A DNA stretch of 64,000 nucleotides from Mucilaginibacter straminoryzae (GTDB lineage Bacteria; Bacteroidota; Bacteroidia; Sphingobacteriales; Sphingobacteriaceae). Positions 1 through 64,000 of this stretch are shown here, one piece after another. The DNA is taken from contig NZ_JALJEJ010000004.1 in the NCBI RefSeq assembly GCF_022953055.1, forward strand, positions 310,001-374,000, read 5' to 3'. The notes beneath the pieces were generated by a model that saw nothing but the letters and a program-made list of their open reading frames with translations, was not told the DNA's origin and did no database searches. The translations under genes and the position numbers were made by a program. Each line of letters opens with the position of its first letter. Within the stretch, counting starts at the first letter, position 1.

Positions 1-496
1 TAGATTTAGGTTGCGTAGGCTTCTCTTCTATCGACAACGCAGTGAAAGATTTATCAAACTCCACCACGCCATAACGTTCAGGGTCTGCTACCTGGTAAGC
101 AAAAATAGCGGCACCGTCCACATCATTAAAACTACGGATCAATTCGCCAAACCCGGATCCGTAGAAGATATTGTCCCCTAAGATCAAAGCAGCTTTATCA
201 TCACCAATAAAATCAGCGCCGATCACAAAAGCTTGCGCAAGACCATTAGGCTTCTCCTGAACAGCGTACTCAAAACGGCAACCTAATTCAGCACCGTCGC
301 CTAAAAGACGCTTAAAACCTGCATTATCTTCAGGGGTGGTAATGATCAATATCTCGCGGATGTCCGCCATCATCAAAACAGATAGCGGGTAGTAGATCAT
401 GGGCTTATCATAGATTGGCATTAACTGCTTACTGATCGCCCTGGTAATAGGATATAAGCGGGTTCCGGACCCACCGGCTAATATAATTCCTTTCAT
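1..496 (-). CDS. rfbA: Glucose-1-phosphate thymidylyltransferase, partial (C-terminus beyond left edge)
   Basis: This enzyme joins glucose-1-phosphate and dTTP to give dTDP-glucose, the first step of dTDP-L-rhamnose synthesis in the cytosol. About 165 N-terminal residues are visible. They begin [16 protein letters not shown], the nucleotide-binding loop of RmlA, followed by the [16 protein letters not shown] segment typical of the family, and later LGDNIFYG. The start ATG at 494-496 shares one base with the TAA stop of rfbD, so the two genes are translationally coupled. The gene continues past the left edge; full RmlA proteins are about 290 residues, so roughly 125 are missing. rfbB and rfbC are not in the window and may lie to the left. 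Confidence 0.95.
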
Positions 497-1350
497 TATT
501 TCAATGCATTAATACAAGCTATTAAACTATCCCTCCAATACGGAATCTCGAGCTTGAAAGTTGACTTTATTTTAGATTTGTCCATTACAGAAAAAGCCGG
601 TCTGATGGCTTTGGTGATGTACTCGCTACTTTTGATCGGGTTAACTTTGATGTTAACTTCGGCAATATCAAATATACCTTTTGCAAAATCAAACCAGGAA
701 GTTACCCCCTCGTTACTGTAGTGATAAATACCATACTGATGTTCATCGTGCTGGATTACGTTTAAAATTGCTGCTGCCAGATCAATAGCGTAAGTTGGCG
801 TGCCCACCTGGTCGGCAATGACGTTCAACTCAGTTCGTTCAGCGCCAAGCTTCAGCATGGTTTTCACAAAATTGTTCCCAAATTCAGAATATAGCCAGCT
901 GGTACGCAAAATATAATGCTTTTCCCATTCTGCTGTTATAGCCTGCTCGCCTTCCAGCTTGGTCAATCCGTACACGTTTACAGGGGTGGCAATGTCTTCT
1001 TCGGCCAGTAATTTCGGCACATTGCCGTCAAAAACAAAATCTGTAGATACGTGGACCAGCGTACAATCATAATTCCTGCAAAGTTTCGCCAGGTTTGCAG
1101 CGCCATCGCGGTTCACCTGCCGTGCAAGTTCTACCTCATCTTCTGCCTTATCAACAGCGGTGTAAGCCGCACAATTAATGGCATACTTTGGTTGGTACTT
1201 TTCAAACAATTGCTTTAGCCCTTCCTCATTCAGAATATTTGCATCCTTTTCCGTCGGAAATTCTATTTCGGAAAAATTTACCCGGTCTGCTACAGTTTTC
1301 AGGCAATGGCCTAACTGCCCTGAGCCTCCGAATACCAGAATCTTACCCAT
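496..1350 (-). CDS. rfbD: dTDP-4-dehydrorhamnose reductase
   Basis: This enzyme makes the last step to dTDP-L-rhamnose, reducing dTDP-4-dehydro-L-rhamnose with NAD(P)H. The 284 residues match the usual RmlD length. Visible motifs are the Rossmann loop FGGSGQLG (7-14), VSTDFVFDG (101-109) and the catalytic YxxxK pair Y127/K131. It is the first gene of a two-gene unit with rfbA, overlapping it by one base, and its product and that of rfbA act in the same pathway. Upstream lies a 318-base spacer shared with the divergent secreted-protein gene at 1669. The rhamnose is probably used by glycosyltransferases of the locus to the right. Confidence 0.95.
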
Positions 1351-1668
1351 TTAGTTGTAGTATGTTTTTATAGTTCTATGATGGTCATTTTTGATGTTTG
1401 CCTCGCTGCTTAATATTCATCGTCCACAGAAAGCGAATCTGAAAAGCACTTACCAGGCAGCATCGGCATTAGATAAGCACTATGCGAATTATCAATGTCG
1501 AATTTATAAATAAAATTTCGCACTTGTAGTATTCGTCTCCCTAAGGCATTTATAATCGAATTTTAATATACTTTTTTGTATAAAGAACATTACTTTAGTA
1601 AGTCGAAACTTTTACGCATCACTACTCAATAGGGGCTTAATTACATTGTTAACGCTTGTGAATGACTT
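1351..1668. other. Divergent spacer between rfbD and the 1669 gene
   Basis: This 318-base AT-rich spacer must hold promoters for both divergent genes. I looked for the Bacteroidota TAnnTTTG element on both strands and found no clear match with a correctly spaced TTG, and no hairpin with a T-run. No coding sequence is supported. Confidence 0.5.
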
Positions 1669-3960
1669 ATGCGTAAGCTAAATATCCTTTTTTTATTTCT
1701 TCTCCTGCCAATAATTTGCTGTGCCCAAAACATGCAGGACACAAAAAAATACGGTTTTACTTTTTCGTTGTCGGCCCCGGCTTCAACCAGTGCCGGAGTT
1801 TTTGCTGAGGACGGCACCTTGCTAAAAACCTTATGGAGCGGTGTAAAGTACACTTCCGGACCGCATAAAGAAACCTGGGATGGTATGACAGACGATGGGA
1901 AAATAGCCCCTAAGGGGACATACACAGTGCGTGTTCTCAGTAATAACGTAGCCTATCAATGGGAAGGGGTTGTCGGCAATACTTCGGACTCCTTGTCCGG
2001 CCCACGTGTTCACCATGCTGACGAACATGTGATCGGCATCACCATATCTGGTAGCGATGCCTATTATGTTACCGGTTACAACGAACAAAGTCCGGCTACG
2101 TTCAGGTTTAAAACCAATGATCCGCAGCGTAAGTTCAGCGTTTTAGGGAAAGGTATTTATGCCGCGTGTGTTGCTACAGACGGGCAACATGTATTTTGGG
2201 GCGGTGCTGACGCCAATATTCCCGCAAATTCTTTTGTTTATGCAACTGCAAATTCAGATGATTCTGAAACCGACTTTGAAGCCGGAAAATTTGTAAAAAC
2301 AAAATTCGCCAGAAGTTACAAGAGCGCCATTGACGTCTATACGGATATAAATGCTAAAATTACCGGTATGGCCGTACAACAAAATGGGCCTTATCTTTTT
2401 GTTGCACATGGTAACATGAATAAAATTGACGTGCTGGATAAGACCAGGGGAACACTGATCGGGTCTGTATCCATTAATTCCCCCAAAGCCTTAACCACAG
2501 ATCTGGAAAACAATCTTTGGTTGATTGCAACTGTTGATCAGAAGGCTGTAGTTGAAAAATTAAAGATTAAAAGTAATGGTGATTTGTCGAAACCGCTGCT
2601 TACCCTTTCAAATTTGGTTCAGCCACTAGCCCTAGGCTTAGCGCCCGATCAACAGACCGTTGCAGTTATTGATGGCGATAACAGCCAGCAAGTTAAGGCT
2701 TTTGATACTAAAACCGGGGCTGCCAAATGGACGATGGGTATAGCAGGCGGATATAAAGATAATCCTGATGTTAGGGATGATAAATTTTATTTCAATGATA
2801 TGCGCGGGTTGTTTGGAGCCTGCATAGCCTTTCAACCCGACGGTTCATTCTGGCTTAATGATGTTGGCAACTGTCGTTTGCTTCATTTTTCAGCGGACCG
2901 AAAAGTAATCGGCAAAGTTATGTTTCTGACGTACTCTTACAGCATGGGCGTTGACGATAACAACCCCCAGCGGCTTTTCTCAGACTTCCTTGAATTTAAG
3001 ATAGACTACAGCAAACCGTTAAACCCCAACAACGGATCATGGACTTTAGTAAAAAACTGGGGGTTCAATATTCCGAAAGAAACAGACAATAAATACCTAC
3101 GACTTAAAGACGTGACTACCCTGAGTAATGGCCACACCTTCGCCACTCTATTAAATCCTCAGCTAAAGAAAAAGTTTCTGGCAGAATTGCCTGATCATGG
3201 CCCTTTAAGATTTACCAGTATTACTTTCGACATGAATTTACAGCTATATCCCGATGGTTCCCTAAGAGGGCGTGGCCCAATAATAATGGGAAAGCCTGTA
3301 ATATGGACATCACGTGCTTTGACCGGATTTAACGCAGAAAACGCCCCGGTCTGGGGAACTGAGAAGGTACTGGCAACACTACCAGCAGCTGAACCAACCG
3401 ACCCGATGGAGAACCTGGATCTGACAACTTATCGTGCTGCCGACATTACCTCGTCTAACATACTCATCCAGTTCAATCGTAGTCGCTTTACCGCGAATAA
3501 TATTCTGAACTGGCACCTTGGCGGTATACGTATAGGTGATAGCAAGTGGTTATGGCGCACAGCTAAAGGGACATCGCCGGACTATAAAGGCCCCTACCCC
3601 CCAGACGGTAGCTTTGATAACCGGCGGGTAAACTATGCAGGCAGTACAGACCTGGTAATGGGTAGAAACGTTTTTTGGGGCTATTATGGCGAAGGGTGGG
3701 GTAATGGTGAAGTGAACAAATGGAACCACGTTTACGACGACGGATTATTTATCGGCCAGTTCGGCACCACTACAGACTGGCATGCAGAAGCGCAGCCTAT
3801 GATGGCCGGAAATGCTTTTGCAGCCAAAATTGTTAAAGACAAATTTGGGCACGTATATATTTATCACAATGATGAAAGCTTCCACAGCGGTGTACATCGT
3901 TGGCGAATTACCGGCCTGAACACCATAAAAGAACAGGAATTTACAATAAAGGTTAAATAG
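1669..3960 (+). CDS. Secreted protein with FlgD-Ig-like domain and probable beta-propeller
   Basis: The function is unknown. The 763 residues begin with a signal peptide (about 1-19, ending CCAQ, so lipidation at a Cys is possible). Residues about 28-90 look like a FlgD-type Ig domain (a GVFAEDGTLLKTLW strand, then TWDGMTDDG and GTYTVRVL). The following 500 or so residues have repeated short strands and turns (for example FVAHGNMNKIDVLD and TVAVIDGDNSQQVKAFD) that resemble beta-propeller blades. No catalytic motif is recognised. It is the only plus-strand gene inside the polysaccharide locus and ends just before a terminator. An extracytoplasmic role in handling or binding the polysaccharide is inference from position only. 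Confidence 0.8.
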   Translation: MRKLNILFLFLLLPIICCAQNMQDTKKYGFTFSLSAPASTSAGVFAEDGTLLKTLWSGVKYTSGPHKETWDGMTDDGKIAPKGTYTVRVLSNNVAYQWEGVVGNTSDSLSGPRVHHADEHVIGITISGSDAYYVTGYNEQSPATFRFKTNDPQRKFSVLGKGIYAACVATDGQHVFWGGADANIPANSFVYATANSDDSETDFEAGKFVKTKFARSYKSAIDVYTDINAKITGMAVQQNGPYLFVAHGNMNKIDVLDKTRGTLIGSVSINSPKALTTDLENNLWLIATVDQKAVVEKLKIKSNGDLSKPLLTLSNLVQPLALGLAPDQQTVAVIDGDNSQQVKAFDTKTGAAKWTMGIAGGYKDNPDVRDDKFYFNDMRGLFGACIAFQPDGSFWLNDVGNCRLLHFSADRKVIGKVMFLTYSYSMGVDDNNPQRLFSDFLEFKIDYSKPLNPNNGSWTLVKNWGFNIPKETDNKYLRLKDVTTLSNGHTFATLLNPQLKKKFLAELPDHGPLRFTSITFDMNLQLYPDGSLRGRGPIIMGKPVIWTSRALTGFNAENAPVWGTEKVLATLPAAEPTDPMENLDLTTYRAADITSSNILIQFNRSRFTANNILNWHLGGIRIGDSKWLWRTAKGTSPDYKGPYPPDGSFDNRRVNYAGSTDLVMGRNVFWGYYGEGWGNGEVNKWNHVYDDGLFIGQFGTTTDWHAEAQPMMAGNAFAAKIVKDKFGHVYIYHNDESFHSGVHRWRITGLNTIKEQEFTIKVK

Positions 3961-3982
3961 GAAACTATTGAGCAAAAAAATA

Positions 3983-4018
3983 CCCCCAAATGGCCGTTAG
4001 CTGTTTGGGGGCGGTTTT
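3983..4018. terminator. Terminator between convergent genes
   Basis: CCCCCAAA at 3983-3990 pairs with TTTGGGGG at 4004-4011 around a 13-base loop. GCGGTTTT follows on the plus strand, and A-rich bases precede the stem, which gives a T-run on the minus strand. It lies between the stop of the 1669 gene and the stop of the decarboxylase at 4032, so it probably works in both directions. Confidence 0.75.
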
Positions 4019-4031
4019 ATGAAAATCTTAA

Positions 4032-5018
4032 TTATTTATTAAAATAAGTAAAATCTTTGTGTTTGATCTCGTGTTCTGGCAGCGACTTAAAGTATTCGTA
4101 AGTGATCTTCAGACCTTCGCTACGTGATACTTTAGGCTCCCAGCCTAATATTTCTTTAGCCTTTGTGATATCCGGTCTTCTTTGTTTCGGATCGTCAGTA
4201 GGCAGTGGTTTACTGATCAGTTCCTGATTAGTACCTGTCAATTTGATGATTTCTTCACCAAACTCTTTAATGGTAATTTCATCAGGGTTACCAATATTCA
4301 TCGGTTGCGCGTAATCGCTGAATAGCAAACGGTAGATCCCCTCGATCAAGTCATCCACGTAGCAGAAAGAACGGGTTTGAGAACCATCTCCAAACATGGT
4401 AAGCGGTTCGCCGCGTAGAGCCTGGCCGATGAAGGCAGGTAATACCCGTCCGTCATTCAGTCGCATACGAGGGCCGTAAGTGTTGAAGATACGAACAATA
4501 CGTGTTTCCAAACCGTGGAAGGTATGGTATGCCATGGTAATAGCCTCCTGGAAACGTTTTGCTTCATCGTATACACCTCTTGGGCCAACCGGGTTAACGT
4601 TCCCCCAGTACTCCTCTGGCTGCGGATTAATGTTAGGGTCGCCATATACTTCAGAAGTAGAAGCGATCAGCATACGTGCACCCTTGGCTTTTGCCAAACC
4701 AAGTAAGTTGTGCGTACCTAATGAACCTACCTTAAGGGTCTGGATAGGAATTTTTAAATAATCTATCGGGCTTGCAGGTGATGCAAAGTGCAGGATATAA
4801 TGCAATTCGCCTGGTACGTGTACAAACTTAGAAACATCGTGGTTATAAAATTCGAAGTTCTCCAGTTTAAACAGGTGTTCAATATTACGAAGATCACCGG
4901 TAATGAGGTTATCCATGGCAATAACATGGTAATCTTCTTTTATAAATCTATCGCATAAATGCGATCCCAGAAACCCCGCGGCTCCGGTAATTAATATACG
5001 CTTTCTTGCTTCTCCCAT
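4032..5018 (-). CDS. UDP-glucuronate decarboxylase (UDP-xylose synthase)
   Basis: This extended SDR enzyme converts UDP-glucuronate to UDP-xylose with loss of CO2. The 328 residues contain the NAD loop [10 protein letters not shown] (11-20), the UXS-specific stretch [20 protein letters not shown] (79-98), the catalytic TSE (121-123) and the Y150/K154 pair in [12 protein letters not shown]. These motifs separate UXS from the related UDP-glucose 4-epimerases. It follows ugd, which makes its substrate, after a 70-base gap holding a strong hairpin. The pair suggests xylose or glucuronate in the polymer. A bifunctional ArnA-like oxidation is excluded by the lack of a formyltransferase domain. Confidence 0.92.
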
Positions 5019-5047
5019 TGGGTCAGAGTTTTTGATGAGTGATTATT

Positions 5048-5077
5048 AAAACAACAGGCCTTAAAAGGCCTGTTGTT
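5048..5077 (-). terminator. Perfect hairpin between ugd and the UXS gene
   Basis: A 13-base perfect stem (5050-5062 with 5065-5077, two-base loop) lies 12 bases past the ugd stop. On the minus strand it is followed by TTTTAATAATC, a short T-run. It may terminate or weaken transcription from ugd into the UXS gene, or protect the upstream message from 3' decay. Confidence 0.6.
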
Positions 5078-5088
5078 CGTTTTGTTAT

Positions 5089-6405
5089 TTATGCTTTTTC
5101 TACTACCCTACGACCGATGCTGTTGTAGTAAAAACCACAATCTTCCATCTTATCCAGATCGTATAGATTACGGCCGTCAAAGATCACTTTGCTTTGAAGG
5201 CCGCTGGTCAGCTGGTCAAAATCAGGTGTTCTGAAAACAGACCATTCGGTAACAATCAACAAAGCATCAGCACCATCTAAAGCCTGGTAAGGATCTTCGG
5301 CATACTTAATTTTATCGCCCAAAAGATTTTTGATGTTAGGCATTGCTTCAGGGTCATAAGCAGTAATAGTTCCGCCTGCGGCAACAATCTCATCAATGAT
5401 ATATAGAGCCGGTGCTTCGCGGATATCGTCTGTTTCCGGTTTGAAAGCTAAGCCCCAAAGTGCAAAATGCTTACCTGCGATATCGCCGTTATAGAATTTC
5501 TTTACTTTCTGAACCAGCACTTTTTTCTGGATCTCGTTAACGCTCATTACAGAGTTCAAGATTTGGAAATCGTACTGATTTTCTTCAGCAGATTTGGCCA
5601 GAGCCTGTACGTCTTTAGGGAAACAGCTACCACCGTAACCGATACCTGCGAATAAGAAACGTTTCCCGATACGCTCATCAGCACCAATACCACGACGAAC
5701 CATGTCCACATCAGCACCCACCAACTCGCACATATTAGCAATCTCATTCATGAAAGAGATTTTAGTAGCCAGAAAAGAGTTGGCTGCGTATTTGGTTAAC
5801 TCAGAAGAACGCTCATCCATGAAGATCACCGGGTTACCTTGGCGAACATAAGGTGCATAAAGCTCACCCATTAATTTACGCGCACGTTCGTCAGTAGTGC
5901 CAACAACCACGCGGTCCGGTTTCATAAAGTCTTCTACGGCTACCCCTTCTCTCAAGAATTCAGGGTTAGAAACCACGGCAAATTCCAGATTTGTTTCTTT
6001 GCTCATTACGGCACGTACTTTATCCGCGGTACCCACCGGAACGGTTGATTTGGTTACAATAACTTTGTACTCTTTAATAATGCCTGCAATATCTTTTGCT
6101 GCACCAAGTACATAGCTCAAATCGGCCGCACCATCACCACCCGGAGGGGTTGGCAACGCCAGGAAAATAATCTTCGCCTCTTCAATAGCCTCTGCAAGGC
6201 TTGTTGTAAAGTGCAATCTTCCCTGGTTAATGTTACGGTGAAATAATTGTTCCAGACCAGGCTCATAAATTGGAAGCTGGCCTTCCTGCATTTTTTTCAC
6301 CTTTTCAACGTTGATATCAACGCAAATTACATTATTGCCTGTTTCTGCTAAACAAGTACCGGTAACCAGGCCTACGTAGCCTGTACCTACAACTGCTATT
6401 TTCAT
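5089..6405 (-). CDS. ugd: UDP-glucose 6-dehydrogenase
   Basis: This enzyme oxidises UDP-glucose twice with NAD to UDP-glucuronate. The 438 residues are the normal length. The N-terminal Rossmann loop GTGYVG (7-12), the acid-box region PTPPGGDGAADLSY, the central helix KYAANSFLATKISFMNE (205-221) and the catalytic cysteine C261 in GYGGSCFPKD are all present. It supplies the substrate of the downstream decarboxylase and possibly glucuronate itself as an acidic sugar. It is 34 bases downstream of fcl in the nucleotide-sugar block. In other bacteria Ugd is activated by the Wzc kinase of the same locus; whether that happens here cannot be told from sequence. Confidence 0.95.
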   Translation of the reverse strand: MKIAVVGTGYVGLVTGTCLAETGNNVICVDINVEKVKKMQEGQLPIYEPGLEQLFHRNINQGRLHFTTSLAEAIEEAKIIFLALPTPPGGDGAADLSYVLGAAKDIAGIIKEYKVIVTKSTVPVGTADKVRAVMSKETNLEFAVVSNPEFLREGVAVEDFMKPDRVVVGTTDERARKLMGELYAPYVRQGNPVIFMDERSSELTKYAANSFLATKISFMNEIANMCELVGADVDMVRRGIGADERIGKRFLFAGIGYGGSCFPKDVQALAKSAEENQYDFQILNSVMSVNEIQKKVLVQKVKKFYNGDIAGKHFALWGLAFKPETDDIREAPALYIIDEIVAAGGTITAYDPEAMPNIKNLLGDKIKYAEDPYQALDGADALLIVTEWSVFRTPDFDQLTSGLQSKVIFDGRNLYDLDKMEDCGFYYNSIGRRVVEKA

Positions 6406-6439
6406 GTTTTGTTAATGTGAGCTTTTAAGTTGTGATGGG

Positions 6440-7384
6440 TTAACTATTTACGGGTTGTTCGTAATGTTTTAAAAAATCCTGATAAGCTAATTGTATGCCT
6501 TCTTCAAGTTCGATGGTATGTTTCCAGCCCTGGCTATGCAATTTAGATACATCCATTAACTTACGCGGCGTACCATCCGGTTTTGTGGTATCAAATTTAA
6601 TCTCTCCCTCAAACCCGATTACTTTTTTAACCAGTTCTGCCAGATCTTTAATGCTGATATCCTCACCAGTACCGATGTTTACCAGGCCGGGTTCGTTATA
6701 ATTCTGCATCAGATAGAAACAAGCTTCTGCCAGATCATCTGCAAAAAGAAATTCGCGTTTAGGCGTTCCGGTTCCCCAGATTGTTACATCTGCCAGGTTA
6801 TTCTGCTTCGCTTCATTGAAACGGCGGATCATTGCCGGCAATACGTGCGAGTTTTGCGGATGGTAATTATCATTATAGCCATACAAGTTGGTAGGCATTA
6901 CTGATATATAGTTGCATCCGTATTGATCGCGGTACGCATCGCACATTTTTATACCGGCAATCTTAGCGATTGCATAGGGTTCGTTCGTGTACTCAAGCGG
7001 GCCTGTCAGTAAATAATCTTCCTTCAATGGCTGTGGCGCCATTTTAGGATAGATACAGCTTGATCCTAAAAACATCAGCTTTTTCACGCCATTACGGTAT
7101 GATGAATCGATGATGTTATTTTGAATCTGCAGGTTATCGTATAAGAATTCTGCGCGATAAGTATTATTGGCAACAATGCCCCCTACTTTCGCAGCGGCAA
7201 GAAAAACGTAATCAGGCTTTTCCTGCGCAAAAAAATCAGCAACAGCCTGCTGGTTTCGCAGATCTAACTCTGACGAAACACGGGTGATAATATTGCTATA
7301 CCCCTCTTTTTGTAACTTACGACAAATAGCAGACCCCACCATTCCCCTATGGCCCGCTACGTAAATTTTGGCATGTTTTTCCAT
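6440..7384 (-). CDS. fcl: GDP-L-fucose synthase
   Basis: This bifunctional epimerase-reductase turns GDP-4-dehydro-6-deoxy-D-mannose into GDP-L-fucose using NADPH. The 314 residues carry the loop GHRGMVGSA (11-19), the catalytic region GSSCIYP (107-113) and the pair Y137/K141 in EPYAIAK. Length and motifs match the WcaG/Fcl family. It begins four bases after the gmd stop, so both steps from GDP-mannose are co-expressed. Confidence 0.95.
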
Positions 7385-7388
7385 CAGG

Positions 7389-8504
7389 TTATTCGAATTG
7401 GTTTTTAATGACGTATCCAGATGCTTTCAGCAATTTCTCGCGTTGGAAAAGCTCAACATCTGCATGTACCATCTCGCTAACCAGGCCTTGCAGGTCATAT
7501 TTTGGCTTCCAGCCTAATTTTTCCTGTGCTTTGGTCGGATCACCGATCAGCAAATCAACTTCAGTAGGGCGGAAATAAGCAGGGTCTACAGCCACTACTT
7601 CTTTGCCTATCTCTACTTGGTATTCAGGCTTGCTGCAGCTTACCACGTAACCTTTTTCATCCACGCCTTCGCCTTTAAACTCAACCACGATGCCTAATTC
7701 GGCAAAAGCCAGTCTTACAAATTCGCGTACGCGGGTAGTAACACCGGTAGCAATTACAAAGTCTTCTGCTTTCTCTTGTTGTAGGATCAGGTACATTGCT
7801 TCTACATAGTCTTTTGCATGGCCCCAATCGCGTTGTGCATCCAGATTACCCAGGAACAGGCAGCCTTGTAAGTTTAATGCAATCTTAGCGACAGCACGAG
7901 TGATTTTACGTGTCACGAAGGTTTCGCCGCGTAATGGGCTTTCGTGATTGAAAAGGATGCCGTTGCAGGCGTACATGTCATAGGCCTCGCGATAGTTGAC
8001 AGTGATCCAGTAACCGTAAAGCTTAGCTACGGCATATGGTGAACGTGGATAGAACGGCGTAGTTTCTGATTGCGGAACCGCCTGTACTAACCCATAAAGT
8101 TCTGATGTTGAAGCCTGGTATATTTTGGTTTTCTGGGTAAGCCCTAACAAACGTACAGCTTCCAGGATACGTAACGTTCCGATACCATCTGCATTCGCAG
8201 TATATTCCGGTGTATCGAAACTTACCTTCACGTGGCTCATGGCCCCAAGGTTATAAATTTCGTCTGGTTGTACCTGTTGAATAATGCGGATAAGGTTGGT
8301 AGAATCGGTCAGATCACCATAATGCAGGAAAAAATTCTTGTTAGACTCGTGCGGGTCTTGGTAAAGATGGTCGATACGATCTGTATTAAACAAAGAGCTA
8401 CGGCGTTTGATACCGTGTACTTCATAACCCTTTTCTAATAACAGGTCTGCCAAATAGGCGCCATCTTGTCCTGTTATCCCTGTAACTAAAGCTTTCTTCT
8501 TCAT
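7389..8504 (-). CDS. gmd: GDP-mannose 4,6-dehydratase
   Basis: This enzyme makes GDP-4-dehydro-6-deoxy-D-mannose, the first step from GDP-mannose to GDP-L-fucose. The 371 residues include [10 protein letters not shown] (9-18), the STSELYG catalytic segment (131-137) and the Y156/K160 pair in SPYAVAK. The usual NADP-binding arginine-serine stretch IKRRSS follows the second strand. The gene lies between a WcaI-like glycosyltransferase (8 bases upstream) and fcl (4 bases downstream). The gmd-fcl-wcaI set is typical of colanic-acid-like loci. Confidence 0.95.
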
Positions 8505-8512
8505 ATTAAGTG

Positions 8513-9799
8513 TTAAACGGCTTCCAAAGCCTCTTCTATTTTTCCCTGTTGTTTAGATGATACATTTTCAATAAACCCACTGATCACCTGATCAATGTTG
8601 AGATATTTCATCGCATATTCTCTCGAATGTGCCCTTTTCCGCTCTGCATCTTCATCCGTCTTCACCATTTTAACTACCCTGGCTAATTCCATGTAGCTAT
8701 CTGGTTCTATTAAATAACCCACATCATATTTTTTCACCACATCAAACAATGATGTTCCCGGGGATGAAGTGACAATACTAACACCGCCAACCGCCAATAT
8801 GGTAGTTAGTTTTGAAGGCATCACCAGATCACCTGCGTTTGATTTTTGTAGTACGAGGTGAAAATCTGCCATGTTCAAAAACTCATTAAAGACGTTCTTC
8901 TCCTGAACAGGCAAAAAGGTGATACTCTTTAATCCCTTCTGGCCGGCCAGTCCTATCAGTTTTTCTTTATAAGGGCCAGAACCGCAAATTACAAACTTTA
9001 TCTGATCATCGTCCTTAAGCTGCTCTGCAGCTAAGATAATATTTTCCAGTCCCTGCTTCTCGCCTATCGCCCCTGAGTACAAGTAAACTTTATCATTGTT
9101 TGAAAAGCCCCACTTTTGTTTCAATTGCTCTCTATTGGGTAAAGGTGAAAAAAAGTGTGTATCTGCCCAGTTAGGAAAAAAAAGCACATTTTTATCTTCT
9201 ATCTTTTCCTCAATCCTTTTAATCATCCCGTCAGATATACTGCTCACAAAATCGGCTCGTCGCAGAATCTTTTTTTCGATACTATATAACCGCTTGAACA
9301 TCGTTTTGTTAGAAAGAATGTTCAATTCCTGAGCGGCCTCGATCTGCAGATCCTGAATATGATAAACCAGCTTGCCGCCGGTAAACTTTCTCACCATAAA
9401 ACCAAGGTAGGCTAAATGGAAAGGCGGCGCGACGGTGATAATCAGATCGAACTTTTTATTAAAAATAATCAGGCGAAAGATCTGCCAGAGTTTTGATGTC
9501 CAGAAAGAAATATCCTGTATCATGCGCTGCTTACCAGTCGGATCAGAAGGCACGTAAGACGGGCAACGATAAACCGTTACAGGCAAACTCCCCTGATTCC
9601 TGATCACCTCTTTCTTGTACCATTTGCCCTTATACGGTTTCTGAATTTTCCAGTAAGGATAGTAAGGAAAGGTAGTAATCACCGTACAATGATAGCCGTT
9701 GGCAGCCATCCAGGCGATCATCTCGCCATTATACTTGCCAATACCCGTCGGTTCCGGGTAGAAATTATGACTTATTAAAAGAACCTTTTTTATTGCCAT
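8513..9799 (-). CDS. WcaI-like family 4 glycosyltransferase
   Basis: This protein resembles the fucosyltransferase-type GT4 enzymes (WcaI family) found beside gmd and fcl. The 428 residues have two Rossmann halves: an N-terminal half with [16 protein letters not shown], where the sugar acceptor should bind, and a C-terminal half with [18 protein letters not shown] and [13 protein letters not shown], where the nucleotide sugar should bind. It follows a 167-base AT-rich gap and is 8 bases before gmd. Fucose transfer is inference from neighbours and family. WcaI as a name is used for resemblance only. Confidence 0.85.
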
Positions 9800-9966
9800 T
9801 TATTAATCACAACGGTAGTATCCAAGCGAGCATTTAAAATTAATATAAAATTACATAAGAAGTAGCTCATTTTTAATATTTTTTTGCCACTTTATTTACG
9901 ATATTAATATAATCATAATTAACAATGAACCCCATAAGAGTTTAAAGGACTAATAAAATGGAGCCA

Positions 9967-10797
9967 TTACGCTTCATTTTCCTTAATCTTACAGTAGATC
10001 TGATTAAAATATGACATTTTTAATATGGCGAAGGCCAATCCTCTTTTTCCGTCTCTAAAACCTCCAAGTAGAAAAAAACTACCCAAAAAATAAACTGGCC
10101 CTATTAAAACACTGCGCATTAATCTGTATTTTAATTTTTGCTTCCAGGTCCAGGAGTTCCGGATAGTATCATCCTGCGAAATTTTAAGATATCTTGACGC
10201 TTCCCATGAGGCATATTCAGAATGCTTTGCAACATAATGATTGATACCCCTGAAATCGCGGTGGTCAATCTTGCTTTTGATTAGACCTAAAGTTCCATTT
10301 AGGATAGGATGCTCGTGGATTTCCATATCCAGCTTACTCCATTGCTCCTCATCAATCCGTTCATACTCCCCTGCTCCGACTTTGAATAGCGCAAGCTTCT
10401 TAAGTGGATACCCTCCCCTATTTATCTTACCCATAAAGTAAATGGTATAATTAAGCCAGTAACCTACAAAGTCGTCAGTTTTAAGGGCCTCTCTTAGTTC
10501 ATTCTTGAACGCTGGAGTAATATATTCGTCCGCATCAAGAAATAATACCCATTTAGTGGTGGGCGTATGTGTTCGCAAATACCAGTTGCGCTTTTTGGGA
10601 AATTTTCCGTCCCATTTAAAATCGATAACCTCAATACCAAATTGCGCTGCGATTGCTTTTGTACCGTCTGTGCTGCCCGAGTCAATCAGTACAATCTTCT
10701 TTGCGAAATCTTCTCCTATTGCCTGTAAACAACCTTTTAGATTTACTTCTTCATTCTTTACAGGAATAGCTATGGTGAGATCAAGAACAGGTAGCAT
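9967..10797 (-). CDS. Family 2 glycosyltransferase
   Basis: This is a 276-residue GT-A enzyme of the WaaE/KdtX-like group. LTIAIPVKNEEVNL (7-20) is the start of the fold, LIDSGSTDG (37-45) binds the nucleotide, and LFLDADEYITP holds the DxD metal site at 88-90. A hydrophobic C-terminal segment (about 230-262) may sit on the membrane. It is the only clear GT2 enzyme of the locus. Donor and acceptor cannot be told. A 23-base gap separates it from the acyltransferase upstream. Confidence 0.9.
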   Translation of the reverse strand: MLPVLDLTIAIPVKNEEVNLKGCLQAIGEDFAKKIVLIDSGSTDGTKAIAAQFGIEVIDFKWDGKFPKKRNWYLRTHTPTTKWVLFLDADEYITPAFKNELREALKTDDFVGYWLNYTIYFMGKINRGGYPLKKLALFKVGAGEYERIDEEQWSKLDMEIHEHPILNGTLGLIKSKIDHRDFRGINHYVAKHSEYASWEASRYLKISQDDTIRNSWTWKQKLKYRLMRSVLIGPVYFLGSFFLLGGFRDGKRGLAFAILKMSYFNQIYCKIKENEA

Positions 10798-10820
10798 AAG
10801 TGTAAATTAAGAATTGAAAA

Positions 10821-11366
10821 TTAAACCCGAGCTGGATTACCTCTAACAATAGTATTCGGTGCCACATTTTTTGTTACCACGCTACAGGCCCCGACGATGG
10901 CGGAGTTTCCGATAGTTACACCTGGTAAAATGAAAGCTCTTGCACCAATAAATGCATTGGATTCAATGATAATCGGCACAGTAATCAGATTTTTTTCTGG
11001 CCGGTCAAAAGCATGCGTGCCTGTGCAGATATAGGCTTCTTGAGCTACGGTTGCTGCTTCATGAATAACGATGGGCCCTAAAGAGTAGATGTTTGTGCGG
11101 TCACCAACAGCAGCTAAGTGGTGCATAGTTAGGTTCCAGGGGATTTGTATTCTGGCTCTTTGATGTACAAATGGTTTACCATAAATATTGGCACCAAACA
11201 TCTTTAGCCAAAATAAACGCCAGGGATTTAAAGGCTTTGGTGTCCAAGAGCAAAATATAACCCAAACATATTCCCACAATAACATTTTCATCCTTTGACC
11301 CACCGTCCAGGGACTATCGTAAGGACTATTTTGAGAATGGATATCAACCTTATCAGCTGGTTTCAT
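10821..11366 (-). CDS. WcaF-like sugar O-acetyltransferase
   Basis: This 181-residue protein belongs to the left-handed beta-helix acyltransferases related to WcaF, which acetylate polysaccharide units from acetyl-CoA. The N-terminal part, with SPWTVGQRMKMLLWEYVW and CSWTPKPLNPWR, is typical of the WcaF group. The C-terminal half has hexapeptide repeats (AVGDRTNIYS, FIGARAFILPGVTIG, AIVGACSVV). A histidine in TGTHAFD is the likely catalytic residue. Its start overlaps the end of the upstream glycosyltransferase by 14 bases, so the genes are coupled. Confidence 0.88.
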   Translation of the reverse strand: MKPADKVDIHSQNSPYDSPWTVGQRMKMLLWEYVWVIFCSWTPKPLNPWRLFWLKMFGANIYGKPFVHQRARIQIPWNLTMHHLAAVGDRTNIYSLGPIVIHEAATVAQEAYICTGTHAFDRPEKNLITVPIIIESNAFIGARAFILPGVTIGNSAIVGACSVVTKNVAPNTIVRGNPARV

Positions 11367-12465
11367 TAAGCATTAATTTAAACTCATTGAGAAATTGCGA
11401 AGCAATTGAGGCCGTAGAGTGGCTAATACGTACTTTAACTGACTCTTCTGCCATTTTCTTTCTAGTTGCAGAATCCTCAAGAAGCGCTTCGATCGCGGCT
11501 TTAAGTAGGTCTACGGCATTCGGCTGTCTATGGTCGAATATAGCACCATTTTTCTGATCTTCTATAAAATCCTTAAAGCAAAGCAAATTGGATACTACAG
11601 GCACACAACCCCATGCCATCGCTTCCAGCGGTGCTAAACCGAAGGTTTCTCCCTTTTCAGCAACAGAAGGGTATACAAAGACGGCGGCATCTGAATAGTA
11701 GCTATTCAATTTTTGAGTATCGTAAACGGGGCCGACAAATTGAACTCTTTCATTAGCTTCAGCCTTTAGCTTATTTAAATATTGCTCTCCGCCACCACCA
11801 GCGCTAACATCTACCGGCCCTACAATCTTTAACACCCAATCTGTATCAATCCCTTTAAATGCTGACAAAAGTAAGTGTAATCCTTTTTCCGGATGAACGC
11901 GACCTACATACAGTATCTCCTTCTTTTTATCCACCAAATCAACCTGATCAATCACCTTAAACGGAAGAGGATTGGGAACAGTTATCACTTTAGAGTGCAA
12001 ATCAGAGCTGAGTTCTGCCTTAATTGCTACAGCCACGGGGGTAGAATTAGCACGAAGTCGTCGAGATTTTTTATAAAACTTCATCTGTCCTTTAGGCATC
12101 CGCTGTACATCAACCATAACACGTTTGTTGAAAGAGGCGGACAGCAATAAAGGAGCCCAAAAGGTGTTCGTCACGATGATATCAGTATCAATCGGGACTT
12201 TCCTTATTGCCCTTCTGGTATAAAAAAGATCAAATATCTTATAGAGTAACCCGGATTCGGGCGCCGAATATCCTTTAACACGATGATACTTTAAGCCGTC
12301 AACGACCTCATCCGAAGCCATTCCTTCATATTGCCTGCAGATCTGAACTACCTCATGACCATTTGCAACAAATTCTTTTGCAAGTGCTATCCACATTTTT
12401 TCAACCGCACCGCCAAGTAAGGTTGGTACCGGTAAAAAAGCGCCGTATATAATTGTGATTTTCAA
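11353..12465 (-). CDS. Family 4 glycosyltransferase with TTG start
   Basis: This is a GT-B glycosyltransferase of 370 residues. The first strand KITIIYGAFLPVPTLLGGAV binds the acceptor side, and the C-terminal half has ILYVGRVHPEKGLHLLLSAF and the E-x7-E motif of GT4 in GETFGLAPLEAMAWG. The start is TTG (12463-12465), because no ATG lies upstream in frame near the natural first strand. The TTG overlaps the TGA stop of the gene upstream, which supports coupling. A broken copy of its first 59 codons is found at 13727-13906. Confidence 0.88.
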   Translation of the reverse strand: MKITIIYGAFLPVPTLLGGAVEKMWIALAKEFVANGHEVVQICRQYEGMASDEVVDGLKYHRVKGYSAPESGLLYKIFDLFYTRRAIRKVPIDTDIIVTNTFWAPLLLSASFNKRVMVDVQRMPKGQMKFYKKSRRLRANSTPVAVAIKAELSSDLHSKVITVPNPLPFKVIDQVDLVDKKKEILYVGRVHPEKGLHLLLSAFKGIDTDWVLKIVGPVDVSAGGGGEQYLNKLKAEANERVQFVGPVYDTQKLNSYYSDAAVFVYPSVAEKGETFGLAPLEAMAWGCVPVVSNLLCFKDFIEDQKNGAIFDHRQPNAVDLLKAAIEALLEDSATRKKMAEESVKVRISHSTASIASQFLNEFKLMLNETS

Positions 12466-13655
12466 GATTCGATTAATTCTTTTATTGCAGTTTTTAACTG
12501 TGTTGCAGCAACCTCAATTTTAAAATACGTTAGATAAGCATTTAGAGCATTTGTTTTTTTTACTTGTTTTTCAGATGCAGTCAAAGTTAGCCATTTTACC
12601 AACAAATCTTTTACGCCATCTAAAGTATCTTCTGCTACTAATCCAGCATCAGATTTCAATATTTCTTTATAAATATTTACCTGGTTGCTAATAAGTACCG
12701 GAGTACTGCATGCTAACGCTTCTACCACCGCGATACCAAAATTCTCTTGATGACTTGGTAATATAAACGCTTCTGCAGAATAAAATGAAGCCCATTTTGC
12801 GTCGTCGGCCAGCATCCCCGGAAAAAAAACACGGTTTACCAATTCGGGTGCGCCATCAACAAGTAATTTCAATTGCTGCCCATAGGGGTGTTCTATGCCC
12901 GGGCCTGCTATCACAAGAAATGGTAAGTCTTTGTTAAGCTTAATTAAGTCAATATAAGCCTGAACCAGTAAATCTACCCCTTTTTTAGGGTGTATACGGC
13001 TCAAAAAAAGAAGATAAGGCTTATTTAACCATTCAAAACCATTATCAGACAGCGTCTTAAAAATCTCATCATTTACTGGCGAAGGTTCCTTTATTCCGTA
13101 ACCAATATTTAATTCTCTTTTAGGATGATAATTTTTAAATGTTTCGCGGGCAAGCAGAAGTTCTGTTTCACAGGTAAAAAGCAGTGCATCAGCTTCATTC
13201 ACTACCTTGTTTTCTACCAAGGCCCAATAAATATTGTTCCTGATAGCTTTCAACTTGCGGCCCTTTGCTTTTTGAAAATAAGGATCGAGCATACCGTGTG
13301 GCATTACAAGCACCTTCGGAACTTTGTCATTTCGCCTTTTAAGTTCACGAATCACCTTATTTACAGCATAGCTGGGGAACAACCATAAACCGTGAATAAT
13401 AACCGCATCAAAACCAGACAGATGGTCCCGTAGCCAGAAAATCAATGCTCTGCTATATTTCAAAGGCCCCTTTCCCGGTCCTAAAGCTGTTATCTTAAAG
13501 CTATCCTTGCCAAGAAAAGGCGCATCAGGCGAATCCAGACTGACTACCTCATGATGATCGCCACTCTTTTGCAGTTCTGGTATTGAATTTCGTACACCTT
13601 GACACGGCCCGCCGCTAGCCGGATCCATACTTGCTATTACGCGTAATACCCTCAT
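12462..13655 (-). CDS. Family 4 glycosyltransferase, duplicate copy A
   Basis: This 397-residue GT-B enzyme has the GT4 signs: VIASMDPASGGPCQGVRNS at the N-terminus, LLFLSRIHPKKGVDLLVQAY for donor binding and the E-x7-E motif in HQENFGIAVVEALACSTP. It is about 93% identical to the gene at 13903, with the same length and no gap; I count about 27 different residues. Residue 88 is His in VIIHGLW, where the other copy has Asn. The two genes lie in a 1441-base tandem repeat. Copy A is followed by the intact next gene, so it is the copy joined to the original downstream neighbour. Confidence 0.9.
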   Translation of the reverse strand: MRVLRVIASMDPASGGPCQGVRNSIPELQKSGDHHEVVSLDSPDAPFLGKDSFKITALGPGKGPLKYSRALIFWLRDHLSGFDAVIIHGLWLFPSYAVNKVIRELKRRNDKVPKVLVMPHGMLDPYFQKAKGRKLKAIRNNIYWALVENKVVNEADALLFTCETELLLARETFKNYHPKRELNIGYGIKEPSPVNDEIFKTLSDNGFEWLNKPYLLFLSRIHPKKGVDLLVQAYIDLIKLNKDLPFLVIAGPGIEHPYGQQLKLLVDGAPELVNRVFFPGMLADDAKWASFYSAEAFILPSHQENFGIAVVEALACSTPVLISNQVNIYKEILKSDAGLVAEDTLDGVKDLLVKWLTLTASEKQVKKTNALNAYLTYFKIEVAATQLKTAIKELIES

Positions 13656-13726
13656 AAAAGTTCCTTCATAGTTAAGATGTGCATTTAACTACTCTATCAT
13701 CTACCGAGTAACCTTTAACACAATGA

Positions 13727-13906
13727 TTAAATTAATCCGTCAATAACCTCATTCGAGGCCATTCCTTCATATTGCCTGCAGATCTGAACTACCTCATGAC
13801 CATTTGCAACAAATTCTTTTGCAAGCGCGAGCCACATTTTTTCAACTGCACCGCCAAGTAAGATTGGTACCGTTAAAAAAGCGCCGAATATGATTGTGAT
13901 TTTCAA
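13727..13906 (-). pseudogene. Orphan 5' fragment of the 11353 glycosyltransferase gene
   Basis: This stretch reads, from a TTG start, 59 residues close to the N-terminus of the 11353 glycosyltransferase (KITIIFGAFLTVPILLGGAV and so on through QICRQYEGMASNEV), then stops at TAA (13727-13729). The rest of the gene is missing. It sits just after duplicate copy B, in the place the full gene has after copy A. It is the scar of a tandem duplication whose breakpoint lay inside the 11353 gene. It is probably not functional. Confidence 0.88.
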
Positions 13907-15096
13907 GATTCGATTAATTCTTTTATTGCATTTTTCAACTGTGTTGCAGCAACCTCAATTTTAAAATAGGTTAGATAAGCATTTAGAGCATTTGCTTTTT
14001 TTGCTTGTTTTTCAGATGCAGTCAAAGTTAACCATTTTACCAACAAATCTTCTACCCCATCCAAAGTATCTTCTGCCACTAACCCGGCATCAGATTTCAA
14101 TATTTCTTTATAAATATTTACCTGGTTGCTAATAAGTGCCGGAGTACTGCATGCTAACGCTTCTACCACCGCGATACCAAAATTCTCTTGATGACTTGGT
14201 AATATAAACGCTTCTGCACGATAAAATGAAGCCCATTTTGCGTCCCCGGCCAGCATCCCCGGAAAAAAAACACGGTTTGTCAATTCGGGTGCACCATCAA
14301 CAAGTAATTTCAATTGCCGCCCATAGGGTTGTTCTATGCCCGGGCCAGCTATCACAAGAAATGGTAAGTCATTGTTAAGTTTAATTAAGTCAATGTAAGC
14401 CTGAACCAGTAAATCTACCCCCTTTTTGGGGTGTATACGGCTTAAAAAAAGAAGATATGGCTTATTTAACCATTCAAAACCATTATCAGACAGCGTCCTA
14501 AAAACCTCATCATTTGCTTGCGGAGGTTCCTTTATTCCGTAACCAACGTTTAATTCCCTTTTGGGATGATAATTTTTAAATGTTTCCCGGGCAAGCAGAA
14601 GTTCTGTTTCACAGGTAAAAAGTAGTGCATCAGCTTCATTCACCACCTTATTTTCTACCAACGCCCAGTAAATATTATTCCTGATAGCTTTCAACTTGCG
14701 GCCCTTTGCCTTTTGAAAATAAGGATCAAGCATACCGTGTGGCATTACAAGAACCCGCGGAACTTTGCCATTTCGCTTTTTAAGTTCACGAATCACCTTA
14801 TTTACAGCATAGCTGGGGAACAACCATAAACCGTTAATAATGACCGCATCAAAACCAGACAGATGGTCCCGTAGCCAAAAAATCAATGCTCTGTTAAATT
14901 TCAGAGGCCCTTTTCCCGGCCCTAAGGCTGTTATTTTAAAACTATCCTTTCCGAGAAAAGGCGCATCAGGCGAATCCAGGCTGACTACCTCATGATGATC
15001 GCCACTCTTTTGCAGTTCTGGTATTGAATTTCGTAAACCTTGACAAGTCCCGCCGCTAGCTGGGTCCATACTTGCGATCACGTATAACACTTTCAT
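13903..15096 (-). CDS. Family 4 glycosyltransferase, duplicate copy B
   Basis: This is the second copy of the 12462 gene, also 397 residues and about 93% identical. It keeps the GT4 E-x7-E motif (HQENFGIAVVEALA) and the donor-binding LSRIHPKKGVDLL. It differs at residue 88 (Asn in VIINGLW instead of His) and in a cluster at KEPPQANDEVFR. Its start lies 41 bases inside the 3' end of the upstream glycosyltransferase. The two copies may have different acceptors, or one may be decaying; both frames are open. Confidence 0.9.
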   Translation of the reverse strand: MKVLYVIASMDPASGGTCQGLRNSIPELQKSGDHHEVVSLDSPDAPFLGKDSFKITALGPGKGPLKFNRALIFWLRDHLSGFDAVIINGLWLFPSYAVNKVIRELKKRNGKVPRVLVMPHGMLDPYFQKAKGRKLKAIRNNIYWALVENKVVNEADALLFTCETELLLARETFKNYHPKRELNVGYGIKEPPQANDEVFRTLSDNGFEWLNKPYLLFLSRIHPKKGVDLLVQAYIDLIKLNNDLPFLVIAGPGIEQPYGRQLKLLVDGAPELTNRVFFPGMLAGDAKWASFYRAEAFILPSHQENFGIAVVEALACSTPALISNQVNIYKEILKSDAGLVAEDTLDGVEDLLVKWLTLTASEKQAKKANALNAYLTYFKIEVAATQLKNAIKELIES

Positions 15097-16270
15097 AAAA
15101 TTGCTTATCGGCTAAAATATTTTGGTATGCTTGTTCTACAAGATTAAGTGCTTGATCTAGGTCGAATTTTTTGATATTCAGATATCCGGAATTGATAATT
15201 GCTTCCCTTGCTTCCACTGACAGATTGACTGTCTCTTGCAAAACCTTAGCAGCAATTTTCAGCCATTCCCGCAACTCAGCCGTATCGTGAGGCATCTTAG
15301 GTATATAGGACGCTGCTATTCCGCCTACTTCAGTCATAGGGGCTTCATTAGTTGTAATAACAGGGCATCCTGAAGCCATTGCTTCTGCAATAGGCCAACC
15401 AAATCCTTCTGCAAGGGAAGGGAATAAAAACAGTGTTGCTCCAGCATATGCATTTTGAACAAAATCATCACCTTTCCCAACCAGGAAATAGATGTCTTCA
15501 CTGTAATCAGACGCGCTTGCTTCTTCCAATAAACCGGCTGTAGGTGCAGCTCCGATAAGCAATAATGGGAGACGTTGCTGATACTGCGCACGCCACTCCT
15601 TATATATTTTCACAACCCCTACCCTGTTTTTATACCATTGGTTCCCCCCTACATGTAACAGATAGCCATTGCTGACATCAATACCGGTTTCCGCCTGAAT
15701 AGACTGTCTGACCCTCTGAGGTTGCAACGGTTGAAAACCGGAATTAAGCCCGTTATAAATTACTGTTGAGAATCGGGGCTTCCGGTTTAAGAAAAATAGT
15801 AAATCCTGCTCTGTTTTTTTTGATACCGAAATAAAATTCTGCCCACGCTTGTAACCGTTCCTAATGAATTCCTGGTACTTACGCCCGGTGATTCCGGTTA
15901 CATTTTCGGGTATCTCTCCCATCGCAGAGCGCTGAGCTAAAAAATCGTGACAATGAATCACGTGAGGACGGTCAGCTACCAAAGGTACCCAAGGGCCTAA
16001 TGCATGATCGGTAAAAACATACAAAGTGTCAACAGGCTGTTGTTTTAGCGCTTTTCTAACTTTGAGCGGGAATGCGATAAACTGATCAAGATAACCCATC
16101 CATTTTTTTAGTTTATCCGGAACAGGCGCCTTATAAAAAAAAGCCTCGGGGTTCCATAGCTCAACCTCGTGCCCTTTGCCCTTCATTCCTTCGGCTAGCA
16201 TTGTCGCAAAGCGGGGCATACTTTGAGAGTTTAAGAAAGCTGGATGGGTAAAAAAAACAATTCTCATCAA
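15056..16270 (-). CDS. Family 4 glycosyltransferase
   Basis: This 404-residue GT-B enzyme has the acceptor half beginning MRIVFFTHPAFLNSQSMPRF, the donor half with GYLLHVGGNQWYKNR and the E-x7-E motif in LAEGFGWPIAEAMASGCP. The last 13 residues are encoded inside the start of the next gene (41-base overlap). It is 8 bases after the glycosyltransferase upstream. Substrate is unknown. The MRIVFF start is preferred over one more Met just before it, because it begins the first strand directly. Confidence 0.9.
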   Translation of the reverse strand: MMRIVFFTHPAFLNSQSMPRFATMLAEGMKGKGHEVELWNPEAFFYKAPVPDKLKKWMGYLDQFIAFPLKVRKALKQQPVDTLYVFTDHALGPWVPLVADRPHVIHCHDFLAQRSAMGEIPENVTGITGRKYQEFIRNGYKRGQNFISVSKKTEQDLLFFLNRKPRFSTVIYNGLNSGFQPLQPQRVRQSIQAETGIDVSNGYLLHVGGNQWYKNRVGVVKIYKEWRAQYQQRLPLLLIGAAPTAGLLEEASASDYSEDIYFLVGKGDDFVQNAYAGATLFLFPSLAEGFGWPIAEAMASGCPVITTNEAPMTEVGGIAASYIPKMPHDTAELREWLKIAAKVLQETVNLSVEAREAIINSGYLNIKKFDLDQALNLVEQAYQNILADKQFYESVIRDRKYGPS

Positions 16271-16278
16271 TCGTATTT

Positions 16279-17436
16279 TTACTGTGTTAAGGGACGTAAC
16301 TGTTCTAAAATCGTACGATAACTATATCTGTCTACTATCTGTTGAGAAGAATTCTGCCAGCTTAACTTGCCCGATAAAACTGCATCTATCTTTTCGGTAA
16401 GTTCATTAACATCACCGGTTTTAAACACATAGCCGTTCACTCCTTCTTTAACCAGATCATAGGCCGAGCCGGTAAGGTCAGAAACAACGACCGGTAAATT
16501 AAAATTCATTGCTTCATTGATTGATAGACCCCATGTTTCACCAACGGTTGAACACATTACAAATAAATCGCCCATGGCATAATAATCCGCTATCTGGCTC
16601 TGATTTACAAACCCGGTAAGAATTACTTTGGTTAACTGATGTTCTGCAATCAGGGCTTCCATTTCTTTTCGTAATTCACCTTCGCCGATCATGATCAACC
16701 AACAGTCGGTACGATTAAGTTTAATATATGCGTTTATTAAATCTACAGGTTTTTTCTTGGAAATATATTTTCCCGAGTAAATTATTACCTTTTCCCCGGC
16801 CGGGATGTGGTGTATCTGTCTGATCTGGTTCAAATCTAGCTTTGCAGCTTCCTCTCTAAATCTGTCATTGTCCACAGAGTAAGGGCAGAAAATAATCCTG
16901 TCATCCTCAATGTCAAAACTTTTATAAAACAACCTATTTTGTTCACCGATATTGAGAAAATAGTTAATCCTGGGGAATAACACGTATTTTAAAGCCGCTC
17001 TGCGCAATGTATTCTTAAAACCTCTTTTCTTGTTTTCCTGAATGTAAGGCATCTCGCATCTGAAACAAACGGTATGCCCTTTTAACTTTGCCAAAAGTAA
17101 AACAAGCGTATGGGTAAAATAATGCCATCCGTGAACTACAATTACAGACTTAGGTTCGTTGAACAACTGCCTAACTACGCCCAAGTTCATTAATCCGAAG
17201 AAACCATTGTAATGAGAAGGTTTCCATGAATAATTTTTAAAGAAATGATATTCATACCCCTCTAACAATGGTATATCCCATTTCACCTTCACGCCGAACT
17301 GCTTATCGGTGGACCCTTTAATAGACTCATCAGAGCTATACCATGCTTTAACTTTTAAACCATTGCGGTTAAGAAATTGGTAAAGCGGCGCAAAATATTG
17401 GATGGGATGAGAATTTACAAATATAATCTGTTTCAT
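16279..17436 (-). CDS. Family 4 glycosyltransferase
   Basis: This protein of 385 residues belongs to the GT4 family. It starts MKQIIFVNSHPIQYFAPLYQ, a motif common in capsule glycosyltransferases (HPIQYFAPLY), and has the donor-side IIYSGKYISKKKPVDLINAY and the E-x7-E motif in GETWGLSINEAMNFNLP. It lies between the membrane polymerase-like gene (5 bases upstream) and the next glycosyltransferase (8 bases downstream). Confidence 0.9.
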   Translation of the reverse strand: MKQIIFVNSHPIQYFAPLYQFLNRNGLKVKAWYSSDESIKGSTDKQFGVKVKWDIPLLEGYEYHFFKNYSWKPSHYNGFFGLMNLGVVRQLFNEPKSVIVVHGWHYFTHTLVLLLAKLKGHTVCFRCEMPYIQENKKRGFKNTLRRAALKYVLFPRINYFLNIGEQNRLFYKSFDIEDDRIIFCPYSVDNDRFREEAAKLDLNQIRQIHHIPAGEKVIIYSGKYISKKKPVDLINAYIKLNRTDCWLIMIGEGELRKEMEALIAEHQLTKVILTGFVNQSQIADYYAMGDLFVMCSTVGETWGLSINEAMNFNLPVVVSDLTGSAYDLVKEGVNGYVFKTGDVNELTEKIDAVLSGKLSWQNSSQQIVDRYSYRTILEQLRPLTQ

Positions 17437-17441
17437 ATATT

Positions 17442-18839
17442 TTAAAGCATCGGTTGAGGTTGACGGTTAGCTAATCTTTTTTTGCTTACTCTCTCGCGCT
17501 CGTCATCAAAATTTTTTAAAGTGATAATAGAACCTATAGTAAGCCAAAACCAAATATTAAGCGGGGGTTGTTTGGCGATAAAGCTATATAAACCAATAAT
17601 GATAACAAATCCGAGGAGGAATGCAATGGGCACCCCTAAATTCACACTTTTTACCCATATCCTGATACAGAAAAAAATGGCCCAGATCCTGAAGCCGTAC
17701 CAGATAATCATTAGGTAAACTCCGCCTTCCCACGCTGTGGTAATATAATCAGCCTCTGCACCAAAGCTCCTTTCTACTGCAGCGTAAGCGCTTATTTTAT
17801 CTGAACCATTACTCATCACCCCCAAACCACGACCGAACAACATTGGCAAAAGGTCCTGACGGAAAAGCCATCCTACCCATGCAAACAATTCTTCCGATAC
17901 ACGACCTTCAATTTCCTGCGAATGTGATCGTTCCTCTGTACCGGTCGAACGCGCATCATAGGCCGCGAAAAACTCTGGCTTGACCGCACGAATCACCCCT
18001 AATAGCATAAAAAATACCGCTATCATAGCAATTCCTCTTAAAACAAACCGGCCGGGCGATTTTATGGATGCGAAAATGAATCCAATCAATAAACACCCCC
18101 CACACCCTAAAACTGCGGTGCGCCCCCCTGTAATAAAAGCCCCAACCCCCAGTGACAAACCTGCAAGAGATAATAGCAAGATATTCAGATATTTCTTCTT
18201 TCGCTTAAACGAAGGGAAAAAAAAAGTGGCAGCAAAAAAACCGCATACCACATCTAAAAACCACGAATACTGCCCCGTAAAGGCAAAAGTAGAACTTACA
18301 CGCAAATAACCCGCAGCTGAAAAACCCTCTAATGAATCGCCGTCAACACTGCGATTTAACCAGTGGGTAGCAGGTAAAGAATTCTGGACTATAGCGATAA
18401 GTGCCGTCGGGATCAGCAAAAAAATAAATATCGATAAAAATGTTCTAAATTCCAGAATACGCGATGGCGGAAAAGCTATCGGAACTAGTAAGCCCACAAC
18501 TATATACAATAAATATTGCTTAATGCCGAAAATAGCTAAAACAGGGTCATGAAGTGCTGTTTGAATAATACAAGGGATAAATGCGATAAATATTATTTTC
18601 CAACTTTTTAAGATCGTGTTCGATAAGCCTTTAAAATTCAGGTTCAAGACTAAAGTCAGCGCATAAATACATAAAACATCCTTAAGGAAAAATATCACTA
18701 AGCCGATTGCAGAAGGAAGCAATTTTCTGACTAAGCCCTCAAAAACCAATAAAAAGACCAGCGCATAAACAATTGTTTTGGCCTTAACACGAAGTTTATC
18801 CGTTCTAAGTCTGTTAAGTGTGCTTAGTCTGTCCATCAA
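17442..18839 (-). CDS. O-antigen polymerase/ligase-like membrane protein
   Basis: This 465-residue protein has about ten to twelve hydrophobic segments (for example LVIFFLKDVLCIYALTLVLN and YLLYIVVGLLVPIAF) and a large loop around residues 320-385, as in Wzy polymerases and WaaL ligases. The FITGGRTAVLG segment is typical of the Wzy_C/O-antigen ligase group. In this locus the likely job is to join repeat units in the periplasm after flipping. It overlaps the upstream glycosyltransferase by 4 bases. A ligase role cannot be excluded from sequence. Confidence 0.8.
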   Translation of the reverse strand: MMDRLSTLNRLRTDKLRVKAKTIVYALVFLLVFEGLVRKLLPSAIGLVIFFLKDVLCIYALTLVLNLNFKGLSNTILKSWKIIFIAFIPCIIQTALHDPVLAIFGIKQYLLYIVVGLLVPIAFPPSRILEFRTFLSIFIFLLIPTALIAIVQNSLPATHWLNRSVDGDSLEGFSAAGYLRVSSTFAFTGQYSWFLDVVCGFFAATFFFPSFKRKKKYLNILLLSLAGLSLGVGAFITGGRTAVLGCGGCLLIGFIFASIKSPGRFVLRGIAMIAVFFMLLGVIRAVKPEFFAAYDARSTGTEERSHSQEIEGRVSEELFAWVGWLFRQDLLPMLFGRGLGVMSNGSDKISAYAAVERSFGAEADYITTAWEGGVYLMIIWYGFRIWAIFFCIRIWVKSVNLGVPIAFLLGFVIIIGLYSFIAKQPPLNIWFWLTIGSIITLKNFDDERERVSKKRLANRQPQPML

Positions 18840-20005
18840 ATCCCTTGAAACTTTTCTGCTAATATTTTGTCCAGTGCAACCTTTAACATTTTTCCACTTT
18901 CATCCCAGCCCTTCAAACTGCTTGCCCTATTGACAGCATTGGCTTTCACACGGTCGTACAGCTCACTATCATCAGCTAACTGCTGTATTTTCGCCGCAAT
19001 GCTTGTGCTGTCGCGAATCGGAACAATAAATCCCTCTTTGCCGTCTGTTATAAGATCATCAGCTCCTGTATTCTCTGTAGCAACAATGGGGATACCGTAT
19101 GACAAAGCCTCACCTAAAACCAATGCAAGCCCTTCTTCTATAGACGGCAAACAAAAAACACTTGCATTCTGGTATACATTTTCCAGCTCAGCTCCTTTTA
19201 AAACCCCAGTAAATATAACATTTTCAGGAATCGTAATTCCAGCTAAGCCATCCGGAGTATTCGGAGGCCCTACAATGGTCAACCTTTTTTTAGGGTGTTT
19301 AACCATTTTAAATGCTTCGATCAAATACCTTAATCCTTTCCTGACTGATACACTCCCTACATACAAGATATTAAATTCATCGGTTTTTTTGCCAGGTACT
19401 ACCGTATTTAAGGTCAGACTGTTAAACCCATAAGGCACCTTGATCAGCTTTTTCTCCGGGAAACCATATTTGATAAAACTTCGTTTTACAAATTCGGAAG
19501 GCATCAATATAAAATCAGCCACTTCGTACTCTTCAATCCGGCGTTTTTTTTCGGCTTTATGAAATGGAAGCCAAGGTATATGGCTTAGTTCGTATTCCTC
19601 TTTAAGTAATTGTTCCTGGTACGATACATGGCTGTTCACGGCCTCTACTATGGTAATAATGCCCTTTTGCTTTGCATATTTAGCAGTATTAAGGCCGGCG
19701 CCATTGTAAAAGATAAAAATATCGGCATCATCCACCAGTTTTTTGCAGGCCCAATCTAATTCCTTTTTTGCAAGATAGGCTAAGTGCGCACTAAATTTAG
19801 CAGGAAGATTAAAACGAAGGCTTGCTAGGAAAACAGTTTGTATCCAATCCTGACGCACCAAATTATCGCCTACTTCTGGCAGCTCTGCCCTGGGGCTTAA
19901 CCGCGAAAAGCCGCTGACAAATTTATACAGGGCTCCCTGTTGTTGTAATGAGGCGGCGTATTTGTAGTGATGTGCGCGGGTTGGTGCTGTATAAAGTACT
20001 TTCAT
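18836..20005 (-). CDS. Family 4 glycosyltransferase
   Basis: This GT4 enzyme has 389 residues from the start chosen at 20005 (MKVLYTAPTRAHHYKYAASL). A longer frame begins at 20050 with a non-family leader (MSFWLQILPG), which overlaps the previous gene by 41 bases and is less likely. Donor-binding FNILYVGSVSVRKGLRYLIE and the E-x7-E motif in EEGLALVLGEALSYGIP are present. It overlaps the polymerase-like gene downstream by 4 bases. Confidence 0.88.
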   Translation of the reverse strand: MKVLYTAPTRAHHYKYAASLQQQGALYKFVSGFSRLSPRAELPEVGDNLVRQDWIQTVFLASLRFNLPAKFSAHLAYLAKKELDWACKKLVDDADIFIFYNGAGLNTAKYAKQKGIITIVEAVNSHVSYQEQLLKEEYELSHIPWLPFHKAEKKRRIEEYEVADFILMPSEFVKRSFIKYGFPEKKLIKVPYGFNSLTLNTVVPGKKTDEFNILYVGSVSVRKGLRYLIEAFKMVKHPKKRLTIVGPPNTPDGLAGITIPENVIFTGVLKGAELENVYQNASVFCLPSIEEGLALVLGEALSYGIPIVATENTGADDLITDGKEGFIVPIRDSTSIAAKIQQLADDSELYDRVKANAVNRASSLKGWDESGKMLKVALDKILAEKFQGI

Positions 20006-20009
20006 AATA

Positions 20010-20603
20010 TTAACCTTTGATCCAGGCAAGATTTGCAGCCAGAAACTCACAAGGATTATAATTTAATTCTTCTATCCGCTTTTTACTAATCGGTTTAGCT
20101 GGGTTTCCAGCAACTATTTCAAAATCCTTAACATCTCTCGTTACTACTGCTCCGGCGCCGACTACGGCTCCTTTGCCAATAGAAACGCCCGGTAAGATGA
20201 TGGCATTGGTGGCAATCCAGGCGTAATCACCTATGATGATTGGCCCTTTTACATGCCGCCAGAGAGAATCCTGTGTATTATGCGATGCCGTAAGAAGTAT
20301 TGCTCCGTCATTTATGCAAACATTAGCCCCAATAACTACGGCATCATGCAATGCTATTTGAACCTTTCCTAAAAAAGACATTGGTCCAATCGTTAATTTC
20401 TTCTTTTGTCCACCTACCTCAACTAAACCTATTTCTGCAGTTGGATGGATATCTGCTCCTTTTCTCAAAAGTTTCCAACGGCGGTAATTCCGTTTCATCA
20501 GTTCATTAAAGGTAAGCAAGCGCTTAGCCCAAGCCTTATAAAAAGCTACAGATGTAACACTAAATTTTGCCCTGTTCTTATATAAATAACTTAAACTGGC
20601 CAT
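20010..20603 (-). CDS. Left-handed beta-helix acyltransferase
   Basis: This 197-residue protein belongs to the hexapeptide-repeat acyltransferases (maltose/galactoside acetyltransferase group). Repeats such as IHPTAEIG, MSFLGKVQIA, VIGANVCINDGAI, WIATNAIILPGVSIGKGAVV and VVTRDV form the helix. His in TASHNTQDS is the likely catalytic residue. It probably acetylates a sugar of the repeat unit. It overlaps the upstream glycosyltransferase by 13 bases. Confidence 0.85.
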   Translation of the reverse strand: MASLSYLYKNRAKFSVTSVAFYKAWAKRLLTFNELMKRNYRRWKLLRKGADIHPTAEIGLVEVGGQKKKLTIGPMSFLGKVQIALHDAVVIGANVCINDGAILLTASHNTQDSLWRHVKGPIIIGDYAWIATNAIILPGVSIGKGAVVGAGAVVTRDVKDFEIVAGNPAKPISKKRIEELNYNPCEFLAANLAWIKG

Positions 20604-21712
20604 ATAGTTTCCTCCATACTTTCAATTAGTATCTTACTGATTTCTTCAACACTGTTGTTTCCTAAACTAGTCTGTAAGTTCGAATATATAGTTTCAAAAT
20701 TTCCACCTCTATAATCGAATATGTCATCAGGAGCGATAGCATTGTTAACACTGTGACCTCGAGGCAACCAATCACGGGCAACGCTGATAATAGGTAACTG
20801 ATGTAAACGCATAGCCGCCACAGCGCCGCTTTTGTCTGCCAAATTAATTGGTGTAGTACTAATTCCGATGGTTGAACTTTGGAGAAGTTCGGATATGCCG
20901 CTTTCCTCAATCTCTCCGGAGATTTTTACAGGCATTTGATACCTCTCCCAGGCAGCTTGCCATTTCACCTGCTCACTACCAGATCTGCCTGCTATGATTA
21001 ATTCGAAAGCTCTGCCAGATTTTTTAGAAAAATCCGAAACCTCTTTTGCAAAATCTTCAATGGGCGCGCCGTGATGTATCCCTCCAAAAACGATCAACAC
21101 TTCCGAAGTTGGTTTTAAGGATACTTTGGTACTCTTTATAATTGGAATGTTACTGAATAATCTTAAAATGAATGGTTTGATACCAACTTGAGATAGCTTT
21201 AAGTAGTACAGTCTATTTGAAGTTGTTATAAGCAAAAATTTTACACTTTTCATCAGACTTACTATTCTCGCCTTTTGTATTCTACCCCAAAGTATATGTT
21301 TTAAGTGTGCTTTTTGCTCTATTCCAACCCATATTTCATGAAACATAATATGGCATTTGATATCCCCGCTTATTTTTTTAAACACTCTTATAAATGGGGT
21401 GGAAATAATGCCTTTAGGTTGAAAGGAAAATGAAACAAATTGCAGACTTATCCAATCTGCTTCAAAAGCATAAACGACTGCTTCCAGTATTTTAAGTCTT
21501 TCTTTCTCTGGAAAAGTAAATGGAATGCGCGTTAGTGTTAAGTTGAGAGTGCTATCTTTAAAGTCCGCACATTGTTTTATAAATTTATCGTTCAAGGCAA
21601 TAGCAAGGCACTCGTGGCCTTTTTTGCAAAGCTCTTCTGCCAATTTACGGGTATAGTCTCCTACCCCGTCTTTACCAGGCTCAAGCGATCCGCATATGAA
21701 GGCTATTTTCAT
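20591..21712 (-). CDS. Glycosyltransferase, GT4-like
   Basis: This 373-residue protein starts MKIAFICGSLEPGKDGVGDY, the acceptor-side motif of GT4 enzymes (GxDGVGDYT). The C-terminal half has EVLIVFGGIHHGAPIEDFAK and FELIIAGRSGSEQV, but the usual E-x7-E motif is not visible, so the assignment is weaker than for its neighbours. It overlaps the acyltransferase by 13 bases and lies 44 bases after the 21757 gene. Confidence 0.75.
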   Translation of the reverse strand: MKIAFICGSLEPGKDGVGDYTRKLAEELCKKGHECLAIALNDKFIKQCADFKDSTLNLTLTRIPFTFPEKERLKILEAVVYAFEADWISLQFVSFSFQPKGIISTPFIRVFKKISGDIKCHIMFHEIWVGIEQKAHLKHILWGRIQKARIVSLMKSVKFLLITTSNRLYYLKLSQVGIKPFILRLFSNIPIIKSTKVSLKPTSEVLIVFGGIHHGAPIEDFAKEVSDFSKKSGRAFELIIAGRSGSEQVKWQAAWERYQMPVKISGEIEESGISELLQSSTIGISTTPINLADKSGAVAAMRLHQLPIISVARDWLPRGHSVNNAIAPDDIFDYRGGNFETIYSNLQTSLGNNSVEEISKILIESMEETIWPV

Positions 21713-21756
21713 TTATTTAGTAAAAGTACGACCGCTAAACAGTTATTAACAAAATA

Positions 21757-22704
21757 TCACTTTGAATAAAACCTATTCACTATTAAAGACACTTTAAGAT
21801 CAACGTATTTAAAAAAAACTTTTGTTTTAGGATATAAATTGATAGGATACTTAACGTTCTTCCAAAATTGCTTTTCCGAAAGCGAAGCTCTTCTACCCTT
21901 TAATGCCTGCAAAAAGAACGATACCTTCCAAGGTTTAGGTTTTCCGGTTGCGTGCGACATTAGCCATCCCCCGCCAATAAAGTCCATTCCTTCAGGTCCA
22001 ATTTCACTGATTGGTTCTTTACAACACATCGCGCAGATATTTAATGCATCTTGATCACCCATATGAAATTCATTTGACGGATCATTTTTGTTGTCAAGAT
22101 AATTCATATCCATTCCAAAACTACTCATCGCGATTTTTATGATCTCATCCCATGTTTTTAAAAATTGTAAGCGATCACTTGAAACCCCACAAAAGCCAGC
22201 ATTTATATAGTGATACAATTCTCTCTCCACTTTAAGATTTAGAGCGTTTATTACCTTTTGCCACGCAAATCTTTTTGGATGAGTTGGTGGAAAATCCGAG
22301 CTTACAATCTCATGAACTAAAGTTATACCATATTGAATCCAATTTTCATAAAATTCCCATTTGCACCTTACAACAATATCCGGATCAAAATAGAAAATTC
22401 CACTTGCATCATTAGCGTAATCACTCATTAAAAGCAACATGAATTGCGGCTTGTAATTGGTGAAATGGTAATTGGTTTCTATCAAAATAAAATGGACCAG
22501 CAATCCTTCAGCTACCTCAACTGATTTCGAAATCTTTCCCGAAGGCCATACCTTTTCCGTTACCGCCCTTGCCCAAAAAGGTAATTCACCTTTATATCCA
22601 ATAAAAAAATCACCTCTGAAACCACTTTTGTAAAGCGAATTGACTAAGGCTCCTCCGCCATAATGATAATGTCCTTCAAAAAGGGTACAAACAACTGATG
22701 ACAT
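21757..22704 (-). CDS. Putative GT-A glycosyltransferase, paralogue 2
   Basis: I do not recognise a named family with certainty. The 315-residue protein shows a GT-A-like arrangement: an N-terminal TLFEGHYHYGGGALVNSLYK segment like GT8-type nucleotide-sugar enzymes, and FYFDPDIVV with a DxD metal site at 107-109. A later YHYINAGFCGVS segment fits the acceptor region of such enzymes. It is a paralogue of the 22994 gene: the first 40 residues are close, and the rest is diverged. It lies downstream of a broken wzx fragment, which shows it arose by duplication. Confidence 0.72.
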   Translation of the reverse strand: MSSVVCTLFEGHYHYGGGALVNSLYKSGFRGDFFIGYKGELPFWARAVTEKVWPSGKISKSVEVAEGLLVHFILIETNYHFTNYKPQFMLLLMSDYANDASGIFYFDPDIVVRCKWEFYENWIQYGITLVHEIVSSDFPPTHPKRFAWQKVINALNLKVERELYHYINAGFCGVSSDRLQFLKTWDEIIKIAMSSFGMDMNYLDNKNDPSNEFHMGDQDALNICAMCCKEPISEIGPEGMDFIGGGWLMSHATGKPKPWKVSFFLQALKGRRASLSEKQFWKNVKYPINLYPKTKVFFKYVDLKVSLIVNRFYSK

Positions 22705-22706
22705 AT

Positions 22707-22893
22707 TTAGTAATTAACGTTATCAAACTTAAACAGCCTATAACAAGTGTACAAAACATGTATAAGCGCTTGACCCGTGCTATAAAACAATTGAATTACA
22801 AAACCTTTGTAACTGTTTTTAAGTGAAACAGCAAGGCTCCGAAATAATAGATAGAATATTAAAGGCACAGAAATAACCGATTAATAATCCATC
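22707..22893 (-). pseudogene. Broken 3' fragment of the flippase gene
   Basis: This stretch matches the last 60 or so codons of the Wzx-like gene at 23980, including the identical end HVLYTCYR and FDNVNY followed by TAA. It has a one-base deletion and an in-frame stop relative to the intact gene, so it cannot be translated as such. It lies directly upstream of the 21757 gene, as the intact wzx end lies upstream of the 22994 gene. It is the scar of the second duplication. Confidence 0.85.
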
Positions 22894-22993
22894 TTATAAT
22901 TGGTACCAACGGAGGCAATAAGCATGTTTTCCTATGATATCAATATTTTTAAGAACAAATAAATTACATTCTCATTTTTAAACTGGTATAGCA

Positions 22994-23977
22994 TTAGCTA
23001 TTTCCATAAAACCTTCCGACAAAAGCAGCTATTTTCAACTCAAATTGCCTAAACTTAATCAACCCAAGTTTGTAAGGTCTAATTGGACCACTTAAATTTT
23101 CCCAAAACAACCTATCAACTACCCGTAAACGTTGCCCTTTAAGTGCTCGAACTATGGGACTACTAACCCATGGTTTTTGCGTACCTAGTGCATGCGGTAG
23201 AATTGCAGCTCCATGCTTGAAAGCCATAGCCTCTTGCCCTATATAACTAATGGGTCTATTCCAAACTTCAGTTGTTATATTCAAAGCGTCTTGATCAGTT
23301 TTGCTGAAAGGCGCAAAATCGCCTTGAGCCTCCTTAGCTAACTGTCCTCCATTTTTAAATATGGATTTATCTAACCCTCCAATATACAAAGACATATGTT
23401 CTTGAATAGACTTCCAATTTTCTAGAAAGTGAAAATCAGCTTTAGAAACACCAATAAACCCCCCATTTACATAGATAGACGTTTTAAACTTCAACTCAAT
23501 TTTATATTGGCTAAATAATCGTCTCCAAGCCACTCTACGTGGATGATACTCTGATATGGGAGAGTTTACGTCCTCACACAAAGCAACACCACATTGTATC
23601 CATTCCAAAAAGTAATACCATGGACCTGATATTACGATATCTGGATCGAAATAAAACAAACCATCTGCACTTTTTGCGGGGCCTTGTAATAACCTAAGCA
23701 TAAAGTCTGGTTTATAGTTAGTAAGGTGATAGTCAGTAGTCAGTGGTAAAAAATATATTCTTAGATCGCTAGTCACCTCTACCGAAGTTACGTTTTGCCA
23801 CTCAAAGAAATTACTAATATTGCGAACATCGTTATAGTTATTTACCCATTTTGGCAATTGCCCCCTATATCCAACATAAAAATCTCCCTTATACCCCTGC
23901 TTATAAAGTGAATTAACAAGAGCTGATACTCCATAATGATAATGTCCTTCAAAAAGGGTGCAAACAGCTGATGACAT
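22994..23977 (-). CDS. Putative GT-A glycosyltransferase, paralogue 1
   Basis: This 327-residue protein is the paralogue of the 21757 gene. It starts MSSAVCTLFEGHYHYGVSAL, has FYFDPDIV with a DxD site at 111-113, and a SIYVNGGFIGVSKADF segment for the acceptor region. It follows the flippase gene by only two bases, so it is co-translated with it. An insert near residues 190-215 distinguishes it from its paralogue. Family membership is inferred from the DxD site and the locus. Confidence 0.72.
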   Translation of the reverse strand: MSSAVCTLFEGHYHYGVSALVNSLYKQGYKGDFYVGYRGQLPKWVNNYNDVRNISNFFEWQNVTSVEVTSDLRIYFLPLTTDYHLTNYKPDFMLRLLQGPAKSADGLFYFDPDIVISGPWYYFLEWIQCGVALCEDVNSPISEYHPRRVAWRRLFSQYKIELKFKTSIYVNGGFIGVSKADFHFLENWKSIQEHMSLYIGGLDKSIFKNGGQLAKEAQGDFAPFSKTDQDALNITTEVWNRPISYIGQEAMAFKHGAAILPHALGTQKPWVSSPIVRALKGQRLRVVDRLFWENLSGPIRPYKLGLIKFRQFELKIAAFVGRFYGNS

Positions 23978-23979
23978 AT

Positions 23980-25278
23980 TTAGTAATTAACGTTATCAAA
24001 CTTAACAAGCCTGTAACAAGTGTACAAAACGTGCATAAGCACTTGTACAAGCGCTATAAAGCAATTGAAATGCAAAACCTCCGTGAGCGTTGTTACGTGA
24101 AACAGCAAGGCCCCAAAAACAATAGATAGAATGTTTATAGGTATAGAAATAACAGGATTAATAACCCATCCCCGGCTTGTCGCTAATCCAAAACATATGC
24201 CTGACATTATACTTAAACAGGCAGCAATAACACTGTAAAACAACTCATTCTTTAAATTGGAATAAGACTTTCCCAGTATCCATAATATTTGCGTCGGAAA
24301 AACACCGGAAACACCTACAACTACAAGTAAAATAACGCTTACTCCAATAAGTAATTGAAAATAATATCGTGTGAGTACAGCCTTATTATCAGGCAGTCTA
24401 GAAAATCTTGGAATAATCAAAGTGCTAAAAAGTACATTAAACAACGACAGCACCATGCTCAAACGGCTTAATGCACCTATTTGAGCGATATTATTTGTAT
24501 TTCCAAAAATAGATAACAGCCAAATGGATATTTGTCCGGATACGCAATAATATATCGCGCCAGGTAAAATACGCTTGACAACTGCTAGTATTTCTTTTCT
24601 AACCTCTGGATCAGATTTCTGATTCCAATCCACATATTTTGCAGTGAGTTTTTTTAATTTGATATTACCTAAGATACGAGGTATCCCGGCTGTGATAATG
24701 CCTACTGCAGCAAAAGGAGCTAGAAAGGTCGCGAAAACTAGGATCATCCGGAAAATGCCGACCCAAACTTGGTTTTTTTGCAGCGAAGTGATATCCTGCC
24801 TCAACTTTAATCCCACTTCAAGCAATGAGTCCGATAACGCAGCTATAAATGCCGGTATCAAAGATAGTATTATTATGGTGCTTTGTAACCAACTGGCCCC
24901 ATGCTGTACCAGGAGGTAAAACAAAACCGGTATAGCAACTATCAAACTAAAAATAGCAAACTTTTTTCGCAGGTTAAGGCCCGTAACCATTATCACTCCC
25001 AATTTGGTGTTATCCTGCCAAACCTTCCCGCCCTGAGCCATTACCCCTGCACTAATACCACCATCAGATAAAACTGTCATTGTACCAAGCATCGTATTAA
25101 CAAGGGTATATAAAGCGTATTCTGCTGTTGATAAAAATCTTATTATAACTATACCGCTTACTAAACTTACACCTTGAACAATGATTTGCGCAGTTCCAGT
25201 TATTGTAATTAGCTTAAACCAATGAATTAACTTGTCGAGTTTGTTTTTTGAGGAAGCTGCCGTGTCTACTGCACTCAT
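23980..25278 (-). CDS. Wzx-like polysaccharide flippase
   Basis: This protein of 432 residues moves lipid-linked repeat units across the inner membrane. It has about twelve hydrophobic segments, an N-terminal TGTAQIIVQGVSLVSGIVII like the MATE/MOP-type Wzx proteins, and no signal peptide. It lies between the Wzc gene (13 bases upstream) and the paralogue glycosyltransferase (2 bases downstream). A degenerate copy of its 3' end lies at 22707-22893. Confidence 0.88.
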   Translation of the reverse strand: MSAVDTAASSKNKLDKLIHWFKLITITGTAQIIVQGVSLVSGIVIIRFLSTAEYALYTLVNTMLGTMTVLSDGGISAGVMAQGGKVWQDNTKLGVIMVTGLNLRKKFAIFSLIVAIPVLFYLLVQHGASWLQSTIIILSLIPAFIAALSDSLLEVGLKLRQDITSLQKNQVWVGIFRMILVFATFLAPFAAVGIITAGIPRILGNIKLKKLTAKYVDWNQKSDPEVRKEILAVVKRILPGAIYYCVSGQISIWLLSIFGNTNNIAQIGALSRLSMVLSLFNVLFSTLIIPRFSRLPDNKAVLTRYYFQLLIGVSVILLVVVGVSGVFPTQILWILGKSYSNLKNELFYSVIAACLSIMSGICFGLATSRGWVINPVISIPINILSIVFGALLFHVTTLTEVLHFNCFIALVQVLMHVLYTCYRLVKFDNVNY

Positions 25279-25291
25279 TTATATTAAAATA

Positions 25292-27628
25292 TTAGGAAGT
25301 GAACCTGCTGAACCATGATTTTTTTCTGCCCTTATCTTCCTCATAATAACCGTAGCCGTAACCATAGCCATAACCGTAACCATAGCCAATTTTCGATTGA
25401 TCTATAGAATTGAAGACTATATTCAGGTTTTTGAATATCCTCCTTTGTCTAAGGTCATCTACAAATCTGATCTGGTCTCTATGTGTATAATTATATCTTA
25501 CGATAAACAATGTTGCACTTGCATATTTACTTAGAATTTGCGCATCCGTCAAAATTCCGACAGGAGGAGCGTCTAGTATAATGTAATCGTATTCTTGCTT
25601 AAGCTGCTCAAGCAAAGATTCAATTTTACCGTTTAACAGCAACTCAGCAGGATTAGGAGGGATAGTTCCACTAGTGATTACCTGTAAATTAGGTAACTTA
25701 AACTGGTCTCTCATCACATCTTTGTAATCCACCTGCCCAATTAAATAATTTGAAAGCCCGAGTTCGGGTTGCAGACCTAGCATCGTTTCAAATCTTGGCC
25801 TTCTTAAATCAAGTTCCAGGACAATCACTTTTTTTCCCGTGCTTGCAAGGCTGGCACCCAAGTTTAAAGCGATAAAGGATTTCCCTTCGCCACTGATATT
25901 AGAGGTGAACAAAATCACTTTATCCTCTGCAGACGGCATAATGAACTGCAAATTTGTCCTTAATACGCGTATTTGCTCAGAAATCATCGCTCTGGGACGT
26001 TCTATAGTTATCATCGGCTCCTGCTCTGATGAGTAACTGACCTGAGCAATAACAGGAACTTTGGTATAACGCTCGATATCAGACCTTCGCTTTATTGTAG
26101 TATCAAGCATACCCAAAAGGAATATGCTAATTATAGGCAAAAATAGGCCTATAGCGAAGAAAGAAAAGTAAACAGCATTTTTTGCAGGCTTGAAATACAT
26201 CCCTGAACTTTTTGCTTTATCTATAGTCTTACTATCCGAAACAGTAGAGGCAAGTGACATTGCTGATTCTTCACGCTTTTGAAGTAAGAAAGTAAACAGG
26301 TTATTTTTAATATCCCTGTCCCGCATAATATCAATAAGTCCCCGTTCTTTTGAAGGAACACTTCTTATAATTGCCTTGAAACCATTGTTTTGGTTTATCA
26401 ATTGTCTTTTACTGCTAACAAGACCTGCTCTGATGTTTTGTACGGTTTGTAAAATAGTTTGCTTAAGGGCTTTGATCTGGTCATTCAAGGAACTAACCGC
26501 AGGGTTAGTCTGCGGAATAGTTCTAAGCAAACTCTCTTTTTTTACCTGTACATCGCTAAGCTGAGTTATTAATAAGGTTAAAGACGGATCCTCTATCCCT
26601 TGCATTGAGGGTAGCTTCATCTGATCCATATTATCATTGTTCAGATAATTCTCCAGCACTTTTAATCCACCTAACTCTAAATCAATCTTCGTGAGCTGAG
26701 CATCATTATTCTGGACATTGGTTAAGAATATACTCGATTGGGTAGAAATATCTGTAATTTCATTGGTAGACTTATAATCCTGAACCTTCTTTTCCACCGT
26801 ATTAAGTTCGCCAGCCACCGCTGCCAATCTTCCTTCTATGAAAGCCAGCGTATTAGCAGTGGTTTTATTTTTATCGTCGATGGATATCTGGTTATATTCG
26901 TCTACCAGCTTGGTCAGTATATCCTTACCCCGTTGCGCATTCTGATCTTCCATTGAGATAAACAATACGGTCGCTTGCTTACTGGCGGGTGTGATCTGCA
27001 ATTTGCCAATGTATGACTGTGCAACGTCCTCGGCAGAGCCGAAAATAACCTGTACCACCTCGGCAGACTTTACTTTTGTCGGAATTACTACTAGAAGACC
27101 CGCCTCTGTCTCAACGGGTTTGTTATAAGGAATTTTTTTTCCGTTAAACTCAACCTCACGATCATTAATCTGTTGCACATCCCATTCCTGCTTTGCAATA
27201 TTAGCAGAAGGTCTAAGCATCCTTATCTTAAACGGTTCGTTCTTATAAAGAACAATTTTCGTGAAGCCCTTTTTAACCAAATACGTATTCTCCAGTTCCA
27301 ACGCTTTAACAACCTTTTCCATTAAGGCATTGGTTTTTAAAATCTGGATCTCATTGTCGACTATCTTATCGGTTGAGAATACATCCAGTTGCTGAAGTAT
27401 GTCCTTATCGTTTCCAGATTGTTTGTCTTTGATTAAGATAGATATCTGCACATTAAATTGCGGTGTTAACGTCTTCGCATAGAAATAACCGGCTAAAAGC
27501 ATCACTACAACTGATAATAATATCCATTTCCAATGCCGCAAATACTTTTGTAATACCTCCTTAAAATCAACATCTTGATTTATTTCCGGCTCTACAAATT
27601 CGTCTGAATATTCTGAAGTTCTTTGCAT
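25292..27628 (-). CDS. Wzc-like polysaccharide co-polymerase and tyrosine autokinase
   Basis: This 778-residue inner-membrane protein controls chain length and export by cycles of tyrosine phosphorylation. It has a Wzz domain with a first membrane segment at about 32-51, a long periplasmic coiled part, a second membrane segment at about 490-515 and a BY-kinase domain. Walker A is TSNISGEGKSF (K near 581), Walker A' is VIVLELDLRRPR and Walker B is YIILDAPPVG. The C-terminal tyrosine cluster is a perfect Gly-Tyr repeat at 748-762 with eight tyrosines, followed by EEDKGRKKSW. It lies 4 bases after Wza, its export partner. Confidence 0.95.
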   Translation of the reverse strand: MQRTSEYSDEFVEPEINQDVDFKEVLQKYLRHWKWILLSVVVMLLAGYFYAKTLTPQFNVQISILIKDKQSGNDKDILQQLDVFSTDKIVDNEIQILKTNALMEKVVKALELENTYLVKKGFTKIVLYKNEPFKIRMLRPSANIAKQEWDVQQINDREVEFNGKKIPYNKPVETEAGLLVVIPTKVKSAEVVQVIFGSAEDVAQSYIGKLQITPASKQATVLFISMEDQNAQRGKDILTKLVDEYNQISIDDKNKTTANTLAFIEGRLAAVAGELNTVEKKVQDYKSTNEITDISTQSSIFLTNVQNNDAQLTKIDLELGGLKVLENYLNNDNMDQMKLPSMQGIEDPSLTLLITQLSDVQVKKESLLRTIPQTNPAVSSLNDQIKALKQTILQTVQNIRAGLVSSKRQLINQNNGFKAIIRSVPSKERGLIDIMRDRDIKNNLFTFLLQKREESAMSLASTVSDSKTIDKAKSSGMYFKPAKNAVYFSFFAIGLFLPIISIFLLGMLDTTIKRRSDIERYTKVPVIAQVSYSSEQEPMITIERPRAMISEQIRVLRTNLQFIMPSAEDKVILFTSNISGEGKSFIALNLGASLASTGKKVIVLELDLRRPRFETMLGLQPELGLSNYLIGQVDYKDVMRDQFKLPNLQVITSGTIPPNPAELLLNGKIESLLEQLKQEYDYIILDAPPVGILTDAQILSKYASATLFIVRYNYTHRDQIRFVDDLRQRRIFKNLNIVFNSIDQSKIGYGYGYGYGYGYGYYEEDKGRKKSWFSRFTS

Positions 27629-27632
27629 TTAC

Positions 27633-28418
27633 TTACTTTCTAAAAATTAATACCCCGACAGTTATGATAGATACCATTATAGGAATTAATCTTAAAGCGA
27701 GGTCTGTCTGCGCAATCTTACCTTTTGATGCTTTAACATAAACAATATCGTTACTATGCAAATAATAATATGGCGAAGAAAATACGTCGCTTTTTGTAAA
27801 GTCAACTTCGCCGAACTCCTTTTTATTATTTACATCCCTGATAATTTCAATACTATTTTGTTTAGCAAAAGGTGTAAGGTCACCAGCAAGGGTAATTGCT
27901 TCTGGCAAAGTGATTCGTTCGTTAGGAATAACGTAAATACCGGGTTTACTTACTTCACCAAGAATTGAAATTCTAAAGTTTAAAAATCGCACAGTTACTG
28001 TCGGTTCTTTCAAATAAAACTCAAGCTTTTTACGAATAATACCCGTTGCCTCATTAGTAGTAAGAGATCCTACCGCAACTGAACCTACTAAAGGTAGGGT
28101 AATATTTCCTGAGCCATCTACTAAATATCCTGGCGCTGCGGACTGACTTAAACTCGGGGTTGCATCTGGTGTTTCCCGGGAAGATGAATACGGATTAAAA
28201 AAACTGCTAGCCTCGGGGCTGAGAGAATTTACATAAATAGATAAAAGATCGCCTGGCTGTATTTTAGGTACATATTCTCTGGCAATAGCTACCGTATCCT
28301 TCGAACCAGACCTCTGAAAATAAGTTATCTTTTTCTCATTAAAACACGATGACAGAATCATCACGCCCAAAAGAACAATCAGAGAGAAAAAACTTTCCTT
28401 TTTTTTAGTTGACATCAA
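27633..28418 (-). CDS. Wza-like polysaccharide export lipoprotein
   Basis: This protein forms the outer-membrane channel for the polysaccharide. The 261 residues begin with a lipoprotein signal (LSSC, Cys25), then a Poly_export domain (YVPKIQPGDLLSIYVNSLSP), an SLBB domain (RISILGEVSKPGIYVIPNER) and a C-terminal hydrophobic segment (LIPIMVSIITVGVLIF). The short form with a membrane anchor is normal in Bacteroidota. It is the first export gene of the locus and lies 64 bases downstream of the DUF3467 gene. Confidence 0.93.
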   Translation of the reverse strand: MMSTKKKESFFSLIVLLGVMILSSCFNEKKITYFQRSGSKDTVAIAREYVPKIQPGDLLSIYVNSLSPEASSFFNPYSSSRETPDATPSLSQSAAPGYLVDGSGNITLPLVGSVAVGSLTTNEATGIIRKKLEFYLKEPTVTVRFLNFRISILGEVSKPGIYVIPNERITLPEAITLAGDLTPFAKQNSIEIIRDVNNKKEFGEVDFTKSDVFSSPYYYLHSNDIVYVKASKGKIAQTDLALRLIPIMVSIITVGVLIFRK

Positions 28419-28482
28419 ATGCGTTTTTAAACTTATAAGGCTTAAAAGCCCTATTACAATATATGAAAAAAGTATAGAAAAT

Positions 28483-28794
28483 TTAAGCCTGCCCCATCGT
28501 GCCGCCGAAATTCATGGTGAACCCGGAAACATTCTCCTGTAACCTAATTCTACCGTTTGCGCTTTCGAACTTTTCGATATTATCACTCAATGCGCTTAGT
28601 AATCTTCGCGCATGTTCAGGCGTAAGAATAATTCGGGATTTCACTTTAGCCTTTGGCACACCGGGAAGCACTCTGATAAAATCAATAACAAACTCTGCAT
28701 TAGAATGAGTAATAATAGCCAAATTCGAATAAATTCCTTCAGCAACGTCTTCGCTTAACTCGATATTTAACTGTCCTTCAGTTTGTTCTTCCAT
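28483..28794 (-). CDS. DUF3467 protein
   Basis: This 103-residue protein belongs to DUF3467, a small family often found near rpoC in Bacteroidota. The core NLAIITHSNAEFVIDFIRVL and the following SRIILTPEHARRLLSALSDN are visible. Function is unknown. Here it heads the polysaccharide locus, separated from rpoC by a plus-strand gene. A TAGATTTG element upstream may be its promoter, which could also drive the export genes. Confidence 0.85.
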   Translation of the reverse strand: MEEQTEGQLNIELSEDVAEGIYSNLAIITHSNAEFVIDFIRVLPGVPKAKVKSRIILTPEHARRLLSALSDNIEKFESANGRIRLQENVSGFTMNFGGTMGQA

Positions 28795-28816
28795 CAGGTA
28801 AAAATGTATATTATTG

Positions 28817-28824
28817 CAAATCTA
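28817..28824 (-). promoter_or_regulatory. Possible -7 element of the DUF3467 gene
   Basis: On the minus strand this reads TAGATTTG, matching the Bacteroidota -7 element TAnnTTTG, about 23 bases before the start codon. No TTG lies at the ideal distance upstream (the nearest are 13 or 26 bases away), so the call is weak. Confidence 0.4.
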
Positions 28825-29046
28825 TCAATAATTCCTCAATTATTTTATGACAATAAAATTAAAAAAGCATTATAGTAAACCGACCTTATTATTAAATTTA
28901 TTCTTTTAATTAAAAAAAATAACGACGACTATAATTGAAATTATTTTGCACAAAAAAGCGATATTTTTTAATTTATTTATTTATAATTACAGTTCGTTTA
29001 GGAATTCTTACTGTTTGAGGTCATTAATTAACATAAATTTAATTCT

Positions 29047-29592
29047 GTGAAAAAAATTTTATTAATCGTCGCCGCATTGTTTGTGCTGCACAACGCTAAA
29101 GCACAATCCAGTAACAATAGCTACCGTGAAGACTCGTGGCATCTCGTTGTTGGTCCAAGTGGGCTAGTCAATGTAAAACCAGGAAGTGATGTACTTCACA
29201 TTGGTTACGGAGCTGAAGGTCAATTGGAGTACTATCCTACTAACTATGTGGGGGTAACTGTTTCCACAGGCTACCTGAGATTAATCGGTGCAAAACCAAA
29301 CGGAGTTAAATTGCCTGACTTTTCTTTCGTGCCGATACGGGCGGGACTGAAAGGTTTTGTTGTATCTAATTTGTATTTACTTGCTGATGTAGGTATAGGT
29401 TTTGCGAGCCCTAAAGGTATGCTGAACTCTACATTTGTTAAAACAATTGCTCCTGGTATCGGCTACAGTAACCAGGACATTGGTCTAGACATCAGCTTAA
29501 AATATGAGAACCTGAATCAGAGAAATAATTATTTGAGCATGTTCGGCTTAAATGTAGCTTACTCATTCAATTTAAGCGGTTCAGGATATTAA
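29047..29592 (+). CDS. Small outer-membrane beta-barrel-like protein
   Basis: The 181-residue protein starts at GTG (29047) with a signal peptide (KKILLIVAALFVLHNAKAQ). The mature part has alternating strands ending in aromatic residues, such as YGAEGQLEYYPTNYVGVTVS and GLNVAYSFNL at the C-terminus, as in eight-stranded porin-like barrels. Function is unknown. It is the only plus-strand gene between the polysaccharide locus and rpoC. No ATG is available upstream in frame, and the GTG gives the signal peptide directly. Confidence 0.75.
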   Translation: MKKILLIVAALFVLHNAKAQSSNNSYREDSWHLVVGPSGLVNVKPGSDVLHIGYGAEGQLEYYPTNYVGVTVSTGYLRLIGAKPNGVKLPDFSFVPIRAGLKGFVVSNLYLLADVGIGFASPKGMLNSTFVKTIAPGIGYSNQDIGLDISLKYENLNQRNNYLSMFGLNVAYSFNLSGSGY

Positions 29593-30004
29593 GAAATTCT
29601 ACTCTCTTAGGTTTTCTAATAATATTTAAAGGTTGACAACAGTTTCAGACTTGTGAAGCAGTTTTCAACCTTTATTGTTTATGCACAAAATGCGCAGCAT
29701 CTTCTCTCCTATTTGATATCTTTCATAAGATTACCATTAGCGATGTTCATTCTGAAAGCCGATACCCCTCGACGGCCAACTGAGCATATTCACTTTAATC
29801 ACTTCGGATTCCATGTTTTAAGCGTTGTATTTGGTTTTAATGAAAACTAGCCAACTTCTATCCAGAACAGCTAGCTGATATACCTTACTGCTTGTGAAGT
29901 AGCGAAAGAGGCTGAGTCAGCAAAATACCTATCGCTCTATCGCTAATCCCTACCTTTTTATTAGACAGCGAAACCATTATACGTCTTAGTCCTACTATTA
30001 GGCA
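29593..30004. other. Non-coding spacer downstream of the 29047 gene
   Basis: About 410 bases lie between the plus-strand barrel gene and the rpoC terminator. I see no supported gene, no strong hairpin in the first 400 bases and no repeat. A 65-codon frame at 29653 starts at GTG and has no family-like features. Confidence 0.5.
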
Positions 30005-30034
30005 TAAAAAAGGGCGCTCTTTTTGGAGCACCCT
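30005..30034 (-). terminator. Terminator of rpoC
   Basis: AGGGCGCTC (30011-30019) pairs with GAGCACCCT (30026-30034), with one G-U pair on the minus strand. A run of six T follows on the minus strand (30005-30010). It lies 36 bases beyond the rpoC stop and ends the ribosomal protein/RNA polymerase block. Confidence 0.9.
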
Positions 30035-30069
30035 TCCCTTGACTTAATTATCTATAAAAAGATTAGTTA

Positions 30070-33000
30070 TTAAACTTCTTCAGCTTTAGAAGCCATCAGT
30101 TTGTCAAACTCTTCTTGTGATCCTACGCGGATGTTATCATAGATACGCATACCGGTACCTGAAGGAATTAAGTGACCTACAATCACGTTTTCTTTCAGAC
30201 CAAGCATTTTGTCGCGTTTACCTGCGATAGCTGCCTCATTCAACACCTTAGTAGTTTCCTGGAAGGAAGCTGCGGAGATGAATGATTTAGTACCTAAAGA
30301 TGCACGTGTGATACCTTGCAGTAACGGACTTGAAGTTGCTGCGATAGCATCACGAACCTGAACCAGTTTAAGATCTTTACGTTTCAGCACCGAATTTTCG
30401 TCGCGCAGTTTACGTAAATTAACAATCTGACCAGCTTTCAGGGTGCTGGAATCTCCCGGATCAACAACAACTTTCTTGTCGAAAATTTCGTCGTTCTCCA
30501 TCATGAAATCCCATCCGTCTACAGCTTCTTTCTCAAGGAAACGGGTATCGCCCGGATCCTCGATCTGTACCTTCTGCATCATCTGGTGAACGATCACTTC
30601 GAAGTGTTTATCATTGATCTTCACACCTTGCAGACGGTAAACTTCCTGGATACCGTTTACAAGATACTCTTGTACAGCCGCAGGGCCTTTAATTGCCAGG
30701 ATGTCCGCAGGTGATATAGAACCGTCAGACAATGGCATACCAGCTTTGATAAAGTCATTATCTTGTACCAGGATGTGCTTAGAAAGCGGTACTAAATATT
30801 TCTTGATCTGGCCGTCTTTAGATTCGATAGTGATCTCGCGGTTACCACGTTTCACACCGCCTAAAGTTACCACACCGTCAATCTCGGTTACTACCGCAGG
30901 GTTAGACGGGTTACGTGCCTCGAATAACTCAGTTACACGTGGCAGACCACCGGTGATATCCCGGGTTTTACCGGTTGAACGTGGGATCTTCGCAATTACC
31001 TGACCGGTTTGGATCTTCTCGCCTTCGTCTACTGCGATGTGCGCACCTACCGGGATGTTATAACCCTTGATAATGTTACCTGCAACGTCAGTGATCTGAA
31101 TTACAGGGTTCTTAGTTTTATCGCGGGTATCGATAATCACTTTCTCGCGGTGACCGGTTTGCTCGTCAGACTCTTCACGGAAAGTGATACCTTCCAATAC
31201 AGCGTCAAACTGTGCACGACCAGCGAATTCAGAGATGATTACCGCGTTGTACGGATCCCATGAACAGATACGCTCGCCTTTGGTGATCTTGCTGCCATCT
31301 TTCACATACAGGTATGAACCATATGGGATGTTATTGGTCATGATCACTTTATTGCTACCCTCTTCAATGATACGGAATTCGCCTGAACGACCTAATACCA
31401 CATCAACCGGGCCATCTTCTGCAGTCTGGAACTCAACAGTACGTACGTTCTCAAATTCGATGATACCGTCATAACGTGCGTTGATCTGAGATTCAGCCGC
31501 GATGTTAGATGCAGTACCACCCACGTGGAAGGTACGAAGTGTTAACTGTGTACCAGGCTCACCGATAGACTGTGCGGCAATTACACCCACAGCTTCACCG
31601 GCTTGAACACGTTTACCTGAAGCCAGGTTACGACCGTAACAAAGGGCACACACACCGCGTTTACTTTCGCAAGTCAATACCGAACGGATCTCTATGCCTT
31701 CTAACGGAGAGTTTTCTATTGCTTTTGCAATTTCCTCTGTTATATCTTCACCTGCGCCAACTAACAGTTCGTTAGTAATAGGATCATGTACATCATGTAA
31801 TGAAGTACGGCCTAAGATACGATCATATAATGGCTCTACGATATCCTCGTTGTCTTTCAACGCAGTTGTGAATATACCACGCAGGGTACCACAATCCGGT
31901 TCGCCAACAATCATATCCTGGGCAACGTCATGCAGACGACGGGTCAAGTAACCAGCATCGGCAGTTTTCAACGCCGTATCCGCCAAACCTTTACGGGCAC
32001 CGTGGGTAGAAATAAAGTACTCTAATACCGACAGACCTTCTTTAAAGTTTGAAAGGATCGGGTTCTCGATGATCTCGCCACCCGAACCAGATTTCTGAGG
32101 TTTCGCCATCAGACCCCGCATACCAGCTAACTGACGGATCTGCTCTTTAGAACCACGGGCACCTGAATCAAGCATCATGTACACCGAGTTAAAGCCCTGG
32201 TTATCCTTAGACAGGATATCCATTACGTTTGCAGTAAGCCTGTTGTTGATACGGGTCCAGATATCGATGATCTGGTTGTAACGCTCGTTGTTGGTAATGA
32301 AACCCATGTTATAGTTGTTCATTACCTCTTCAACCTCTTTAGAGGCCTGCTCAATCAGGGTTACTTTTTGTGCAGGGATGTTCACGTCTTTAAGGTTGAA
32401 TGATAAACCACCACGGAATGCCATCTGGAAGCCTAACTCCTTAATATCATCAAGGAATTGTGCTGCGCGTGCCATACCGGTGTTCTTCACAACGTCGCCG
32501 ATAATATCACGAAGCGATTTTTTGGTCAGCAATTCGTTAATGTAACCTACTTCTTCAGGTACAACCTGGTTAAATAACACACGGCCTACGGTAGTTTCAG
32601 TCAATTTATTAACAATACTGCCATCACGCTCTTTTACATTTACTTTAACTTTGATGAAAGCGTGCAGATCTACTTTCTTCTCGTTGTAAGCGATGATCAC
32701 TTCTTCCGGAGAATAGAAAGTCAGGTTTTCGCCTTTAACCACTCTGGTTTCATCTGTTTTGCGGCCTTTAGTAATGTAGTAAAGACCCAATACCATGTCC
32801 TGAGAAGGTACAGTAATAGGTGTACCGTTAGCAGGGTTCAGAATGTTGTGCGAAGCCAGCATCAGGATCTGTGCTTCCAAAATAGCCGCATTACCCAGCG
32901 GTACGTGAACCGCCATCTGGTCACCGTCAAAGTCGGCGTTGAATGCGGTACAGGTTAATGGGTGTAATTGGATCGCTTTACCTTCAACCAGTTTTGGCTG

Positions 33001-34353
33001 GAACGCCTGGATACCCAAACGGTGCAGCGTCGGTGCACGGTTTAGTAATACAGGGTGACCTTTCAGTACGTTTTCCAGGATATCCCAAACCAAAGGATCT
33101 TTACGGTCAACAATCTTTTTAGCTGATTTTACCGTTTTCACCACACCTCTTTCGATCATCTTGCGAATGATGAATGGTTTAAACAGCTCTGCGGCCATAT
33201 CTTTTGGTAAACCACACTCGTGCAGTTTCAGGTTTGGTCCAACGACGATTACTGAACGGGCAGAGTAGTCAACACGTTTACCTAATAAGTTCTGACGGAA
33301 ACGGCCTTGTTTACCTTTCAGAATGTCTGAAAGTGATTTCAGGGCACGATTACCTTCGGTTTTAACCGCGTTTACTTTACGTGAGTTATCAAACAACGAG
33401 TCAACCGCTTCCTGTAACATACGTTTTTCGTTACGTAAGATTACTTCCGGAGCTTTGATCTCGATCAGTCTTTTCAGACGGTTGTTACGGATAATTACAC
33501 GACGGTAAAGGTCATTCAAATCCGAAGTAGCAAAACGGCCACCTTCCAACGGAACCAACGGACGCAGTTCTGGCGGAATTACAGGAACGATCTTCACGAT
33601 CATCCACTCAGGGCTGTTGTCGATACGTGTTCTTGCATCGCGGAAAGCTTCCACGACCTGCAGGCGTTTTAACGCCTCGTTTTTACGTTGCTGAGACGTT
33701 TCGTTGGCAGCCTGGTGACGAAGATCATAAGATAACTGATCCAGGTCGATACGCTTTAATAATTCTTCTAACGCTTCGGCACCCATTTTAGCCACAAACT
33801 TCTGTGGGTCCTTATCGTCTAAGTATTGGTTTTCTTTTGGTAATGTATCTAATACGTCCAGGTATTCTTCTTCTGTAAGGAAGTCCATTTTTGAAATTCC
33901 GTCAGCTTCTTTAATACCAGGCTGAATAACTACATAACGCTCATAATAAATAATCAGGTCGAGCTTTTTGGTTGGTAAGCCCAGCAGGTAACCGATTTTG
34001 TTTGGCAAAGAACGGAAGTACCAGATGTGCGCTACCGGAACCACCAGGTTAATGTGGCCCATACGCTCGCGACGAACTTTCTTTTCGGTAACTTCAACAC
34101 CACAACGGTCACACACGATACCTTTGTAACGGATACGTTTGTATTTACCGCAATGACATTCGTAATCCTTCACCGGACCGAAAATACGCTCGCAGAATAA
34201 ACCATCACGTTCAGGTTTGTAAGTCCTGTAGTTAATGGTTTCAGGTTTTAAAACTTCACCGCTTGAACGCTCAAGAATAGACTCCGGAGAGGCTAAGCTG
34301 ATTGTAATGCTGGTAAAGTTACTTTTGATTTTATTATCCTTTTTGTAAGACAT
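30070..34353 (-). CDS. rpoC: RNA polymerase beta' subunit
   Basis: This is the 1427-residue beta' subunit. The zinc finger is [20 protein letters not shown], the catalytic Mg-binding loop is [16 protein letters not shown] (around residue 470), and a second zinc site is [15 protein letters not shown] near the C-terminal third. It follows rpoB after a 127-base spacer that holds an inverted repeat. It is the last gene before the terminator at 30005. Confidence 0.99.
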
Positions 34354-34375
34354 AGTCTCCTTTTGTTTTTAAGAT

Positions 34376-34480
34376 TGAATGATTTGTTTAGTGAATGAGT
34401 GATCTGATCACTTATCTGCACATAGAAGTTAACAAAGGGACCGGATGATCGATCAACCGGCCCTTCACTAAATTCATTCA
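34376..34480. repeat. Imperfect inverted repeat in the rpoB-rpoC spacer
   Basis: The left arm (about 34376-34410) and right arm (about 34451-34480) share TGAATGA, TTTAGTGAA and TGATC in the same order on opposite strands. Inside, AAGGGACCGG pairs with CCGGCCCTT. The right arm touches the rpoB stop. It resembles the spacers between the tRNA genes in design but not in words. Confidence 0.6.
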
Positions 34481-37400
34481 TTATTCTAATGTAATATCCA
34501 GACCTAAGCCTCTTAACTCGTGAACCAATACGTTGAATGATTCCGGTACAGATGGTGTAGGCAGGTTCTCGCCTTTTACAATGGCTTCGTATGTTTTGGC
34601 ACGGCCGATCACGTCGTCAGACTTAACGGTCAAGATTTCCTGAAGGATGTTCGCTGCACCGAATGCTTCCAGTGCCCAAACCTCCATCTCACCAAAACGC
34701 TGACCACCGAACTGTGCTTTACCACCCAATGGCTGTTGTGTGATTAATGAGTACGGACCGATTGAACGGGCGTGCATCTTATCGTCAACCATGTGGCCCA
34801 GTTTCAGCATGTAGATAATACCTACAGTAGTGTGCTGATCGAAACGCTCACCTGTTAAACCATTGTATAAATAGGTACGGCCAGATTCTGGTAAGTTGGC
34901 TTTCTTAATCCACTCTTCCACTTCCTGGTAGCTTGCACCATCAAAAATCGGGGTAGCGAATTTAACACCAAGCTCTCTGCCTGCCCAACCTAATACGGTT
35001 TCGTAGATCTGACCCAAGTTCATACGTGAAGGTACACCAAGCGGGTTCAGTACGATATCTACCGGGCTGCCATCTTCTAAGAAAGGCATATCCTCGTCAC
35101 GTACAATACGTGCTACGATACCTTTGTTACCGTGGCGGCCAGCCATCTTATCACCCACTTTCAGTTTACGTTTCTTCGCGATGTAAACCTTAGCCATCTG
35201 CACAATACCTGATGGAAGCTCGTCACCTACACTGATCGCGAATTTATCACGACGGTAAGCACCTAATTCTTCATTCAGTTTAATGTTATAGTTGTGCAGT
35301 AACAATTTAATCTGATCGTTCTTGTCGTCATCAGTGGTCCATTTAGTTGGGTTGATGTTCTCGTAGTTAAGCTCTGCCAGGATTTTCTGGGTAAACTTAA
35401 CGCCTTTGGGTACAAGAAGCTCTTTGTAAACATTGTATACACCTTGTGATGTTTTGCCGTTTACAATCTCGAACAGTTTATCAATTAACAGGTTCTTCAG
35501 CTCTTTTGTCGCTTTATCATGCTTGGTATCCAATTTCTCCAGCTGCATTTTTTCTTCAGATTTTGAAGTCTTTTTAGCACGGGAGAATAATTTGGTATCG
35601 ATAACCACACCACTGATAGATGGCGGAGTTTTCAATGAAGCATCTTTAACGTCACCTGCTTTATCACCGAAGATGGCACGTAAAAGTTTTTCTTCTGGTG
35701 AGGGGTCTGATTCACCTTTAGGGGTGATCTTACCGATCAGGATATCGCCTTCTTTAACCTCTGCGCCTACACGGATGATACCGTCTTCGTCAAGGTCTTT
35801 AGTCGCTTCTTCAGATACGTTCGGGATATCAGCAGTTAACTCTTCCTCACCACGTTTGGTGTCACGAACTTCCAGCTCGAACTCTTCTACGTGGATAGAG
35901 GTAAAGATATCCTGAGATACCACACGCTCAGAAATCACAATCGCATCCTCGAAGTTATAACCTTGCCAAGGCATGAACGCCACTTTCAGGTTACGGCCAA
36001 GCGCAAGCTCGCCGTTCTGGGTAGCATAACCTTCTGAAAGCACCTGACCTTTTTGTACCCGTTCGCCTTTTTTAACAATCGGCTTCAGGTTAATGGTAGT
36101 GCTCTGGTTGGTTTTCTTGAATTTGGTTAAGCGGTATGATTTGCTGTCGCCTTCAAAAGAAACCAAACGGTCATCTTCTGTACGGTCATATTTAATACGG
36201 ATCTCGTTCGCGTCAACGTACTCAACTACACCATCGCCTTCAGCGTTGATCAGTGTACGAGAGTCTTTTGCTACACGGCCTTCCAAACCAGTACCTACGA
36301 TCGGAGCTTCCGGACGTAACAGCGGTACTGCCTGGCGTTGCATGTTCGAACCCATCAATGCACGGTTAGCGTCATCGTGTTCAAGGAACGGAATCAGCGA
36401 AGCCGCAATTGAAGTGATCTGGTTAGGCGCAACGTCCATATAGTCCAGACGCTCTGGCTCTATAACCGGGAAGTCACCTTCGAAACGTGCTTTAACACGT
36501 GGGGTATCAAAGTTACCCTGATCATCATACATCGCGTTAGCCTGAGCAATGGTTTTACCATCCTCATCTTCTGCCGATAAATAGATCACGGGCTCATCAA
36601 CTGCTACTTTACCGTTATCAACGCGTTTGTACGGCGTTTCGATAAAGCCCAGGTTATTGATCTTCGCGTGAACGCAAAGAGAAGAGATCAAACCGATGTT
36701 CGGACCTTCAGGAGTTTCGATGGTACACAAACGACCGTAGTGGGTGTAGTGAACGTCACGAACCTCGAAACCGGCACGCTCGCGTGACAGACCACCGGGA
36801 CCTAAAGCTGAAAGACGACGCTTGTGCGTGATCTCTGCCAGTGGGTTGGTTTGGTCCATGAACTGAGAAAGCTGGTTGGTTCCGAAGAACGAGTTGATCA
36901 CTGATGATAACGTACGTGCGTTGATCAGGTCAGTCGGTGTGAACACCTCGTTGTCACGAATGTTCATACGCTCACGGATAGTACGAGCCATACGTGCCAG
37001 ACCTACACCAAATTGCGCGTACAACTGCTCACCTACCGTACGTACACGACGGTTTGATAAGTGGTCGATATCATCCACCTCAGCTTTAGAGTTGATCAAC
37101 TTGATCAGATACTTCACAATTGCAATAATATCTTGCTTGGTTAATACCTTGGTATCACCAGAAGTATCCAGTTTCAATTTCCGGTTGATGCGGTAGCGGC
37201 CCACATCACCCAGGTCATATCTTTTATCAGAGAAGAACAGACGATCGATGATACCGCGCGCGGTTTCCTCATCTGGTGGTTCTGCGTTACGTAGCTGACG
37301 ATAGATATGCTCTACCGCTTCTTTCTCTGAGTTTGAAGTATCTTTTTGTAAAGTATTATAGATAATGGTATAATCACCGCTGGTAGCTGCATCTTCCTTA

Positions 37401-38284
37401 TTCAGGATGATGGTTTTAACACCTGCGTCAATGATCATATCAATATGGTCGTCTTCCAGTACGGTTTCGCGCTCAAGGATGATCTCGTTACGGTCGATAG
37501 ATACCACTTCACCGGTATCCTCGTCCACAAAGTCTTCCACCCATTTTTTAAGCACCCTTGCAGCAAGCTTACGGCCGATAAATTTCTTCAGGCCAGATTT
37601 GCTTACTTTAACTTCGTCTGCCAGTTCGAACAGTTCCAGAATGTCTTTATCCGAATCGTAACCAATGGCACGAAGCAAGGTTGTAACCGGGAATTTCTTT
37701 TTACGGTCGATATACGCATACATCACGTTGTTTACGTCTGTAGCGAACTCAATCCATGAACCTTTGAAAGGAATTACACGGGCAGAGTATAATTTGGTAC
37801 CGTTAGTGTGGCGGCTTTGGCCAAAGAACACACCAGGAGAACGGTGTAACTGAGAAACGATTACACGCTCGGCACCGTTGATCACAAATGTACCTTTAGG
37901 TGTCATGTAAGGGATAGTACCCAGGTACACGTCCTGTACAATTGTTTCAAAATCCTCGTGCTCCTCATCGTTACAAGATAAGCGCAGCTTAGCTTTCAGA
38001 GGAACGCTGTAGGTTAATCCGCGTTCGATACACTCTTGGATATCATAACGTGGCGGGTCAATAAAATAGTCAAGAAACTCCAGAACGAAGATGTTTCTTG
38101 AATCTGAGATCGGGAAGTTCTCAGCAAACACTTTAAACAAACCCTCTTTATGACGGTTGTCTGAAGTTGTCTCCAGCTGAAAGAATTCCCTGAAAGATTG
38201 TAACTGAACATCCAGAAAATCAGGGTAATCAATTACGTGCCTGCTGGTTGCAAAGTTTACTCTTTGATTATTGTTGTTTGCCAA
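34481..38284 (-). CDS. rpoB: RNA polymerase beta subunit
   Basis: This 1267-residue protein is the beta subunit of RNA polymerase. Landmarks include the rifampicin region [20 protein letters not shown] with [28 protein letters not shown], and [14 protein letters not shown] near the active site. The C-terminal [19 protein letters not shown] is standard. It lies between rplL and rpoC, as in most bacteria. The rif region shows no unusual residue at the positions I can compare. Confidence 0.99.
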
Positions 38285-38403
38285 GGGATTATAATTTTAG
38301 ATTTATTTACTAAAAAAGATCTGAGGATAAAGATTCAGGTGCTGAGGGCTTGCGCCGGTAATTGGTCTGCTCACATCCTGCAAAATTAACAACTCATATC
38401 TAA

Positions 38404-38468
38404 TTCTCATGTCATAAATGAGAACCATATAAATAGCAATAGACCCCGACCGTTTTCAGGTCGGAGTC
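38404..38468 (-). promoter_or_regulatory. Two hairpins in the rplL-rpoB spacer (attenuator-like)
   Basis: GACCCCGACC (38442-38451) pairs with GGTCGGAGTC (38459-38468) around a seven-base loop, and TTCTCAT (38404-38410) pairs with ATGAGAA (38418-38424). Neither is followed by a long T-run on the minus strand. In many bacteria this spacer holds a partial terminator or RNase III site that sets the ratio of L7/L12 to RNA polymerase. That role is inferred. Confidence 0.55.
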
Positions 38469-38497
38469 TGGTGCTTTTGGGCTATTGCCTGGTTAAA

Positions 38498-38878
38498 TTA
38501 CTTAACCTCAACAACTGCGCCGGCTTCTTCTAATTGCTTTTTAAGTGATTCAGCTTCTTCTTTAGAAACACCAGCTTTTAATTCTTTTGGTGCACCGTCA
38601 ACTAAATCTTTAGCTTCTTTCAAGCCAAGGCCAGTTAAGTCTTTTACTAACTTAACAACAGCTAACTTCTGACCGCCAGCTTCTTTTAAGATAACGTCGA
38701 ATGCAGTTTGCTCAGCAGCAGCAGCAGGAGCATCACCACCAGCAGCAGGAGCAGCAACAGCTACTGCAGCAGCAGCTGGCTCAATACCGTACTCGTCTTT
38801 CAAGATCTGAGCTAATTCGTTAACTTCTTTTACTGTTAAGTTTACCAACTGTTCAGCAAACGCTTTTAAATCTGCCAT
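38498..38878 (-). CDS. rplL: Ribosomal protein L7/L12 (bL12)
   Basis: This 126-residue stalk protein binds elongation factors on the ribosome. The N-terminal dimer domain ([20 protein letters not shown]), the alanine-rich hinge (about 35-58) and the C-terminal EKTAFDV-like domain, here [19 protein letters not shown] and [19 protein letters not shown], are all present. It lies 64 bases after rplJ. Confidence 0.99.
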
Positions 38879-38942
38879 TTTATTTAAATTTTTACTTTAA
38901 TACGTTAATGATAATTTTTGTCCGATCTTACCAGGTGTCGGA

Positions 38943-39464
38943 TTAACCTTCTCTTTCTTGTAATGTTTTTACTAAACCTGCGATAGTAGTTCCGCCTGAT
39001 TGCAGTGCAGAAAGTACATTCTTAGCAGGAGATTGCAGTAAGCCGATGATATCGCCTACCAATTCTTCTTTCGATTTCAGCGTCATTAATGCGTCCAGCT
39101 GTTCGTCGCCAACAAAGGCTGCTGAATACACATATGCTGCTTTTAAACGTGGTTTGTCACCAGTTTTTCTCAAATCTTTAATCAACTTAGCCGGAGCTTT
39201 TGCTGATTTAGAGAATAAAATGGTTGAGGTACCTTTTAATGTATCGAAAATTGGAGTGTAATCACCTTCAGCAGCTTCCAACGCTTTTTTAATCAAGCTG
39301 TTTTTCACTACTTTCATCACGATGTCGCTACCAAAACATTTGCGGCGGATATCGTTAACCTTTGCAACGGTTAAGTCAGCAGTATCAGTAATATAGAAAT
39401 TACCATACTCTTTGATCTGCTCGGTTAGAGCTTCAACCAGTTCGTATTTTTCTTCTTTATTCAT
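38943..39464 (-). CDS. rplJ: Ribosomal protein L10 (uL10)
   Basis: This 173-residue protein is the base of the ribosomal stalk, which carries the L7/L12 dimers. NKEEKYELVEALTEQIKEYG at the N-terminus and VKNSLIKKALE, with KGTSTILFS, are family signatures. The C-terminal helices that hold L12 are present. The stop of rplA is two bases upstream of its start, so the genes are coupled. Confidence 0.98.
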   Translation of the reverse strand: MNKEEKYELVEALTEQIKEYGNFYITDTADLTVAKVNDIRRKCFGSDIVMKVVKNSLIKKALEAAEGDYTPIFDTLKGTSTILFSKSAKAPAKLIKDLRKTGDKPRLKAAYVYSAAFVGDEQLDALMTLKSKEELVGDIIGLLQSPAKNVLSALQSGGTTIAGLVKTLQEREG

Positions 39465-39466
39465 GA

Positions 39467-40165
39467 TTAAATCCCCGCTACAGTTTTAGTTTCAACTTCG
39501 ATTCCGGGCGACATAGTTGAAGAGATGTGAATGCTCTTGAAATATGTACCTTTTGCAGCCGATGGTTTTAATTTTGAAATGGTTTGGATTACTTCCAAAG
39601 CATTCTCATAAATCTGCTCGGCAGGGAAAGATACTTTACCTATTGAGGCATGGATGATACCTGTTTTGTCAACTTTAAAGTCGATTTTACCTGCTTTAAC
39701 CTCTTTAACAGCTTTGCCAACTTCGGCAGTAACTGTACCAGATTTAGGGTTAGGCATTAAGTTACGCGGACCCAGGATACGACCCAGGCGGCCTACTTTA
39801 GCCATAACGCTTGGCATGGTAATAATGATGTCAACATCAGTCCATCCGCCTTCTATTTTCGCAATATAATCGTCCAAACCTACGTAATCTGCACCTGCGT
39901 CCTTTGCTTCCTGCTCTTTGTCAGGGGTACAAAGTACCAGTACACGTACAGTTTTACCGGTTCCGTGAGGCAATGTTGCAATACCGCGAACCATTTGATT
40001 GGCTTTACGCGGATCAACACCTAAACGAACGTCGATATCTACAGAAGCATCAAATTTGGTAGTAGTGATATCTTTTACCAAAGAAGACGCATCTTGCAAA
40101 GAATACGATTTGCTCGCCTCAATTTTGGAGAGTATTGCTTTACGATTTTTTGTTAATCTAGCCAC
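39467..40165 (-). CDS. rplA: Ribosomal protein L1 (uL1)
   Basis: This 232-residue protein forms the L1 stalk of the large subunit and in many bacteria represses its own operon. It has [20 protein letters not shown] at the start, [14 protein letters not shown], and [19 protein letters not shown], the signature of uL1. It lies 25 bases after rplK. Confidence 0.99.
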
Positions 40166-40190
40166 TTTCTTAAACTGATTTGTGTGTTAA

Positions 40191-40634
40191 TTATTTGTTC
40201 CAGGGCGCAGTACCGTTTACGGTAATTCCCATACTGCGAGCAGTACCAGCTACCATTTTCATGGCAGATTCTACTGTAAATGCATTTAAGTCTGGCATTT
40301 TATCTTTAGCAATAGCTTCTACCTGATCCCAGTTTACACTGGCAACCTTTTTACGGTTTGGCTCTGCCGAACCACCTTTGATACCCGAAACTTCTAAAAG
40401 CTGGATCGCAACCGGTGGGGTTTTAATGATAAAATCAAAAGACTTGTCTGTATAAACAGTAATAACTACTGGTAGCACTTTACCAGGACGATCCTGGGTA
40501 CGTGCATTGAACTGCTTGCAAAACTCCATAATGTTCACACCTTTTGCACCCAATGCAGGGCCAATTGGTGGAGATGGATTTGCAGCGCCGCCTTTCACTT
40601 GTAGTTTTACTAACGCACCGACTTCTTTTGCCAT
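40191..40634 (-). CDS. rplK: Ribosomal protein L11 (uL11)
   Basis: This 147-residue protein binds 23S rRNA at the GTPase centre. [20 protein letters not shown] at the N-terminus and the C-terminal [15 protein letters not shown] are diagnostic. It begins the rplKAJL run; a 184-base spacer with an inverted repeat separates it from nusG. Confidence 0.99.
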
Positions 40635-40690
40635 TGTAATTAATTTATTTGTACTCTAATGTTAGTAAGTGGAAGCTATGTAACATTTAA

Positions 40691-40813
40691 GATTTTTAGA
40701 TTTGAGTATTGAGATATGAGACTTTAGATCTCCCATCTTATACTTAAACCCTATTTATGATATCTCTTTGATTTGATGATGTGTCTCATATCTCACATCT
40801 AAAATCTCAGATC
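40691..40813. repeat. Inverted repeat in the nusG-rplK spacer
   Basis: GAGATATGAGAC in the left arm (40691-40722) is perfectly complementary to GTCTCATATCTC in the right arm (40783-40813). The arms continue with looser matches of words such as GATTTGAG and TTTTAGAT. The spacer is non-coding and made of short reiterated words. Confidence 0.7.
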
Positions 40814-40818
40814 TAAAT

Positions 40819-41361
40819 TTACTCTTTTTCTACCTGCATGTAATTCAATTCGAGCGGCGTGCGGCGACCGAATATCTTTACCATTACTTTCAGTTTCTTT
40901 TTCTCTTCGTTCACTTCTTCAATCACACCGCTGAAGCCGTTGAAAGGTCCGTCCATTACTTTAACGTTCTCGCCAACGTAATACGGTACATTCATGGTTT
41001 CGCCCTGGGAAGTCATTTCATCAACTTTACCCAAAATGCGGTTAACTTCTGACTGACGAAGCGGGATTGCGTTACCGGCTTTATCGCCAAGAAAACCAAT
41101 CACACTGTTAATGTTCTTGATAATGTGTTCTAACTCGCCGTCTAATGCAGCTTCCATTAAAACATAACCCGGAAAAAAGTTGCGTTCTTTGGCAATCTTC
41201 TTACCGTCGCGCATCTGATAATATTTCTCGGTTGGAATAAGAACCTGCGGTATAAGGTGCGAAATGCCCAGGCGGTTAACCTCGGCATCGATATATTGCT
41301 TTACCTTTTTTTCTTTCCCGCTAATGGCCCTTACTACATACCATTTTAAGTTTTCACTCAT
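40819..41361 (-). CDS. nusG: Transcription elongation/antitermination factor NusG
   Basis: This 180-residue protein binds RNA polymerase and links it to Rho or to the ribosome. The NGN domain starts [20 protein letters not shown], has [10 protein letters not shown] and ends before the KOW domain, which shows [19 protein letters not shown] and [15 protein letters not shown]. It follows secE by 14 bases. Confidence 0.98.
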
Positions 41362-41375
41362 CCCTGACGTTTAAA

Positions 41376-41570
41376 TTAAGTAAGTGAACTATAAAACTGC
41401 TTTACCAAATAACCAATGATCTGGTCCATACCAAAGATCATGATAGCGATGATAATGGCAGCAACCAACACCAGGATTGCACTGTTTTGCAGTTCACGCC
41501 AGGTTGGCCACGTTACCTTCTGCGTTAACTCTATATAAGATTCTTTAATGTATTCAGCTACGCCAGCCAT
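41376..41570 (-). CDS. secE: Preprotein translocase subunit SecE
   Basis: SecE is the small clamp of the SecYEG channel. The start at 41570 gives 64 residues beginning MAGVAEYIKESYIELTQKVT, the usual size and motif with the VTWPTWREL turn. An earlier frame from 41606 would run through the tRNA-Trp 3' end, so it is rejected. One membrane segment (about 33-52) follows the conserved turn. The tRNA-Trp lies 24 bases upstream. Confidence 0.96.
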   Translation of the reverse strand: MAGVAEYIKESYIELTQKVTWPTWRELQNSAILVLVAAIIIAIMIFGMDQIIGYLVKQFYSSLT

Positions 41571-41594
41571 CTTTGTTATTATCTCAGTTTTAAA

Positions 41595-41667
41595 GCACGG
41601 GAACAAGGATTCGAACCCTGATCAAAGGTTTTGGAGACCTCTATTCTACCGTTGAACTATTCCCGTG
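41595..41667 (-). tRNA. tRNA-Trp (CCA)
   Basis: The sequence folds into a 7-base acceptor stem (CACGGGA with TCCCGTG), a D arm, an anticodon loop GTCTCCAAAAC with anticodon CCA, and a T arm GGGTTCGAATCC. It lies between tuf and secE, as in many Bacteroidota. No CCA end is encoded. Confidence 0.96.
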
Positions 41668-41700
41668 TATAAATTCTAAACTTGTATTTAGAATGTGCTT

Positions 41701-41744
41701 TACTTTTTAAAACAAAGTACACAGCGCGAACGCTATGTACTTTG
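41701..41744 (-). terminator. tuf terminator with UUCG loop
   Basis: A 14-base stem (41713-41726 with 41731-41744, one G-U pair) carries the tetraloop TTCG on the minus strand, one of the most stable RNA loops. It is followed by TTTGTTTTAAAAAG. It lies 47 bases after the tuf stop and may end most transcripts before tRNA-Trp and secE. Confidence 0.8.
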
Positions 41745-41790
41745 CCTATAAATTAACCTTACCTTATTCCCTTTTGGGGTGTCAGGGGGA

Positions 41791-42978
41791 TTATTTTAAA
41801 ATTTCAGTTACCTGACCAGCACCTACGGTTCTACCACCTTCGCGGATAGCGAAACGTAAGCCTTTTTCCATAGCGATAGCGTTGATCAAAGAAACTGTGA
41901 TGGTAACGTTATCACCAGGCATAACCATTTCTACACCTTCTGCCAGTGAAATCTCACCAGTTACGTCAGTAGTACGGAAATAGAATTGCGGACGGTATTT
42001 GTTGAAGAATGGAGTGTGACGGCCACCTTCTGCTTTTGATAATACGTAAACTTCTGCTTTGAAATCTGTGTGCGGAGTTACTGAACCTGGTTTACAGATA
42101 ACCATACCACGACGGATATCAGTTTTCTCAATACCACGTAACAATAAACCTACGTTGTCACCAGCTTCACCTCTGTCAAGGATCTTGCGGAACATTTCCA
42201 CACCGGTTACAGTTGATTTCAGGTTCTCAGCACCCATACCTAAGATATCTACAGGGTCACCTGAGTTGATCACACCACGCTCGATACGGCCAGTTGCTAC
42301 TGTACCACGACCAGTGATTGAGAATACGTCCTCAACTGGCATCAGGAATGGAAGGTCAGTCAGACGTGGAGGAATTGGAATGTAGCTATCTACAGCGTCC
42401 ATTAACTCCATGATTTTTTCAACCCATTTCGCATCTGCGTTCAAGCCACCAAGAGCTGAACCCTGGATAACTGGGATATCATCACCTGGGAATTCGTAGA
42501 ATGATAATAATTCACGAATTTCCATTTCTACTAACTCTAATAATTCCGGATCATCAACCATGTCAACTTTGTTCATGAAAACAACAAGCGCAGGTACACC
42601 TACCTGACGAGCTAACAGGATGTGCTCACGGGTTTGAGGCATCGGACCGTCAGTAGCAGCAACCACAAGGATCGCACCGTCCATCTGAGCAGCACCAGTA
42701 ACCATGTTCTTCACATAGTCAGCGTGACCCGGACAGTCAACGTGTGCATAGTGACGGTTTGCAGTTGAATATTCAACGTGCGCAGTATTGATAGTAATAC
42801 CACGTTCTTTTTCTTCAGGAGCAGAGTCGATTGAATCGAAAGAACGAGCCTCAGATAAACCTTTATCAGCTAAAACTTTAGTGATAGCTGCGGTAAGGGT
42901 TGTTTTACCGTGGTCAACGTGACCGATTGTACCGATATTTAAGTGCGGCTTACTGCGGTCAAACTTTTCTTTTGCCAT
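41791..42978 (-). CDS. tuf: Elongation factor Tu
   Basis: This 395-residue GTPase brings aminoacyl-tRNA to the ribosome. G1 is [10 protein letters not shown]2 includes [14 protein letters not shown]3 is DCPGHADY, G4 is NKVD and the family C-terminus is [19 protein letters not shown]. It follows tRNA-Thr(GGT) by 64 bases, in the classic tRNA4-tuf order. Only one tuf copy is in the window. Confidence 0.99.
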
Positions 42979-43042
42979 GATTTATAAAATGTTTGTAGGT
43001 TAATTTTCTAATTAAAAATGCCGTTATATTTCTATTACGCCG

Positions 43043-43114
43043 AGCCAACGAAGGGATTTGAACCCTTGGCCTCTTCCTTACCAAGGAAGTGCTCTACCCC
43101 TGAGCTACGTCGGC
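43043..43114 (-). tRNA. tRNA-Thr (GGT)
   Basis: A 7-base acceptor stem (GCCGACG with CGTTGGC, one G-U pair), a D arm GCTCAGGGGTAGAGC, an anticodon arm CTTCCTTGGTAAGGAAG with GGT, and a T arm AGGGTTCAAATCCCT are clear. It is the last tRNA before tuf. Confidence 0.97.
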
Positions 43115-43125
43115 TAATTATTTTT

Positions 43126-43203
43126 GGTTATTGAGTTATTTAGTTATTTTGATTATTTTGTATTTCAAAACTTAATAACCAATAACCCACTAACTTAATA
43201 ACC
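43126..43203. repeat. Inverted repeat between tRNA-Thr(GGT) and tRNA-Gly
   Basis: The arms lie at 43126-43155 and 43174-43203. GGTTATT and AGTTA and GTTATT repeat in the left arm and return, in complement, in the right arm with a few changes. The word set is unlike that of the neighbouring spacers. Confidence 0.75.
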
Positions 43204-43211
43204 TTCACAGA

Positions 43212-43283
43212 GCGGAAGACGAGGTTCGAACTCGCGACCTATAGCTTGGAAGGCTATCGCTCTACCAACTGAGCTACTTCCGC
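43212..43283 (-). tRNA. tRNA-Gly (TCC)
   Basis: The acceptor stem GCGGAAG pairs with CTTCCGC, the D arm is GCTCAGTTGGTAGAGC, the anticodon arm ATAGCCTTCCAAGCTAT holds TCC, and the T arm is GCGAGTTCGAACCTCGT. It is the third tRNA of the cluster. Confidence 0.97.
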
Positions 43284-43286
43284 AGA

Positions 43287-43361
43287 TGAATGAGTGAGTG
43301 TGTGATTGGGGGAATGAGTGAATAATCGCAGCATTCTATCATTCAAACATTCACTCATTTA
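43287..43361. repeat. Inverted repeat between tRNA-Gly and tRNA-Tyr
   Basis: Two 30-base arms, 43287-43316 and 43332-43361, are complementary at about three quarters of positions. The left arm is built of GAATGAGTGA-like words and the right arm of their complement (CATTCACTCATT). It fills almost the whole spacer. Confidence 0.78.
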
Positions 43362-43365
43362 CCGG

Positions 43366-43448
43366 TGGGGAGAGGAGGATTCGAACCTCCGAAGTCGTAA
43401 GACAGCAGATTTACAGTCTGATCCATTTGGCCGCTCTGGAATCTCCCC
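43366..43448 (-). tRNA. tRNA-Tyr (GTA)
   Basis: This 83-base class II tRNA has the acceptor stem GGGGAGA with TCTCCCC, anticodon arm CAGACTGTAAATCTG with GTA, a long variable arm, and the T arm GGAGGTTCGAATCCTCC. It is the second tRNA of the cluster. Confidence 0.97.
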
Positions 43449-43450
43449 AT

Positions 43451-43540
43451 CTTGATTTCGGATCCCGGATTTTCAATTCTGAATTTAAACCCGGTAAAGA
43501 GAACAAATCCGAAATCGAACCTTCGAAATTCGAAATTAAG
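43451..43540. repeat. Inverted repeat between tRNA-Tyr and tRNA-Thr(TGT)
   Basis: Two 36-base arms, 43451-43486 and 43505-43540, are complementary at 25 of 36 positions by my count. Most mismatches are A/G or C/T changes, some of which would be G-U pairs in RNA. The shared word is GATTTCGGAT and relatives. It fills nearly all of the spacer. Confidence 0.75.
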
Positions 43541-43542
43541 AG

Positions 43543-43615
<73 letters not shown>

Positions 43616-43686
43616 TTTTATTTTTGTTTTAAAGAACAATCTTTCTTGCCGGCCTGTTCTGCACAGTACCTCTCCGAAAGGGAATG

Positions 43687-43715
43687 CAAATATACACACT
43701 TTTGAAACTGCACAA
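43687..43715 (-). promoter_or_regulatory. Promoter of the tRNA-tuf cluster
   Basis: On the minus strand TTG (43713-43715) is followed after 18 bases by TATATTTG (43687-43694), a perfect match to the Bacteroidota sigma-A promoter TTG-N18ish-TAnnTTTG. Transcription should begin near 43680, about 65 bases before tRNA-Thr(TGT). Confidence 0.85.
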
Positions 43716-43723
43716 AATTTTTT

Positions 43724-43760
43724 TCTAAAAAAAATCGACAGGCGGAAAACCTGTCGATTT
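43724..43760 (-). terminator. Terminator of the rpsU-xerC-hpf operon
   Basis: An 11-base stem (43732-43742 with 43750-43760) lies 26 bases past the hpf stop and is followed on the minus strand by a run of eight T. The T-run is only about eight bases from the -33 TTG of the next promoter, so the two units are packed tightly. Confidence 0.92.
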
Positions 43761-43785
43761 ATAGCGTTAAAATGTGTTTTGATTT

Positions 43786-44139
43786 TTAAAACTCGCTGTC
43801 GAGTTCGGCTTCTGTAAGTACCTCTTTTGCAGCTTTTTCTGCAACAGCAGCCTTTTTCTGCTTGTAACGGTCAATTTGTTTGCGCAAGCTATCAACCGCC
43901 AGGTCTGTCGCTTCTTCAAAGCTTTTGCACTTTTCTTTTACAAATAGCTGGTTACCAGGAATAATACACTTTATTTCTACCACTTTATTGGCTTCATCTT
44001 CCGTATTCTCTACGCGCAAATAAACTTCTCCACTAATAATTTTGTCGCAAAACTGGTCGAGTTTGTTTGCTTTCTTCTGAATGAATTCCAACAATTTTTT
44101 GTCTGCGTTGAATCGAATTGATTGAACTGTGATTTTCAT
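43786..44139 (-). CDS. hpf: Ribosome hibernation-promoting factor, short form
   Basis: This 117-residue protein belongs to the RaiA/HPF family, which binds the decoding centre of idle ribosomes. The N-terminal KITVQSIRFNADKKLLEFIQ and CIIPGNQLFVKEKCKSFEEA are family features; the C-terminal KQIDRYKQKKAA is the basic tail. The length is that of the short form, without the dimerising long-form domain. It is last in the rpsU-xerC-hpf unit, 13 bases after xerC. Confidence 0.93.
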   Translation of the reverse strand: MKITVQSIRFNADKKLLEFIQKKANKLDQFCDKIISGEVYLRVENTEDEANKVVEIKCIIPGNQLFVKEKCKSFEEATDLAVDSLRKQIDRYKQKKAAVAEKAAKEVLTEAELDSEF

Positions 44140-44152
44140 GATTCCTCCTGAT

Positions 44153-45031
44153 TTAAGCCTTTGGATGGGCTAGTTTATAAATAGATTTCAAACGTTCCAC
44201 GGAGTTGTGGGTATAAATCTGGGTGGCACTTAAGTTTGCGTGGCCCAGAAGTTCTTTGATCGCATTTAAATCGGCGCCTTTATTTAACAAGGTGGTTGCA
44301 AAGGTATGCCGGAGAACGTGCGGACTCTTTTTTGATTGGGTTGATATGTTAGCTAAGTATCTATTCACAATTAAATAAATAAGCTTTGGATAAGCATCTG
44401 TTCCTTTATTTGTAACGATAAGAGTTAATGATTTGTTATTAAAAATTTCATTTTTTTTTAATTTCAAGTACTCCGCTATCAGATGCTTCAATTGGGTATT
44501 TACAGGCACAATCCGTTCTTTATTACGCTTGCCTAACACCTTCACGGTGCCTTCCGCCTCATTATAGTCTGTTTCTTTGATCCCTAGCAGTTCTGCCAGG
44601 CGAATACCGGTACCGAACAAGAGCTCTATAACCAGTTTATCGCGAGTGCCTTTAAAGTCAGTACCGAAAACTTCCTCGCTGTCCAGCAGGCGTGTCAGCT
44701 TCTCCTCTTCTACCACTACGGGTAAATGCTTAGCTATTTTCGGAGTTTGCACACGGGTGGCAGGGTTAACCTCGATCACCTGCTCTTGTACCAGGAATTT
44801 AAAATATTTTCGAAGGGTGGCTATTTTTCGGTTAACGGTACGGGCGGTGTTCTCATCGTCCATCAGTTCAACCATCCAGGCGCGGATATGGTGGTGTGTT
44901 ATTTCCTGAACGGTTAATTCGGGATCAAGCGATGCAAAGAATTGTTCCAGGTCATGCCGGTAAGCGGTTACGGTGTGAGCAGAGTAGCGCTTTTCGAATT
45001 GAATATATTGGATGAACCGCTCTAAAAACAT
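44153..45031 (-). CDS. xerC: Tyrosine recombinase XerC-like
   Basis: This 292-residue enzyme resolves chromosome dimers by cutting and joining at dif-type sites. The SAM-like N-terminus ERFIQYIQFEKRYSAHTVTA is clear. Catalytic residues seen are Arg in TGIRLAELLG, Lys in LGKRNKERIVPV, His-x-x-Arg in HVLRHTFATTLL, His in LLGHANLSATQIY and the nucleophile Tyr in that motif. Its place between rpsU and hpf is typical of the phylum and shows it is a house-keeping Xer protein rather than a mobile-element integrase. Confidence 0.92.
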   Translation of the reverse strand: MFLERFIQYIQFEKRYSAHTVTAYRHDLEQFFASLDPELTVQEITHHHIRAWMVELMDDENTARTVNRKIATLRKYFKFLVQEQVIEVNPATRVQTPKIAKHLPVVVEEEKLTRLLDSEEVFGTDFKGTRDKLVIELLFGTGIRLAELLGIKETDYNEAEGTVKVLGKRNKERIVPVNTQLKHLIAEYLKLKKNEIFNNKSLTLIVTNKGTDAYPKLIYLIVNRYLANISTQSKKSPHVLRHTFATTLLNKGADLNAIKELLGHANLSATQIYTHNSVERLKSIYKLAHPKA

Positions 45032-45111
45032 AAAAACTATTTATACATCGTAAATTCAATGTACAAATAGTTTTTGATATGTTGTAGCAGAAAAATGTAA
45101 CTCGATAAGAG

Positions 45112-45303
45112 TTATACAGTTTCCTGATTTAAACCTTGCTTATATACAGCGTGTTTAACCACGTTGCGGCGGGTTACAGATTTTTTCTCGAATGCCTGGC
45201 GGCTGCGAAGCTCGCGAAGAACACCGGTTTTCTCGAATTTTTTCTTAAAACGTTTTAATGCTTTATCTAATGATTCGCCGTCTTTTACGTTTACAATGAT
45301 CAT
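45112..45303 (-). CDS. rpsU: Ribosomal protein S21 (bS21)
   Basis: The start chosen at 45303 gives 63 residues beginning MIIVNVKDGESLDKALKRFK, the standard bS21 start. A longer frame from 45336 adds a leader (MPSHERRYIKG) that lies in the promoter and SD region, so it is rejected. In Bacteroidota bS21 helps bury the anti-SD of 16S rRNA, and its own mRNA keeps a strong SD, seen here at 45315-45323. Confidence 0.96.
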   Translation of the reverse strand: MIIVNVKDGESLDKALKRFKKKFEKTGVLRELRSRQAFEKKSVTRRNVVKHAVYKQGLNQETV

Positions 45304-45314
45304 ACCCTTAATAT

Positions 45315-45323
45315 ACCTCCTTT
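45315..45323 (-). promoter_or_regulatory. Strong Shine-Dalgarno sequence of rpsU
   Basis: The minus strand reads AAAGGAGGT, fully complementary to the 16S anti-SD, 11 bases before the rpsU ATG. Most genes in this window have no clear SD, as expected for Bacteroidota. A strong SD here fits published work on bS21 autoregulation in the phylum: ribosomes lacking bS21 expose the anti-SD and then translate rpsU. Confidence 0.85.
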
Positions 45324-45333
45324 CGTGGGATGG

Positions 45334-45362
45334 CAAAGGTAAGCAAAAGATTTGATTATCAA
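45334..45362 (-). promoter_or_regulatory. Promoter of rpsU
   Basis: On the minus strand TTG (45360-45362) is followed after 18 bases by TACCTTTG (45334-45341), a perfect TAnnTTTG element. Transcription should begin near 45327, so the leader is only about 24 bases and begins almost with the SD. Confidence 0.85.
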
Positions 45363-45469
45363 AATGGTTTCGGAAGAATACCTGGTAATAATCTCCTCCA
45401 AAAAAGAGCGCTTTTGGCTTATGGTATTATTATATCAGGCTGGGTATTAATCGAAATTATTATTCCCTC

Positions 45470-45535
45470 CCTACGGGAGGGTTAGGGAGGGGTCAGCTTT
45501 CCAGATACCCCTCCCTCCTCCTTCCCATGGGGAAG
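45470..45535. repeat. GC-rich intergenic repeat (CTCCC/GGGAGG type)
   Basis: CCCTCCC and GGGAGGG form a short hairpin near 45465-45480, followed by GTTAGGGAGGGGTC. A related GAGGGTTAGGGAGAGGTC occurs at 53545-53565 and is a common intergenic word in these genomes. No gene is supported in the 236-base spacer. Confidence 0.6.
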
Positions 45536-45572
45536 GAATCGCACCATGTCTTTGCTTTATATTATATAACCC

Positions 45573-46439
45573 CTACTTTTCCATCATCTGTAGCACATCA
45601 GCTTCGCTGCCGGTAAACGCGCCGGACTGCTCAATTTTTAAAGCAGCCATTGCCGATGCAAATTTTCCGGCATCTGCTATGCTATCCCCCTTGATACGCC
45701 TGGCCAGGTAACCTGCCATATAGGTATCTCCGCAACCGGTAGCATCCACTACGGCCTTTGGTTTATACGGTGCGATCTGAAAAAACTGACCATCGCTGTA
45801 TATAACAGAACCTTTGCTGCCAAGGGTAATCACTACCTCTTTTACGCCAAGGTTGGCTACAAACTTAGCCCCTTCGTGCAGGTCTGCTATCCCTGTCAAC
45901 GCCAGCAGCTCGTGATCGTTCACCTTTAATATGGTAATATGCTGCAGCGCCTTAGTCATTTCCGGCCAGTTCACGGCCAAAACCTGCTGATCTTCTACCT
46001 TTCTTAAATAGCCTTGTGCATCCAGCGCGAGTACCGCCTTTGACGATAGTTCTTTAATTACATCAAGCGAAATATCATCTGCCAGAAGCGGCCCGAGGTG
46101 AATTACTTTAGCCTGTATGCCTGCCACGTCCGGAACAGTAAAGGGATCAGCCTGCTGCAGTACCCGTTGTGTACGTTCATCTGAGTTGTCGCCGTAAATA
46201 TTCTCGAAATAAACCGTAGCGGCCGTAGGTAAAACCTCTACTTCTGTGCCTTTATCCGTCAGTTGCTTAACAGAAGGTAATTCTGTTTCAGCAACGGCAG
46301 TAACCAATAAGTAATTAACGCCCATTTGACGAATGGCGTGCGAAAAGTACCATGCCGTACCGCCGGGCAGGTAACGGGTAGCATCAGGGGTTTGTATTTT
46401 ATCTAAAGTGATGTGGCCAATGCAGCAGATGTCGTACAT
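45573..46439 (-). CDS. PfkB family carbohydrate kinase
   Basis: This 288-residue kinase phosphorylates a sugar or polyol with ATP. The N-terminal CCIGHITLDKIQTPDATRYL and the GGTAWYFSHA segment replace the usual GGxxxN sugar site, and the C-terminal signature DATGCGDTYMAGY (about 232-244) holds the catalytic Asp. The PGGTAWYFSHA variant is found in some inositol-kinase-like relatives, but the substrate cannot be told. It is 40 bases after the aquaporin gene, which might supply a polyol. Confidence 0.85.
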   Translation of the reverse strand: MYDICCIGHITLDKIQTPDATRYLPGGTAWYFSHAIRQMGVNYLLVTAVAETELPSVKQLTDKGTEVEVLPTAATVYFENIYGDNSDERTQRVLQQADPFTVPDVAGIQAKVIHLGPLLADDISLDVIKELSSKAVLALDAQGYLRKVEDQQVLAVNWPEMTKALQHITILKVNDHELLALTGIADLHEGAKFVANLGVKEVVITLGSKGSVIYSDGQFFQIAPYKPKAVVDATGCGDTYMAGYLARRIKGDSIADAGKFASAMAALKIEQSGAFTGSEADVLQMMEK

Positions 46440-46479
46440 TTAAAAAATAGAATAAGTTTGCTAAGGTAAGAGTTATAAT

Positions 46480-47253
46480 TTATTTCTGCTTTTCTTTTAA
46501 GCTGGGGTGCGTCGGGTGGTTATGAAAACTGAGGCGCGCCACCTTGAAATGAAAGATATGTTTCAGGTTCGACCAGCAAAAGCAACCGACAATAAATAGG
46601 GTGCCGATTAGCGGACCGATCCAGTAGACCCAGTAACCGTTAAAATTCTGCGAAACCAACGCAGGGCCAAAGCTCCTCGCGGGATTAGTGCTGCAGCCAG
46701 AAAACGGCGCTTCTGCCCATACCATTACGCTATATAAAAAAGGTATGGTATAAGGTGTATAGTTACGATACCGCGTGCCAGCCATTACAAATAACAGCAA
46801 GATAAGCCCGGCCGTTGTGATGGCTTCTCCCCATATCGCCCCGGCAACTCCACCATCGCCGGGCAAGGTAATACCGTAACCGATACTTTTCCCCTGGTTA
46901 CCCCAAAGCAGCAATGGCAAACTACCTGCGGCTGCGCCAAGCATCTGGCTAATGACAAAACCAAGCATCGCGTGGAAGCGCATCTTTCCGCGCAGCCAAA
47001 AGGCAATGCTCACTACAGGGTTGATATGCGCCCCACTGATTTTGCCAACGGGCGAAAGTGTGATCAGACAACCAGTACTTCCGAAAAGGAATCCGGCGAA
47101 TAAACGCCTGATAGCAGGGTCTGGAATGTAATGGTTCATTACCGAACCTTCGCCCCAATTAAAAATAACGGTACTTAAACCGACAGAAAGTAATAATGCC
47201 GTTCCGACAAACTCCGAAATAAACAATTGATATAACGGACGTGGTTCCGGCAC
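46480..47253 (-). CDS. Aquaporin family channel with NPV first box
   Basis: This 257-residue protein has six membrane helices and the two half-helix boxes of the MIP family. The first box reads GAHINPVVS, NPV at 78-80 instead of NPA, and the second is STNPARSFGPAL, NPA at 190-192. The Arg after the second NPA, part of the selectivity filter, is kept. The family moves water, glycerol or other small molecules. It lies 8 bases after the MlaD-like gene and before a PfkB kinase. Confidence 0.88.
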   Translation of the reverse strand: MPEPRPLYQLFISEFVGTALLLSVGLSTVIFNWGEGSVMNHYIPDPAIRRLFAGFLFGSTGCLITLSPVGKISGAHINPVVSIAFWLRGKMRFHAMLGFVISQMLGAAAGSLPLLLWGNQGKSIGYGITLPGDGGVAGAIWGEAITTAGLILLLFVMAGTRYRNYTPYTIPFLYSVMVWAEAPFSGCSTNPARSFGPALVSQNFNGYWVYWIGPLIGTLFIVGCFCWSNLKHIFHFKVARLSFHNHPTHPSLKEKQK

Positions 47254-47261
47254 TTGATAGC

Positions 47262-48263
47262 TTATTGTTTACCTTGGTTTGCTCTTTTAATAGAATCTTC
47301 TTTCGCCTTTTCCCGCTTTTTGAAAAAGCCCTTCAACAAGAAGTTGTGTTGCGCAGCTTCCAGGTCGTCATTCAGCTTTACCGAACTCTGCTGCAGATAG
47401 CCTAAAGTACTTTGCACCTGCGTAGCAGCTTTCTTATCGTTCAACAATACACCGAGTGCATTATCCGTCGAGTTCAACTTATCGCTGGCTTTGTTTAAAT
47501 TCTCCACAAAGGTATTGGCCTTGGTAGTGGTTTGATTTAATTGTGACACGGCCTGCTGCAACTGTTTAAACGTGGCGGTATCTGTTACCAGTTTATTGGC
47601 TAAACCATCTTTGCTGTTCAGTTTAGCGCCATAAATACCAAATTGTTGTGCCATCCGCGCAGTGCTTGCCGTAGTCCGCTCCAGGTTATTCACTACCGAT
47701 CTGAACTGGCGGGCCATTACCGTATCTGCTAAAAGCTGACCGGCCAAACCTTTGCCCTGCACCATATTACTGCTCAGCTTCTTAAAATCTGAAGTAATGG
47801 CCAGCAGGTTCTGGTTGTTCTTCTGCAGCGTGTTCATAATATCTTCGGTAGACATTAGTTTTTGAACAGCTAACTGATCACCCTCCTGGATCATAGGAGC
47901 GTCCGCTGTACCGCCGTCAATCACAATCAGCTTATTACCGATAAACCCTTCAGAACTGATCCGCGCGCTGGAATTGCGGTGGATGTATGGCTGCGCAGTT
48001 CTATCAATATTCATGGTGACCAATACCCTTGCGGTACCGATAAATTTCAACCCGCTGATGGTACCCACACGCACACCGGAGAACCAGATATTATTGCCTT
48101 TCATCAACCCGTTCACATCACTAAAAACCGCGCTGATGTGTACGCCATTACTAAAGCTTTTCTTTTGGTTGCCATAAGTAAGCACCCCTACTATAAATAT
48201 CACGACGCCCAGGGCAATAAAAATACCTACGGTTATCGCTCTTTTATTTTCGTCTCTGTCCAT
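47262..48263 (-). CDS. mlaD: MlaD-like MCE protein
   Basis: This 333-residue protein is the periplasmic substrate-binding part of an Mla-type lipid transporter. From the start at 48263 it reads MDRDENKRAITVGIFIALGV, with one membrane helix (about 9-29), then the MCE domain with VFSDVNGLMKGNNIWFSGVR and VGTISGLKF. The C-terminal half is a helical/coiled region with repeated LQxxxxxLNQTT patterns. An upstream frame to 48350 overlaps MlaF and is rejected. It follows MlaF by one base. Confidence 0.9.
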   Translation of the reverse strand: MDRDENKRAITVGIFIALGVVIFIVGVLTYGNQKKSFSNGVHISAVFSDVNGLMKGNNIWFSGVRVGTISGLKFIGTARVLVTMNIDRTAQPYIHRNSSARISSEGFIGNKLIVIDGGTADAPMIQEGDQLAVQKLMSTEDIMNTLQKNNQNLLAITSDFKKLSSNMVQGKGLAGQLLADTVMARQFRSVVNNLERTTASTARMAQQFGIYGAKLNSKDGLANKLVTDTATFKQLQQAVSQLNQTTTKANTFVENLNKASDKLNSTDNALGVLLNDKKAATQVQSTLGYLQQSSVKLNDDLEAAQHNFLLKGFFKKREKAKEDSIKRANQGKQ

Positions 48264-48264
48264 G

Positions 48265-49038
48265 TTATTCTGTAAAGTTATAGTTGTAAAACGCGCGTAC
48301 GCGCTCATCGTCGGTATCAAATACTTCATCGAAGCTACCCTGACGCTCAAATTTTCCGTCCAGCAACATCACTATACGGTCGCCGGTGGTTTTGGCACAG
48401 GTTAAATCATGCGTGATGATAATGGCCGATGTTTTAAAGCGCTGCTGTACCTCGTTGATCAGTTCGTTAATATCAATAGAAGTGATGGGGTCCAATCCGG
48501 CAGTGGGTTCATCATATAATACAATTTCGGGCTGAAGGATCAGGGTACGTGCAATACCTATCCGCTTACGCTGCCCGCCTGAAAGTTCTGAAGGCATCTG
48601 ATTGATCGCCTGCATCAGTCCGACCGCATCCAGTACAAACTCTACCCGCTTATTGATCTCTCCTCTGCTTAAATTACGCTGATTCTGCACCAGGGGAAAT
48701 TCCAGGTTCTTACGAACCGTCATACTATCATAAAGGGCGCTGTTCTGGAATGAAAAACCAACCTTCATCCGCAGTTCGCGCAGCGAACGGCTATCCAGCA
48801 AAGCCATGTTTTTACCTAACACCAGCACTTCGCCTGCATCTGCTTTCAGTAAGCCAGAGATGATCTTGATCAATACCGATTTACCAGTACCCGAGCGGCC
48901 CAGTACCACCAGGTTTTCGCCCTGATAAAGATCCAGGTCAACTCCGCGAAGCACGTAATTATCATCGAAAGACTTCTCGAGCCCCCGAATGGTAATCACC
49001 TTCTGGTTATAATCTATATTTACGCCCGGTCTTGCCAT
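48265..49038 (-). CDS. mlaF: MlaF-like ABC transporter ATPase
   Basis: This ATPase powers the Mla-type lipid transporter at the inner membrane. Walker A is GRSGTGKSVL, the signature is LSGGQRKRIGIAR and Walker B is IVLYDEPTAGLDP. The start at 49038 gives 257 residues beginning MARPGVNIDYNQKVITIRGL; a longer frame to 49068 overlaps MlaE and is less likely. It is between MlaE (1-base gap) and MlaD. Confidence 0.92.
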   Translation of the reverse strand: MARPGVNIDYNQKVITIRGLEKSFDDNYVLRGVDLDLYQGENLVVLGRSGTGKSVLIKIISGLLKADAGEVLVLGKNMALLDSRSLRELRMKVGFSFQNSALYDSMTVRKNLEFPLVQNQRNLSRGEINKRVEFVLDAVGLMQAINQMPSELSGGQRKRIGIARTLILQPEIVLYDEPTAGLDPITSIDINELINEVQQRFKTSAIIITHDLTCAKTTGDRIVMLLDGKFERQGSFDEVFDTDDERVRAFYNYNFTE

Positions 49039-49039
49039 A

Positions 49040-49849
49040 CTATCTGAACCATCCTGTAATTTGAACAATTAATATTTCTTCTATAAACACCAGGAACATA
49101 CCGGTCACTACTGCAGAATTTGCCGCTTTGCCCACGCCTTCGGTACCGCGTGACGAGTAGTAACCCTTATAACAACCTACTACCCCGATGGTAAAGCCAA
49201 ACACAATGGCCTTAATCAGCGACGATTCAAAATCGATAAAGCTCAACGGTTCGAACGCCTGCTCAATAAACGTGCTGTAGCTGGTACCCTCGTTCTGGTT
49301 CACGTTAAGGTAAGCCCCCATCATGGCCACAAAAGCGGCATAGCATGACAGCAGCGGAACCGCGATGGTTGTAGCCAGAATACGCAGACATACCAGGTAT
49401 TTAAACGGGTTAATGCCTGATACTTCCATCGCATCAATCTGCTCTGTTACCCGCATAGAGCCCAGCTCTGCACCAATGCTCGATCCTACCCTACCGGCGG
49501 TAATTAAAGCAGTAACCAACGGGGCAAGGGCGCGCATCACTGCAATAGAGGTAAGCGATGGCAGCCACGATGTAGCCCCGAATTCGCTAAGCGATGGCCT
49601 TGATTGCTTGGTGAAGATCAGCCCGACGATGAAACCGGTAAGCGAGATCAGCGCCAGCGAGCGTACGCCCACTTCGTAACATTGCCTGAAAAGTTCTTTT
49701 ATCTCGTACGGAGGTATAAAAGCCTCTTTAAAGAAACGCCCGACAAAAGCGCCTACTTTATAAAGGTCCTGAAAAAAGGCAGCTGCACGCTTGATCCTTT
49801 TTTTGCCCTGTTTGGGTGTTGGGGTAACTGTGCTGTTTGTTGTATCCAT
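49040..49849 (-). CDS. mlaE: MlaE-like ABC transporter permease
   Basis: This permease of the Mla-type system spans the inner membrane five or six times. The start at 49849 (MDTTNSTVTPTPKQGKK) gives 269 residues, the usual MlaE size; a longer frame to 49984 adds a non-family leader. ALISLTGFIVGLIFTKQSRP and GSSIGAELGSMRVTEQIDAM, with the conserved EQIDAMEVSGINPFKYL, mark the family. It is the first gene of an mlaEFD-type operon that probably also includes the aquaporin and kinase. Confidence 0.92.
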   Translation of the reverse strand: MDTTNSTVTPTPKQGKKRIKRAAAFFQDLYKVGAFVGRFFKEAFIPPYEIKELFRQCYEVGVRSLALISLTGFIVGLIFTKQSRPSLSEFGATSWLPSLTSIAVMRALAPLVTALITAGRVGSSIGAELGSMRVTEQIDAMEVSGINPFKYLVCLRILATTIAVPLLSCYAAFVAMMGAYLNVNQNEGTSYSTFIEQAFEPLSFIDFESSLIKAIVFGFTIGVVGCYKGYYSSRGTEGVGKAANSAVVTGMFLVFIEEILIVQITGWFR

Positions 49850-50166
49850 TAAAACTGATAGGCTGAATGCGTTGCGTTTAGCCTTGAGTACTTTACAAAT
49901 GCTAAGGCATGTTGTTTTTGAAACCGGTGTAAAATAATGAGTTTTCGGCTGATATATCCAGACGAATAGGTTAGTAAACAGCAATTTGACAAATTACAGG
50001 CAATACTGTTTATGATAAATTTACTGAAAATAAATATGGATACAAGCTATAGATATGTTTGCCAACCCTTAATTTTATCCGTTTTTATGTCCCTGATATC
50101 GCGCGTAAGGGTAACCATGTTAAACATAAACCACTTTTTATTCGTAAATAAGGGATCACTGGAAAA
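49850..50166. other. Divergent spacer between mlaE and the GH26 gene
   Basis: This 317-base AT-rich spacer separates two divergent genes. On the plus strand TATGTTTG at 50054-50061 matches the -7 element, but no TTG lies 17-20 bases upstream. No gene, repeat or hairpin is supported. A weak TAGCATTTG-like word on the minus strand might serve mlaE. Confidence 0.45.
50054..50061 (+). promoter_or_regulatory. Possible -7 element of the GH26 gene
   Basis: TATGTTTG fits TAnnTTTG and lies about 106 bases before the GH26 start. The -33 TTG is not at the right distance, so support is limited. Confidence 0.35.
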
Positions 50167-51327
50167 ATGAAGAAAACAACCGTTCTGATCAGCAAGTTTA
50201 TACTCGTAATATCCCTTACGTTTTCTGCAATGGCTAATGCCCAGCAACTAACCGAGCCGTGTGACGTTAAAGCAACCAAAGAAACGCGCAGTTTATACAG
50301 CAGCCTGCAAAGGCTGATGGGATCCGCTATTCTGTTCGGCCACCACGACGATACGGCTTATGGTATCAATTGGCGTAACCAGCCGGATAGCTCAGATGTT
50401 AAAAGTGTCTCAGGTTCTTACCCCGCCATTTATGGCTGGGACCTGGCAAAGATTGAACACGATAGTACCGCAGACATTAATGGGGTTGCCTTTGCAGATC
50501 AGCGGAGGCTGGTTAAAGAAGCCTATCAACGCGGCGGCATCAACACCTTTTGCTGGCATGCAGATAATCCGGTAAACGGCAAAACAGCATGGGATACCAC
50601 CGCCAATTCTGTAAAGGATATTCTGCCCGATGGCAGCTACCACGATGTATATGTGAAATACCTTGAAAAAGTAGCCAAATACCTAAAATCGCTAAAAGGC
50701 AAGGATGGCGAAGCGATCCCTATCTTATTCCGACCGTTTCACGAACTTACCGGCGGATGGTTCTGGTGGGGAACCAAAACTACTTCGCCGCAAGAGCTGA
50801 TAGACCTTTGGCGGTTCACGATCGATTATCTGCGTAAGAAACAAAAGGTACACAACCTGCTGGTGGTATATTCAACGGCCGACTTTAATACCGAAGAAGA
50901 ATTTCTGGAAAGATACCCCGGCGACGATTATGTAGATGTAATGGGCTTTGATCTGTATTGCGATAAAAGCGTACCGGACTATGTGATCAGGCTGGATAAA
51001 CAGTTGCAAATTCTTCAAACCGCGGCAGGCGATCATCAAAAATTAGCTTGCCTGGCAGAAACAGGTTATCAGGGAATTCCCAGTTCAGAATGGTGGACGA
51101 AAATTTTACTGCCAGAGTTAATAAAATATAACCGGCTGAGCTACGTGATGGCCTGGCGCAATGCGAATCAGGAGCATTATTTTGTACCTATACCGGGGCA
51201 CCAAAGCGCCGCTGACTTTAAAAGATTTGCAAACGATAGCCATATCCTCCTTCAAAACAGGCTTAGCCCCCTGAGTGTATACGGTAAAGCGTTGCAACCG
51301 CTTACAGCGGGAAAAGACTATCGCTAA
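50167..51327 (+). CDS. Secreted GH26 family glycosidase (probable beta-mannanase)
   Basis: This 386-residue enzyme probably cuts beta-1,4-mannan links outside the cytoplasm. A signal peptide (about 1-25, ending ANAQ) precedes the catalytic barrel. GH26 features are FGHHDDTAYGINWR near the start, the acid/base Glu193 in RPFHELTGGWFWWG and the nucleophile Glu298 in LACLAETGYQG. The GGWFWWG motif after the acid/base is typical of the family. The gene is alone on the plus strand, and its stop overlaps the stop of the histidine kinase (4 bases). Substrate is inferred from family. Confidence 0.9.
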   Translation: MKKTTVLISKFILVISLTFSAMANAQQLTEPCDVKATKETRSLYSSLQRLMGSAILFGHHDDTAYGINWRNQPDSSDVKSVSGSYPAIYGWDLAKIEHDSTADINGVAFADQRRLVKEAYQRGGINTFCWHADNPVNGKTAWDTTANSVKDILPDGSYHDVYVKYLEKVAKYLKSLKGKDGEAIPILFRPFHELTGGWFWWGTKTTSPQELIDLWRFTIDYLRKKQKVHNLLVVYSTADFNTEEEFLERYPGDDYVDVMGFDLYCDKSVPDYVIRLDKQLQILQTAAGDHQKLACLAETGYQGIPSSEWWTKILLPELIKYNRLSYVMAWRNANQEHYFVPIPGHQSAADFKRFANDSHILLQNRLSPLSVYGKALQPLTAGKDYR

Positions 51328-52733
51328 TTTTTATCCCGCTGTAGCAACGCTGCATTTATTGGGATACCTGGCATTGCTGGCGGAACAGGGATCTCTTCTG
51401 CTATGTCTGCAGCCAATGCAATATAAAACGTAGTGCCTAAACCATTTGAACTGTAGAACCAGATGTTGCCGTTCTGCAATTCGGTGAACTGTTTGCAAAG
51501 CGAAAGCCCAAGGCCTGCACCCTTTTCATTAGCCGTGCCCGTAACTGATACGATACCCATAGAAAATACATCCTTCTGTTTTTCTTCGGGAATACCCGGC
51601 CCGTCGTCCGTTACCGTGACGATCCACTGATTATCTTCGAAGGTGGCGTTAATCTCTACATGACCATTAAATGGCGTAAATTTAATGGCATTACTGATCA
51701 CATTCCGGACAACGATCTGTAGCAGATTGGCATCCGCAATAACAGCAGCGTTTGAAGGTATATCATAAGAAAGCGTAATGCCCTTTTTTGCCGCCATAGA
51801 TTTTTCCAGTTCTAACGTTGGCGAAAGTAGCTTAAGCACTTTCACGCTGCTTAATTGCACCGTAATACCTTCCATCTGCGATTTCGACCATAACAACAAA
51901 CTGGACAGCATTAACATGGTTTCTTTGGTAGTTTGCAGTAATTCTTCCTCAACCGGGCGCTTCTCTTCTTCCTCCAGCAGGCCTTCGGCCAATAGTTCCA
52001 GGTAATTTTGTATGTTGGCGATGGGTGAGCGCAGGTCATGGGCGATCACCGAGAGCAGCCTGTTTTTTTCTCCGTTAACCTTTTCCAGCTCTGCCTTTTG
52101 CTCCATCACTTCCCGGTTTCGCAACTCTAACGATGCCGCTCTTTCTTCAGCAAGCTTCTTTGCATCGGTATAATTACTCCGCAGATAAATAATACTGATG
52201 TAGACCACCACGGCAGCAACCAGGTAAGCCGAAGAAACATCCGTAAAACGATCCGAGCGTGACAGGTAAGAATGAGGGATCAATTCGGGATGATAATATT
52301 GCAATACATGCAGGCCAAGCACCAACCCGATATTTGTTACCACCCAAAAGATATACTGATTATCCGGTGCGCCGCACAAGATCATGGCCAGCATTAGCAG
52401 AAAGAAAACATCTGTAGGGCCGTCTATGCCAGAATTCAGAAAAAAGTTGATGACAAATAATGTACAACCAAATGCGGAGAATAATTTGATACTTAAACCG
52501 GTACGATGCTTAACCCGCGATAGCAGGTAAATTCCCCAGAAAATTACCGCGATGATAAAGCTAAGCAACGCGATAAAGGGTAACCCGATGAAATAATTAA
52601 AGGGGATATTGTAAACAAGCGCCAACAAACCTGTTATGCATAACAGGTGATAAATTCGCTCGTTTAAAGAAAACTCTTTTGGCGAACCAATAAATTTATT
52701 ACCTAATGTCAGGTATATTTGCTTTAGGTTCAA
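51324..52733 (-). CDS. Membrane sensor histidine kinase
   Basis: This 469-residue protein senses an unknown signal and phosphorylates a response regulator. It has about five or six N-terminal membrane segments (residues 27-190), a short coiled linker, the H-box with His in SVIAHDLRSPIANIQNYLEL (around 240), an N-box NVISNAIKFTP, and G-boxes TDDGPGIPEEK and GAGLGLSLCKQ. No response regulator gene adjoins it. The membrane part has no named sensor domain I recognise. Confidence 0.9.
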   Translation of the reverse strand: MNLKQIYLTLGNKFIGSPKEFSLNERIYHLLCITGLLALVYNIPFNYFIGLPFIALLSFIIAVIFWGIYLLSRVKHRTGLSIKLFSAFGCTLFVINFFLNSGIDGPTDVFFLLMLAMILCGAPDNQYIFWVVTNIGLVLGLHVLQYYHPELIPHSYLSRSDRFTDVSSAYLVAAVVVYISIIYLRSNYTDAKKLAEERAASLELRNREVMEQKAELEKVNGEKNRLLSVIAHDLRSPIANIQNYLELLAEGLLEEEEKRPVEEELLQTTKETMLMLSSLLLWSKSQMEGITVQLSSVKVLKLLSPTLELEKSMAAKKGITLSYDIPSNAAVIADANLLQIVVRNVISNAIKFTPFNGHVEINATFEDNQWIVTVTDDGPGIPEEKQKDVFSMGIVSVTGTANEKGAGLGLSLCKQFTELQNGNIWFYSSNGLGTTFYIALAADIAEEIPVPPAMPGIPINAALLQRDKN

Positions 52734-52863
52734 AATTAGGGGCGTTTCTATCTATCAAAAATAAAACATAATTATATTAATAAAAAAAAGGCCGAAACTA
52801 TGTGCCTATTAAGCAAAAATTAATATTCATTTTTATCTATACTTTAAGAATTTTCCTTTCCAA

Positions 52864-53391
52864 ATGATCGATCAGCAGATTAAATCCGTTATCCGCGACA
52901 TTCCGGACTTTCCCAAGCCGGGTATTATCTTTAAAGACATCACTCCTATTCTAAAAAACCCGCAAGTTTGCGATGCCATTACAGATGCCTTTATTGACCA
53001 ATTGAAAGATATTGAGATAGACGTAGTGGCCGGTGTTGAAAGCCGTGGTTTTCTGTTTGGCCTAACCCTGGCCAACAGGCTCGGTGTACCTTTTATCCCT
53101 GTAAGAAAGGCTGGCAAACTGCCTTATTCTGTAAAGCAAAAAGCTTACGAACTGGAGTATGGTACAGCTACCATAGAATTGCATACAGATGCTTTTGAAC
53201 CCGGACAGAAAGTATTGGTCCATGACGATCTGCTGGCTACAGGTGGAACGGTTACCGCCACCAGCGAATTGATTAAAGAAATGGGCGGCGAAGTAGCCGG
53301 TTTTTGTTTTGTAGTAGGGTTGAGCTTTTTAGAAGGTCGCGAAAAAATCACTCCTATTTCGGACCGCGTTATTGTATTGGCGGAGTATTAA
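52864..53391 (+). CDS. apt: Adenine phosphoribosyltransferase
   Basis: This 175-residue salvage enzyme turns adenine and PRPP into AMP. IRDIPDFPKPGIIFKDITP at the N-terminus, VAGVESRGFLFG in the hood and the PRPP loop VLVHDDLLATGGT are diagnostic of APRT. The gene stands alone on the plus strand, with an AT-rich upstream region and a long repeat-rich spacer after it. Confidence 0.97.
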   Translation: MIDQQIKSVIRDIPDFPKPGIIFKDITPILKNPQVCDAITDAFIDQLKDIEIDVVAGVESRGFLFGLTLANRLGVPFIPVRKAGKLPYSVKQKAYELEYGTATIELHTDAFEPGQKVLVHDDLLATGGTVTATSELIKEMGGEVAGFCFVVGLSFLEGREKITPISDRVIVLAEY

Positions 53392-53413
53392 AGTAAATGG
53401 TAGAAATTGTATA

Positions 53414-53929
53414 ATTGGTAGGATTTCTTAAGCAGTATTAATTAGAATAAAGTGATTTAATCTGTGTTAGTTATGGCTACTTTATTCACATGTAACCCCA
53501 CCTAAATCCTCCCCGATAGGGAGGACTTTTGTTCCCTCTCCCTTGGAGAGGGTTAGGGAGAGGTCCTGCGCTGGATGCGACAATTAAGGACGCTTACGTT
53601 CTGTTCGTCACTAAAGTTTTTTTGTTCCTAACGCCGGCAACCGGCTTTTGGAAAGAAGCAAGACAGAACAGTAGGCCTGGAGCGCTGGCAAGCGACCTTA
53701 TAGCTGTTGCCTGAAGCGAAGGCCTATTGCGAACGATAGTAGGGGTAACGGCTATCATTGTCGGTGGTTCTGGATTGCTTGAGCTAAAGCAAGTGCGGCA
53801 GAAAAAGCATATTGCCGGCTAGGCCGTTATTCACATGTGTCTATTTCTCAAAGGCGTTCATGAGATCGCTTCGCTAAGTTTGGCTACTTTGCTGCTATGG
53901 CAAAGTAGCTTAAATAGATCCTACCATTT
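53414..53929. mobile_element. Possible non-coding mobile element (MITE-like)
   Basis: The 595-base spacer after apt holds a segment bounded by inverted repeats of about 20 bases: ATTGGTAGGATTT-TTAAGC-type at 53414-53433 and its complement at 53908-53929. Inside it, a 12-base direct repeat TTATTCACATGT occurs at 53482-53493 and 53827-53838, 333 bases apart. The inner part has GC-rich words (CTCCC, GGGTTAGGGAG) seen elsewhere in the window and a strong 10-base hairpin at 53883-53909. No transposase is present; a 61-codon frame at 53529 has no protein-like features. Confidence 0.5.
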
Positions 53930-53986
53930 TACTATCACCGATTTTGCTTAATTCTGTCTTTCTAAATTAATACTACCTTTACCAAT

Positions 53987-54373
53987 ATGCGACTTTTAAC
54001 AGCCTCTATTATCTGCCTTATTTTAGTCGGTTGTATTTCCGGTATCAAACCAGAACAACTGCAAGGCCGGTGGAACTATGTAAGGGTAGAAAAACCTGAT
54101 AGCCCTTCGGATAGCGTTACCCGCGCTGAACTGGAAGATAAGAAACCTTACATAGAATTGAAACCCGATGGCAAGCTACAGATCATCTGGGGCGGGCAGG
54201 TACTTTCGCACGGCACCTATGAATTACAGGGAAAGAACATCCAGTTTACAGAAGCATTACCGGACGGAAAAAAGCGTAAGTTCCCGTTCTACATCCAGGA
54301 CATGACGGGCAAGAAGATGGTTTTTGAAACCGTCGGTGCTGATGCGTCGAGGGTTACCGCGTTAAAACAGTAA
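53987..54373 (+). CDS. Lipocalin-like lipoprotein
   Basis: This 128-residue protein has a lipoprotein signal (ILVGC, Cys16) and one compact domain with LQGRWNYVRVE, IELKPDGKLQIIWGGQV and GTYELQGKNIQFTEALPDGK, a pattern of the small lipocalin-like DUF groups of Bacteroidota. The function is not known. It stands alone, 92 bases before the DUF2130 gene. Confidence 0.7.
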   Translation: MRLLTASIICLILVGCISGIKPEQLQGRWNYVRVEKPDSPSDSVTRAELEDKKPYIELKPDGKLQIIWGGQVLSHGTYELQGKNIQFTEALPDGKKRKFPFYIQDMTGKKMVFETVGADASRVTALKQ

Positions 54374-54465
54374 GGCGTTACTGCGCTGTGTTCATAAAAT
54401 TGCTAAGATTTTTACCAAAACATCTTTACCTTTATCCTTATAGTTACCAGCGTATTTAAATTTCA

Positions 54466-55716
54466 ATGGCTACAGAAGTAAAGTGTCCGAGTTGCGGCCA
54501 TGGCTTCCCTATAGAGGAAGTGATGACCGAAGAGTATAAGAAAGAACTTCGTGTGAAGATGGAGGCCTTTAAGCGGCAAAAGGAAGATGAGTTCCGTAAA
54601 AAGGAAGACGAATTCAGCGCCCGCCAGCAAGAACAACAGTTGCGTTTTCAGCAGCAGTTAGCCGAAGAAAAAAAACAGTTGCAACAAAGCATGGAAGAAA
54701 CATTGCGCAAAACCATCGCGGCCGACTTTGAGAACCAATTGCAACTGTTACAAACCAACGCCCGCGATGCAGAAGAGAAACTAAAGCAAAGTCGCCAGAA
54801 AGAATTAGAGTTTCTGCAAAAAGAGCAAGCCCTGGTACAAAAAGAGCAGGAACTGCAACTGGAAATACAACGAAAACTGCAGGAGCAGCGTAACGAACTG
54901 GCCGAACAGATCCGCAAGCAGGAAAGCGAGCGCTTTAATCTGAAAGAATCTGAGCACCAGATGCGCCTGAAAGAACTGGAACTACAGTTAGACCAGCAAA
55001 AGAAACTGGCCGAAGAAATGAAACGTCGTGCCGAGCAGGGGTCGATGCAGTTACAGGGCGAAGCGCAGGAGATTATTTTGGAAGAATTGCTACGCATGCA
55101 CTTCCCGTTCGACCTAGTTGGCGAAGTGGGCAAAGGGGTACGTGGTGCGGATTGTATCCAAACCGTTCGGAACCAGTTTGGCCAGGAATGCGGGCGGATT
55201 ATCTACGAAAGCAAACGCACTAAAGAATTCTCTAACGAATGGATAGAGAAATTGAAAAAAGATATGCGCAGCACCGGCGCCGATATTGCTGTAATTGTTA
55301 CGCAGTGCTACCCTAAAGATATGGATTGCTTTGGCGAACGCGATGGGGTGTGGATCTGCTCTTTCGACGAGGTAAAACCTGTTGCCTACATCCTGCGCGA
55401 TATGGTATTGAAACTTTCGGCCGTAATGCGCTCGCAGGAAAATAAGGGAGATAAAATGCACCTGTTGTATGATTTCCTGACCAGTAACGAATTTTCGGAA
55501 CAATGGAAAGCCATCCGTGAAGGGTTTATGAGCATGCGCATGTCTATCCTAAAGGAACGCGAAGCCATGGAAAAGCTTTGGAAAACCCGGGAAAAGCAAC
55601 TGGAAAAAGTTTTGTTGAGCGCAGCTCATATTAAAGGTTCTATAGAAGGTATTGCGGGCAGCGATAACATCCAGCTAAGCCTCACCGATGATGAAGACCT
55701 GGTGATGCTGGATTAA
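54466..55716 (+). CDS. DUF2130 coiled-coil protein with nuclease-like motif
   Basis: This 416-residue protein starts with a CxxC knuckle (C7, C10 in KCPSCGHGF), then a long coiled coil rich in Gln, Glu and Lys (about 20-200), then the DUF2130 domain. That domain reads EIILEELLRMHFPFDLVGEV, GADCIQTV with Asp229, and RIIYESKRTKEFSNEW with Glu248 and Lys250. This D...ExK spacing looks like a PD-(D/E)XK nuclease core. DUF2130 has no settled function; the nuclease idea is inference. The gene is not next to a known restriction or phage-defence gene. Confidence 0.82.
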   Translation: MATEVKCPSCGHGFPIEEVMTEEYKKELRVKMEAFKRQKEDEFRKKEDEFSARQQEQQLRFQQQLAEEKKQLQQSMEETLRKTIAADFENQLQLLQTNARDAEEKLKQSRQKELEFLQKEQALVQKEQELQLEIQRKLQEQRNELAEQIRKQESERFNLKESEHQMRLKELELQLDQQKKLAEEMKRRAEQGSMQLQGEAQEIILEELLRMHFPFDLVGEVGKGVRGADCIQTVRNQFGQECGRIIYESKRTKEFSNEWIEKLKKDMRSTGADIAVIVTQCYPKDMDCFGERDGVWICSFDEVKPVAYILRDMVLKLSAVMRSQENKGDKMHLLYDFLTSNEFSEQWKAIREGFMSMRMSILKEREAMEKLWKTREKQLEKVLLSAAHIKGSIEGIAGSDNIQLSLTDDEDLVMLD

Positions 55717-55737
55717 TTTTTCGTTGGAAATCATGAA

Positions 55738-55821
55738 CGTCATTGCGAGGAACGAAGCAATCTTTTAAGTGATAAGCTTTATTTGGGGTTGCTTCTCCGC
55801 CGTTGGCGTATCGCAATGACG
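55738..55821. repeat. Dispersed palindromic repeat (GTCATTGCGA type)
   Basis: CGTCATTGCGA at 55738-55748 is the exact complement of TCGCAATGACG at 55811-55821, with inner GAAGCAA/TTGCTTC pairing. This word pair is a widespread intergenic repeat in many bacteria. It lies in the 375-base spacer between the DUF2130 gene and the anti-sigma-like gene. Confidence 0.7.
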
Positions 55822-55871
55822 AAAACTTGTTCTTAAAGGCAAATACACCCATACTATCAACCACTTCGCAC

Positions 55872-55895
55872 CATGCAGGTGTTGTCACCTGCATG
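55872..55895. repeat. Hairpin repeat, copy 1 (CATGCAGGTG)
   Basis: CATGCAGGTG pairs perfectly with CACCTGCATG around TTGT. A second copy with the same loop lies at 56057, and a relative with a CCGG core lies at 60221. All three are near the 3' ends of genes. Confidence 0.75.
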
Positions 55896-56056
55896 TATAT
55901 CATACCCCGTCATTCTAGTTGGTTGCTGGTGACAATACCAACAACGGCGAAGAGCCGGGAATAAGGAATTAATTTCGCAAAGAATATTCTTCAGCCTGAC
56001 TAAGCGAAGAAGATCCCTCGTTACACTCGGGATGACATTTTAAATAGCTCTCTCGC

Positions 56057-56084
56057 ACCGTGCAGGTGTTGTCACCTGCATGGT
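56057..56084. repeat. Hairpin repeat, copy 2
   Basis: TGCAGGTG pairs with CACCTGCA around TTGT, extended by ACC(G/A) on each side. It is nearly identical to the copy at 55872, about 186 bases away, and lies 8 bases after the stop of the 56092 gene on the minus strand. No T-run follows, so it may act as an mRNA 3' stabiliser rather than a terminator. Confidence 0.75.
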
Positions 56085-56091
56085 ATCCCCT

Positions 56092-56499
56092 TTAAACTTT
56101 AAACTTGGAAAGTTTAATGCGCTGGTCAATGTAGTGAAAAGCCATTAGCAATACGGCACTTAAAAGCCCGTACCATTTGTAGCGGTCAAAAAGTTGCAGC
56201 GTTGATGATCCGTCTTGTGATTTAGTGAACACCAGGGCAACTAAACCGGCAATTGCCATAAAAGCAACTACCGCTACAAAACCGATCAGGTAGTTTTTTA
56301 AACTCAACTGCAAATCCTGCTTTAACTCTAAGCGCGCCGCTACCCGCGACGATAAACCCATCCTTAACCCTTCGTTAGGTTCCTTTTTCAGTTCGTTAAA
56401 CAACTGACTGTAAACCATCAGATCTTCGTGGTCATCCATTGGCTGGTTCAAACCCTCCTCAAGCATCTTTTGCAGTTCCTCGTCTGTTAGCTTGTTCAT
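56092..56499 (-). CDS. Putative anti-sigma factor (membrane protein)
   Basis: This 135-residue protein has a short N-terminal cytoplasmic part and two membrane segments (about 66-90 and 108-124). It overlaps the ECF sigma gene upstream by 4 bases, the usual place of a cognate anti-sigma factor. No zinc-binding HxxxCxxC motif is visible, so it is not a classic ZAS protein. The role is inferred from position. Confidence 0.6.
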   Translation of the reverse strand: MNKLTDEELQKMLEEGLNQPMDDHEDLMVYSQLFNELKKEPNEGLRMGLSSRVAARLELKQDLQLSLKNYLIGFVAVVAFMAIAGLVALVFTKSQDGSSTLQLFDRYKWYGLLSAVLLMAFHYIDQRIKLSKFKV

Positions 56500-57053
56500 T
56501 GTTCGTTGTATTTTAAATAAACCTGTAACCGTTCTTTCAGCAACTTACGCGCCCTGAATAAATAATTCTTTACTGTCCCCTCCGGCATACCCGTAATATT
56601 CTCAATCTCCTGGTACGAGAATTCATTCAAATGATATAAAGTTAATAATACCCGGTATTGTTCTGGCATTTTGCCGATCAGGTAATTCACGTAAGCCGCC
56701 GTATTCTTTTTGATTAGCAGCTCCTCGGGGTCTTCGGTTGTAAAATGATACTTATCCGGATCGTCCGGGTAATCGCGTTGTTGATATTTTTTATTCTGTC
56801 TGACAAAGTTGATTGCAGTAAGGTAAGCAATGCGCGCAATCCAGGTAGATAATTTAGATTCCTGCTTAAACGTGTGCAGATTTTTATGCACCTTAATAAA
56901 CACCTCCTGGCAAATATCTTCACGATCTTGCTCTTCACGAACCAAGCGGCTGATCACAAAGAAAACAAGCTTTTCGTATTGGTTTACCAATAGCTTAAAA
57001 GCTTGCAAATTCCCTTTTAAAATACTTGCAATTACCGCTTGTTCGTCAAACAT
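56496..57053 (-). CDS. ECF sigma factor
   Basis: This 185-residue protein directs RNA polymerase to a special set of promoters. Region 2 is FKLLVNQYEKLVFFVISRLV with REDICQEVFIKVHKNLHTF, and region 4 is LPEQYRVLLTLYHLNEFSYQ-like with ITGMPEGTVKNYLFRARKLL. Length and regions fit the group of Bacteroidota ECF factors with a membrane partner encoded next to them. Targets are unknown. Confidence 0.92.
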   Translation of the reverse strand: MFDEQAVIASILKGNLQAFKLLVNQYEKLVFFVISRLVREEQDREDICQEVFIKVHKNLHTFKQESKLSTWIARIAYLTAINFVRQNKKYQQRDYPDDPDKYHFTTEDPEELLIKKNTAAYVNYLIGKMPEQYRVLLTLYHLNEFSYQEIENITGMPEGTVKNYLFRARKLLKERLQVYLKYNEQ

Positions 57054-57087
57054 TGGCCATTAGACAGTAGGGCATTAATTAATGTTG

Positions 57088-57115
57088 CAAAATAATTTAT
57101 TTAAAATTTTTGCAA
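57088..57115 (-). promoter_or_regulatory. Possible promoter of the sigma-factor gene
   Basis: On the minus strand TTG (57113-57115) is followed after 18 bases by TATTTTG (57088-57094), one T short of TAnnTTTG. It lies about 35 bases before the sigma gene. Confidence 0.3.
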
Positions 57116-57164
57116 CCTTTAACATGCTGTTGCTGACTACTGCAGCAAATTAATCATTTAAAAC

Positions 57165-57485
57165 ATGGAAAAATCATTAGTAGCTATCGCCTGTTTCGCC
57201 AGCGTAGTAGTAGTTATCATCGCGATATTAAATTTCATCTTACGCTTAAGGATCTTAAGCTCAGGCCATAAGGATGAAGAGTATGTTAAACTGTTAAGGA
57301 GTGCGTTTGATTTTAAGTCGAGCGCGTTAAAATGGGGATTACTTTTTCTGTTCGGTGGTATCGGCCTTTTTATCGTAGGTTATGTACCTTACTATCCTGC
57401 ACCGTTCCCCTTTGCAGTTGAATCTGTTTGCATCGCCTTTGCCTTTCTGCTTTACTACTTCATTACTGTTAAACAGCGGCAATAA
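57165..57485 (+). CDS. Small membrane protein
   Basis: This 106-residue protein has three hydrophobic segments (about 6-28, 55-74 and 81-99). No domain is recognised. It is divergent from the ECF sigma gene and might be one of its targets, but the sequence does not show this. The start is the first ATG, preceded by an A-rich stretch. Confidence 0.55.
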   Translation: MEKSLVAIACFASVVVVIIAILNFILRLRILSSGHKDEEYVKLLRSAFDFKSSALKWGLLFLFGGIGLFIVGYVPYYPAPFPFAVESVCIAFAFLLYYFITVKQRQ

Positions 57486-57593
57486 TCCCCGTGCCGCTGT
57501 AGGTTAACCTACAATTTATTTCAATCACTCAAATTTTTCACGCATTTCTGATGCCCTGGCATCGCTTTGCCTCAACTTTTCAATCACATTATC

Positions 57594-60002
57594 ATGAAAC
57601 TTTTTCTCATCACCTTTATCTATAGCTGCATTTCAATCATATGTTTTGCACAACACCCGGGTACTGTTACCATTAAAGGCATGGTGCGCGATAGCGCTAC
57701 GCACAAGCCTGTCGATTATGCCAGCATCAGCCTGATCGCACAAAATAACAATCCGGTTAAAGCAACTTACACCCTGGCGAATGGCGCTTTTAAACTAACT
57801 GCCCCAAGCCAGGCATCGTACAACTTAACCATCTCTTTCATTGGCTTCCGTAAAAAAACAATCGATATAAATGCCGCTGAGCATGATCAGGACTTAGGCA
57901 TGATAGACCTGGTGCCTGATCAAAAACAACTGAAAGAGGTAAACGTAAAATCTTACCGTCCACTGGTGAAACAAGAGGCGGACCGCATCAGTTATGATCT
58001 ACAGGCAGACCCGGAAAGTAAAGCCAGCACCGTGCTGGACATGCTGCGGAAAGTTCCTTACATCACCGTGGACGCAGACCAGCAGATAAAGCTGAAAGGC
58101 AACAGCGATTATAAGATCTATATTAATAACAAACCTTCGGGCATGATTTCGAACAATCCTGTGGCGGTGCTTAAAAGCATGCCTGCCTCAACCATACAGC
58201 GGATTGAAGTGATCACCAATCCATCTTCTAAATACGATGCAGAAGGGGTTTCAGGTATCATCAACATCATTACTGTTAAGAAACGCTTTGACGGTTACAA
58301 CGGAAGCATTAATATTAATGAAAGCTTCCCTGCCGGGGGACCAGGCGCTGGCGGCTCGTTAAACGTAAAAGCCGGTAAACTTGGCATATCCTTATACACT
58401 GGCGGAGGATTAAGCAATACGCCAGAGGTAGCCAATAGCTATAACCGCAACGCTACCGGAGCAATCAAAAGCAACCTGAACCAGAACGGAACGTTAGCCA
58501 ATAATAGCCGCAACGGGTATTTAGGTACGGAGTTGAGCTACGAAGCCGATAGCTTGAATTTAATATCCCTTCAGTTTAATACTTCGGGTAACCATAATCA
58601 CACAAAAGATAACCGCATCTCTGCACTTTACCAGGACGCCGGTTTAACCCAAGGATACCATCTGTTTAATGATGGGATACAAACCGGCAGCGGGGCAGAC
58701 ATTTCGCTTAATTATCAGTTAGGGTCGAAGAAAGATAAGAACCGGTTACTGACCTTATCAGCTCAGTACTCTAATTACAACAACAGCCAGAACAACGCTA
58801 TTGGGTTCGATAACCGTTTCCAGTTTACGAATCCTGATTATCGGCAGTACAACAAGGGAACTACTAAAGAAAAAACATTACAGGCTGATTATATTTATCC
58901 CTTAAAAAAGCTAACGATAGAAGCTGGCGCTAAAGCAATTTTCAGGGATAATTCCAGTGATTTTACGACAGATACGCTCCAGGCACAAAGTGGCAATTAC
59001 GTGCGCAACAATGCGCTGAATGATAGTTATAGTAACAAACAAACGATAACTGCCCTGTACAACACCTATCGGTATTCATCTAAATCATTAAACGTGAGTG
59101 GCGGACTTCGCCTTGAACACACCAATACGGATATTGATTTTACTTCAACAGCCACTACCATCCACCAGAATTATTTTAACCTGGTCCCGAACGTTTCTTT
59201 TAACAAAGATTTCAAAACCAGCAGTGTTAATTTTGGCTATTCGATGCGGATTAACAGGCCGGGCATAAACAGGCTGAATCCTTTTGTCGACAGGTCTAAC
59301 CCCAATGTGGAGTCGAGCGGCAACCCCGACTTGAAAGCTTCCTCTATCAACAGCATCAATATTGGATATAATACCCAAACCAAGCTGGCCGTAACCGCCG
59401 GTATGAATTACATATTTGTAAATAACCTGGCCTTGCAGGTTTGGACGTTTGACCCTACTACCAATATCACTAAGATAACTTATGAAAATTTGGGTAAAGG
59501 CGGTGGTGTTACCGGAAACCTGAACCTCAGATACCCGGTAAGCGACCACATCAGAACTTCATTTAACGGCAATGCCAGTTACGTAAGTTTGCAGGGCACC
59601 AGTAACGGGCAGTTTATCAAAAACGCAAGATTATCATTAGATTTTTATGGTTCGGTTGCTTACAAAATAAAAGATGACTTTCAGCCATATGTAAACCTGC
59701 AATACAGTGGCCCTAATCAAACCTCGTTACAGGGACACACCAACCGTTTATTCAGCGTGAGCGTTGGCACCAGTAAAGACCTGATAAAAAACAAACTGTC
59801 ATTATCGGCTTATGTAAATAATCCTTTCACTAAGATGCGCAACAAGCAGACGTTTACCGAAGGACCCGGTTTTACCGAAACAACTACCCGCGAGGAATAT
59901 TTCCGGAGTGTGCGCGTTAGCCTGAATTATAACTTCGGAAAGCTAAAAGATCGGATACGTAAAACTGAAAAAGGTATTAAAAATGATGACCTGGACAATT
60001 AA
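57594..60002 (+). CDS. Outer-membrane beta-barrel receptor-like protein
   Basis: This 802-residue protein, from the ATG at 57594 (MKLFLITFIYSCISIICFAQ), has a signal peptide, a CarboxypepD_reg-like domain (VTIKGMVRDSATHKPVDYAS), a plug region (VLDMLRKVPYITVDADQQIK with IEVITNPSSKYDAEG), and a C-terminal barrel of the OMP_b-brl_3 type. A TTG nine codons upstream is not needed. It resembles TonB-dependent receptors without a clear TonB box and may move or bind a polymer or peptide. It follows the small membrane protein by 108 bases. Confidence 0.85.
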   Translation: MKLFLITFIYSCISIICFAQHPGTVTIKGMVRDSATHKPVDYASISLIAQNNNPVKATYTLANGAFKLTAPSQASYNLTISFIGFRKKTIDINAAEHDQDLGMIDLVPDQKQLKEVNVKSYRPLVKQEADRISYDLQADPESKASTVLDMLRKVPYITVDADQQIKLKGNSDYKIYINNKPSGMISNNPVAVLKSMPASTIQRIEVITNPSSKYDAEGVSGIINIITVKKRFDGYNGSININESFPAGGPGAGGSLNVKAGKLGISLYTGGGLSNTPEVANSYNRNATGAIKSNLNQNGTLANNSRNGYLGTELSYEADSLNLISLQFNTSGNHNHTKDNRISALYQDAGLTQGYHLFNDGIQTGSGADISLNYQLGSKKDKNRLLTLSAQYSNYNNSQNNAIGFDNRFQFTNPDYRQYNKGTTKEKTLQADYIYPLKKLTIEAGAKAIFRDNSSDFTTDTLQAQSGNYVRNNALNDSYSNKQTITALYNTYRYSSKSLNVSGGLRLEHTNTDIDFTSTATTIHQNYFNLVPNVSFNKDFKTSSVNFGYSMRINRPGINRLNPFVDRSNPNVESSGNPDLKASSINSINIGYNTQTKLAVTAGMNYIFVNNLALQVWTFDPTTNITKITYENLGKGGGVTGNLNLRYPVSDHIRTSFNGNASYVSLQGTSNGQFIKNARLSLDFYGSVAYKIKDDFQPYVNLQYSGPNQTSLQGHTNRLFSVSVGTSKDLIKNKLSLSAYVNNPFTKMRNKQTFTEGPGFTETTTREEYFRSVRVSLNYNFGKLKDRIRKTEKGIKNDDLDN

Positions 60003-60277
60003 TATAATTATTGACAAATACGAGGCGCTGTCAGCCTGAGCTTGTCGAAGGCACTCAACCTTTGGCATAGAATGACATAATTTATTTCAAAACGATGACA
60101 GGAAACAGCCTGAACTATTCCTTTCATCTGGAGCAAAGCGAGGGATCTGCCCATAACTTAAGTACAGATTCTTCACTACGTTCAGAATGACAATTTGCGT
60201 GCATGTGCCATAACTTTCCTCCATGCCGGTGTTTTTCACCGGCATGGCTGTTTGAAAATCATCAACCGCGAATCAAC
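60003..60277. repeat. Repeat-rich spacer with a perfect hairpin
   Basis: This 275-base spacer holds CAGCCTGAGCTTGTCGAAGG, a common dispersed repeat word, a GAATGACA-type word, and a perfect 11-base hairpin (CCATGCCGGTG 60221-60231 with CACCGGCATGG 60237-60247). The hairpin is a relative of those at 55872 and 56057. No gene is supported. Confidence 0.65.
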
Positions 60278-61024
60278 CTACAAAGGGACTTCGTAAATAA
60301 AGTAAGGCTTTTCATAACCCAGCTTTGTCAAAATAGGCTTAGCCACATTGAAAACTTTTATCCCGCTGCCGTTGATACTGCCTTCTAATGTTCCGGCGTG
60401 TGCGTGCCCGTGAAAACAAACATTGGCTCCTTTACGCAACATCGGTTCAGCAAGGCGTGATGATCCTAAAAACGGAAATATCGCTTCCGGCTCGCCCACT
60501 ACCGTTGCCTTTACCGGTGCGTAATGCAGAACCGCTACTTTAAACTGCACCATTGGGTCGGCTTCCAGTTTCACCAGGGCTCTTTCCAGGTGCAAGGCTT
60601 CATTGACCGCTTCCTGAACGAAAGCTTTCATAGCGTCTTCGCCAAACATGGTTAGCATGTGAGTATCAAAACCACCGCCGAAACCTTTAATACCTGCAAA
60701 TCCTAAGTTGCCTATCGTTATCGCCTCGCCATCCAACACATGAACATTCTGGTTCTGTATTGCCTGGCGGATCAGCTTGTGCCGTCCTTTCTCATAATCA
60801 TGGTTACCCAGCACGCAAACCACGGGGATCGTGCAATTGCGCAGCTCATCAGAAAGCACCTGAGCTTCGTCTTCGTCGCCGGTATCGGTCAGATCACCGC
60901 AGATCAGCAGCACATCGGCGTTTGCAGAAATATCCCTGAAATAATCTGCGTACTTCCCTTTATCATTTTCCCTTACATGGATATCCCCTACTGCGGCAAT
61001 CTTAAAAATCTTCTTCTCCTCCAT
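60278..61024 (-). CDS. Metallophosphoesterase
   Basis: This 248-residue enzyme belongs to the calcineurin-like phosphoesterases. Metal-binding motifs are GDIHV (about 13), GDLTD, GNHDYEKG, a central LHYAP and GHAHAG. It may cut a phosphodiester or phosphomonoester; the substrate is unknown. It starts two bases after the nucleotidyltransferase gene, so the two are probably co-translated. Confidence 0.88.
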   Translation of the reverse strand: MEEKKIFKIAAVGDIHVRENDKGKYADYFRDISANADVLLICGDLTDTGDEDEAQVLSDELRNCTIPVVCVLGNHDYEKGRHKLIRQAIQNQNVHVLDGEAITIGNLGFAGIKGFGGGFDTHMLTMFGEDAMKAFVQEAVNEALHLERALVKLEADPMVQFKVAVLHYAPVKATVVGEPEAIFPFLGSSRLAEPMLRKGANVCFHGHAHAGTLEGSINGSGIKVFNVAKPILTKLGYEKPYFIYEVPL

Positions 61025-61026
61025 AG

Positions 61027-61764
61027 CTAAACAGTCACAATGGTATACGATTTATAGTCCCACTCCTTCACATCTACGGCATACTGCGTCTGATCGATCA
61101 ACGGCCCGCGGCATACCTTCACTACGGGTGGCGGCAAATCATACTGTTCCTGTGCACGTTTAATCAACTCGTCAAATACCCATTTAGGAATGATGTCCCG
61201 ATAGTCTGCCGGATACACAAACTGAAATTGTATTACCTGGCTTAGCAGCAGGTGCCAGTGTTCTTCCAGCTTATCAAAAAGGCGTTCCCAGTTTAAGTCT
61301 TTCCCGCTTTTTAACAGGATGTGGTTCATATCCGCACCATCGTAACGTTCGCGGTTCTGTACGTAGATCTTGCTCCAGAAAAGTTCTTCCACCGGCATAA
61401 TCCTCACATCGCAACCGAACAAGGTACTGCATACCGAGTACTCGAACCAGCTATCATCAACACGCACAACGTTATTTACATTACCGAAGATCAGATCGAT
61501 AAAATAGTCGCCATAGAATATCTTGGCCAACCAGCGCACATCGGTATATTCTGTCTTGTAACCCTGGTCGGCAAAGTACTTCAATATTTTCGGTGCATCA
61601 GTGTGTTTGCAATAAACGTCCAAGTCTTTCGTATCGCGAAACAGTCCGGTATAGTGAAAAACGGCAAAGGCTCCTCCCAATAAATAGTCGGCGCCACACT
61701 CGTTAAGTGCACTTAGTGCCCTGCTAAAAAATGCGTGTGCTTCTTTATCGTCATTTATGGTCAT
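61027..61764 (-). CDS. Nucleotidyltransferase superfamily protein
   Basis: This 245-residue protein has LLGGAFAVFHYTG and DTKDLDVYC, the G(G/S)...DxD arrangement of the DNA polymerase beta-like nucleotidyltransferases, close to the AbiEii/MNT type. The C-terminal part is helical. It is followed at once by the metallophosphoesterase. The pair could add and remove a nucleotide group, but no target is evident and no antitoxin-like small gene adjoins. Confidence 0.75.
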   Translation of the reverse strand: MTINDDKEAHAFFSRALSALNECGADYLLGGAFAVFHYTGLFRDTKDLDVYCKHTDAPKILKYFADQGYKTEYTDVRWLAKIFYGDYFIDLIFGNVNNVVRVDDSWFEYSVCSTLFGCDVRIMPVEELFWSKIYVQNRERYDGADMNHILLKSGKDLNWERLFDKLEEHWHLLLSQVIQFQFVYPADYRDIIPKWVFDELIKRAQEQYDLPPPVVKVCRGPLIDQTQYAVDVKEWDYKSYTIVTV

Positions 61765-61928
61765 AATAGGTAGAATTAATGCTACAAATGTTTGTTAGCA
61801 AAGTTCCTCATACAACTTTATTAAGCCGCTTTGTGTTTTTATTTGGCGGCAATATGTTATAAGCCGTATTTTTTCTTCGCGGATTGTAACATCCGGAATC
61901 AAGCAAAGTTTAAATAGGAAAAAGCAAA

Positions 61929-62732
61929 ATGATGATGAGAAACGACGAAATAGACTACCGCATTTTTGGCGAAGAAATGCAGTATGTAGAAATAGAACTC
62001 GACCCGGGGGAAACGGCCGTGGCCGAATCCGGTGCTTTTATGATGATGGACGAAGGCGTACAGATGCAGACGATCTTCGGCGATGGCAGCAACCAACAGG
62101 GCGGCGGCGGCATTATGGGCAAAATCTTCAGTGCAGGCAAGCGCTTACTGGTTGGCGAAAGCCTGTTCATGACGGCATTTACCCACATAGGTGGTGTAGG
62201 CAAACGCAGGGTTAGCTTCGCTTCGCCTTATCCTGGTAAAATTATCCCGATAGACCTTGCACAAATGGGCAACGCCGTAATTTGCCAAAAAGATGCTTTC
62301 CTGGCAGCGGCAAAAGGTGTGGCGATCAACATCGAATTCCAGCGCAAGCTGGGCACCGGCTTATTTGGTGGCGAGGGATTTATTATGGAGCGCTTAGAAG
62401 GTGATGGCATGGCCTTCCTGCACGCCGGTGGTCACGTTTTTGAGCGTGTGTTGCAACCTGGTGAACAGATTAAAATTGACACCGGGTGTTTAGTTGCCTA
62501 TACTCGTGGTGTCGACTTCGATATACAGTTTATCGGTGGTATCCGTAACAAACTGTTCGGCGGCGAAGGTTTCTTCTTCGCTACACTAAGAGGCCCTGGC
62601 CGGGTATGGATACAAACCTTGCCGGTTAGCCGGTTGGCCAGCCGTATTTTAGGCTATGCAACAGGCCCACGGCGCGAAGAAGGCAGCATTTTAGGTGGTT
62701 TAGGCAATTTATTAGACGGCGACGGCTTTTAA
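61929..62732 (+). CDS. AIM24/TIGR00266 family protein
   Basis: This 267-residue protein is built of repeated beta strands with Gly-rich turns, as in the TIGR00266/AIM24 family. VEIELDPGETAVAESGAFMM, FFATLRGPGRVWIQTLPVSR and GVDFDIQFIGGIRNKLFGGE are family features. The family has no settled function in bacteria. The start is one of three ATG in a row (61929-61937). Confidence 0.85.
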   Translation: MMMRNDEIDYRIFGEEMQYVEIELDPGETAVAESGAFMMMDEGVQMQTIFGDGSNQQGGGGIMGKIFSAGKRLLVGESLFMTAFTHIGGVGKRRVSFASPYPGKIIPIDLAQMGNAVICQKDAFLAAAKGVAINIEFQRKLGTGLFGGEGFIMERLEGDGMAFLHAGGHVFERVLQPGEQIKIDTGCLVAYTRGVDFDIQFIGGIRNKLFGGEGFFFATLRGPGRVWIQTLPVSRLASRILGYATGPRREEGSILGGLGNLLDGDGF

Positions 62733-62871
62733 ATTTTATGGCTTTTAGGCACAACTGTATGTGCTTAGTTTTCAGCCATTCCCTTGCTAATCTTAGCTGA
62801 TTTTTAAACCTTGGCCTTAAAATTGTGTTTATGAATAATAACAATCAGTAATTATTTAATTCACATACCTT

Positions 62872-63201
62872 ATGAAAAAGATACTCGTTTGTATTTGCCT
62901 TATACTTGGAATAGTTGTAGCAAATCTGAATGGATACGCACAGGAAAAGAAAAAAATGAGCTCACAGGCTAAAGGCGCCATTATTGGTGGTGCCGGTGGT
63001 GCAATCGCCGGCGGCCTGATCGGCCACGGTGTTAAAGGCGCGCTGATCGGTGGTGCTATAGGTGCCGGTGGTGGTTATATCATTGGTAACGAACACCGCC
63101 GTAACGTAGAAAAAAGAAGAGCAGCTTATCGCCGCGGTTACCGCAAAGGTTACTATACACGCGCTGCTTATCACAAAACCACCGTTAAGAAAAATTATTA
63201 A
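62872..63201 (+). CDS. Secreted glycine-zipper protein
   Basis: This 109-residue protein has a signal peptide (about 1-24) and a glycine-zipper segment (GAIIGGAGGAIAGGLIG and GALIGGAIGAGGGYIIG), which may insert in or associate with a membrane. A basic Arg/Tyr-rich tail follows. Such small proteins are often stress-induced. A terminator follows at 63225. Confidence 0.75.
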   Translation: MKKILVCICLILGIVVANLNGYAQEKKKMSSQAKGAIIGGAGGAIAGGLIGHGVKGALIGGAIGAGGGYIIGNEHRRNVEKRRAAYRRGYRKGYYTRAAYHKTTVKKNY

Positions 63202-63224
63202 TTTTAATAGATCGTATAACTGCA

Positions 63225-63256
63225 AGCCCCTGAGATGATCAGGGGCTTCTTTATTT
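63225..63256 (+). terminator. Terminator after the glycine-zipper gene
   Basis: AAGCCCCTGA pairs with TCAGGGGCTT around GATGA, followed by CTTTATTTT. It lies 23 bases after the stop and just before the broken Nudix gene. Confidence 0.9.
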
Positions 63257-63265
63257 TATAACCTT

Positions 63266-63840
63266 ATGGATGCAACCATTAATTTGCAGCATACAGACCT
63301 GCTTTCTGATGAACGTTATCAGCTAAAAAAATATAGCTATCAACTTATTGATGGTGATCAGTCAACCAACAAAGTAACCGAGCTTTATATACGTCCCGAT
63401 GCTGTAGCCGTTTTACCTTACGACGAAGAAAGACAAACGTTTTTACTAACCCGTCAATTCAGGTTGGTGGCTTGCCTCAATGGTACATCTTCGGGGTATG
63501 TGATAGAGGCTTGTGCCGGTTTAATAGACGATAACCAACAACCAGAATAAACGGTAAAAAGAGAAGCTCTGGAAGAATTGGGGTACCAATTGGACAGTTT
63601 GGAAAAAATAGCCTCAGGATATACTTCTGTCGGCGCCATAACAGAACAGGTACATTTCTTTATTGCCCCCTATTCGCAACAACATAGAATTTCTAAAGGC
63701 GGCGGGCTGGAAGAGGAAGGGGAAGCGGTGGAGACATAGAAATAAGCGTTACCGATGCGTTGAAGAAGCTTCAAAACGGCGAATTCAATGATGTAAAGAC
63801 AATTTTAATGCTTCATCACTATTTTTTGAGAAGAACTTAA
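63266..63840 (+). pseudogene. Broken NudK-like Nudix hydrolase gene
   Basis: The reading frame starts ATG at 63266 and encodes a NudK-like sequence: LTRQFRLVACLNGTSSGYVI and EACAGLIDD. An in-frame TAA at 63548-63550 breaks the Nudix box, which then goes on in the same frame as TVKREALEELGY and TEQVHFFIAPYS. A frameshift near 63730 then moves the end (DIEISVTDALKKLQNGEFND through LHHYFLRRT) to another frame, ending at TAA 63840. A Gln replaces the usual Glu at the sixth position after the box Gly. NudK-type enzymes hydrolyse GDP-mannose; this copy is dead as read. Confidence 0.85.
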
Positions 63841-63933
63841 CGAAATGCTTTTAAATTGTTTATCTTGTGCTAATGGCATTTCATGACATTTGGCTGACTA
63901 TTTGATACGATAGGGTAAACTCTGCAAATTAGG

Positions 63934-64000
63934 ATGAAGAAACTTTTCACCTGCTTTTCTTTACTGCTATTGCCTTTTATGCTTTTCGCACAAAAGCATA
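63934..64000 (+). CDS. Start of a secreted protein, partial
   Basis: Only the first 22 codons are in the window. They read MKKLFTCFSLLLLPFMLFAQ, a signal peptide with a cleavage site at FAQ. An AGG just before the ATG and the position after the Nudix pseudogene support the start. The product cannot be told. Confidence 0.6.
   Translation, partial: MKKLFTCFSLLLLPFMLFAQKH

Follow-up and report, generated by a model that had tools for sequence, protein, structure and literature searches.

Tandem duplication of a GT4 glycosyltransferase gene with a scar of its neighbour in an exopolysaccharide cluster of Mucilaginibacter straminoryzae

The cluster and its repeated segment

The window analysed here is the whole 64,000-nucleotide stretch at positions 310001-374000 of contig NZ_JALJEJ010000004.1 of M. 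straminoryzae, whose genome amounts to 4.76 Mb in 25 contigs. An exopolysaccharide cluster occupies the minus strand from about 5 to 28 kb of the window. Its genes encode a UDP-glucose/GDP-mannose dehydrogenase, an epimerase and a GDP-mannose 4,6-dehydratase, together with several GT4 and GT2 glycosyltransferases, hexapeptide acetyltransferases, a Wzz/AAA protein and a polysaccharide-export protein. A WcaI-family glycosyltransferase in the cluster scores above the cut-off of that family. The proteins encoded from 23980 and from 17442 gave no match in a Pfam search; our guess, from their position and hydrophobic look, is that they might be the flippase and the polymerase.

Four genes of the cluster, which we call A, X, X' and B, each encode a GT4-type protein by Pfam (Table 1). 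X and X' were originally predicted to be equally long, shifted by 1441 bases and about 93% identical in protein, and all of this was borne out: the coordinates of the two reading frames were confirmed, and 370 of 397 residues are identical, with 27 positions differing. At a shift of 1441 the ungapped part of the direct repeat contains 95 differences in 1373 bases. A gapped local alignment matches 12264-13666 with 13704-15106, with single-base gaps beside 12287/13728 and near 13660/15101; beyond 12287/13728 the homology goes on at a shift of 1440 to 12264/13704. At the other end clear homology is lost some 5 bases before the start codon of X. Scanned at shift 1441 in 50-base windows, the sequence has 41-50 identical bases throughout 12300-13649, against 8-21 of 50 outside the repeat (windows 11900-12299 and 13650-15399). 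Base differences between X and X' number 14, 17 and 48 at the first, second and third codon positions, respectively. Because the copies diverge at about 7% of their bases, an assembly duplicate is ruled out, and length together with identity rules out chance similarity. The segment is thus confirmed as a tandem duplication, two adjacent direct copies at a similarity well above chance.

Table 1. Genes, repeat copies and scars in the exopolysaccharide cluster (window coordinates)
Feature	Position	Strand	Basis or remark
Gene A, GT4-type glycosyltransferase, upstream of X	15056..16270	-	Pfam
X, GT4 glycosyltransferase, A-proximal copy, 397 aa, intact	13903..15096	-	E-x7-E at residue 304
Orphan 5' fragment of gene B, ~66 codons homologous	13704..13906	-	frameshift and stop after codon 59
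48-base stretch from B fragment to X' start, no source identified	13656..13703	-	alignments
X', GT4 glycosyltransferase, B-proximal copy, 397 aa, intact	12462..13655	-	E-x7-E at residue 304
Gene B, intact GT4-type glycosyltransferase, 4-base overlap with X' end	11353..12465	-	Pfam
Hexapeptide-repeat acetyltransferase, WcaF-like but below family cut-off	10821..11366	-	after B in relatives too
Repeat copy 1, ungapped part	12288..13660	.	identity at shift 1441
Repeat copy 2, ungapped part	13729..15101	.	identity at shift 1441
Second scar, decayed remnant of the 3' part of the 23980-25278 gene, flanked by the second pair	22705..22893	-	
Second pair, type I protein, 315 aa, no Pfam match	21757..22704	-	
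Second pair, type II protein, 327 aa, no Pfam match	22994..23977	-	

Both proteins match the Pfam families Glycos_transf_1 (89.5 bits for X' and 88.1 for X; cut-off 26.4) and Glyco_trans_4_4 (36.7 and 31.1 bits; cut-off 29.7), and both retain an E-x7-E, which we take to be the GT4 glycosyltransferase motif. The predicted model of X has a GT-B fold (mean pLDDT 93.3, pTM 0.90), and its closest solved folds in a Foldseek search are GT4 enzymes. The sequence of X alone matched no solved structure at E<=1e-8; a 40-sequence profile matched 53 distinct sequences of solved structures, the best being 5i45 at 4.6e-15. By Pfam, motif and the fold of the X model, X and X' are predicted to be retaining GT4 glycosyltransferases of the GT-B type. 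The X model shares its fold with MshA (3c48), PimB' (3oka) and BshA (6d9t), at 14-19% sequence identity, so no substrate can be transferred from these enzymes. The top NCBIfam model for both copies is HpsP (NF038295), a GT4 glycosyltransferase of hormogonium polysaccharide; their scores of 153.2 and 144.3 bits lie far under its curated cut-off of 550, and we rejected the two as HpsP equivalogs. X and X' are probably translated within one operon and, judging from their family and neighbourhood, would each add a sugar to the lipid-linked repeat unit.

The fragment of gene B and the junctions of the repeat

Besides X, the repeated unit contains the beginning of gene B. The orphan frame at 13727-13906 had been interpreted as the first 59 codons of the gene at 11353-12465. 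The identification with the start of B held, and the length did not: homology runs past the stop, so that some 66 codons of B belong to the unit. Over 198 aligned bases the fragment matches the intact gene at 180, and a single base has been inserted close to the new stop. The B homology in the repeat marks a breakpoint inside B. The divergence of the fragment from B (18 of 198 bases) is not clearly higher than that between X and X' (79 of 1194), and the 7 amino-acid differences in the fragment, set against 8 B outgroups, are too few to place the changes or to judge neutrality.

A clean duplication predicts that the B fragment joins the upstream sequence of X' with no extra bases. What we found is that the end of copy 1 does not run straight onto the start of copy 2, a stretch of 48 bases lying between them. 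Compared with the end of A, the continuation of B and the rest of the window, these 48 bases matched no better than shuffled sequence (p from 0.20 to 0.99), and in the window's own genome their best match besides themselves had an E value of 1.24. They include GAAGGAA, which by eye resembles a ribosome-binding site, and the bases before X resemble only the last 4-5 of them. Since the 48 bases match neither A nor B, the event was not a clean two-breakpoint duplication. The stretch can be read in three ways: as filler at the join, as sequence native to the region upstream of X and afterwards deleted before the A-proximal copy, or as upstream sequence that X' brought along from another strain. 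The unusual overlap of A with X supports the second of these. A and X share 41 bases (15056-15096), made up of the last 13 codons and the stop of A. In 24 relative loci where A lies next to X, two of which belong to one genome, the spacing ranges from -26 to +84; the window's -41 falls outside this range, as fits a later deletion before X.

Single-copy relatives and constraint on the two copies

The order that had been inferred for the ancestor, a single X between A and B, can be seen in present-day genomes. Contiguous A-X-B with one X occurs in six of 95 related loci, three of the six in the same genus, and five of the six have the hexapeptide gene directly after B; a B homologue stands beside a single X in eight of the 95. 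Apart from the three same-genus loci just mentioned, the 95 consist of 80 that come from named genomes and a further 12 of the genus, and some share genomes (L069 and L152, for instance). At E<=1e-60, B homologues were present in four of 149 genus genomes, namely the window's own and three others, each with one X in the order A-X-B-hexapeptide. This direct view in relatives supports the inferred ancestor, though at just 53-58% protein identity.

X itself is present in 44 of the 149 genus genomes at E<=1e-80, the window's included, and the remaining 43 showed no tandem X pair at this cut-off. In the family, 56 of 301 genomes carry X at E<=1e-60. More than one X match was found in six genus genomes, adjacent only in the window's and on different contigs in the other five, as also in two family genomes; in all these counts several assemblies are fragmented, and a copy scoring under the cut-offs would escape notice. 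In Euzebyella marina, a member of another order, two X homologues lie about 4.3 kb apart (6001-7158 and 11449-12609 of its locus). Independent best hits for X and X', which would have spoken against a duplication, did not appear. The two are sisters with a support of 1.0, on a long stem (0.54), and their nearest other relative in the 149 genus and 301 family genomes has 58% protein identity, too distant to display the sequence before duplication.

Selection between X and X' was estimated as had been proposed. The dN/dS ratio was 0.16 by NG86 (bootstrap 0.10-0.26), 0.25 by YN00 and 0.21 by maximum likelihood. Given an origin in place, a ratio of about 0.5 or more is expected if one copy was unconstrained from the start; the lower values therefore mean that both copies are constrained, provided that they arose in place. 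Had they diverged in separate strains, the ratio would be uninformative about the time since the join. The dS of 0.16-0.21 means either that the event is old or that the copies had already diverged when they came together.

That one copy is on its way to becoming a pseudogene, which would make the pair transient, is very improbable. Each copy does show changes at residues that are common in relatives, X at 5, 17, 67 and 320 and X' at 192 and 284. Against such decay stand the intact frames, the range of dN/dS given above and the behaviour of conserved columns: at 80 columns conserved to at least 95% in 113 orthologues, X and X' depart at two each, one of them shared, within the range of the orthologues themselves (mean 0.93, maximum 6). 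Where the two proteins differ, at 27 residues, X' agrees with the commoner choice among 114 orthologues 17 times and X ten times, and the branch of X' is the shorter (0.028 versus 0.050 for X). Neither copy looks decayed.

The differences are not spread quite evenly along the repeat. At the X-start edge (13601-13660 against 15042-15101) 12 of 60 bases differ, about three times the 6.1% of the interior; a permutation test of this edge alone gave p = 0.0004. Codons 1-20 include 8 that differ, against 64 of the remaining 377 (p = 0.015), and dS is 0.29 in codons 1-200 versus 0.14 in codons 201-397. An older duplication whose interior was homogenised by gene conversion, with edges that keep the older divergence, would leave such a pattern; we nevertheless find this explanation unlikely. 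A scan over all 60-base windows gave p = 0.076 for the edge excess, the opposite edge differs at 7 of 60 bases, and the longest identical run in the repeat, 80 bases, is ordinary (p = 0.24). Moreover, the start of X overlaps the end of A, which could alter the constraint there. Gene conversion may have acted whether the pair arose in place or was brought together.

A second pair in the cluster and the origin of X and X'

About 7 kb upstream in the operon, at 21757-24170, lies a second tandem pair of related genes, whose type I and type II proteins are identical at 134 of 311 aligned residues (43%). The two genes are separated by a frameshifted 3' piece of the gene at 23980. An alignment of 84% (263 of 312 bases) to that gene takes in the scar and continues into the beginning of the type I gene; past this stretch nucleotide identity between types I and II drops to 40-63% per 25 codons. 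The dead fragment is better conserved than the genes it separates, and so cannot stem from a simple duplication with later drift. The 100 bases beside this scar, with p = 0.096 against the whole 23980 gene and 0.044 against its last 500 bases, only suggest that the scar is longer. Elsewhere the operon is tight except for a 167-base intergenic gap at 9800-9966, where no coding remnant was recognised; considered as a third scar, it was rejected, its matches being no better than those of shuffles (p = 0.98).

Genes matching the second pair at E<=1e-25 occur in 19 of the 149 genus genomes, again counting the window's. We compared 16 of the 18 other loci, leaving out G324 and G366, the latter with two matches on different contigs (39% and 34%). 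By score eight of the 16 are type I and eight are type II, and none has both, although the loci are not independent, as they include near-identical groups of two (L203/L204) and four (L200/L201/L202/L210). In five of them type I stands directly behind the 23980 homologue. In a tree, a split with support 1.0 separates all type II sequences, among them the window's 22994 gene, from type I; the 21757 gene of the window falls with type I, its exact place having a support of only 0.27. The second pair is better read as two otherwise alternative gene types that would have been brought together. In their first 25 codons the window's type I and type II genes share 63 of 75 bases, compared with at most 58 with any of the 16, so that local duplication or conversion may have occurred at the gene start.

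For X and X', the original prediction of a duplication with a breakpoint inside B fared unevenly: the breakpoint is real, while copying in place is challenged by the 48 bases, by the dS and by the second pair. Three circumstances weaken it, namely that the 48 bases have no source, that no close relative is at hand and that the second pair did not arise in place. In addition, a long-dead fragment should be clearly more diverged than X, and the B fragment is not. We still consider it slightly more probable than not that X and the start of B were duplicated in tandem within the locus. Starting from the order A-X-B seen in relatives, the segment of X plus the first ~66 codons of B would have been duplicated in tandem, and the join of B at codon ~66 to sequence before X left the dead fragment that is present today. 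The 48 bases would then be filler, or a segment from upstream of X that was later lost before the other copy. Both X copies stayed intact, and if they arose in place they would have done so under purifying selection. The putative benefit of the second copy is most likely gene dosage or a sister step with a shifted acceptor or donor preference.

There is a lesser yet appreciable chance that the pair was assembled from two strains, X', the 48 bases and B of a related strain having been joined behind the resident A-X. One unequal recombination would have cut the resident B after ~66 codons, and most of the 7% divergence would predate the join. A single event of this kind would explain the fragment of B, the divergence and the 48 bases as foreign sequence, and homology ends almost at the start of X, as if the donor had another gene upstream. 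The same cluster also offers a clearer case in types I and II, which at 43% identity flank the decayed piece of the 23980 gene, fall across the split with support 1.0 and occur singly in the 16 relative loci. However, X and X' are mutual nearest relatives among all genomes searched, and no donor-like locus nearer to X' than to X was found in the 149 genus genomes, the 301 family genomes or a wider contig scan that may omit records very near the window's genome. The similar divergences of fragment from B and of X from X' fit both models alike. For X and X' we favour duplication within the locus.

A broader proposal would be that the cluster grows by stacking alternative gene versions at one position and has done so twice, an arriving version being placed next to the resident one through unequal recombination via a shared neighbour, which was truncated. 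We consider this doubtful, as we do its corollary that the 5' piece of B and the 3' piece of the 23980 gene are the scars of those two events.

LgtB and LgtE of the Neisseria lgt locus are related glycosyltransferases adjacent to each other in a surface-sugar locus, of another transferase family than that of X and X'. Our literature search on glycosyltransferase duplication and Mucilaginibacter exopolysaccharide found no report of the X/X' locus. PssG and PssI of Rhizobium leguminosarum bv. trifolii are homologous glycosyltransferases of one exopolysaccharide cluster; their authors think that they originated by duplication, and complementary functions were shown for them (PMC9961541). Unlike X and X', which are 93% identical proteins of the GT-B/GT4 type, PssG and PssI have a GT-A fold and are 68% identical, and the available part of that paper mentions no neighbour fragment of the kind that accompanies X and X'. 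By analogy with PssG and PssI, as described there, paralogous transferases in one cluster may serve complementary steps.

In conclusion, the duplication of X with its neighbour scar is real, well resolved and ordinary in kind. The way in which a polysaccharide cluster acquires a transferase can be read from it, with both breakpoints, the dead piece of the neighbour and the single-copy ancestor all visible. Of more interest than X and X' alone is that the same anatomy recurs within one cluster. Copying in place and stacking are hard to tell apart after the copies have diverged; if both pairs share a mechanism, neighbour scars would be a signature that separates the two. Were stacking to prove true, such scars could be used to find allele stacking across polysaccharide loci.
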